38,110 bases of DNA. Origin: Candidatus Uhrbacteria bacterium (GTDB lineage Bacteria > Patescibacteriota > Patescibacteriia > JACQRZ01). Shown one piece after another: positions 1-38,110 of this stretch. A model generated the notes under the pieces. It made no database searches. It was not told the DNA's origin and worked only from the letters and a program-made list of their open reading frames with translations. Position 1 is the stretch's first letter. Every line of letters begins with the position of its first letter. The stretch lies in NCBI GenBank assembly GCA_016188385.1, contig JACPHV010000034.1, forward strand, positions 1-38,110, read 5' to 3'. The translations under genes and the position numbers were made by a program.

Positions 1-189
1 GAACGCGAGCGTACCGGCAAGAGCGACGATCAATAGCGCAACAAATAGGAATACAAAAAAATCAAACATCTTAAACGCGACGAAAACCAACACTCCGCCG
101 GTAAACAAGATGCCAAACTGCCGCACCGTGATGGGGCCTAAGATCTTATCTTCGCTTTCAATGAATTGTGGGACTGTGATCTGCTCCAT
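1..189 (-). CDS. PrgI-family (VirB3/TrbD-like) T4SS membrane protein, N-terminal part; runs off window edge
   Basis: Minus-strand translation from ATG at 189: MEQITVPQFIESEDKILGPITVRQFGILFTGGVLVFVAFKMFDFFVFLFVALLIVALAGTLAF..., typical of PrgI-family proteins. Confidence 0.75.
   Translation of the reverse strand, partial: MEQITVPQFIESEDKILGPITVRQFGILFTGGVLVFVAFKMFDFFVFLFVALLIVALAGTLAF
150..189. repeat. 40-bp direct repeat copy 1 (start of the PrgI-family gene)
   Basis: 38/40 identical to 406-445 (cttcgctttcaatgaattgtgg(g/a)ac(t/c)gtgatctgctccat). Confidence 0.9.
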
Positions 190-195
190 CTTTTA

Positions 196-204
196 TGGTA
201 TAAT
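196..204 (+). promoter_or_regulatory. Extended -10 promoter TGGTATAAT for tRNA-like RNA A
   Basis: TGnTATAAT; predicted start about 211-212, where the GGTGGA stem begins; no good -35. Confidence 0.5.
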
Positions 205-211
205 AATTCGC

Positions 212-296
212 GGTGGATTTCGAGGGCCGGGTCCGGGTGGTCCCGGGAGCAGACTTGCCATTTTGCTCTAGGGGTTCGACTCCCCCTCGGTCCACC
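212..296 (+). ncRNA. tRNA-like RNA A
   Basis: Cloverleaf-like: acceptor GGGCCGG(224-230)/TCGGTCC(287-293), D-stem CCGG/CCGG, hairpin AGCAGA-CTTGCCAT-TTTGCT, T-arm GGGG-TTCGACT-CCCC, A73 then CC. The leader GGTGGA also pairs with TCCACC. Confidence 0.5.
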
Positions 297-325
297 TTGA
301 CAAAAAAAATGTTGCGTGTTATTTT
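297..325 (+). promoter_or_regulatory. Promoter TTGACA-N17-TATTTT (extended -10 TGtTATTTT) for small RNA A
   Basis: TTGACA at 297-302, TATTTT at 320-325; predicted start about 332-333. Confidence 0.45.
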
Positions 326-332
326 GATAATG

Positions 333-399
333 AAATGGCAAGTCTGCTACGATCGGACACTATCCGTTCTCCTAGGAGCTCCTGAAAAGGAGCTTTTCT
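333..399 (+). ncRNA. Predicted small RNA A, complementary to tRNA-like RNA A
   Basis: 5' end AAATGGCAAGTCTGCT (333-348) is the exact reverse complement of 248-263; ends in terminator 377-399. Confidence 0.4.
377..399 (+). terminator. Rho-independent terminator
   Basis: AGCTCCT-GAAA-AGGAGCT followed by TTTCT. Confidence 0.65.
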
Positions 400-405
400 G
401 TATTT

Positions 406-445
406 CTTCGCTTTCAATGAATTGTGGAACCGTGATCTGCTCCAT
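406..445. repeat. 40-bp direct repeat copy 2 (duplicated start of the PrgI-family gene)
   Basis: 38/40 identical to 150-189; encodes MEQITVPQFIESE and then diverges. Confidence 0.9.
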
Positions 446-522
446 TACTATGACAGAATAACTTTTATAGTGTAGCATAATTGGAGATGATAAGCCTGAT
501 TCTCGCATCCAGTTGAGATCGA

Positions 523-550
523 ACAAAAACCCCCTTTACGGGGTTTTTGT
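523..550. terminator. Bidirectional rho-independent terminator
   Basis: acaaaaacccc-cttta-cggggtttttgt at the 3' end of the minus-strand 552-2801 gene. Confidence 0.8.
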
Positions 551-551
551 G

Positions 552-2801
552 CTATATACGAATCTGCTCATTTAATTCCAGAAGCGCTTCAAACTCTTCT
601 GCCGTGAGATACGGTTTGCCGGCGGCTTTTCTTTTCTCGATCACATCGGCGATATTGACGCCCGCGCCAAAGCTCTCCTTTCCGATCTCTTGATACAGTC
701 GCGACACTTCATTTTCTTTCCATGCCGCAATGCAGGACATTTTTTTCGTGTAGGAATCTTTTTCTATCAACGCAAACTTTTTCAATATCTTGCCTGCCGC
801 TTCTTCCGGATTGGGCGACAATCGGCGAAAATCCTTGAGTGTAATCACGCGCATCTCCTCCACCGCGTCAAGCAATCGCGGCGGAGCTTTGACATCGGAT
901 ACAGGCACCTTGCCGACAGTCGATCCGGGACGAATCTGTACGGGGATCCTTTTCACGTCTTTCCCTTGCATAGCAGAGGGGAGGGGCTGTATTGGTGAAA
1001 CCAATGGAGCAGGTCCATCAGACGGCTGTTCAGCCGTTTGAGTCCGCGTATCTGTTCCCTGTTTGCCGGATGGGGCGGAATTTTTGAATCCTGTACGCGC
1101 TGTATTGAGCTTGTTCTGGAGCGGTGATACCTCCTCCACGATTGTTGGAACACCGTTTTCATCCTCCTTGATAGAAAGCGGGGGTGGGGGCGGCGGAGGA
1201 GAGGGGGTAGACTTGGCAGGTGGAACAGGCGAGGCGGCAAGCGTTGAAGGCTGCGGCTCTTTGTCAGCGGCATCCGATTGAAGCTGTTCAGACACCATTT
1301 CTTCTTTGACTGGCTGACTCTGCGACGCAGACACGGATTCCTGATGAACCTCTTGCTGCCGTGTTGATATGTCAAGAACTTCTTTTCCCCTATCGGACAC
1401 CGTTGGAGCGTTCATGCTTTTTTTGATCGCGTCCAGCACTCTCTCCGCGTCGTGCGATGTCAAACCGATCCCGCCCTCTTCCACTGAATCCATGAGCCGC
1501 AATTTTGTCTGTGTGTCATTGCGGACATTTCTCAAGCGGGTGACTATACTTGTTCGCAGGCGTGAGGAGATATCCGGGGCAATCGCAAGCCCAACATCGG
1601 CAATGATCTCATCAGCGAGTTTGTCATAATCCTGTGGCGGCATAGGGATATATGATGGCTTAATGATGGAGTCATTGTTGTCTTCTCTTGCCATTTGGGC
1701 GGCAGGGGCTATTGATGTGGCAGAGAGCCCCTCTGTCGACTCTCTAACATCGACAAAATCGTCTACTGATGGAAACTCTTGCGGTACTGTTTTTTCCGAT
1801 ACCTCCATAGACGTGTTTTTGACTTCCGAGGGAGATTGACTCAATGTAGTGATCTGTTCAGCAACTGTTACTGCTGGCTCCCGTGATAGGTTCGCGGTCG
1901 CAGAAGCTCTTGCAAGCCGGGCGGCACTCACTTCTTTGATCTCATCTCGTGCGTAAGGAATAATTACCCAATCGGTAGGAGGAACCTTTGCCAAACTATC
2001 AGGAAAATTCTTCAAAGTATAATAGGCTTCAAACAACCTGCGGACAGCTTCTCTATTTTCTTCGGATAATTTTTTCGCATTTGGATTCTGTGTAATATAC
2101 TTCGCAATTGATAGCGACGATACCCCCTCTTTGTCGCTTGATGCCAACAGATCTCGTACCCACTCCAAGATACGAGGAGTGATCGGATCTGTTCCGATCT
2201 CCTCCTCGTTATCAAGCATTACCTGCTGAAGCTCTACGGGAAATGTCTCTTTACGCCGAATTATTGCGAAAATCAAAGCATTCAGCGCAATCAACGGCAT
2301 CGATTCTGTCAAACGCAAATATCCGACCAACTGTGTCTGAAAGATTTTTTTTATCTGTAACGCCTCTTTTTCGAAGTCAAGCATACGAAGTTTCTCAATG
2401 CCTTTTCTGAAGTTCTCTTCCATTTGAGAAATAAGGTAAAAATAAGTCCTGCTTTCATTGAGATCATCTTCTGTCCTCTTAAACTCGTTTTTATAATGCT
2501 GCCACTGATTGTCAAAATGCTCAGGGAATACGAGTACCGTATTTAACATCGTTAATCGAGAGAGTTCAGTCGCGAGTTCTGCGTCGCAGTTGAGTCGCTC
2601 TTTGATTACTGCCGTTAGTCCATCTACAGAAATCCGCATCGCAAATAAATCTCCCAATACGGTATCAAACGCTGCATCTTGTACTTCTGTCAGCGGATAC
2701 CGAAGATGGAGATTGTAGCGGAACTGAAAAAACTCATCAGACCATAATGCCTCTTGGATGTTTTCCGGTAGTGAATCGAGTTCTATGGAATATAATTTCA
2801 T
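552..2801 (-). CDS. Hypothetical protein (749 aa), proline-rich linker, co-directional with secretion-like genes
   Basis: Long ORF with PPPPPPP tract and conserved-looking C-terminal helical segment. Confidence 0.85.
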   Translation of the reverse strand: MKLYSIELDSLPENIQEALWSDEFFQFRYNLHLRYPLTEVQDAAFDTVLGDLFAMRISVDGLTAVIKERLNCDAELATELSRLTMLNTVLVFPEHFDNQWQHYKNEFKRTEDDLNESRTYFYLISQMEENFRKGIEKLRMLDFEKEALQIKKIFQTQLVGYLRLTESMPLIALNALIFAIIRRKETFPVELQQVMLDNEEEIGTDPITPRILEWVRDLLASSDKEGVSSLSIAKYITQNPNAKKLSEENREAVRRLFEAYYTLKNFPDSLAKVPPTDWVIIPYARDEIKEVSAARLARASATANLSREPAVTVAEQITTLSQSPSEVKNTSMEVSEKTVPQEFPSVDDFVDVRESTEGLSATSIAPAAQMAREDNNDSIIKPSYIPMPPQDYDKLADEIIADVGLAIAPDISSRLRTSIVTRLRNVRNDTQTKLRLMDSVEEGGIGLTSHDAERVLDAIKKSMNAPTVSDRGKEVLDISTRQQEVHQESVSASQSQPVKEEMVSEQLQSDAADKEPQPSTLAASPVPPAKSTPSPPPPPPPLSIKEDENGVPTIVEEVSPLQNKLNTARTGFKNSAPSGKQGTDTRTQTAEQPSDGPAPLVSPIQPLPSAMQGKDVKRIPVQIRPGSTVGKVPVSDVKAPPRLLDAVEEMRVITLKDFRRLSPNPEEAAGKILKKFALIEKDSYTKKMSCIAAWKENEVSRLYQEIGKESFGAGVNIADVIEKRKAAGKPYLTAEEFEALLELNEQIRI

Positions 2802-2821
2802 ACGGTCAAAATCTCAGGTGA

Positions 2822-5800
2822 TTAACCTACACGAGTCTTCTTCCATTTAATAATCTGATAAATCTCATCAAGCAATGCTCCGTCCTTCCCAAGCCTATTC
2901 TCAATCTGATGCATCAGGACGCCGGAAAGACCTGCCACGTTTGCGCTCGCGCGATCACCGTTTTTCGAAGCGCGCAAGATAGCTGACATGACATGCATTG
3001 CCATGGCTCCATTTGGCCCATCTTGCCGCAATTGTTCCGCCAATAACCGAGCCAGATCGCTGTCCTTATTCTGAAATATTTTATTATGCATGCCTGTGAG
3101 GAAGTACGGGGCAACATCGTCATCTTTCATAGCGTTAACGATTACTTGTTGATAGAATGTTTTATCCTCCGCCGACACATCTTTTCTGAAGTTGCCATCC
3201 ATGCCGATACCAAGATGATCGTCGGGGAATCCCCTGTTCATGCCAAGAACTTTGATAAATTGTTCGTAGTCTCGATTTGGACTAACGGATCCGTCATCTT
3301 GCCGTTCTTTGTGTTGGCCTTGAATTTCCATCCTGTTAAGCTCTTCTTCCGCGATTTCACGCGCTCTGTTTTCAACAATCGGATTGCTTTTCATTCGCAT
3401 CATCAGTTGCGCGGAAATAGCGGTGGGAAGCCGATTAATAGCTTTGAGTAAGCCCGCATTAAGGCTCTCCGGCCTTGTGAGCTTGCTTAGATCAATCCTG
3501 TTTTTATTTACCAGCTCGACCAATTTCTCCGGTGTCATACCAAAAGCTTGCGATGGGTATTGCTTATATACTTCGTAATCAAATGCCTCGACAGCAGCTC
3601 CGCCCGCGCCCTGTCTGACAAAATCTCTTCGCCCTCCTTCCACTTCCGAAGGGTCATACAGATTTCGTCGCATCATTTCTGTTTTGGCAGCCATTTGTTC
3701 AAGGTTTGAAAATCCCTTTGCGGTACCGTTCGCAATCGCCTTTACCACTTCATCACGCAAATTGCCAAATTTCTTTGCCGCCGCTTGAAGCGCTTCAAGC
3801 TCAACTTCCTGCCCCTCGAGCGTCAACCGATTTCCGAAATTTTGAGATCCTTTCAGAAAATCCCCGATAAAAGGAGCGATTATTGCGGGACCGCCGGCGA
3901 GACCTGCGAGTCCACCCCTAAGTACTGCCGCGGCAAATTCGGGAAATTCCATACGCGCCAAATCGGCTGTTGCTTTCCAATCCTCACCCTTTGCTTGCAC
4001 TTCCAACTTCTCTGCTGCGACTTCAGCTTTGATTGCTTCTCCGCGTAAACCATCCGCAAGTTTACCTCTCGCAGAACCCTTACCGGACTCTTCGTGTCGA
4101 ATAGCATCGTCAATTAACTCTTTGTCGGCGCGCAAAATCTCTGCTTCTCGTAATTTCTGTTTTTTCTTTTCGTCAGACATTTTCTCCGGCTCGGCTTCTA
4201 TCTTGCCTTTTTCTTCTTCTAATTGTTCTTCTAACCGAGCGATACGCGCTGCGATTTCTTTCCCTTCAGGAGTATCTTTGCCAAATTGAGGATCAAGCTT
4301 TTCGAGATTGATCATGGATTGGAACATCGCAATCTGATCTTGGCGTGCTTTGTTGCGTGCATCTCGTTCATTCTTTTCATCATCTGTTTCCTCCCCCTTT
4401 CCGGTCGACTCCTCAAGCAATCGTGCGCGTTCTCCAAGATAGTCCGAGTGTTTCTTCAGCGCACCCGTACCCTCAAACGCCGCAATATCAGCATCCACTT
4501 CTGCGACACTGAGCTTGAGACTATCTATTTCTTCTTCAGCTTTTCTGCGCTCTTCGAGTGATTTTGCCGGATCTTTCGTATCCGCCTCTAACTCATGAAT
4601 ACGCGCTTGAAGAGCGTCCCTTCTTTCTTCTAGTTTATGTTTATCGCCGCTCTCAATACTGACTGCGCGGTTATTCATATTCTGCGCTTCTTGTTTTCTC
4701 TCACCTGCTTCATTGCGCAAGTCCACGGATGTACCCATGTGTTGGCTCCTACGTTCCGCTGCCGATTCACGCGCTTTTGTGCCGAAGACAGGCACATCTT
4801 TCCACCAATTACGCAACGCCATGCCATATTTTGATGTCATGAGGGGTGTTCCAATAAACTGCTGCGCTAGTTCGCCTGGAAGTGAAATGGCTTTACCGGC
4901 GAGTTTCATCCCTGCGCTTACCTCCATACGCGCCTTCAGCTGCCGATCGTGCTCTCTTTGTTTCGAATACGCGCCCCAGCGATCTCGCGCCCAACGCATC
5001 GGTGACGGGCCCTTTTTGCCCGCGGCATAATCTTTCGCGCCTTGTATGACTCCACCGGCCATCTTGCCGCCTTCCACGCCAAGCTGTTGAGCTACCGCCA
5101 TACTGCCCAGGAGCATAACGATACCTAAAAAGAAGCCCAGCGTAGTCTGTGGCGTACCCAGCGCCGTACCAAGTTTATTCGGTATGGGGGATGTGGTAGA
5201 CGCGCTGACAGAACTGATTGTGCTCCCGATCTGCGGGACTCCTGTGGCTGATTGACTACTCGCCGCGAGTGTCGTAAAAGATAACCACAAAAAAAACAGC
5301 ATGACAGGACCTACGATGAGATAGTTGACAAATTGATCCCACCATTTCTTCGCGTATCCTTTATCATCCGGCAATGCCGCGAGAAAGAACGCCGCCGGAG
5401 ACAGCACAACGAGAAACCAAAGCGCCACGATACGGAAGACTAAAATAAACAGCATGACAACAACCACAATAAGAGCGATCACGTCAAACGCGAGCAATAC
5501 GATGAATGACGCGAGAACCTCCCAAACACCGACAGCCGCGGTTCCGGGCTGGGCTACATACTGCTGAAACTCCGCGATGCCGGTAATAGCCAAAAAATTG
5601 CCGCCGGCAGTGTTTTCGATCGCGCCGGTAAACGTCAGCATCACGACATTGGAAAAATCGATAAATATACCGGCAATCGTTTTTGAAAAATTGACCAGAA
5701 TCGCGGCGATGATAAACTTCGGCAAAGTCTTTGAGTAATGGTACTTTTCCTGCTGCAAGATGGTACCCACGGCTATCGCGAGCAAAACGATCACAAAAAA

Positions 5801-6157
5801 CATATTCATCACGTCCCGCACGATCTCCCATCCGCGCGTCACCGGAATGGAGTCAATAAAGGCCGTGTAGCGGGAAACTTCTACGATGAGAAAAACCACA
5901 TTGAGAAAAAGCCCGTGCAGCGCGTCAACAATCACGGCCACGATCCAACCTACACCGGACAACATTTGATCCTGGGCAATTTGCGCTGATAATGCCAGGC
6001 CGGCGGCAGCTCCGATTCCAATGAGAAGAGGGATGGCTGCATCAGCTCCGCGGGGAACAGCCAACACGCCAGCCGTCACGAGGCAGAGCAAAGCTGCCGG
6101 AGCGCCAAAGCGCCAGCGTTTTTGTGCTTTTAGGTATGTCGTGAAAAGTGTCAGCAT
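2822..6157 (-). CDS. VirB6/TrbL-like polytopic membrane protein with long charged coiled-coil C-terminal region
   Basis: Signal/TM-rich N-terminal ~370 aa with multiple TM helices, then long E/K/R-rich region. Confidence 0.7.
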   Translation of the reverse strand: MLTLFTTYLKAQKRWRFGAPAALLCLVTAGVLAVPRGADAAIPLLIGIGAAAGLALSAQIAQDQMLSGVGWIVAVIVDALHGLFLNVVFLIVEVSRYTAFIDSIPVTRGWEIVRDVMNMFFVIVLLAIAVGTILQQEKYHYSKTLPKFIIAAILVNFSKTIAGIFIDFSNVVMLTFTGAIENTAGGNFLAITGIAEFQQYVAQPGTAAVGVWEVLASFIVLLAFDVIALIVVVVMLFILVFRIVALWFLVVLSPAAFFLAALPDDKGYAKKWWDQFVNYLIVGPVMLFFLWLSFTTLAASSQSATGVPQIGSTISSVSASTTSPIPNKLGTALGTPQTTLGFFLGIVMLLGSMAVAQQLGVEGGKMAGGVIQGAKDYAAGKKGPSPMRWARDRWGAYSKQREHDRQLKARMEVSAGMKLAGKAISLPGELAQQFIGTPLMTSKYGMALRNWWKDVPVFGTKARESAAERRSQHMGTSVDLRNEAGERKQEAQNMNNRAVSIESGDKHKLEERRDALQARIHELEADTKDPAKSLEERRKAEEEIDSLKLSVAEVDADIAAFEGTGALKKHSDYLGERARLLEESTGKGEETDDEKNERDARNKARQDQIAMFQSMINLEKLDPQFGKDTPEGKEIAARIARLEEQLEEEKGKIEAEPEKMSDEKKKQKLREAEILRADKELIDDAIRHEESGKGSARGKLADGLRGEAIKAEVAAEKLEVQAKGEDWKATADLARMEFPEFAAAVLRGGLAGLAGGPAIIAPFIGDFLKGSQNFGNRLTLEGQEVELEALQAAAKKFGNLRDEVVKAIANGTAKGFSNLEQMAAKTEMMRRNLYDPSEVEGGRRDFVRQGAGGAAVEAFDYEVYKQYPSQAFGMTPEKLVELVNKNRIDLSKLTRPESLNAGLLKAINRLPTAISAQLMMRMKSNPIVENRAREIAEEELNRMEIQGQHKERQDDGSVSPNRDYEQFIKVLGMNRGFPDDHLGIGMDGNFRKDVSAEDKTFYQQVIVNAMKDDDVAPYFLTGMHNKIFQNKDSDLARLLAEQLRQDGPNGAMAMHVMSAILRASKNGDRASANVAGLSGVLMHQIENRLGKDGALLDEIYQIIKWKKTRVG

Positions 6158-6173
6158 GGATTTTCTATCTATC

Positions 6174-6202
6174 TTGACATCATTTTATTTTCAGTATATC
6201 AT
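6174..6202 (+). promoter_or_regulatory. Promoter TTGACA-N17-TATCAT for small RNA B
   Basis: TTGACA 6174-6179, TATCAT 6197-6202; predicted start about 6209-6210. Confidence 0.4.
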
Positions 6203-6209
6203 ACATTGT

Positions 6210-6281
6210 AAAGGCAGAACTCATACATCATGGGTTTGCTGCGTGTCAAACAAAGGGATTCCTTGAGAAAGGAATTCTTTT
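6210..6281 (+). ncRNA. Predicted small RNA B, complementary in blocks to tRNA-like RNA B
   Basis: AAAGGCAGAA (6210-6219) complementary to 6334-6343; TCATACATCA (6221-6230) to 6317-6326 with one G-U; GCTGCGTGTCAAA (6238-6250) to 6341-6353; ends in hairpin plus T-rich tail. Confidence 0.4.
6259..6281 (+). terminator. Rho-independent terminator of small RNA B
   Basis: ATTCCTT-GAGA-AAGGAAT followed by TCTTTT. Confidence 0.6.
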
Positions 6282-6291
6282 GTTTTATAAT
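6263..6291 (+). promoter_or_regulatory. Promoter TTGAGA-N17-TATAAT for tRNA-like RNA B
   Basis: TTGAGA 6263-6268, TATAAT 6286-6291; predicted start about 6298-6301. Confidence 0.6.
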
Positions 6292-6300
6292 AAAACCTAT

Positions 6301-6384
6301 GGTGGACCTGGGCCTGTGGTGTATGAAGTAACATTCTGCCTTTGACACGCAGCGAAACGGGTGCAAATCCCGTCGGGTCCACCA
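6301..6384 (+). ncRNA. tRNA-like RNA B (possible atypical tRNA) with CCA encoded
   Basis: Cloverleaf 6310-6381: acceptor GGGCCTG/CGGGTCC, U8, D-stem GTGT/ACAT with A14 and A21, anticodon arm CTGCC-TTTGACA-CGCAG (one C-C mismatch), T-arm ACGGG-TGCAAAT-CCCGT, A73, CCA. Confidence 0.55.
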
Positions 6385-6404
6385 CTTGGGATATGATTCT
6401 GGAG

Positions 6405-6428
6405 TCGGTGTGCATACGCCGATTTTTT
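6405..6428 (+). terminator. Rho-independent terminator of tRNA-like RNA B
   Basis: TCGGTGT-GCAT-ACGCCGA followed by TTTTTT. Confidence 0.8.
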
Positions 6429-6484
6429 GTATCCATACGTTCAAATAAATTCTTTTGTTAAAGTAGCGTCAAAACATCTCAACT

Positions 6485-9400
6485 CTAGAAAGGACAGGCA
6501 AACCTCCCTGCCGCGGGCAATGCGGCGCTCTCATCCACGCCGGAATGCTGACTCAAAGGAAGCGCCGCGTCACAGCGACCTTGTGTTTTTGGCGGCCATG
6601 TTGTCGGATTGATACCAATGCTATAATCCGCGCCACGTTTTGCCGCAAAGCTCGGGATATGCAAATCGCCGTTTGCTTTCTTCTCAATAGTGCCGCAGAC
6701 AGCAGACTTTGCTTCCCAGTTATCCATGACGTAGACGCAGATCGTCTTGCCAACCGGCGTATCGCGGTAGACTTTATTCATCAAAAACGGTTTATCAGCT
6801 GCGGTATTGCTGTATGCTATTGGTCCCGGCCGGTGATTTTTACCGGTTCCCTCTGTATCGCTATTCACAAGCTCGTCGCGGCTCGAAGGATAATCACCCC
6901 AATCAACAATAATTTTGCGTAAGGGAAGCTGATCAGGATTGGCATCAACGTAGAACTGAATGGCAACTTTTTGGTAGATGGTCCTTTTATTGTGCTCAAA
7001 AGTAAACTGATCCGCCGCTCCCCGCTTGAACCATTCAGTGGATGATGCCGACACGTTATATATCGTAGGCCGATTTGCTTGGGCACTCGTTTTGGAGGTA
7101 TCCCAGATACTCTGAAGGACAGATCCTTGGGACCCAGCGAAAGCACCATTCGTGTTAGGCCATGCGACTTTTTCATACTGTGAACCATTCCAATCCCATT
7201 TTTCATATACTTTCCCAAAAGTAGAGCTCTGAAGATTAGCTGCGCTATCAAAATAAAGATTCCTGTATGTGGCTAGTGGAGTATTACTATGCGGGGACGA
7301 GACTGCTTTGGGTGGCAAGATGGAGGATGGCGAGTTAGCGGGCGAACCGGCTTCATAAGTCCATGTCTCTATGCCAGGCGTTACACTTCCTGGTAATAAT
7401 GTATCCTTCCCTGAATACTGCGAGGACGCGATACCATATGAAGCATACTTGAGTTTATGTTGGCTATTCTCCGTGTAGAATTCATCTCTATCCCAGAGAT
7501 ACCTTTTCGCAAGATAACTTAATCTTGTGGTAAGTGTAGTCAGCGGATTTCCAGTGCCACCATCACCGATAAGAAAATTCTTTCCATCAACCGAAAGGTA
7601 TGGGTTTGCCTGCGTAAAGTCTTTATTGCCGACAGTTCCATATTTTGTAACTGCCCTGCCATCAGAACCAACGACCCTTAAGAGAGAGGTACAGTAATTT
7701 GTATATTCATCTTGAGCAAGATGATGGACGGTGTGATTAACTTTTTTGAAAGTAATTTTAATAGAGACGGCGACTGCTTCAGTTTTATTAGAACCCGACT
7801 TATCACAATATCTCCATCTCCATCCTCGCAAGATATCACCATCTACAACTGGTCCGACGACCATGAAATTTTTCTCTCTTTCACATACTACACTACTCCG
7901 ATCAAAAAAACTTTCCGTATTTGTAAACGCGCAAAGAGAAGATCCGCCGTTATTACTGGGGTCACACCAAGCTGTGCTTCTCCAATCATGTTGATAAAAC
8001 ATACCGACGGGTTTCTTGGGACTATCAGTGCGAGTTAATGTATTCCCGTTTTGACTGATATTCCAACCAGTAAGCAATCTATAATGCTCGCATTGCGTTG
8101 TACCTGAATTGCAATCCCAAAACCATTGTCCTCCATTAAATATATCTCTAAACTCTACTCTGGTTGCGGCTTCTATAGTATATTCAATCTTTTCAATCGC
8201 ATCAAAATGAATTTCTGGCCCATTTTGATTAAAACTATTACCTGAAAGACCTTTGGGATTTTCTGTGCCATTCAACGGAATAACCGCAAACGAGTCATCC
8301 GTACCACGGCCACCGGCAACAATACCCCAAATAAGTCCTCCCGCTGCACCGATTAACCCACCACCGATACATCCTATCGCGTTTCCTATTACAGGAACCA
8401 CAGATCCAACGGCCGCTCCGACACCACAACCTCCAGAGCCGGCCATAATCATAACAGCGGCAGTTGCACCAACCTGATCCACGATATTCGATTTTAGCTC
8501 AGTAGCTACAATAAGAATGTTTTGATCAGTATTCAAGGCCGCTCTTGTTTTCTCATCGTCATTTTTACTCATATTAGCGGTAGAATCAGACCCAGCGCGC
8601 CATGAAGAGGAATTCCTGGTCGTACAGGTGGCGGCATAATCACAAGCCCCTGATGCATATCCTTCATACAATGCGTGGGACCTCGTGGCTGCATTACTAT
8701 AGGGATTAAATGAATATCCACTTGAGCTTGTTTTGTCTGCTGCGCCTACCATCGACGAGGTCTCATTTGCATTGCTTTTACCGACGCACACATATATGTT
8801 ATGCGGATTAGTGCCTTTATAGGCCATTATGTCGCCACCAATATCTGCACCAGCTATACCGCTCATAGACTGATTCGCGGGTTTGTCGATAGGATGCCAG
8901 AGAAGGCACGCGTACCGGTAGGGGTTATAAATGCCATCTGGGGTAGAAGCTGTCCCCAATTCATAAGATCCTTGCTCGGTCTCTGAAACAGTTGTTGTAA
9001 ATGTCGCGAGCGTCAAGGGGTCCGATGCCGATGTCCACTGTTTTTCAAATTTACTCTTAAATCGCGGGTACGGTTCAAGGCAATAGCCGTACAAACCGAC
9101 ATTGAGCGTCTTTTGCTTTCTAAAGATTCCTTCTCCTTCACCCCCTGTCACATAATTGCACGCATCGTTCCATGTGGTATCGCCCACTCGATATGGCGCG
9201 TCAACGCGCGGGTATAGGCGGCATGAATTTGCTACTTTATAGCCCTGAGTATCTATCGTATTTTGAAGATTAGCTTTCGAATCCGCGCCTCCGAGACCAT
9301 TTTGCGCGTCAAGCATCTGGCCCCAGTCAAAGAAACTGTCGCGGCTCAACGGATCCCGATTTTCTCCCGCGGCAAACTGCAAATTTGGGTGCGCGTAGCC

Positions 9401-12400
9401 GGAAAGCATGGTATAGGAGAGATCAAGCGCGGCCGCCGATGCAACGTTTTGCGTTTTTGGCGTAAGAAATGCCTCCTGAAGAGCAGAAGTATCCTTTGCC
9501 CGACATTTCGAAACAGAATTGCTGTTCCAAAAACATTCAATATGCTGGTTGCACGAGTATTCATCTTGTGATTGCGCCGTCGCCTCGCAGAATGCTTTTA
9601 TGCGCGTCGCAAAATTCGGATTATCCTGCGTAACGCACGCGGCCCCGCCGCAATTCGAATTATCCGTGCATCTTTGCAAGGAATTATCGCATACTCCCAC
9701 GAACACGCACTGCACAGGCGCAATCGCGCCGACTACTCCGACACAATCCGCGTCGATATTGCAAGCTGAAGTAGAAATGACTGCTCCCTTGCAAGCCTTT
9801 TTACCGGAAAAAGCAAGACTCTGGCATCCGCCAAATTCATTTTCAATCAAACAGGGCAAACGCTCTAAGCATTGCGTGGCATCGCCTGATTGTATCTCGG
9901 AAGCGCAGACGAGCGGCACGTTGCACGCCCGATCAAGATTTGCTTTCAGCACAACATTGGCGTCTCGCAATTGCGCGCCGTATAGATGGTTTGCCGCGCC
10001 TTCGACGGGATCAAATGCTTCCTTGCTTGTATTATTCGCATCGGCTCGATTTACCGTCACCGCGCGCTTGGAGGTAAAGTATGTATTGTAATAGTACGTG
10101 GAATTATACGTCAACGCGGGAGCATCCTTGCCTGTGCCTCGGAAAAGGATGCAACCCTTTTCCAGGTCGACTTCATTACGGCACTCTTCAGTGCCGGCTT
10201 TTTCTGAAGACTTAAGGTAATAATATCGTGTCTGACACTGGCTTCCCTGTTGTCCGCGGACCGGATCGAAGCGACCATAGTCAGATATCAAAGTACCTTT
10301 CAAACCTTTCGGGTCAGAATCTATGCAGTATTCGTTATGCGGCCCGCAGGGACGGCAATCCGGATCTTGGTACTCGGTACAGCCGCTGACTTTGGCGATG
10401 CATTGCTTTGCGTACGACACCGGACCCTGATCTAACCAATATGATGTTGCAACAGCGCTCGGCAAAGCAGCGGAGCTTGTTCCTGCCACATACGGACCAA
10501 GGGGACTCATAGGCGATTGAGGTATGCCATAGGGATCGGATTCTACACCGCAACTGATATATGCGTCACACTTTTCCGTATAGACAGGAAGGTTGGTCTC
10601 GCCGGACGGCCGCGGATACTTGGCATTAAGTCCCGCACATTCAGTATCATTCTTGCAAGCGATCAATGGGTAGTGTATCGCGTTCAAAGTCGAGCTGCTT
10701 AGGATATTTTCAGACACTTTGCCGCATGCCTTATAAAACCAACCGCCGCCTTTCACGCGAGGATCGCCTTGATTCGTGTCAAAAAATTGACACACATTTT
10801 TGCCCGGATCTTTCAAATACCGCTTCGCTGTCGCCGTATCATAGGCCTTACAGCCAATCTCGGCTTCTTTGCAGATTCCGCCTTTATAAGCATTGCCATT
10901 GGCAAACTCCGCCGGTGTGGAGCTTGCCGCAATCATTTCCGGCGTGATCTTGTAGTAGACAGTCTGCCATTCTTCTTTTCTGCTCGTAGCCGCGTACTTC
11001 GATTGGATATCTAACGTCGTGGTGGCGGTGTTGCCTGTAATGCTGATGCCTTCTTGCGTATTTTTCGGATATCCGTACGCGGTGCAATGATTGTTTGCTC
11101 CCGTACACCGCGCTTTCGGTTCGTCGACGAGAAATTGTCCTTGTGCTCTTCGATAAATCGCAAACAAACGGAGCGAACCACTGCCTGAAGGGATATATTC
11201 ATCATAACATTCATACGGTTCGCCTGGCTGGGCCGTATGCGTCGCTGTATTACTGTAGCCTGGCCATGGAGCGGCGTCCCACGTTGCGGGATCTTGATCA
11301 TTGCTACATCGTTTGATATGAGAAGGAAGATCAGTACTGTATACAATCGGCTGGCTCGGATATATTCCTATACTCGTGCTGATAGAGCTTAACGTAAGGC
11401 TATAATCTCCCAATGAATAATCCTTGCATCCCACAAACGCGGCGGGGCATACGTTTTGAAACCCATAGTGCGCGACGCGCTTGTTTTGCCCGTCCACAAA
11501 CGGCTGGCCATTGCGGTCAGTGTAAAATTGACAGCCTGTCTGATAGATGTCATCGGATTCATCAGTCGTAGATGAGCCGGCGATCCTGCAATCCGCCGGC
11601 CGCGCAGCTTCAGTCGCGATAGAAGTATCGATCGCGTACACGGTCTTGCCTGATGCTTCTTTCAAATAGATATTGTCAACATACACGGAATTATCAATAC
11701 CCGACCCAAGCGCGCTTGCGCTTCCTTTGGCAAATACAAGTGAAAGAGTGGATGTCGCGGTTGAATTCGCCGGAGAACCAGCGGCAGTGAATGTAATATA
11801 GTGCCATTGTGGCGAGCTGAATGTAGCGCTGCCCAAGTTCACATCCACGCCGCCATCCAAATCTTTAAGAGTTGCCGTCACCGTATTTGATGACTGCGCT
11901 CGAGCGGTAAGCGTAAAGGTGTATGTATACTCTTTTTGTATCTCCACATTCCGCTCCACTTCATAGGACGTTGGCGCGCCGGACTTTTTCTGGATACGCA
12001 TACTCCTGCCGCCGACATGTTCCGATTCCAAAGAGGTATCGGCGGCATACGTTGTGACGCCTTGAGGTACCTGCCAGCTGCCTACTCCTTGCGATTGGTC
12101 AAACACATCCCGCACCGCGAGCTTATAATTGCCTGCCTGTGTCGATTGATAGGTACGGCATCCTTTGTATTGCGCGGCGCACTGCGAGCTCAAACTCGGA
12201 CTAAACGCGTATTGCTGTTGATCGATAGAACGGCGGTATTCGGCGCAGTCGTCAGTCTGATAGATAAGTTTATCGATCAGCCGATATGATACAGTGCCGT
12301 CGGAAGCGATAAACTCACGACAGGCAAACGGAACCGAGGTGTTATAGAGTTGATAGGCAAAGACTGATTCATCGCATACGACAAGATTATCCGCTATTGC

Positions 12401-15400
12401 TTTCGTGCTTGTCGCCGTGCAATCGTATCCCGTGACGCAATCGGGGACGCTTGAGTTTGTGCCGTTGGGCTTGAGAGAATACGGAACAGGCTGTCTGCCT
12501 CCTTTTTCCGATCCGAAATAACTGTAAAACACGGTCCGTTGATCGGCCGCTTGCTGTTCGCACGAAATCGCGGACGTGAAATACGTCCGAGCTTCCGCGC
12601 CGCTTCTCTCCTGCGCGAGATTCGTGAACTCTTCGCAGCCGGAGCTTTGCGCGTTGCATTGTCCCACTCCCGCCGCCTTAAAAGCGTGAAACGATGTTGA
12701 TTCAGCGGGACTGAAAAAGCTGGGCTGCACAAGATAGTTGTCCAAACCGACGCATTGTCCGCTCACGCACGCAAGCGGGGCTGTCGCGCTGACCGGAGAT
12801 TCAAATCTGCTTGTCGGATTATACATCTGGCAGCCAACGGCATCGCTCGTACAATGCAGGGCGTATCGTTGACACTCGCCTCTTTGCCACGCGCCCGGCT
12901 CGTCGCACTTGAGATAGGACGGCGCTATTTTCAAATAATCTCCATTTCCAAGATCGCGGCAGCCTTCAAATTCAGCCTCGCAACGTTCGGCTCCATAGGA
13001 GAGAAAGACGCGTTGAGTGCTTGTCGCGTTCCATTCTTGCGCGGTCGTAAAGGCGGTTCCATCAGGACGCTCCTCGCGGATCGTGCCGCACAGAGCGACT
13101 TTCGCGTGATAAGCGGTATTTTTCCAAGAAGTATCTTCCAAGTCCGTTGTGGTGGCGTTGCTCACCCAGAGTTGTCGCAGGGTTTTATTTTCGAGAAGTT
13201 GTCGTTTGTTGACGTATTTGACCTTTTGAGGGCCTGTTTCTTCCTTGACTTCTGTCTTGAGCACGCATGTCTCATACTGCCTCCGCACGGTTGAAAGCCA
13301 GCTGCACCCCGCGTTTTCAAGTTTGCACACATTGCCGCTCTGATCAGCGGCAAACGCAATGGGCGGCAGACTATCTTTGAGGTAAAACTGCGTGCGGCTC
13401 GGCTTTCCATCGCGGTCAAGTTCGGCAAATGTGTCGCACGAGGCGAATTGTGGCGCGCATTGAGTCCCCTTTATGGCGAACACCTTCTTTTCTTCTATGC
13501 AATACCCATAATCATCATTGCTGGTCGCTTTATTGCCGCGCTCCCAATCCTGCGGGGTGCCTTCGTGCAACCATGTGCGTTCGTCTACGCATACTTCCGG
13601 ACGGTAGATAGGATCCGCTTCTCGTATCGCGCCTCCTCCCGCGTCCTGCCATGCCGCGGGTCCATACCCTTTAAGCTCGCACCGCACAGCAGGCAGCTTA
13701 AGTACCCAGTTTGGATCGATAAGACGGTAAAAGGGGCTGCTTGGTTCATTAAACCCGCTGACAAGATCCTGCAACGTACAGTCGCGGCCGGAACATGCTT
13801 CATTAGCATGTTCTTTGATATAGAGCGCGGTGAGTTCCCACGCAACAGGCAAGACTCGATATTTCCGTAAAACCACCATGGAGTGGTAGGGATAGCTCGC
13901 GCGAAAATCCGTTGGTTCCACTTGCCTGCTCGTATAGCCGAATATGCCAAGCGGATTTAATCCTACCGAGCCGCCGGTATCCCGATATTTTTTCATTGCT
14001 TCACCGATAGTCAGCTTTTCTTGGATTGCTCTGCTAAATGCCGGCCCAAGAGTGCAGGCATTGGGGAATGACCTGCAGTCTTGAGATTGAAATTCAACCA
14101 AAATGTTGAGCATATCACCGCTCGTAGTCTTCACTTGCGCGAGGCTCGCGCTTCTGCGCGCAATGACTTGCTGCGCTCCGGCGTATTGCGGCGCGGCGGA
14201 CGGATTATAGATCACCTCGGAGCTGATCGATGTCGGGGTGAATTCCGCGCCTTGCGCGCCTGGCCCGCCGGCAAGCTGATTTACTTCATCCGCTTTCTTG
14301 CGAAGACCCTCAAAGTAAAGTTTTGTGGTGTTGCCGATCAGCGTGCTTACAAACGTAAAAACCAAATCAGCTCCGTCAACGAGCGCTTTGCCGGTCAGAC
14401 GCTTGCCGACATCTTTTTCTTCCTTGACACTTTCTTCATAGACTTTTTTCAAATAAGGCGCGGGAGTCATGATACCGCCGGCAAGATCCGTTACCGGCTT
14501 GAAGCCTTCTTGTTCGGCAAGCCATCGCTTAATCTTTTCGTTGTTCACGATTTCCAATTTTTCTTCGGTAATGTTTTGGTTGATCGCCAAAGCGATACCA
14601 AGATGGCTTTTGCGCGGATCAACGGCGTCGGAAAGCGTCTGCCATGGATTACGCCCTGTTTGCGCCACAATATCCGAAATCGCGACACCGGTGCCCTGGA
14701 TAGTTGCTGTCCAATTGGTAAATAATTCGGAAACTTTGCAGACCGGTTTGTCTTGTCCAAACGGAGCCGCCAATCCAAGTCCGAGATTAAATTCAAGACC
14801 AAACGATGGATTGCACGCGCGGCGCAAGATAGATGCCGCTTTTGGCGAAAGCGCGCCCGCGCGGTTGCGTTGATATTTGACAAAACGCTCTCCTTCGTTA
14901 GCATTAAATTGACCGATGCGCGCCCGAACTGCGGCAGCTCTGTCGCGCAGACCATCAGCTTGGTTATCCATCTCGAGTTGCGTATCATACTGATCGCGCA
15001 GCCTATCGCATTCTTCTTTGGTATCATTGGCTTGCGCTTGTTCGTCCGTCATACCGCCTGAATAATATTTTTCACATTCTTTTCCCCCCCAGTCCCTATC
15101 CAATTCCGCTCGAAAATCCTCGCTTTGTTGTTCGCTTTCACCCGCGATTTCGTCGTATCTGTCTGCATCTTTACCAAGACCCTTGATCCCCGCTTCGCTC
15201 GATCGATTCATAGTCTCAACCGTAAGGAAATATCCTTCCGCGGCGCCGCTTGCGGCATTGTCCAAGACATCAATGCCAAATTGCGTCCAGTCGCGCTGTT
15301 CCCACACTCCCTGGCGGCCCACCAAGCCATTCGTCATAAAATGCATAAATTGGTCCGAGGAATCTTTCGCCAATGTTTGAAGCGCTCCCTTTAAGGCAAC

Positions 15401-15595
15401 GTACAATCCGTTTTCTATTATTCCAAATGCCAAGTCTGCCCAAAAATTCTTTTCTTCTACCGCATCCGCAACTGGCACAATCGCGCTCGCTTGTCTTGGC
15501 GCGCCCAATACCAGTACCGGCATGATGAGTAATGCGGCGAGGACGGCGAGTATGGTTTTTTTGAAACGTGACAATGGCATGGGTGGAAATTTCAT
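6485..15595 (-). CDS. Giant secreted Cys-rich surface protein (3036 aa)
   Basis: Single ORF with N-terminal signal peptide (KKTILAVLAALLIMPVLVLGAPRQASA) and many recurring C-x4-6-G-C-x2-[YFL] motifs. Confidence 0.85.
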   Translation of the reverse strand: MKFPPMPLSRFKKTILAVLAALLIMPVLVLGAPRQASAIVPVADAVEEKNFWADLAFGIIENGLYVALKGALQTLAKDSSDQFMHFMTNGLVGRQGVWEQRDWTQFGIDVLDNAASGAAEGYFLTVETMNRSSEAGIKGLGKDADRYDEIAGESEQQSEDFRAELDRDWGGKECEKYYSGGMTDEQAQANDTKEECDRLRDQYDTQLEMDNQADGLRDRAAAVRARIGQFNANEGERFVKYQRNRAGALSPKAASILRRACNPSFGLEFNLGLGLAAPFGQDKPVCKVSELFTNWTATIQGTGVAISDIVAQTGRNPWQTLSDAVDPRKSHLGIALAINQNITEEKLEIVNNEKIKRWLAEQEGFKPVTDLAGGIMTPAPYLKKVYEESVKEEKDVGKRLTGKALVDGADLVFTFVSTLIGNTTKLYFEGLRKKADEVNQLAGGPGAQGAEFTPTSISSEVIYNPSAAPQYAGAQQVIARRSASLAQVKTTSGDMLNILVEFQSQDCRSFPNACTLGPAFSRAIQEKLTIGEAMKKYRDTGGSVGLNPLGIFGYTSRQVEPTDFRASYPYHSMVVLRKYRVLPVAWELTALYIKEHANEACSGRDCTLQDLVSGFNEPSSPFYRLIDPNWVLKLPAVRCELKGYGPAAWQDAGGGAIREADPIYRPEVCVDERTWLHEGTPQDWERGNKATSNDDYGYCIEEKKVFAIKGTQCAPQFASCDTFAELDRDGKPSRTQFYLKDSLPPIAFAADQSGNVCKLENAGCSWLSTVRRQYETCVLKTEVKEETGPQKVKYVNKRQLLENKTLRQLWVSNATTTDLEDTSWKNTAYHAKVALCGTIREERPDGTAFTTAQEWNATSTQRVFLSYGAERCEAEFEGCRDLGNGDYLKIAPSYLKCDEPGAWQRGECQRYALHCTSDAVGCQMYNPTSRFESPVSATAPLACVSGQCVGLDNYLVQPSFFSPAESTSFHAFKAAGVGQCNAQSSGCEEFTNLAQERSGAEARTYFTSAISCEQQAADQRTVFYSYFGSEKGGRQPVPYSLKPNGTNSSVPDCVTGYDCTATSTKAIADNLVVCDESVFAYQLYNTSVPFACREFIASDGTVSYRLIDKLIYQTDDCAEYRRSIDQQQYAFSPSLSSQCAAQYKGCRTYQSTQAGNYKLAVRDVFDQSQGVGSWQVPQGVTTYAADTSLESEHVGGRSMRIQKKSGAPTSYEVERNVEIQKEYTYTFTLTARAQSSNTVTATLKDLDGGVDVNLGSATFSSPQWHYITFTAAGSPANSTATSTLSLVFAKGSASALGSGIDNSVYVDNIYLKEASGKTVYAIDTSIATEAARPADCRIAGSSTTDESDDIYQTGCQFYTDRNGQPFVDGQNKRVAHYGFQNVCPAAFVGCKDYSLGDYSLTLSSISTSIGIYPSQPIVYSTDLPSHIKRCSNDQDPATWDAAPWPGYSNTATHTAQPGEPYECYDEYIPSGSGSLRLFAIYRRAQGQFLVDEPKARCTGANNHCTAYGYPKNTQEGISITGNTATTTLDIQSKYAATSRKEEWQTVYYKITPEMIAASSTPAEFANGNAYKGGICKEAEIGCKAYDTATAKRYLKDPGKNVCQFFDTNQGDPRVKGGGWFYKACGKVSENILSSSTLNAIHYPLIACKNDTECAGLNAKYPRPSGETNLPVYTEKCDAYISCGVESDPYGIPQSPMSPLGPYVAGTSSAALPSAVATSYWLDQGPVSYAKQCIAKVSGCTEYQDPDCRPCGPHNEYCIDSDPKGLKGTLISDYGRFDPVRGQQGSQCQTRYYYLKSSEKAGTEECRNEVDLEKGCILFRGTGKDAPALTYNSTYYYNTYFTSKRAVTVNRADANNTSKEAFDPVEGAANHLYGAQLRDANVVLKANLDRACNVPLVCASEIQSGDATQCLERLPCLIENEFGGCQSLAFSGKKACKGAVISTSACNIDADCVGVVGAIAPVQCVFVGVCDNSLQRCTDNSNCGGAACVTQDNPNFATRIKAFCEATAQSQDEYSCNQHIECFWNSNSVSKCRAKDTSALQEAFLTPKTQNVASAAALDLSYTMLSGYAHPNLQFAAGENRDPLSRDSFFDWGQMLDAQNGLGGADSKANLQNTIDTQGYKVANSCRLYPRVDAPYRVGDTTWNDACNYVTGGEGEGIFRKQKTLNVGLYGYCLEPYPRFKSKFEKQWTSASDPLTLATFTTTVSETEQGSYELGTASTPDGIYNPYRYACLLWHPIDKPANQSMSGIAGADIGGDIMAYKGTNPHNIYVCVGKSNANETSSMVGAADKTSSSGYSFNPYSNAATRSHALYEGYASGACDYAATCTTRNSSSWRAGSDSTANMSKNDDEKTRAALNTDQNILIVATELKSNIVDQVGATAAVMIMAGSGGCGVGAAVGSVVPVIGNAIGCIGGGLIGAAGGLIWGIVAGGRGTDDSFAVIPLNGTENPKGLSGNSFNQNGPEIHFDAIEKIEYTIEAATRVEFRDIFNGGQWFWDCNSGTTQCEHYRLLTGWNISQNGNTLTRTDSPKKPVGMFYQHDWRSTAWCDPSNNGGSSLCAFTNTESFFDRSSVVCEREKNFMVVGPVVDGDILRGWRWRYCDKSGSNKTEAVAVSIKITFKKVNHTVHHLAQDEYTNYCTSLLRVVGSDGRAVTKYGTVGNKDFTQANPYLSVDGKNFLIGDGGTGNPLTTLTTRLSYLAKRYLWDRDEFYTENSQHKLKYASYGIASSQYSGKDTLLPGSVTPGIETWTYEAGSPANSPSSILPPKAVSSPHSNTPLATYRNLYFDSAANLQSSTFGKVYEKWDWNGSQYEKVAWPNTNGAFAGSQGSVLQSIWDTSKTSAQANRPTIYNVSASSTEWFKRGAADQFTFEHNKRTIYQKVAIQFYVDANPDQLPLRKIIVDWGDYPSSRDELVNSDTEGTGKNHRPGPIAYSNTAADKPFLMNKVYRDTPVGKTICVYVMDNWEAKSAVCGTIEKKANGDLHIPSFAAKRGADYSIGINPTTWPPKTQGRCDAALPLSQHSGVDESAALPAAGRFACPF

Positions 15596-15598
15596 CTC

Positions 15599-16459
15599 CT
15601 ACGGCTTATAACTCTTCACGGTCTGTAAAAATACATCTTTGAGCGTCTGATCATCGATGCCGGATAATTGTTCTTCGGTCAGCGAGCCGGAAGCGCGGAT
15701 GATATCGCGAATCTCCTCCGGCGTGAATGTTTCAGGATTGGCAAGCCGCGCGGGGTCAATCTGAAGCGATTGCTTTTGCGGTTTTGGTTGCTGTTCCGGT
15801 AGGCTAAGGGGCTGATCGCTCAATGCCCGCGCGCTGAAATCCCTATACGTGTTTCGATACACTTCCATGAGCGCTTGATCATCAATCTTTCCGACATCTT
15901 CCTTGCTCATTCCTTGAGACAAAAGAAGCTGCCGGATCTGATCAACCGATAACGAGGCAAAATCCTCAAACGAACGAGGGCCGGTGGGACCGAAGATCGC
16001 TTGTAGGGATTCGGATGCCGGACTTTGCGCGGACGCGGGCGTGCTCGTACCGAAGGAAAGTTGGGAACCGAAGCAACTCTGCCCCGACGCGCAGTTAGGA
16101 TCATGGCCCGTGCGGAGCTCCTCATCGTCCGTATACCCATCACTGTCAGTGTCTTTCAGGTAAGGGCTGGTGCGATAGATATAAAGCTCATCGTAATCAG
16201 TCAGACCATCCCCATCCGTATCAATGCTTTTGAGCGCTTCGACACTCGGTTCGCCCGACTCGATATCAGCTACCGCGTATCCTTGGGCGGAAGTGCCGTC
16301 AAAACGAAACGGCTCCTTGATGTTATTCAAAATGATCACAATGCCAAACACAAACGCGAGCCCCGCGAGGAAAATCGCAAAACTAAGCACCCCGTATGGC
16401 ACCGTACGGGGTATTTCACGCGCGTTTCTTGTCCGATCATATGATCCATGCTCCGGCAT
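15599..16459 (-). CDS. Membrane-anchored protein with thrombospondin type 3-like Ca-binding repeats
   Basis: N-terminal TM helix; DTDGDGLTDYDELYIYRTSPYLKDTDSDGYTDDEELRTGHDPN. Confidence 0.8.
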   Translation of the reverse strand: MPEHGSYDRTRNAREIPRTVPYGVLSFAIFLAGLAFVFGIVIILNNIKEPFRFDGTSAQGYAVADIESGEPSVEALKSIDTDGDGLTDYDELYIYRTSPYLKDTDSDGYTDDEELRTGHDPNCASGQSCFGSQLSFGTSTPASAQSPASESLQAIFGPTGPRSFEDFASLSVDQIRQLLLSQGMSKEDVGKIDDQALMEVYRNTYRDFSARALSDQPLSLPEQQPKPQKQSLQIDPARLANPETFTPEEIRDIIRASGSLTEEQLSGIDDQTLKDVFLQTVKSYKP

Positions 16460-16553
16460 CTGCGTGAATGTGTTTGATTTACTAAGTAATTATACTGCTC
16501 CTCACGCGCTGTGTACAGTGGATAAGGGATGCCGTGTACACGTCAGACTTCTC

Positions 16554-16822
16554 ATGACAATACACATCCAAAAATGACCTCTCTAATCGCTGTATAGAGA
16601 CCTCTGCAAAAGTCCATTATGTATTTCTTCCGGCTCCTTTCCGCCCACTTTCGTCTCAAAACCGCGCTGAACTTGTCGGAATACTCCAGTATTCCTTCGC
16701 GTTCATCACAGGTTTGAGTCGGAAAGTGAATCAGAAATGACCGTGAAGACCTTTTTCAGAGGCCTCTATATTCTTTCGACACGACATACGTATGTTGCAA
16801 AGCAAGTTCTTTTCCTATCCGC
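16554..16822. repeat. Dispersed repeat copy 1, interrupted by a MITE
   Basis: Left arm 16554-16582 and right arm about 16767-16822 match 19229-19312. Confidence 0.8.
16597..16766. mobile_element. MITE-like element with terminal inverted repeats and TATA target duplication
   Basis: Ends GAGACCTCTGCAAAAG-TC / GAGGCCTCTGAAAAAGGTC (right end reverse-complemented); flanked by TATA (16593-16596, 16767-16770); interior also self-complementary; no transposase ORF. Confidence 0.75.
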
Positions 16823-16886
16823 TGACCCCATTTCATGACCCCATTTCCCGCTGATTTCTGCACTGTCGTTTATCATAAAGGCTCTT

Positions 16887-17258
16887 CTACAAAACATGCA
16901 GGGCAATATCGGGTATCCTCCTAAAATCTCTCTCGTTCCGTGTCACCAGCGTTGTGTGAGTAACGAGCGCGGTGGCCGCGATGATGCTGTCGGGCACCTT
17001 TACGTGATACTGCCGACGAAGAGATCCGGCAATCCGAGCAACGCGAGAATCAAGCGGGATAATAGTAACCGTATTAAGGAGCTGATTGATTGCCTCAAAC
17101 TCCGGAAAGTTCAGTGATGAAAAACCAAAAAGCTCCACCTCGGTAATGGTGGAAACATAGAGTGGCGATGCGCTTCTGGTGGCAACATCAAAAAAGGATA
17201 CGGCCGCTTGATCGTCTTTCAAATAATAGATGATCGCGTTGGTATCAAGCGTGTACAT
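16887..17258 (-). CDS. PIN-domain toxin, VapC-like
   Basis: MYTLDTNAIIYYLKDD..., VSTITEVELF, PDSIIAATALVTHTTLVTRNERDF: PIN acidic residues present. Confidence 0.85.
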   Translation of the reverse strand: MYTLDTNAIIYYLKDDQAAVSFFDVATRSASPLYVSTITEVELFGFSSLNFPEFEAINQLLNTVTIIPLDSRVARIAGSLRRQYHVKVPDSIIAATALVTHTTLVTRNERDFRRIPDIALHVL

Positions 17259-17267
17259 AGGATTGCG

Positions 17268-17450
17268 CTACGCGCGCTCCCATTCCTTTCTCATTTTTTT
17301 TAACTCCCTGATTGGGTCAGGTGTCCGGCGCTTCCAGAGACCCCTGGCGCGCTCCCAGATATGTCGGCGCTCCCTCTGATCAAGGAGCGGATAGAGTTCT
17401 TCCTTTTGGATTGTTACTATTTTTGCATTCATATATCGGTACCATAGCAT
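17268..17450 (-). CDS. Putative antitoxin partner of the PIN toxin (start may be at 17432)
   Basis: Short ORF 9 bp upstream of the toxin, same strand; basic C-terminus. Confidence 0.6.
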   Translation of the reverse strand: MLWYRYMNAKIVTIQKEELYPLLDQRERRHIWERARGLWKRRTPDPIRELKKMRKEWERA

Positions 17451-17575
17451 AGTGATATGCCTTTGTCAAAATCAAAAAAATTCTGCCTGATAGCGCTCGG
17501 CGCAATAGCAAAAATGGAAATGGGAAACGGGATGGAAAAACCGGGGGCAGCCACCGTTTCTGCGCTCGTTTCTGA

Positions 17576-18526
17576 TTAAGCGGCTCCGCGTAACCGATCA
17601 ATGCGGTCGTGTATCGGCGGATGAGTCGCAAGCATACGCGCGAACCATGAAACACGCGCGTGTTGTCTGCCGGCTTCCACGGAAGGATCGTCGATAAACA
17701 AATGCGCAGCCGCTTTCATTTGATCCGCTGATTCCACGCGAGGATCCGCGGAAATTTTTTGGAGCGCGCTTGCCAACGAAAGCGGATCGCGCGTGTAATA
17801 AGAGCCGGTCGCATCGGCAAGATATTCGCGATTGCGCGAAAGCGACAATTTCATGAGCGTGAGAAGCGGATAGCCGATCAAAAGCACAAAAAGCCCGGCA
17901 AAGGCAATACCGCCACCTTTGTTGTCGCGACCGCTCGCAAGATATCCGCTGCGCAGCATGATCTCGCCAAGCATGGCAATCATGCCAACCACAGTCACAA
18001 TAATGAGCTGCAACCGAATGTCATAGTTTGCAATATGCGCCATCTCGTGCGCGGCGACCGCCTCGAGCTCTTGTGTGGACAGCTTCGCCACGATGCCGGT
18101 GGTAAAACAAATCACACTATGATGAGGATCCCTTCCTGTCGCGAACGCATTCAAGCTCTCGTCATTGATGATATAGATCTTCGGAACGGGAAGGCCGCAC
18201 GTGATCGCGAGGTTTTCCACTGTGTTGTACAGATCGAAGTGTGTTGTTCGCTCTACGGCGCGAGCGCCCACGAACTTAAGAATCATCGTATCGCCAAACC
18301 GATAGGAGATGATCGTCCATAAGAGAATGATGATCGTCGCGAACGCGGAGATAAAAGGAAATACGGAAAGTGTATTGCTCCACGCGATTCGGAAAGGAAC
18401 TTCGCCGACTTGGATAATGATAATAAAAAGCGCGATAAAAATAATCGCGAGCACGACAGCCAAAAAAACAATAACCGTCAGCAGAGTCCGACGGTTATTG
18501 CGGCTGATTTCGTCATATATATTCAT
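17576..18526 (-). CDS. htpX: M48-family membrane metalloprotease, HtpX-like
   Basis: HEMAHIAN zinc motif, N-terminal TM helices. Confidence 0.9.
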   Translation of the reverse strand: MNIYDEISRNNRRTLLTVIVFLAVVLAIIFIALFIIIIQVGEVPFRIAWSNTLSVFPFISAFATIIILLWTIISYRFGDTMILKFVGARAVERTTHFDLYNTVENLAITCGLPVPKIYIINDESLNAFATGRDPHHSVICFTTGIVAKLSTQELEAVAAHEMAHIANYDIRLQLIIVTVVGMIAMLGEIMLRSGYLASGRDNKGGGIAFAGLFVLLIGYPLLTLMKLSLSRNREYLADATGSYYTRDPLSLASALQKISADPRVESADQMKAAAHLFIDDPSVEAGRQHARVSWFARMLATHPPIHDRIDRLRGAA

Positions 18527-18581
18527 ACCTGGAAATACTCTGGGCCCTTATCGATGACGCTACGAAACGTATCGCCGCGAG

Positions 18582-19160
18582 TTAAAATTTCACGTTCGGC
18601 GCCTGTTTCGCGGCCGCTTCTTCCGTCGCTTCAAGCTCAAAGAAATCACGCGCTGCCGCATGTGCGAGCTCGGCAAAAAGATTGCCCGGAAACTGCTGTA
18701 CCGCGGTGTTCAGCTGACGTACTGTAGAGTTGTAGAACCGACGCGATGCCGCGATTTTGTTTTCTGTATCGGAGAGCTCCGCGCTCAACTGTTGGAAGTT
18801 CGCGCTCGCCTTCAAATCCGGATACGCTTCCGCAAGCGCGTTGATATTCAGCCCTTGCAACGCGCTTGTGAGCCGTTGCTCCATTGCCGCAACGCTTGCG
18901 GGATTCAACGCTCCTTCTGTCCGCTTCGCCGCATCGCGCGCCTCTATCACTTTGGTAAGAGTCTCTTTTTCGTGTGTCGCGTATCCTTTCACCGTTTCAA
19001 CCAAGTTACCGATCAGATCATGCCTGCGTTTCAGCTGTACCATAATATCGCTCCACCCTTCGTCCGCTTTCACTCGAAGCCCGACCAATTTGTTGTAGTA
19101 ATAGATTATGATGATCGCCAACAGGACGATACCCCCAACCAAAGCAATGATCCATTCCAT
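18582..19160 (-). CDS. lemA: LemA family protein
   Basis: N-terminal TM; YYNKLVGLRVKADEGWSDIMVQLKRRHDLIGNLVETVKGYATHEKETL; adjacent to htpX. Confidence 0.95.
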   Translation of the reverse strand: MEWIIALVGGIVLLAIIIIYYYNKLVGLRVKADEGWSDIMVQLKRRHDLIGNLVETVKGYATHEKETLTKVIEARDAAKRTEGALNPASVAAMEQRLTSALQGLNINALAEAYPDLKASANFQQLSAELSDTENKIAASRRFYNSTVRQLNTAVQQFPGNLFAELAHAAARDFFELEATEEAAAKQAPNVKF

Positions 19161-19228
19161 AAGGCAATTTATTATGAATATATGTAATGATAGTATCCGA
19201 TCACCCTCTCTGTCAACATGCGAATCCT

Positions 19229-19312
19229 ATGACAATACACATCCAAAAATGACCTCGTATATTCTTTCGACACGACATACGTATGTTTCAAAGAAAGTTC
19301 TTTTCCTATCCG
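19229..19312. repeat. Dispersed repeat copy 2, without MITE
   Basis: Matches both arms of the interrupted copy at 16554-16822. Confidence 0.85.
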
Positions 19313-19399
19313 CGCGGCTAGGGCGCAATCGCGCGTATGTGCTTTTTTTATAACCAGACCTGACACAGGTTTCGGGCATCTGTTGGTGTTCAAATCCCC

Positions 19400-20221
19400 T
19401 TAAGGGTCCAGTGCCTCATGAATAAGGCACTTCCATGCTTCAACCGACAGCTCTTGCGCGCGGCTTTCAGGCCGGATGCCGCATCCGTCAAATGCCGTTC
19501 GTATATATTCACGAGGGATATCCAATCCTTTCGATAGATTGCTCGCGAGCAGCTTGCGAGGCGAACAGTAGCCCGCTTTGACCCAAGCGGTATAACGCTT
19601 TGCGTGTTCGCTCTTCGGGTTGCGCCCACGATCAAGCTCAATGCGCACTACCGCGCTGTCCACTTTCGGCTTGGGGTAAAAACACGAACGCGATACCTTG
19701 AAAAGCAATCTCGGCTTCGCGTAGTATTGCGTCATCGCGGCAAGGAGATTCATGCGCGGCGGCTCCGCGCACATCCGCTTGGCGACTTCCAGCTGTACCA
19801 TCAGAATCATATCGGAGGGCCGCGGCTCTTCTTCGAGAAATTTGCGGATCAACAGCGAGGTGATGTTGTACGGGATATTGGCTATGACGCGGTAGGAAAA
19901 ATCAGCGCCAAACAGAGTATTTGGGATAGCTCGAATATCTTGCTGGATAATTTCCATATTCTCATGATTCTCTTGCAGATCACACAGCGCGGGGATAAGC
20001 TCCTTATCGATCTCTATCGCGTATACTTTCCCTGCCGTTTTGACCAGCTGCTCCGTTAACACCCCCGATCCGCTTCCTATTTCCACTACAGTTTCCAACG
20101 GTTGCGGATCGGCGCGCGTGATAATCTTGAGCGCGATATTTTTGTCAATTAAAAAATTCTGCCCGCGCCGCCGCTTCGGGATAATGCCGAAACGCTTGAG
20201 TGCTTGAAGCGGAGTGGGCAT
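19400..20221 (-). CDS. rsmA: 16S rRNA dimethyladenosine transferase RsmA/KsgA
   Basis: GQNFLIDKNIALKII, VVEIGSGSGVLTEQL, NIPYNITSLLIRKFL. Confidence 0.95.
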   Translation of the reverse strand: MPTPLQALKRFGIIPKRRRGQNFLIDKNIALKIITRADPQPLETVVEIGSGSGVLTEQLVKTAGKVYAIEIDKELIPALCDLQENHENMEIIQQDIRAIPNTLFGADFSYRVIANIPYNITSLLIRKFLEEEPRPSDMILMVQLEVAKRMCAEPPRMNLLAAMTQYYAKPRLLFKVSRSCFYPKPKVDSAVVRIELDRGRNPKSEHAKRYTAWVKAGYCSPRKLLASNLSKGLDIPREYIRTAFDGCGIRPESRAQELSVEAWKCLIHEALDP

Positions 20222-20231
20222 GCGGAACTCA

Positions 20232-21479
20232 CTATTTCCTTACCAAACTCATGTTCGAAATCGGCGGCTCGTATTCGCGTCTGTCAGAACCGTCAATCGC
20301 GAAATACAACAGACTGTATAATCCGCCAAGCAGGAACGCGGCCCACCATACTTCGCCGAAAAAATAGAAAAGCGTGAATACCAGCATCAGAGCGGAAATC
20401 TTACCGACGACCAAAGCCATTTCAAAATACAAAATAATGCGCACTACGGAAGACGCGTTTTTCGCTTCGGCGTACAGACGGCTGAAAAAGGGCAACGCGA
20501 ACACATACTTCGACACTCGGGAAAATAAGTCTACCATAATCACGCTTGGCGCGCCGCGCACCAACAAACGAAACACCCACGCAAGCGCGACGAATACGAC
20601 GCCGACATGGTACACGCCTGCCTGCTTGCCGCCGTCAGAAAGGCGTCCGACATACAATATGACGAGCGATGTGATCAACGTCGATGTCGCGACCGCAAGC
20701 CCGGTCTGAAGATAATCTTGAATCGTCACATAAATAAACACGGGCCAGACAAGCAGTACGATCAATTCCTCGCCGAATCCCAAGTAGCCGATCGTCTCAC
20801 GAAGATTTTTTTTAGCGACTATGTCCTTGTATGGCTGCATATACGGAAATACTCCCTTTGAAAAACGTTCCCGCGTGATGAGCAGCGGGATATTGGAAAG
20901 CAGTATCACTACGCTCATGCCGGCAAACAGCGCGGTAAAACCAAACACGCTGACCACGATGCCGCCAACCAGCGGACCGAGGACATACGCGACAGAATCC
21001 AAGATCGCGATAATGCCGATCTCTTTCGCTCTCTCGTCCGCTTGGCTGAAATACGCAAAATCCGCGTGATACCCCGGCCAAAACATTGTTTTTTGAAACG
21101 CGGAAGCAAGGATCGCGAGCGCGATAAATAAAGGATGGGAACCGATATTGAGCAAGAAAATCAGGTACAGTATCAGAAACGCGGACCCATACATGATGCC
21201 ATGTTCGAATCCTTTGCGCATGACGACTTTGCCGCCCAGCGGCATCAGAAAAAAGTATACGGCGTATACGCCGAGATAAAACAGTGCCATCCACCAAACC
21301 GGGTAGCCGTTGGAATACAAATAGATGGGTTCGAAAAGAACACCCGCGGCGAGCGCGAAATTCAATATCGTCGTGGCGACATAGAGTTTTTTGAGCTCAC
21401 GCGGCGCGTGCGTGGGCAGAAATTTTTTCTCTTGCCGGATGGTGAATGCCGCGATTTTTTTGAAGTCGATATGGAACAT
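20232..21479 (-). CDS. MFS transporter
   Basis: Polytopic, about 10-12 TM helices, MFS-like loops. Confidence 0.75.
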   Translation of the reverse strand: MFHIDFKKIAAFTIRQEKKFLPTHAPRELKKLYVATTILNFALAAGVLFEPIYLYSNGYPVWWMALFYLGVYAVYFFLMPLGGKVVMRKGFEHGIMYGSAFLILYLIFLLNIGSHPLFIALAILASAFQKTMFWPGYHADFAYFSQADERAKEIGIIAILDSVAYVLGPLVGGIVVSVFGFTALFAGMSVVILLSNIPLLITRERFSKGVFPYMQPYKDIVAKKNLRETIGYLGFGEELIVLLVWPVFIYVTIQDYLQTGLAVATSTLITSLVILYVGRLSDGGKQAGVYHVGVVFVALAWVFRLLVRGAPSVIMVDLFSRVSKYVFALPFFSRLYAEAKNASSVVRIILYFEMALVVGKISALMLVFTLFYFFGEVWWAAFLLGGLYSLLYFAIDGSDRREYEPPISNMSLVRK

Positions 21480-21533
21480 GGGGATTCCTTTTTTATCGTT
21501 TCGTGATATGCTGCTGATAAGAATACAGTATCT

Positions 21534-22904
21534 ATGTCACTTTTCAAAGCATACGACATCCGGGGTGTGGTCCCCGACGAATTAGACGGCGATGCGATAG
21601 AGGGCATTGCGACGGCGTTCGCGTACTATCTCAACGAACAATCGCTGCCGCAAGACCGGCCGCTCACGGTGATCGTCGGGAGAGACAATCGCGCTACGTC
21701 CGAGGAATATGCAATCCGCGCGATCAGAGGGTTCACGGAAAGCGGGATTGATGTCATTGATATCGGCCTCGCGTCCACGCCGTATTTCTACTACGCTGCC
21801 TCCTCGCAGAACACAGATGGCGGCATGATGATCACCGCGTCGCATAATCCGCCGCACTATAATGGGTGCAAGCTCGTGGGCGCGCGAGCCCGTCCGATCG
21901 GAGTCGATTCCGGTTTGCCGCGGATCGAACACCTCTATACCGAGAGACATAAACTTGCCGCGACACGCCGCGGTGTTGTCACAAAAGCGGAGCTGCTCGA
22001 ACGATATATTACAGAAAACATCGCTCTGGGGCGTATGGCGGATACGCCGCTTACACCGCTTACGGTCGTCGTAGACACCGGGAACGGCGTTTCGGCTTTG
22101 ATGTGCGAAGCATTGTTTCATCGAGTGCCGGTGAGATTGATTAAGCTCTTTTTTGAGCTTGACGGCACATTTCCCAACCACATGCCAAATCCATTGGAGG
22201 AAAAAAATACCGCCGCGCTGCGGCAGAGGGTCGTGCAAGAACACGCTGATGTCGGCATTGCCATGGATGCGGATGGCGACCGCAGTATATTCATCGATGA
22301 AAAAGGCGAAACGATCTCTTCTGACCTGATTACCGCGCTTATGGCCTCGGATATTCTCACTCATCATCCGAACGAAACGGTGCTCTACGATGTGCGATCA
22401 AGCTGGACTGTGTCGGAGACGATCCGCGCTCATGGCGGACGGCCTCTTGCGACGCGGGTCGGCCACGCGTTCATCAAAAATGACATGAGGCGGGAACACG
22501 CGATTTTTGCCGGAGAATTGTCAGGACACTTTTATTACCGGCTTTCGGACGACACCTATTATGAAGCTCCTCTCGCGGTCATCATTTCACTCTTGCGTAT
22601 CATTTCCCATGCAAAACAGCCGTTATCCAAAATCATCTCTCGTCTGCGCAGATATTTCGCAACGGGAGAAATCAACTTTACCGTCGTCGCGGACAAAACG
22701 GCAAAGATGGCGGAAATAGAGGACGCTTTTCGAAATGCCGACCGTATTGACAAACTCGATGGAATCACGATTGAATATCCGGATTGGTGGTGCAATGTGC
22801 GTCCATCCAATACGGAAGATCTTCTCCGTCTTAACCTGGAAGCAAAAACCGAACAATTACGCGACAATCAATTGCGCGCGATTAAAAAAATTATCGAACA
22901 ATGA
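21534..22904 (+). CDS. Phosphomannomutase/phosphoglucomutase
   Basis: FKAYDIRGVVPDEL, TASHNPPHYNG, DADGDR, GELSGHFYYR. Confidence 0.95.
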   Translation: MSLFKAYDIRGVVPDELDGDAIEGIATAFAYYLNEQSLPQDRPLTVIVGRDNRATSEEYAIRAIRGFTESGIDVIDIGLASTPYFYYAASSQNTDGGMMITASHNPPHYNGCKLVGARARPIGVDSGLPRIEHLYTERHKLAATRRGVVTKAELLERYITENIALGRMADTPLTPLTVVVDTGNGVSALMCEALFHRVPVRLIKLFFELDGTFPNHMPNPLEEKNTAALRQRVVQEHADVGIAMDADGDRSIFIDEKGETISSDLITALMASDILTHHPNETVLYDVRSSWTVSETIRAHGGRPLATRVGHAFIKNDMRREHAIFAGELSGHFYYRLSDDTYYEAPLAVIISLLRIISHAKQPLSKIISRLRRYFATGEINFTVVADKTAKMAEIEDAFRNADRIDKLDGITIEYPDWWCNVRPSNTEDLLRLNLEAKTEQLRDNQLRAIKKIIEQ

Positions 22905-22975
22905 TAAAACAAAAAGAAAATTCTGAATAACCTCGTGATTGACACTCTAGGATAATAGTACAAGGATGCAAGTAT

Positions 22976-23815
22976 ATGTCAGTAGGTATTTTTGATTCCG
23001 GCCTTGGCGGCCTGACCGTGCTCAAACAAATCGTCAAGCTCCTCCCGCAGTATGCGTATGTATACTTCGGTGATAACGCGCACGCGCCGTACGGCGATCG
23101 TTCAGAAGATCGCATCTATGAATTCACGAAGAGCGGCGTTGAGTTTCTCTTTCGGCAAGGATGCGTGCTTGTCATACTCGCGTGCAACACCGCTACTGCC
23201 GTCGCGTTGAGGCGCTTACAGCAAGAATGGCTTCCGGCGGCGTATCCCGACCGGCGCATTCTCGGTATTATATTACCTGTCGTCGAGACTGTCGTCACGA
23301 TGAAAGTGAAACGCCCGAAACGTATTGGCGTGATCGGTTCGCGGGCGACGATTCAATCAAATGTATATTTCAAAGAAATCGGAAAACGCGACTCCTCGCT
23401 TCTGCCCGCGCTCTTCCAAAAGAGCTGTCCGTTGCTCGTACCCTTTATCGAGGAAGGAATGCATAAATCCATCCCTGCCGCCATGATCCTAAAGCACTAT
23501 CTGCGTCCTTTGAAGCAAAAACAAATATCCGTCTTGATCCTTGGCTGCACGCATTACCCAATGATGAAAAAAAAGATCCAAAGCGTAATCGGAAAAAGCG
23601 TCGCTGTCATTGATCCGGGCATCATTGTCGCCCGCTCGCTGAAACAGTATCTGGCGCGCCATCCGGAGATTGACTCGCGGCTCGAACGGTATCAGCACGC
23701 AGACGAATACAGCGCGAACGTAAGTTTTTTTACCACTGATATCGCGGAAAAAATCAAAGCGAGCATTGCGAGATTTTGGGGGCGCAAAACAGACGTGAGA
23801 AGAGTTTCTCTCTAA
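22976..23815 (+). CDS. murI: Glutamate racemase
   Basis: GIFDSGLGGLTVLK, ACNTATAVALR, LGCTHYPMM. Confidence 0.95.
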   Translation: MSVGIFDSGLGGLTVLKQIVKLLPQYAYVYFGDNAHAPYGDRSEDRIYEFTKSGVEFLFRQGCVLVILACNTATAVALRRLQQEWLPAAYPDRRILGIILPVVETVVTMKVKRPKRIGVIGSRATIQSNVYFKEIGKRDSSLLPALFQKSCPLLVPFIEEGMHKSIPAAMILKHYLRPLKQKQISVLILGCTHYPMMKKKIQSVIGKSVAVIDPGIIVARSLKQYLARHPEIDSRLERYQHADEYSANVSFFTTDIAEKIKASIARFWGRKTDVRRVSL

Positions 23816-23850
23816 GCGCATCGCTCAAAAAACACGATGAACCGTCTTTA

Positions 23851-24081
23851 CTAGCTCATGGCGAAAAGCTCTTTTATTTTATGAACTTCTCGCTCGAGGA
23901 CTTGTATGCGCTGCTTATGTTCTGAAAGGATGAGATGCTCAATGCGATCAAGCGGTTCTTCGATTTTGTCAAACCGTTTGTCGACTCCGTCAAAACCATA
24001 CTTCACCATTCCGGCAAGATCATCAAGCGTGATCTCTTTTTTCTTTTTTTGCATAGGGTAAACCGCATTACGAATAATCAA
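23851..24081 (-). CDS. Small coiled-coil protein
   Basis: LDDLAGMVKYGFDGVDKRFDKIEEPLDRIEHLILSEHKQRIQVLEREV. Confidence 0.65.
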   Translation of the reverse strand: MIIRNAVYPMQKKKKEITLDDLAGMVKYGFDGVDKRFDKIEEPLDRIEHLILSEHKQRIQVLEREVHKIKELFAMS

Positions 24082-24121
24082 TTTTTATTAGATGCAGTAT
24101 ACCACCTATGTGCATCGAGCA

Positions 24122-25954
24122 CTATACCTTAATCATGACCGGCAACACCATGGGGCGTTTTTCGGTCTTTTTGAATAACATCGCTCCAACATCGTCACGT
24201 ATCCTATTGCGTACCGGCGCCCATGACTCAATATCCGAGAGATTATGCCCCTCCAATATCCTGATCACGAGTGATTTAACTTCACCCATCAGCCGTTCTG
24301 AACCTTTCATATATACAAATCCGCGCGAGATGACATCCGGCTCTACGGCGATCTTTCCGTTTTTATCAACCGGAGCAACCACGACAACCATGCCATCCTG
24401 CGCGAGCACCTGCCGATCGCGGATCACCACGTTGCCGACATCGCCGACGCCGAGCCCATCCACCATGATATAATCAATGTCCAGTTTCGTAGGACTCAAA
24501 CGGGCCACGCCCGCGTGATTGATCTCGATGGATTCTCCATTGCCCATGACAAAAATGGATTTGTCACTCCACCCCATCTGGCGCGCGATTTCCGCGTGGC
24601 GGACTAACATATACCGCTCTCCATGGATCGGCATAAAATACCGCGGACGGACGAGCCCGAGCATGAGCTTCATCTCCTCGCGATACGCATGTCCGGAAGC
24701 ATGCACGTCAAAAAGCTTATTGTACACGACATCCGCGCCCAGCAAAAATAAATTATTCATCAGATTCGTGACGGCGCGTTCATTGCCGGGAATCGGCGAT
24801 GAGGAAAGGATGATGGTATCGCCCTTTTGGATTTTTACATGGCGGTGTTCGCCTCGCGACATCCTGCCAAGCGCCGATGTTTCTTGCCCCTGGCTGCCCG
24901 TTGAGATAATGACAACGCGGTTATCGGGATATTTGTTGATCTCATCAATTTTAATGACCGTACCGCGGGGCACTTTGAGAAATCCCAATTTAATGGCGGT
25001 CGTCAATACTTTTTCCATGCTCATGCCGGAAATAGCCACCTTGCGATCAAGATCAGCTGCCGCGGTGACGATCTGCTGGATGCGGCTTACGAGCGAAGAA
25101 AACGTCGCGATAATAATCCGACCGCTTGCTTTGGAAAAAAGTAATCGCAGATTTTGCTCGATCTCACGCTCCGACTGGCAGTAGCCCGGGCGTTCCGCGT
25201 TTGTGCTGTCAGAACACAGGAGAATGACACCATCCATGCCGAGACGAGCAAGCTTGCCGAATTCAGTCGGCCTTTGATCCTGCGGCGTGTGGTCGAATTT
25301 CCAGTCGCCGGTATGAAGTACCGTGCCAATCGGCGTGTGCAACGCGATTCCGATGCTATCCGGAATGTTATGGTTCACGCGAAAAAAAGTGACGGTAAAC
25401 ACGCCGAGCTGCAGCGTATCATCCGGATCAACTTCTGAAAGCCTCACATGACGCGTCAGATTGAATTCATCAAGGCGGTCGCGGATCATTCCCACGGTGA
25501 GTTTTGTGCCATACACGGTGGGCATTCCGAGATCGCGAATGAAATACGGGATCGCACCCGTATGGTCGAGATGGCCATGGGTAATCAATACTCCCCTGAT
25601 CTTGTGGCGATTCTGCTTTGCGTAAGCGATATCAGGCAATACATAATCGACACCCGGCATGCTATCAAGCGGAAACATAAATCCCATATCCACGATGACC
25701 ATATCATTGCCGTATTCAAAGAGCATCATGTTGCGCCCGAATTCGCCTACCCCGCCAAGCGGTAGGATCCGCAAGCGACGTTCGCCTTCGGTGAAACGAA
25801 TCTGTTGATCCGACACCGAGCGCGATTGGATCGGCTGCCGGACTTTGCCGCGTTGCGGTATGCGGGACATACGCGATGGGCGGCGTGTCGACCGTGAGTG
25901 GCGCGCGGGCCTGCGGCCGGAGGACGCTGTTCTAAACTGTGTTGATTCTACCAT
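24122..25954 (-). CDS. rnj: Ribonuclease J with basic N-terminal extension
   Basis: LRILPLGGVGEFGRNMMLFEY, THGHLDHTGAIPY, SGHAYREEMKLMLGLVRPRYFMPIHGE. Confidence 0.95.
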   Translation of the reverse strand: MVESTQFRTASSGRRPARHSRSTRRPSRMSRIPQRGKVRQPIQSRSVSDQQIRFTEGERRLRILPLGGVGEFGRNMMLFEYGNDMVIVDMGFMFPLDSMPGVDYVLPDIAYAKQNRHKIRGVLITHGHLDHTGAIPYFIRDLGMPTVYGTKLTVGMIRDRLDEFNLTRHVRLSEVDPDDTLQLGVFTVTFFRVNHNIPDSIGIALHTPIGTVLHTGDWKFDHTPQDQRPTEFGKLARLGMDGVILLCSDSTNAERPGYCQSEREIEQNLRLLFSKASGRIIIATFSSLVSRIQQIVTAAADLDRKVAISGMSMEKVLTTAIKLGFLKVPRGTVIKIDEINKYPDNRVVIISTGSQGQETSALGRMSRGEHRHVKIQKGDTIILSSSPIPGNERAVTNLMNNLFLLGADVVYNKLFDVHASGHAYREEMKLMLGLVRPRYFMPIHGERYMLVRHAEIARQMGWSDKSIFVMGNGESIEINHAGVARLSPTKLDIDYIMVDGLGVGDVGNVVIRDRQVLAQDGMVVVVAPVDKNGKIAVEPDVISRGFVYMKGSERLMGEVKSLVIRILEGHNLSDIESWAPVRNRIRDDVGAMLFKKTEKRPMVLPVMIKV

Positions 25955-26021
25955 ACATAACTGTTAAAAAAGTAATTGTTAAAAATAGTAAACTGTGCAG
26001 GCATGAGCGACGGCTCAACCT

Positions 26022-26106
26022 TGCCCCCGAGAGGACTCGAACCTCCACGACCTTGCGGCCACTAGCTCCTGAAGCTAGCGCGTCTGCCAATTCCGCCACA
26101 GGGGCA
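26022..26106 (-). tRNA. tRNA-Leu (anticodon CAG)
   Basis: Reverse complement TGCCCCTGTGGCGGAATTGGCAGACGCGCTAGCTTCAGGAGCTAGTGGCCGCAAGGTCGTGGAGGTTCGAGTCCTCTCGGGGGCA; long variable arm; loop TTCAGGA. Confidence 0.95.
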
Positions 26107-26141
26107 CATGGTGGCGCGATACGCTTGTTCTCGCGCTTTGC

Positions 26142-27995
26142 TTATTTTCTTGTCCGTTTAGTTTTTATGTACCGCTCCGTCAAATCCAATAATCGATCGG
26201 CGGGATACACGAGATACGTACCATCGCGCACCCCCTTGATTCTCGTGTCTACGACATAATTATATGTTGGGCTGTAAAGGAAGATCGCGGGAACCTCATC
26301 GCTCATAATATCCTGAAATTTCGCATACCGTTCGGCCCGCTGTTCCGGATCCGTCAGATGCCGACCCTCTTCGAGAAGCGTATCGACAGTCTCATTGGAA
26401 AATTGGCTTAAGTTCAAACCCGGCGGCTGGATCTGCGAAGAATGCCAAAACGGATACAGGTCCGGATCCGCTCCGATGATAGCTCCATATAATAGCGCCT
26501 CATAGTCACGAGAGTCGATTACATCAGACTTTACCAATGCGGGATCCGCGAATGCCAAATCTGTTTTCACGCCGATGTGTTCCCAATTTTCTTTTACGAT
26601 TGCGGCGATATCCGCGTGCTCGGGCCGCTGTACGGTAGTAAGAGTAATCGTCAGATAACGTTTTATTTCTGCTTTTTCTTTCGTGCCATCTTCCTTTTCT
26701 TTCTCTTCTGTCTCCATCTTATAGAGATTGCCCTGTTCATCTTTTTTCCAACCCGCGGTCTCGAGGAGCGCTGATGCTTTCGCCGCGTCTTTCTGGTACG
26801 TTTTTATCTTTTCCGAATACCCCAAGAAGCCGGGGAGAAGCGGTGAATGAATCACCGTACCCTCTCCTGATAACACATCGCGTACGATGCGGTCTTTGTC
26901 AATCGCGAAAGCAAGGGCTTGACGCACCGCTTTTGATGAGAGATCAGGATTAGCTTTTTGATTGAAAAATATCGCGGTATATTGCGGGATTTGAAACGTA
27001 TAATACGCAAGCTGGTTATCTTTCTGGAGTTTGCTGCGAAGCCTGCGCGGCAAGAAACTGACTCCATCCACATGCCTGCTTTTCAATGCCTGAATACTTG
27101 AGTCGTTATCCGGATAAAACTTGAACACTATGGTATCCAAAAATGGCTTTGCTCCAAAATACTCATCAAATCTCTTAAACGTGTAGGAACGAAGCGTCCC
27201 ATCCTTGTCTTTGGAAAAACTGTCGTATTTCCACGGACCGGTTCCGACAGGCTTTACGTTTGGCGAAGCGAAAAATATATTTTCCGGCTGCAAGGAGCCC
27301 CATACGTGCCGCGGCATTATCCCTGTCGTGGCTATCAAGTCGAGGAAAGGGGCAAATGGTTTTGGAAGCACGAATAGGACCGTGGCATCGTCAACCTTTT
27401 TTACTTCAATTTCTTTATAGCTCAACGAAAGCGGGCTGCGTGATTTCGGATCCTTAATGAGATTGACGGTAAATACGACATCATCGATGCTTACCGGCTG
27501 GCCGTCATGCCACTTCACGTCTCGACGCAGATGAAACGTATAGGACTTTGCGTCATCGCTGATCTCGTATGATTCAGCCAGATCGCTGATCATTTCCCTA
27601 TTACTAGTATAGCGCAAAAGTCCGGAATACACAAGTGAGCTCAAGTCCCGATCGACATCATTCTGGACAAAAATGGGATTGATATATTGCGGCACGCCTA
27701 CAACACCCTCCGTATAGGTGCCGCCGCTTTTCGGTTCAAATCCCGTATCGGCGGTGAACGCGCGCCATCCAAGAAATATCAGATTTACAAGCAAGACCGC
27801 AAAAAGTATCTTCACGACGCGATACTCTCCCGACGCCAATACCTTTCCGGCATATCGAAGCTGGCGCAAAGAAGGAAAACGTTTTGAGCCGAGCAGACCG
27901 ACAACGTGCCGATCCAGAGCTGTATGACGGGAACGTTTATGCCTCCATGAAAGCATGTTACCGACACGACTCATAGAGCGCGGGAATCCTGACAA
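26142..27995 (-). CDS. Family 5 extracellular solute-binding protein (oligopeptide type), membrane-anchored
   Basis: YTEGVVGVPQYINPIF, SYTFHLRRDVKWHDGQPVSIDDVVFTVNLI, VRQALAFAIDKDRIV. Confidence 0.9.
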   Translation of the reverse strand: MSGFPRSMSRVGNMLSWRHKRSRHTALDRHVVGLLGSKRFPSLRQLRYAGKVLASGEYRVVKILFAVLLVNLIFLGWRAFTADTGFEPKSGGTYTEGVVGVPQYINPIFVQNDVDRDLSSLVYSGLLRYTSNREMISDLAESYEISDDAKSYTFHLRRDVKWHDGQPVSIDDVVFTVNLIKDPKSRSPLSLSYKEIEVKKVDDATVLFVLPKPFAPFLDLIATTGIMPRHVWGSLQPENIFFASPNVKPVGTGPWKYDSFSKDKDGTLRSYTFKRFDEYFGAKPFLDTIVFKFYPDNDSSIQALKSRHVDGVSFLPRRLRSKLQKDNQLAYYTFQIPQYTAIFFNQKANPDLSSKAVRQALAFAIDKDRIVRDVLSGEGTVIHSPLLPGFLGYSEKIKTYQKDAAKASALLETAGWKKDEQGNLYKMETEEKEKEDGTKEKAEIKRYLTITLTTVQRPEHADIAAIVKENWEHIGVKTDLAFADPALVKSDVIDSRDYEALLYGAIIGADPDLYPFWHSSQIQPPGLNLSQFSNETVDTLLEEGRHLTDPEQRAERYAKFQDIMSDEVPAIFLYSPTYNYVVDTRIKGVRDGTYLVYPADRLLDLTERYIKTKRTRK

Positions 27996-28053
27996 ATGAA
28001 TGAGAAAACATCATGTGCGTTTGTACACAGTTTCTCCAAAAATAAAACGTGGC

Positions 28054-28275
28054 TTAACGCGCAAGCAATACAACGCCAAGAGAAGAAAGAAGAAAAAGGG
28101 CGGCAAGTACGATTGTCGCGCTGAATAGTTTCTTTTCAATACCCCGCTTTGTGCGATATACATTGCCTTCGCCGCCGAAAGCCGCCCCCAAACCGGTGCC
28201 TCGCTGTTGTAAAAGAATTGCAACGATAAGGAGAAGAGAGGATGCAAGCTGGATTACTCGAAACGCCATTTCCAT
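28054..28275 (-). CDS. secG: Preprotein translocase subunit SecG
   Basis: VAILLQQRGTGLGAAFGGEGNVYRTKRGIEKKLF between two TM helices. Confidence 0.9.
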   Translation of the reverse strand: MEMAFRVIQLASSLLLIVAILLQQRGTGLGAAFGGEGNVYRTKRGIEKKLFSATIVLAALFLLSSLGVVLLAR

Positions 28276-28342
28276 AAATCTACTAAAGATACTTTGAATT
28301 CAAGGGAGATTATTACGGGCTCAACAATGTCCAATGCATAGT

Positions 28343-28372
28343 GGTATACACCATAAACCACTTGTTTGTCAA
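28343..28372 (-). promoter_or_regulatory. Likely secG promoter TTGACA-N18-TATACC
   Basis: Minus-strand TTGACA (28367-28372) and TATACC (28343-28348). Confidence 0.5.
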
Positions 28373-28394
28373 CAATGCTCCCGGGGCTTAACAC

Positions 28395-28456
28395 GCTTCT
28401 CTCGAAATAGAGAGAAGCCGTTCCCCGCGTATCCGGCAATGGGGGGAACGGCTTTC
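28395..28456. terminator. Two overlapping hairpins, likely terminator(s)
   Basis: GCTTCTCT/AGAGAAGC (28395-28418) and GCCGTTCCCC/GGGGAACGGC (28417-28452) with TTTCTTT after. Confidence 0.65.
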
Positions 28457-28475
28457 TTTATTAAAGAATGTGTCG

Positions 28476-28949
28476 CTACCACGGCTCCTCCTCCCGTTCA
28501 GCTACGATCATTCCTACTCTGCGGGCAGTGTAGGTAATGCTTAAAAGATTCGGGAGTAAAAACAGTACGCGGGCGCCGTCCCATACGATTGTGGGGTTGG
28601 CGTGGCCGGTAAGCGTGGCACGAAGGTGGACGACAACATGACAGACTTCGGCATACTGCCGAAGCGTCAGTACGATTGACGGCTCGAGATACGAACGGAG
28701 CCTGCCATGCTCATCTCCTTCAACGCCGACTTCAATCGTTTTCGGCACGATCGAGTGCCGCATTGATTCACGGAGAATGCCGGAACATTCGTGCTCGGCA
28801 ACTCGAGCATAAAAGCCTTGCACATCCTCCAAGCTCTGAAACTCCGGCTCGCTGATCAATTTCGCTAACAAATCGGTGATCACTTCACTAAAGAGCACGC
28901 CGACGGCTTTCTCGCAATACGCGAGAAAAAAACTATCATACAAAGCCAT
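28476..28949 (-). CDS. Hypothetical protein, probable relative of the adjacent 28962-29444 product
   Basis: ORF; similar motif order to neighbour (EGDexxGRlxxY..., LPNxxxxxYxARxV). Confidence 0.65.
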   Translation of the reverse strand: MALYDSFFLAYCEKAVGVLFSEVITDLLAKLISEPEFQSLEDVQGFYARVAEHECSGILRESMRHSIVPKTIEVGVEGDEHGRLRSYLEPSIVLTLRQYAEVCHVVVHLRATLTGHANPTIVWDGARVLFLLPNLLSITYTARRVGMIVAEREEEPW

Positions 28950-28961
28950 TGCGCGTGCCGC

Positions 28962-29444
28962 CTATTTCGCGCGATCCACGAATGTGGCTTCGACGACGCG
29001 AGCTTGATAGCAAAGAGCCGTTCCGTTCGGCAAGCCGATTTCCAGATCGGCCTCGCTCCACGTGTAGAGAGATACTCTCCCGCGCAGTATAGCCGCGATC
29101 CGCAGCAAGATAGCCGCTCGTCTTTCCTTATAACCGATCCAGAGCCGCACATAGTGCTGAAACCGTCCTGTCATGTCGCCCTCATTCACCTCATACCTGA
29201 AGCGAAAAACGTTGTCGACATTCTCGTAGGCGATTTCAAACTTGACCTGTTCGATCGACTCGTCGCGCGTGCGTTCGAGCACCGCTTCGGCAAACGTCCG
29301 GTACTCTTCTATTTCAGCAAACTCGTCCTCCATAATCAGGGTTTCAAAAACCTGTGGAAGGACGCGGACCATGAACGCTGGCGTGATAATGTTCAGGTAT
29401 GTCCTGAACGCAACATCATCAACGCCCATATCAAACCTCCTCAC
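28962..29444 (-). CDS. Hypothetical protein, probable relative of the 28476-28949 product
   Basis: As above. Confidence 0.65.
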   Translation of the reverse strand: MRRFDMGVDDVAFRTYLNIITPAFMVRVLPQVFETLIMEDEFAEIEEYRTFAEAVLERTRDESIEQVKFEIAYENVDNVFRFRYEVNEGDMTGRFQHYVRLWIGYKERRAAILLRIAAILRGRVSLYTWSEADLEIGLPNGTALCYQARVVEATFVDRAK

Positions 29445-29502
29445 TCAAAAAACGAAAAACGCACATTCTATAAAAAAGTTCTCAAGGAACCAAGTACATG
29501 GA

Positions 29503-29533
29503 AGTATACCATAAGCAATGAATATGGTATACT
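29503..29533. promoter_or_regulatory. 11-bp perfect inverted repeat containing divergent extended -10 elements
   Basis: AGTATACCATA-N9-TATGGTATACT; TGGTATACT on both strands. Confidence 0.7.
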
Positions 29534-29539
29534 CAAAAA

Positions 29540-30235
29540 ATGAAAAAGCACTACATAATTTTTTTGGTCCCCGTCGTACTCACCATGCTTGTCATAGCCG
29601 GCATCGCGGTCGCGCGGCAGCGATCAGAGACAAAACACAATAATCGGCTCTCCCCGTCAATAAAACGGGACAGCGCTCAACTGCTTCAAGATTACCAATC
29701 GCTCCTGTCGAATCCGCTCGCGCCCTCTTTTGGACCAAAAGACGCCGCGGTGACGGTTGTCGAATTTCTTGACTTCCAATGCCCCTATTGCGGCGCGAAC
29801 CATGAAGACCTGATGCGCTTGATGAGCACATATCAAGAATCATCCGTACGATTTGAATTCCGCCAGTTCCCTATCACCTCCATCCACCCCCATGCGGTAC
29901 CGGCAGCTCAAGCGGCGCTTTGCTCCCATGAGCAAGGCAGATACCTCGACATGCAAAATATCATGTTTACGCGGCAGGATGACATCAAACCTGAAGCATA
30001 CACGCCTTGGGCAGCCGAGCTCGGGATGAATCTCGCCCAATTTAATACCTGTCTCGCGGAAAAAAAATATCATTCCGTCATTAAAAAGGACTTGTCCGAT
30101 GCACAATCGCTGGGCATCCAAGGAACGCCGACTTGGTTCATCAACGGTGAACGGGTAGTCGGCCAAATCTCTTATGAAGAGATGACCGCGATCATTGACG
30201 ATTATCTCGGACGATCAGCGGCAAGCCAACGCTAG
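29540..30235 (+). CDS. DsbA-family thiol-disulfide oxidoreductase, membrane-anchored
   Basis: N-terminal TM; VVEFLDFQCPYCGANHEDLM; cis-Pro GIQGTPTWFINGERVVG. Confidence 0.9.
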   Translation: MKKHYIIFLVPVVLTMLVIAGIAVARQRSETKHNNRLSPSIKRDSAQLLQDYQSLLSNPLAPSFGPKDAAVTVVEFLDFQCPYCGANHEDLMRLMSTYQESSVRFEFRQFPITSIHPHAVPAAQAALCSHEQGRYLDMQNIMFTRQDDIKPEAYTPWAAELGMNLAQFNTCLAEKKYHSVIKKDLSDAQSLGIQGTPTWFINGERVVGQISYEEMTAIIDDYLGRSAASQR

Positions 30236-30260
30236 GGAAAACAATTCTTGGCAAGCAGGC

Positions 30261-30289
30261 TAGACTTGTTTTGAAAACTCCGCTATACT
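30261..30289 (+). promoter_or_regulatory. Promoter TAGACT-N17-TATACT upstream of uvrA
   Basis: Spacing 17; ATG at 30316. Confidence 0.5.
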
Positions 30290-30315
30290 GCGAGGGTTCA
30301 TTTTTGATTTTGTGT

Positions 30316-33189
30316 ATGCAGGATGCAATCAAAATACGCGGCGCGCGCGTGCATAACTTAAAGAATGTCGACGTTACGATCCCTCGTCACTCCTTGACGG
30401 TGTTTACCGGCGTATCAGGAAGCGGGAAATCTTCACTCGCGTTTGATACGATCTACGCGGAGGGACAGCGGCGATTCATGGAAAGCCTTTCGAGTTTTTC
30501 GCGACAATTTATGGAGGGCATGGATAAGCCGGATGTCGACAGTATCGAGGGCTTGCCGCCGGCTATCGCGATCGACCAACGTACCACGATTTCGTCACCG
30601 CGTTCTACGGTCGGCACCGCCACGGAACTATACGATTATTTCCGAATACTTTTTGCGGCGATCGGCACTCCGCATTGCACCCGCTGCTCTCTTGAATTGC
30701 ACGCGAGTTCGCGGCAAAAAATAATTGAAGCCGTCATCGCGGCAAAAAAAAATCATACCGGGGAATTATTTCTCCTCTCTCCGCTCGACAGCGACCATGG
30801 GATCGACGTAGATCGTATCGTTGATGAATTACACCGCAGCGGCTATCATTCGATCCGATTCGATAAAAAAGTCATGACTCTCCGGGAGTTTGGCGCGTTG
30901 CGCTTTTCTCGAGCTGACACAGGACACACGCTCGAAATCATCGTTGATCGATTGGAGAGCAGCCGTTCGCGCGAGCCGGACATCCGCCGCATCGCCGAAT
31001 CAATACAGACAGCGCTCGAGCTCGGAGACGGCACGCTCATTGTCGAAGCGGGAGGCATGGAAATGGCGTTGAGCGAGCGTCTGCGATGTCCCTCGTGCGG
31101 CTTTGAGATGAAAGATCTCGATGCGAGCGTCTTTTCTTTTAATAATCCGCGAGGCGCGTGCCCGACGTGTACCGGCTTGGGGTATCTACTCGCGTTCGAT
31201 CCGGAATTACTCATGCCGAATCCTCGGCTCACTATCGCGCAAGGAGCGATACAACCGCTTCATAAACTTTTTTCCAATAACACGGAATGGCTCTCCTTGC
31301 TTGAGGGATGGGCGGCGCACGCGCGATTTTCGATCGACGCGGCGGTAGAGACTCTCACTTCGCAACAACGCGCGACTTTGCTGCATGGCGTTCACGCGAA
31401 CACGTCCCGCGCGCAAGCGATGAGCGCCAAGCGCTCGCACGGACCAGCCGCTCAACCTTTTGAGGGCGTAGTGCCGTATCTGGAAAAAAAATATCGTGAA
31501 ACAGGTTCGGAATACCTTCAAAAAGAGCTGGAGGCATATATGCGCACGTCGCTGTGCCGAGACTGCGCGGGAAAACGCTTGCGGCCTGAATTGCTCTGCG
31601 TCACAGTCGGCGGACATAGCATCAATGAATTCGTCACGCTCTCCATCGACGCGCTTGCGTCGCTTATCGCTTCTCTGACTGATAACGCTAAAAAAGCGCA
31701 CGCGCTTTCATCAAAAGATCGTGAGATCAGCAAACGAATCATCAAAGAAATTCTGTCCCGTCTCGAAGGTCTGCATTCGGTGGGACTTGGATATCTCACG
31801 CTCGACCGCAGTATGCCGACGTTATCAGGCGGGGAAGCGCAACGCGTAAAGCTCGCCACGCATGTGCGATCCTCGCTTGTCGGGGTCGTATATGTACTTG
31901 ATGAACCATCGGTCGGCCTTCATCCTCGCGACACGCAGGATCTGCTCCGGACGCTTCGCGAGTTAAAGGAACAAGGCAATACCGTATTGATCGTCGAACA
32001 TGAAAAACAGATCATTCTTAATGCTGACTTAATCGTGGATGTGGGTCCGCGCGCGGGCAGGGATGGGGGGGCGATTGTCGGCGTAGGCACTCCGAAAGAA
32101 ATCATGAAAGAAAAACGATCGCTTACGGGCGCGTATTTATCGGGCGCGCGTAGTTTAACGCCGTGTAAAAAACCGCGTGCGGGCAATGGACTCGCCCTCC
32201 GGATTCGCGGAGCGCGCGCGTTTAACCTGAAAAATATCACCATCGCCATCCCGCTCGGCAGACTGGTGTGCGTGACGGGCGTATCGGGTTCCGGAAAATC
32301 AACGCTGATCGTTGATATCCTCTCAAAAGCAATTATGAAAAAATTGTATCGATCAAAAGACGAACCGGAAGAACACGATGCGATTGAGGGGATAGAACAT
32401 ATCGACAAAACGGTAGTGATTGACCAATCGCCGATCGGACGCACACCGCGATCAAATCCTGCCACCTATACCAATCTTTTTACGCCGATCCGCGAATTAT
32501 TCACTGCTCTGCCGGAAGCGAAGATCAAAGGCTTCAAACCGGGCCATTTTAGCTTCAATGTCAAGGGTGGAAGATGCGAATCATGCCAGGGCGAGGGCAT
32601 GACGCGCATTGATATGCGCTTTCTATCCGACGTGTTCGTAGAATGCCGCGACTGCAGCGGCAAGCGCTATAATTCCGAAGCGCTTGAGATCCACTATGAC
32701 GGCCTCACGATCGCCGACGTGCTCGATCTGACGGTTGACGAAGCGAAAACATTTTTTGTAAAAACACCAAGCATCGCTGAAAAATTACAGACACTCTCTG
32801 ACGTAGGGCTTGGATATATGAAGCTGGGCCAACCGGCAACCACGCTGTCGGGAGGAGAAGCGCAGCGGATCAAGCTCGCGGGCGAGCTTGCGCGCCGCCA
32901 GACAGGCAAGACGCTCTACATTCTCGATGAACCAACAATCGGACTGCATCCCGAGGATATCAAACAGCTTCTTATTATCCTGAATCAACTGGTGGACAAG
33001 GGCAACACGATTGTTATTATTGAACATAATACCGACATCATACGAAACAGCGATTGGGTCATCGACCTCGGGCCCGAAGGAGGAGATAAGGGAGGTCAGA
33101 TCGTAGCTGAAGGGACACCGGACGAAATTGCATCGCATCCGAATAGTTGGACAGGACGGTACTTGCAAGAAGAAGCGAAGCGCTCTTGA
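30316..33189 (+). CDS. uvrA: Excinuclease ABC subunit A (ORF track starts at a TTG at 30271)
   Basis: GARVHNLKNVDVTIPRHSLTVFTGVSGSGKSSLAFDTIYAEGQRR, two ABC signatures (LSGGEAQRVKLA, LSGGEAQRIKLA), Cys-rich zinc modules. Confidence 0.97.
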   Translation: MQDAIKIRGARVHNLKNVDVTIPRHSLTVFTGVSGSGKSSLAFDTIYAEGQRRFMESLSSFSRQFMEGMDKPDVDSIEGLPPAIAIDQRTTISSPRSTVGTATELYDYFRILFAAIGTPHCTRCSLELHASSRQKIIEAVIAAKKNHTGELFLLSPLDSDHGIDVDRIVDELHRSGYHSIRFDKKVMTLREFGALRFSRADTGHTLEIIVDRLESSRSREPDIRRIAESIQTALELGDGTLIVEAGGMEMALSERLRCPSCGFEMKDLDASVFSFNNPRGACPTCTGLGYLLAFDPELLMPNPRLTIAQGAIQPLHKLFSNNTEWLSLLEGWAAHARFSIDAAVETLTSQQRATLLHGVHANTSRAQAMSAKRSHGPAAQPFEGVVPYLEKKYRETGSEYLQKELEAYMRTSLCRDCAGKRLRPELLCVTVGGHSINEFVTLSIDALASLIASLTDNAKKAHALSSKDREISKRIIKEILSRLEGLHSVGLGYLTLDRSMPTLSGGEAQRVKLATHVRSSLVGVVYVLDEPSVGLHPRDTQDLLRTLRELKEQGNTVLIVEHEKQIILNADLIVDVGPRAGRDGGAIVGVGTPKEIMKEKRSLTGAYLSGARSLTPCKKPRAGNGLALRIRGARAFNLKNITIAIPLGRLVCVTGVSGSGKSTLIVDILSKAIMKKLYRSKDEPEEHDAIEGIEHIDKTVVIDQSPIGRTPRSNPATYTNLFTPIRELFTALPEAKIKGFKPGHFSFNVKGGRCESCQGEGMTRIDMRFLSDVFVECRDCSGKRYNSEALEIHYDGLTIADVLDLTVDEAKTFFVKTPSIAEKLQTLSDVGLGYMKLGQPATTLSGGEAQRIKLAGELARRQTGKTLYILDEPTIGLHPEDIKQLLIILNQLVDKGNTIVIIEHNTDIIRNSDWVIDLGPEGGDKGGQIVAEGTPDEIASHPNSWTGRYLQEEAKRS

Positions 33190-33294
33190 GGGTTCGATCT
33201 ACAAAATCTTATTAACAATGTTTTCGGGTGCAGCCCATAAGCGGCAGTCGAGGGATCAGTGGGCCTTATACTCAATCGCGTAAACCGATATCTC

Positions 33295-36264
33295 ATGTCC
33301 CCAAGTCCTTATACCCATCGGGATATAGAAAAAAAATGGCAGCAGTATTGGCAGAAGAACCGCACGTTCGAAGTGACGGAAGATGCGGACAAAAAAAAAT
33401 ACTACTGTCTCGACATGTTCCCGTATCCGTCCAGCAACGGATTGCATGTGGGCCATCCGGAAGGCTATACCGCAACGGATATTTTTTCCCGTTTTTTGCG
33501 AATGCATGGATACAATGTATTGCATCCGATGGGATGGGATGCGTTTGGATTGCCCGCAGAAAACTACGCCATAAAAAAAGGCATCCATCCGCGCGAAACG
33601 ACTGAAAAAAATATCGAGAATTTTCGCGCGCAAATCCGCGCCCTTGGATTTTCGTATGACTGGTCGCGAGAGATCAATACTTCTTTGCCGGAGTATTACC
33701 GATGGACGCAATGGCTTTTTCTCGAACTCTACAAGCACGGCTTGGCGTATAAGAAGAAAGCTCCAGTCAACTGGTGCGAATCGTGCAAGACGGTGCTGGC
33801 AAACGAGCAGGTGCAAGACGGCTCCTGCGAACGCTGCGGCGACGCTGTGATCCAAAAAGAACTTGCTCAATGGTTTTTCAGAGTGACAAAGTACGCGGAA
33901 GAATTGTTGAGTGACCTTGCGTTCCTTGATTGGCCCGCGCCGATCAAGCGCGCGCAGCAAAATTGGATCGGGAGATCGGAAGGAGCGATCCTTCAATTTC
34001 CCCTAGTGGCATCCGCCGCGCGTACTCATCGATACGTTCTCTTGCATGGGTTTGACGGCTCTCCTGACGGCATCTTTTTCCCTTGGCTTACAAATGAATT
34101 GTCAAAGCGAGGGTTGTCATACCAAGCTCCGGTTTTGCCGCATTCCAGCCGACCGACCGAAAAAGAGCAAGTCGATTATGTTCTTCGCCACTGTACATTT
34201 GATGAACACACCGTGCTGTTCGGACACAGTCTTGGCGCGGCCGTAGCGCTCAAAGTTGCGGAAAACCTAGATACAAAGATCGCGAAGCTGGTACTCGCGG
34301 GAGGATTCATCGAGCCTGATTTTCTTGATAAAAAACGGCCGTTCGCGGATACCTTCACTTGGGAGTTTGATTTTGAGAAGATCAAACTGCGCGCGGAAGA
34401 AATTCTCATCCTTTCCGAGGAGAACGATTATGCTATTCCCGCCGAACAAGGAAGAACACTTCATGCATTGCTCGGCGGCGCTCACATCACAGCGATCGGC
34501 CAACAGCCGCATTTCATGAGCGAACGAGAACCCGCGATTCTTGAAGCGCTGTGTCCCGTGGCAAGCGTTTTTACCACTCGCCCCGATACGCTCTACGGAG
34601 CGACATATCTGGTACTCGCGCCCGAACATGCTCTTATTGAAACGTTCCGTTCGAGTATTGCCAACATCGAGGAAATTGAGGCATATCAAAAACAAGCGAC
34701 AAAAAAATCGGAACGGGAACGCGCGCGTCTTGAAAAAGAAAAAACGGGCGTGGAAATAAAAGGCATAAAAGCGATCAACCCCGCGACGAAAGAAGAAATC
34801 CCGATCTGGATTGCCGACTACGTAATCGCCTCATACGGTACGGGCGCGATTATGGCGGTACCGGCGCATGATTCAAGGGATTTCGCATTTGCGGAAAAAT
34901 ATCATCTGCCGATTCGCGTCGTCGTATGTCCGCAGCAACCCGCGCCAAGTTGCGAAGCGCTTGATCAAGCATACGAAGGCAATGGGCGACTTGTCGAATC
35001 CGGCCCGTATACCGGTAGCGCCACTGAGGAAGCAAAAAGTGCGATTACGGATAGCGTTGGAGGGATTCCGAAACTGCAATACAAATTGCGCGATTGGCTC
35101 ATATCGCGCCAACGGTATTGGGGCTCTCCGATTCCGATCATATATTGCGAGTCTTGCGGCGAAGTTGCCGTGCCGGAAGCCGATTTGCCGGTGCTGCTGC
35201 CGGATGATGTGGATTTCAGACCAACGGGAGAATCTCCGCTTACTCGTTCAGGCGTATTCCATGCCGTCGCTTGCCCGAAATGCGGAAAAGCTTCAAAGCG
35301 CGAATCGGACACCATGGATACGTTTGTCTGCTCGAGTTGGTATTTCCTGCGATACGCATCACCAACAGCATCGGATGTTCCTTTTACCGAAACGAGCATA
35401 GCGTATTGGCTTCCCGTAGATATGTACGTTGGGGGCGCGGAACACGCGGTATTGCACCTGCTCTACGCGCGTTTTATCACTAAAGCGTTGCGTGAATTAG
35501 GGTATCTTACATTCAACGAACCATTCCAGCGTCTTCGCAACCAAGGGCTGATCCTCGGCGAAGATGGGGAAAAAATGTCAAAATCGCGCGGTAATGTCGT
35601 AAACCCTGATGAAATCATCAGCGTATACGGCGCGGATACCATGCGGCTGTATGAAATGTTCATGGGGCCGTTTGAAGATGCCAAACCGTGGAGCTCCGCG
35701 AGCATCATCGGTATTCGGAGATTTCTGGAGCGGGTATGGAGGTATTATACGGAATCGGAACCGAATTCAAACGCTCAATCTCCAGACGGCACATTTCTTA
35801 CGGTAATCGCAAAAACGACAAAAAAAGTGACGGAGGACATTCAGGCCTTTCGATTCAACACTGCCATCAGCGCGCTGATGATTTGCATGAATGAAATGGC
35901 GGAATCAAAAAGAGACGGCTTGAATACATCAAAGGCGGCACGCAATACTTTTCTGTTGCTTCTCTCGCCATTCGCGCCGCATATCGCGGAGGAGCTGTGG
36001 TCGCGGACAGGCCATACGGAAAGCCTCGCTCATCACCCATGGCCCGACTATGACCCTGCTCTCATTCAAGAAGATACGGTGAGATTCACGGTCCAGATCA
36101 ATGGCAAGATGCGTGATCACCTGATGCTGCCTCGTGACGCGGATGAACAGCATATCATCGAATCCGCGCTCAAACGAGACGCGGTAAAAAAATGGATCGG
36201 CGGCAAACCGATTTCCAGAACCGTCGTTGTACCCGGCGCATTGATCAATTTTGTCATAAAGTAG
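33295..36264 (+). CDS. leuS: Leucyl-tRNA synthetase with an inserted alpha/beta-hydrolase domain (ORF track starts at GTG 33259)
   Basis: HVGHPEGYTATD, GEKMSKSRGNVVNP, CP1 motifs VFTTRPDTLYGATYLVLAPEH and GTGAIMAVPAHDSRDFAFA; insert at about 34006-34560. Confidence 0.95.
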   Translation: MSPSPYTHRDIEKKWQQYWQKNRTFEVTEDADKKKYYCLDMFPYPSSNGLHVGHPEGYTATDIFSRFLRMHGYNVLHPMGWDAFGLPAENYAIKKGIHPRETTEKNIENFRAQIRALGFSYDWSREINTSLPEYYRWTQWLFLELYKHGLAYKKKAPVNWCESCKTVLANEQVQDGSCERCGDAVIQKELAQWFFRVTKYAEELLSDLAFLDWPAPIKRAQQNWIGRSEGAILQFPLVASAARTHRYVLLHGFDGSPDGIFFPWLTNELSKRGLSYQAPVLPHSSRPTEKEQVDYVLRHCTFDEHTVLFGHSLGAAVALKVAENLDTKIAKLVLAGGFIEPDFLDKKRPFADTFTWEFDFEKIKLRAEEILILSEENDYAIPAEQGRTLHALLGGAHITAIGQQPHFMSEREPAILEALCPVASVFTTRPDTLYGATYLVLAPEHALIETFRSSIANIEEIEAYQKQATKKSERERARLEKEKTGVEIKGIKAINPATKEEIPIWIADYVIASYGTGAIMAVPAHDSRDFAFAEKYHLPIRVVVCPQQPAPSCEALDQAYEGNGRLVESGPYTGSATEEAKSAITDSVGGIPKLQYKLRDWLISRQRYWGSPIPIIYCESCGEVAVPEADLPVLLPDDVDFRPTGESPLTRSGVFHAVACPKCGKASKRESDTMDTFVCSSWYFLRYASPTASDVPFTETSIAYWLPVDMYVGGAEHAVLHLLYARFITKALRELGYLTFNEPFQRLRNQGLILGEDGEKMSKSRGNVVNPDEIISVYGADTMRLYEMFMGPFEDAKPWSSASIIGIRRFLERVWRYYTESEPNSNAQSPDGTFLTVIAKTTKKVTEDIQAFRFNTAISALMICMNEMAESKRDGLNTSKAARNTFLLLLSPFAPHIAEELWSRTGHTESLAHHPWPDYDPALIQEDTVRFTVQINGKMRDHLMLPRDADEQHIIESALKRDAVKKWIGGKPISRTVVVPGALINFVIK

Positions 36265-36407
36265 GCGTATTTTGAAGAAATCTTTTCGGCCGAGTTATCC
36301 CCTGGAAAGAGATTCATATTTGTGATATACTATATTGTAATAAAGAAGAAAAGCACAAAATCATGTTTTTCTTCTGAAAATAAAAATAAATAGTAACGAT
36401 TTGTGTT

Positions 36408-37847
36408 ATGGAGACAATGGAAAAAATCGCCCATCGTTTGGGTAACGCAGTGTTGGTCGGAGCGCTTTTCGCAAGTGTTTCGGCTTTTTTATTTAGCATG
36501 AGCGCATCGCTATCCCTCGCGCAAGAGGAGATTGATACGTTCGTAGAAGAGGATTTTTCCGCGTTCCAAGAACCGATGATGGGGCAACAGGAAATGCGTG
36601 ATTTTCTCAACCAATTTAAGGATGTCCAGCGAGAGGCGAAAAAGGTCTCCAGCGACTTGAAGGGTCTGGCGGGGCCTGAAGCGGACGCGTGGAAACAAAG
36701 ATTGCAAGCCGTGGAAGCGCACTCCGCGGATTGCGCGAAGCGAATGAGCGGCGCATCCGATGAGAACACAAAAATTGAAATTCGCGATGAATGCCATAGC
36801 CTCGGCTTGTGGGACGAAGTGAATGACATTCGGGAACAATTTGTCCCTCCGCAAGAGATTAAAAACGCGACAAATGATATCAAACGACAGATGAATGAAA
36901 TCAAGCGTATGGAGCGCAAATTAAAAAAGCTCAAGCTTGACGCAATGCAAAAGTCCCTCACGGAACTGCTCAACAAACTTGGCGCGCATCATGCCGGCAT
37001 TACCAAGTCCGCGGGCGCCGAGCAGCGCGAAGCGCTCCAAAATTACTGGGATGCGCAGCTCTGGGAAGAGATCAACGCTTTCAACGCTCGTGTCAACATC
37101 CCGGATGAATTGACGGGAGCAAAAAAGGATTTGGCGAGGGTGGATAAACAGCTTGGTCAGACCGCGTATAAAAATGCGATCAAATATTTTGAGATGGATG
37201 TCGCGGACTTTGCGGATCTGGCAGCCTCCAAGAAAACCGTCATTGCCGAAATAGAATCGCTTCTTGGGGCCAATGATGCCGAAGGCGCGCAAGAGCTGAT
37301 GCGAGAGCATTTCCATGAGTACGGCGGCTGGCATCCCGGGGAACTCCAGCATTTGTTGAATATGTTCCGTGATATGCAGCAGCGGCTGAAACGCGTCCGA
37401 GACAAACAAGTCAATGCGGCGATCAATGAATTGCTGCAGCCGATCATAGACGCGACGCTTGAAGGCGATGTGCGCGGAGCCCGAGAAACCATGGAAGAAC
37501 TTGCGCGCGAACTGCAAAAATATGAGAATTACTTTTTCAAACTCCACCCAAAGGGGCTCGGGAAAAAGACGCAGACAGGACTTGATAACCTGCAGTCTCT
37601 GATCCAGAAAAAATTCGCTTTGCTTAAGGAGCAGGGAGAGAAAAAACCGGCGGCAAAAGAATCGGGGATGACGGAAGAAACAAAACAGCCGATGGAGATT
37701 GAAGAAGAAGGCGATGAGAATGGCTCTGAAGTAGGGGGGTTAAAACAGCAACTCAATGAAGCCTTGGAGCGCAATAAAAACCTTGAGGCGCAGCTTGAAA
37801 AATTGACACAGCAGCTTGATAAACTCCTTAGTCAAAAAAGCGAATAA
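36408..37847 (+). CDS. Exported or membrane-anchored coiled-coil protein, unknown function
   Basis: N-terminal hydrophobic segment followed by long helical charged region. Confidence 0.8.
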   Translation: METMEKIAHRLGNAVLVGALFASVSAFLFSMSASLSLAQEEIDTFVEEDFSAFQEPMMGQQEMRDFLNQFKDVQREAKKVSSDLKGLAGPEADAWKQRLQAVEAHSADCAKRMSGASDENTKIEIRDECHSLGLWDEVNDIREQFVPPQEIKNATNDIKRQMNEIKRMERKLKKLKLDAMQKSLTELLNKLGAHHAGITKSAGAEQREALQNYWDAQLWEEINAFNARVNIPDELTGAKKDLARVDKQLGQTAYKNAIKYFEMDVADFADLAASKKTVIAEIESLLGANDAEGAQELMREHFHEYGGWHPGELQHLLNMFRDMQQRLKRVRDKQVNAAINELLQPIIDATLEGDVRGARETMEELARELQKYENYFFKLHPKGLGKKTQTGLDNLQSLIQKKFALLKEQGEKKPAAKESGMTEETKQPMEIEEEGDENGSEVGGLKQQLNEALERNKNLEAQLEKLTQQLDKLLSQKSE

Positions 37848-37866
37848 CTCCCTCTTCCTTCCCATG

Positions 37867-37901
37867 AAAACCCCGACTCGACGAGCCGGGGTTTTCTTTT
37901 T
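37867..37901 (+). terminator. Rho-independent terminator
   Basis: AAAACCCCG...CGGGGTTTT followed by CTTTTTC. Confidence 0.85.
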
Positions 37902-37966
37902 CCCCTTGCGCGTTGATGCAAATTTTTCTACAGTGGTGGAAGATCTTATTCCTTAATGCCACCTAC

Positions 37967-38110
37967 ATGCCGTACCTATCCAAAACGGATCCTGCAATCG
38001 CGGATTATCTCACGAAAGAGCTCAAACGTCAGCAAGAAGTGCTCGAATTAATCCCGTCAGAAAACATTGTCAGCCGCGCCGTACTCGAAGCACTTGGGTC
38101 GGTAGCAACA
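37967..38110 (+). CDS. glyA: Serine hydroxymethyltransferase, N-terminal part (runs off window)
   Basis: [48 protein letters not shown]. Confidence 0.9.

What the first reader, a model, noticed from the sequence alone, without database searches (positions are those of the whole stretch)
199..6428. Candidate new system: two independent paired RNA modules (tRNA-like RNA plus anti-anticodon-arm small RNA) within one secretion-like operon
Modules A (199-399) and B (6174-6428) share the same parts although their sequences differ: a GGTGGA...TCCACC-closed tRNA-like RNA starting just after a good -10 box; a second promoter that fires at the first base of a sequence complementary to that RNA's own anticodon region; and a hairpin terminator ending the small RNA. 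The order differs (A: tRNA-like first; B: small RNA first). Specific complementarity kept while sequence differs suggests co-evolving partners, for example antisense control of a tRNA mimic, a decoy for anticodon nucleases, or a mobile element that uses a tRNA-like handle. Function is inference only.
Basis: partly seen in the sequence, partly recalled or inferred. Interest (0 to 1): 0.8.

Follow-up and report, generated by a model that had tools for sequence, protein, structure and literature searches.

The report
tRNA-like RNA with matching antisense RNA
Some tiny groundwater bacteria carry small RNA-only gene pairs, one making a tRNA-like RNA built to accept alanine and the other a small RNA that fits that tRNA's anticodon and D arms; the two sequences have changed together through evolution, which points to an undescribed way of controlling, and possibly detoxifying, a tRNA.

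Summary
Modules A and B each pair a tRNA-like gene with a promoter-driven, terminator-ended small RNA complementary to its anticodon arm. Relatives confirm it. I found 34 tRNA-like genes, in 22 of 389 genomes of the same bacterial class (Patescibacteria: Magasanik-, Uhr-, Kuenenbacteria) plus two further records; none among about 350 genomes of other classes nor in IMG/VR. All 34 have a linked complementary small RNA, upstream, downstream or on the opposite strand.

Pairing covaries. In 20 B-type members, 215 of 220 cells at positions 33-43 pair, with several Watson-Crick types at most stem positions. Swapped partners do not fit. The small RNA has a fixed plan: anti-anticodon-arm segment, hairpin complementary to the D arm, second anti-anticodon segment, terminator. 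The tRNA-like RNA is a covariation-supported cloverleaf with an enlarged anticodon loop, mostly non-alanine anticodons, and an invariant alanine-type acceptor (G3:U70, A73).

"Within one secretion-like operon" is incidental: those genes run on the other strand, and relatives sit beside groEL, sufB, enolase and others.

Best reading: an RNA-only pair in which an antisense RNA holds an alanine-accepting, potentially miscoding tRNA inactive (toxin-antitoxin-like). Antisense control is well supported; toxicity is inference.

The parts
196..204 (+). Module A: extended -10 promoter (TGGTATAAT) of the tRNA-like gene
   Evidence: sequence; scored
212..223 (+). Module A: 5' leader GGTGGATTTCGA that pairs with the 3' end TCCACC (clamp)
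224..294 (+). Module A: tRNA-like body; acceptor GGGCCGG/TCGGTCC with G3:U70 and A73; 7-bp anticodon stem with 8-nt loop CUUGCCAU (254-261)
   Evidence: syntenic homologue in G004
297..325 (+). Module A: promoter of the small RNA, TTGACA-17-TATTTT
   Evidence: sequence; G004 homologue has TTGACA-16-TATAAT
332..400 (+). Module A: antisense small RNA; 333-348 complements 248-263; hairpin 354-366 faces the D arm
375..397 (+). Module A: intrinsic terminator of the small RNA
   Evidence: sequence, fold
6174..6202 (+). Module B: promoter of the small RNA, TTGACA-17-TATCAT
6209..6286 (+). Module B: antisense small RNA: E5 (6210-6219), D-arm-complementary hairpin (about 6220-6237), E3 (6238-6250), terminator (6248-6286)
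6263..6291 (+). Module B: promoter of the tRNA-like gene, TTGAGA-17-TATAAT, overlapping the terminator of the small RNA
6301..6309 (+). Module B: 5' leader GGTGGACCT, pairs with GGTCCACC and competes with the acceptor stem
   Evidence: predicted gain 12.0 kcal/mol
6310..6384 (+). Module B: tRNA-like body; acceptor GGGCCTG/CGGGTCC with G3:U70, A73, CCA; 4-bp anticodon stem (6336-6339/6349-6352) and 9-nt loop CUUUGACAC
6400..6428 (+). Module B: terminator-like hairpin behind the tRNA-like gene
   Evidence: sequence only

Best explanation
Each module is an RNA-only two-gene unit. One gene makes a cloverleaf RNA with an alanine-type acceptor (G3:U70, A73) but a divergent anticodon arm and usually a non-alanine anticodon. 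The other, from a near-consensus promoter, makes a dedicated antisense RNA. In B-type units this RNA grips the anticodon loop and both strands of the anticodon stem with two segments, and the D arm with the hairpin between them; in A-type units one segment covers the 5' side and loop of the anticodon arm. Shown: the pair, its covariation, its class-wide but patchy spread and its constant linkage. Inferred: the small RNA binds in trans and keeps the tRNA-like RNA unprocessed or unable to decode, helped by a 5' leader that competes for the acceptor strand. Inferred further: the free tRNA would be charged with alanine and would misread other codons or shift frame, so the pair behaves like an RNA-RNA toxin-antitoxin unit.
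For: E3 pairs positions 33-43 in 215 of 220 cells over 20 members, with three or four Watson-Crick types at most of positions 38-43; own score 25.6 against 13.4 swapped. E5 15.9 against 5.6. D-arm pairing: 0 of 20000 permutations reach the observed mean. Cloverleaf 96.5% paired, covariation above all shuffles. G3:U70 in 16 of 16 tRNA-like hits of a pattern that left both bases free, and in a G347 member with another acceptor, GGGGCGA/TCGCTCC. AlaRS uses G3:U70 and A73 and is listed with no anticodon determinant (PMC9976931). Small-RNA promoters beat tRNA-like promoters, 10.6 against 8.4 of 12 matches, stronger in 22 of 25. All 34 tRNA-like genes have a linked small RNA in varied order, including opposite-strand in G039. 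Several orthogonal pairs per genome, patchy spread and a decayed copy in G001 resemble toxin-antitoxin units.
Against: No transcript, charging, toxicity or binding data. 8-9-nt anticodon loops might not decode at all. Modules lie beside housekeeping genes and not in mobile elements, unlike many addiction modules. Val-to-Ala miscoding would be mild. The leader clamp rests on secondary-structure energies, and its leader-trailer pairing is only moderately above control in members not selected for it (12.6 against 8.8). RNAduplex energies alone do not always rank the own partner first (15 of 32).
Confidence: 0.5

Rival explanations
1. Regulated mistranslation: the tRNA-like RNA is a beneficial, conditionally released alanine tRNA that diversifies proteins under stress; the small RNA is its off switch and nothing is toxic.
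For: Same anatomy as the favoured reading; conserved U33, A37 and tRNA-core residues suggest use on the ribosome.
Against: Patchy presence and loss (22 of 389 genomes, decayed copy in G001) and several orthogonal copies per genome fit an addiction-type unit better than a core regulator.
Confidence: 0.2
2. Bipartite functional RNA: the two RNAs form one complex whose joint structure does the work, in the manner of a T-box stem holding a tRNA or a two-piece tmRNA.
For: The small RNA touches the tRNA at the anticodon and D arms at once, like T-box Stem I, which contacts anticodon and elbow (PMC4919913); constant E5-hairpin-E3 spacing of 25-36 nt.
Against: No tmRNA-like reading frame seen; genome has an ordinary tmRNA. 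Small RNAs usually have the stronger promoter, suggesting excess and not 1:1 assembly.
Confidence: 0.15
3. Alanine donor outside translation (for example cell-wall or lipid aminoacylation), controlled by the small RNA.
For: Alanine acceptor and odd anticodon arm; pseudo-tRNAs with roles outside translation are known (PMC3399842); one copy lies beside a gene that reads like murE in G004.
Against: Neighbouring genes otherwise unrelated; strong conservation of U33-NNN-A37 and T/D-loop residues would not be needed.
Confidence: 0.1
4. Decoy or immunity device against anticodon nucleases: the tRNA-like RNA is bait and the small RNA shields or senses it.
For: The loop UUGACA equals the canonical tRNA-Val(GAC) loop of the same genome, as bait would.
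Against: No nuclease, ligase or defence gene recurs next to the modules; no copies in IMG/VR.
Confidence: 0.07
5. Mobile element carrying a tRNA-like handle.
For: Module A lies between two copies of a 41-bp prgI start; module positions differ between genomes; modules recombine (G301).
Against: The syntenic module A of G004 lacks the repeat; no recombinase among the neighbours scanned, no viral copies.
Confidence: 0.05
6. Chance arrangement or assembly artefact.
For: None beyond the general risk in AT-rich intergenic DNA.
Against: Covariation across 15 families, swap and permutation controls, canonical-tRNA controls.
Confidence: 0.01

Closest known systems
T-box riboswitch (Stem I)
   Same: An RNA hairpin that recognises one tRNA by pairing with its anticodon and touching the elbow or D-arm region, followed by an intrinsic terminator.
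   Different: Acts in trans by gene order (also downstream or on the opposite strand); pairs with the whole anticodon arm and the D arm; no Rfam T-box match; no antiterminator that reads the CCA end seen; its target is a special tRNA-like RNA and not a housekeeping tRNA.
RNA-RNA toxin-antitoxin systems (type VIII, such as CreTA)
   Same: Both partners are RNAs, linked, with an effect on tRNA function proposed.
   Different: CreT sequesters a tRNA and CreA works through Cascade (PMC12737573); here the putative toxin is itself a tRNA and the antitoxin is a direct antisense RNA. Toxicity untested.
Pseudo-tRNAs such as tRNA-Other of Bacillus cereus
   Same: A tRNA-like gene with unusual features beside the normal tRNA set.
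   Different: tRNA-Other has no dedicated antisense partner described in the paper read and carries a Trp anticodon; here an alanine acceptor and a co-evolving small RNA are constant.
tmRNA
   Same: Alanine-type acceptor with G3:U70 and a T arm.
   Different: Normal anticodon-arm position, about 72 nt, no reading frame; tmRNA model scores below cut-off; the genome has a separate tmRNA.
ColE1-type and other co-evolving antisense RNA pairs
   Same: Antisense partners whose loops change together so that copies stay orthogonal.
   Different: The target here is a tRNA-like RNA and the antisense has a permuted, hairpin-centred layout. From own knowledge, not tested.

Membership tests
Canonical elongator tRNA | Cloverleaf with conserved core residues (U8, A14, G19, A21, T-loop) and A73 | tested here: met
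   22 B-type sequences: T8, G19, T33, C55, A57 and A72 (numbering of the first sequence) invariant, A14 and A21 at least 90%; structure 96.5% paired with covariation
Canonical elongator tRNA | 7-nt anticodon loop on a 5-bp stem | tested here: not met
   B-type: 4-bp stem and 9-nt loop; A-type: 8-nt loop
tRNA-Ala | G3:U70 and A73 | tested here: met
   16 of 16 tRNA-like hits of a pattern with free bases 3 and 70; 22 of 22 in the alignment, in which U70 was partly selected; host tRNA-Ala genes have the same GGGCC/GGTCC
tRNA-Ala | Alanine anticodon (NGC) | tested here: not met
   Mostly GAC-type loops UUGACA; A-type GCC, GUC, GCU, ACC; AGC in G004-B and CGC in G006 are exceptions. The reading frame in 9-nt loops is uncertain
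T-box riboswitch | cis leader of the regulated gene | tested here: not met
   Small RNA is downstream in G000-A, G004-A and two G289 copies, and on the opposite strand in G039
T-box riboswitch | Match to the Rfam T-box family | tested here: not met
   No T-box hit at E up to 0.5 in eight loci nor at gathering score in the window
T-box riboswitch | Senses aminoacylation through the NCCA end | not testable with these tools
   No conserved UGGN bulge noticed by eye; needs biochemistry
tmRNA | tRNA-like domain plus mRNA-like reading frame, Rfam RF00023 over cut-off | tested here: not met
   17.7 bits for B, 30.7 for a G289 copy, cut-off 47; separate tmRNA at 127.8 bits
RNA-RNA toxin-antitoxin (type VIII-like) | Two linked RNAs, one acting as antidote to the other | tested here: inconclusive
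   Linkage and specific complementarity met (34 of 34); the antidote effect cannot be tested here
RNA-RNA toxin-antitoxin (type VIII-like) | Toxin RNA stops growth when free | not testable with these tools
   Needs expression in a laboratory strain
Mobile element | Defined ends, target duplication or recombinase | tested here: not met
   Repeat in G000-A but not in syntenic G004-A; diverse housekeeping neighbours

The most novel reading that the evidence does not exclude
A new class of RNA-only toxin-antitoxin unit: the toxin is a real, aminoacylated tRNA (alanine on foreign anticodons) and the antitoxin is a permuted antisense RNA that captures the anticodon arm and D arm at once, with specificity between paralogues kept by co-evolution.
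Probability: 0.35. Interest if true: 0.95.

Novelty: categorically new. Interest (0 to 1): 0.86.

Why it matters
Dedicated antisense control of a tRNA by a linked, co-evolving RNA is not a described regulatory or addiction mechanism, as far as the papers searched here show. Because AlaRS is not known to read the anticodon, an alanine-type acceptor is what evolution could use to let anticodons drift, so the pair makes regulated or toxic miscoding directly testable with two short RNAs and no protein. It also gives a class of uncultured bacteria a transferable genetic part: orthogonal tRNA and anti-tRNA pairs.

Tried and rejected
Mobile insertion with target duplication: the 41-bp prgI repeat around module A looked like one, but the syntenic module in G004 lacks it. 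Secretion-system link: neighbours in relatives are unrelated. Viral carriage: 92 pattern hits in IMG/VR, none with the antisense partner in the loci checked. Spread beyond the class: the pattern gave one canonical-looking tRNA-Ala and one non-tRNA match in other classes. Split tmRNA: ordinary tmRNA present. A first E5 test with the wrong register gave no signal and was corrected. RNAduplex ranking was uninformative, probably because members share GC-rich stretches. In some searches minus-strand canonical tRNA controls were read on the wrong strand; the oriented repeat gave the same result. In one search the automatic promoter score for the G000-A small RNA picked a poor -35; by eye it is TTGACA at 297-302. 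A conserved hairpin at 494-552 was tested as a third antisense RNA; no partner found.

Full report
WHAT IS THERE. The window is contig C9 of a 1.03-Mb, 46-contig genome. Related records that carry a title are Candidatus Magasanikbacteria, Uhrbacteria and Kuenenbacteria; Magasanikbacteria belong to the Parcubacteria group of Patescibacteria, and the class name ABY1 is my own knowledge. Each has a tRNA-like gene and a small RNA with its own promoter and terminator; the small RNA is complementary to the tRNA-like anticodon arm. In A the match is a perfect 16-mer. In B two segments of 10 and 13 nt cover the 5' side, loop and 3' side.

THE tRNA-LIKE RNA. The true acceptor stems are GGGCCGG/TCGGTCC (A) and GGGCCTG/CGGGTCC (B), each with G3:U70 and A73. 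The host's own tRNA-Ala genes have the same GGGCC...GGTCC ends. A search that left bases 3 and 70 free returned 16 tRNA-like hits, all G3:U70, plus two non-tRNA matches. A second module in G347 has a different acceptor (GGGGCGA/TCGCTCC) and still G3:U70. On 22 B-type sequences the cloverleaf is 96.5% paired, with a covariation score no shuffle reaches, against 25-54% paired when slid. The anticodon stem has 4 bp and the loop 9 nt in B-type; the loop has 8 nt in A-type. In the register used, position 33 is U in all 20 B-type members and 37 is A in 18 of 20. Anticodon-like triplets are mostly GAC; others are GAU, GGU, AGC, GCA, GCG, CGC, CGU in B-type and GCC, GUC, GCU, ACC in A-type. Which triplet would face the ribosome in a 9-nt loop is uncertain. 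A canonical tRNA-Val(GAC) exists in the same genome (L005), so B is an extra gene.

THE SMALL RNA. B-type: promoter TTGACA-15 to 19-TATAAT-like, segment E5, hairpin, segment E3, terminator; E5 begins 25-36 nt before E3. E3 covers U33 through position 43. E5 covers the 5' strand. The hairpin faces the D arm. A-type: one segment against the 5' strand and loop, a hairpin facing the D loop, terminator. Because E5 and E3 can also pair with each other, the small RNA resembles an inside-out anticodon arm whose flanks match the loop. I infer that it docks along the anticodon-D stack and can open the stem by strand exchange.

STATISTICS. Own against swapped partners: anticodon-arm score 28.3 against 16.6, own first or tied first in 23 of 25; E3 25.6 against 13.4 with 215 of 220 cells paired; E5 15.9 against 5.6; D arm 15.8 against 11.9, 0 of 20000 permutations. 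Canonical tRNAs of G000: mean 17.5. Changes between G000-A and G004-A: AGCAGACTTGCCATTT with AAATGGCAAGTCTGCT becomes AGTAAACTTGTCATTT with AAATGACAAGTTTGCT, two double changes and one G-U.

DISTRIBUTION. Two strict patterns give 22 of 389 genomes of the class, in 15 families, a lower bound; two more records came from the GTDB scan. In all I count 34 tRNA-like genes, and every one has a linked small RNA: usually upstream, downstream in at least four, on the opposite strand behind a shared terminator in G039. In about 350 genomes of other classes the pattern gave only one canonical-looking tRNA-Ala and one non-tRNA match. No copy with a partner was seen in viral contigs. Some genomes have three or four pairs (G301, G289, G357). 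Module A is syntenic at prgI in G004. In the same-genus genome G001 the prgI site is empty and a decayed A-type copy without anticodon arm lies nearby: modules are lost. In G301 two adjacent modules share identical 3' halves, so modules recombine.

CONTEXT. In the window the neighbours are a prgI-like gene (PF12666, below its cut-off), two unassigned long proteins and a 3036-aa protein with a carbohydrate-binding domain, all on the minus strand. In relatives they are groEL (twice), sufB, pyruvate kinase, enolase, a KaiC/DnaB-type ATPase, a HEPN protein, a NUDIX protein and others. There is no recurring protein partner: the unit is RNA only.

LEADER CLAMP. Transcripts appear to start at GGTGGA (inferred from the -10 boxes). 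The leader pairs with the 3' end and often contains GGACC, which pairs with GGUCC without the G:U of the true acceptor. The predicted gain averages 9 kcal/mol over 32 members. In members found without using the leader, pairing with a different trailer is seen in about half (GGGCGT/ACGCCC, GTGTG/CACAC, GCACAT/ATGTGC), mean 12.6 against 8.8 swapped: moderate support. The small-RNA hairpin also matches the acceptor 5' strand and D-arm 5' strand in several members, the very strand such a clamp would free.

MECHANISM. Shown: two linked RNA genes, covarying complementarity, alanine acceptor, closer-to-consensus small-RNA promoter (10.6 against 8.4 of 12 matches, 22 of 25). Inferred: transcription, binding, inhibition. 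AlaRS identity rests on G3:U70 and A73 with no anticodon element listed (PMC9976931), so free tRNA-like RNA should be charged with alanine whatever its anticodon and could miscode; errors by E. coli AlaRS are described there as poorly tolerated. Patchiness, loss, multiple orthogonal copies and constant linkage then favour an RNA-RNA toxin-antitoxin-like unit over a housekeeping regulator, but I hold this at about one third. Antisense control as such I hold at about 0.8.

KNOWN SYSTEMS. T-box Stem I measures tRNA from anticodon to elbow (PMC4919913) and is the best structural analogy, yet the cis-leader criterion and the Rfam match are not met. CreTA is the best functional analogy (PMC12737573), yet there the tRNA is the victim and the antitoxin needs Cascade. 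tRNA-Other of B. cereus (PMC3399842) is the best analogy for a tRNA-like extra gene. Literature searches found no dedicated antisense RNA of this kind; the library is open-access only, so novelty is not proven.

Noticed in passing
window 149-189 and 405-445: 41-bp direct repeat (95%) of the first 13 codons of the prgI-like gene on either side of module A; absent in G001 and G004, so a local later duplication or a repeat lost elsewhere.
   Followed up: yes
window 494-552: Hairpin GATTCTCGCATCCAGTTGAGATC followed by a terminator, conserved in G004 downstream of module A; looks like another small RNA or part of the terminator of the neighbouring operon. No complementary partner in G000, G001 or G004.
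   Followed up: partly
L033 1020-1075 (G001): Decayed A-type tRNA-like copy that keeps leader, acceptor and T arm but has lost the anticodon arm: module loss in the same genus.
   Followed up: partly
L084 / L215 (G301 C9): Two adjacent modules with identical T arm, acceptor 3' strand and terminator; the B-type copy now has an acceptor mismatch, a sign of recent recombination between modules.
   Followed up: partly
D and T loops of members G000-B, G357-C21, G131, G019, G029, G039 (alignment A1): T loop reads TGCRA in place of TTCRA together with a D loop that lost one of the two Gs, an apparent co-change at the tRNA elbow.
   Followed up: no
L217 2239-4800 (G357): sufB gene carries Hint and LAGLIDADG matches, probably an intein.
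   Followed up: no
window 6485-15595: 3036-aa minus-strand protein with only one carbohydrate-binding domain match; probably a giant surface protein.
   Followed up: no
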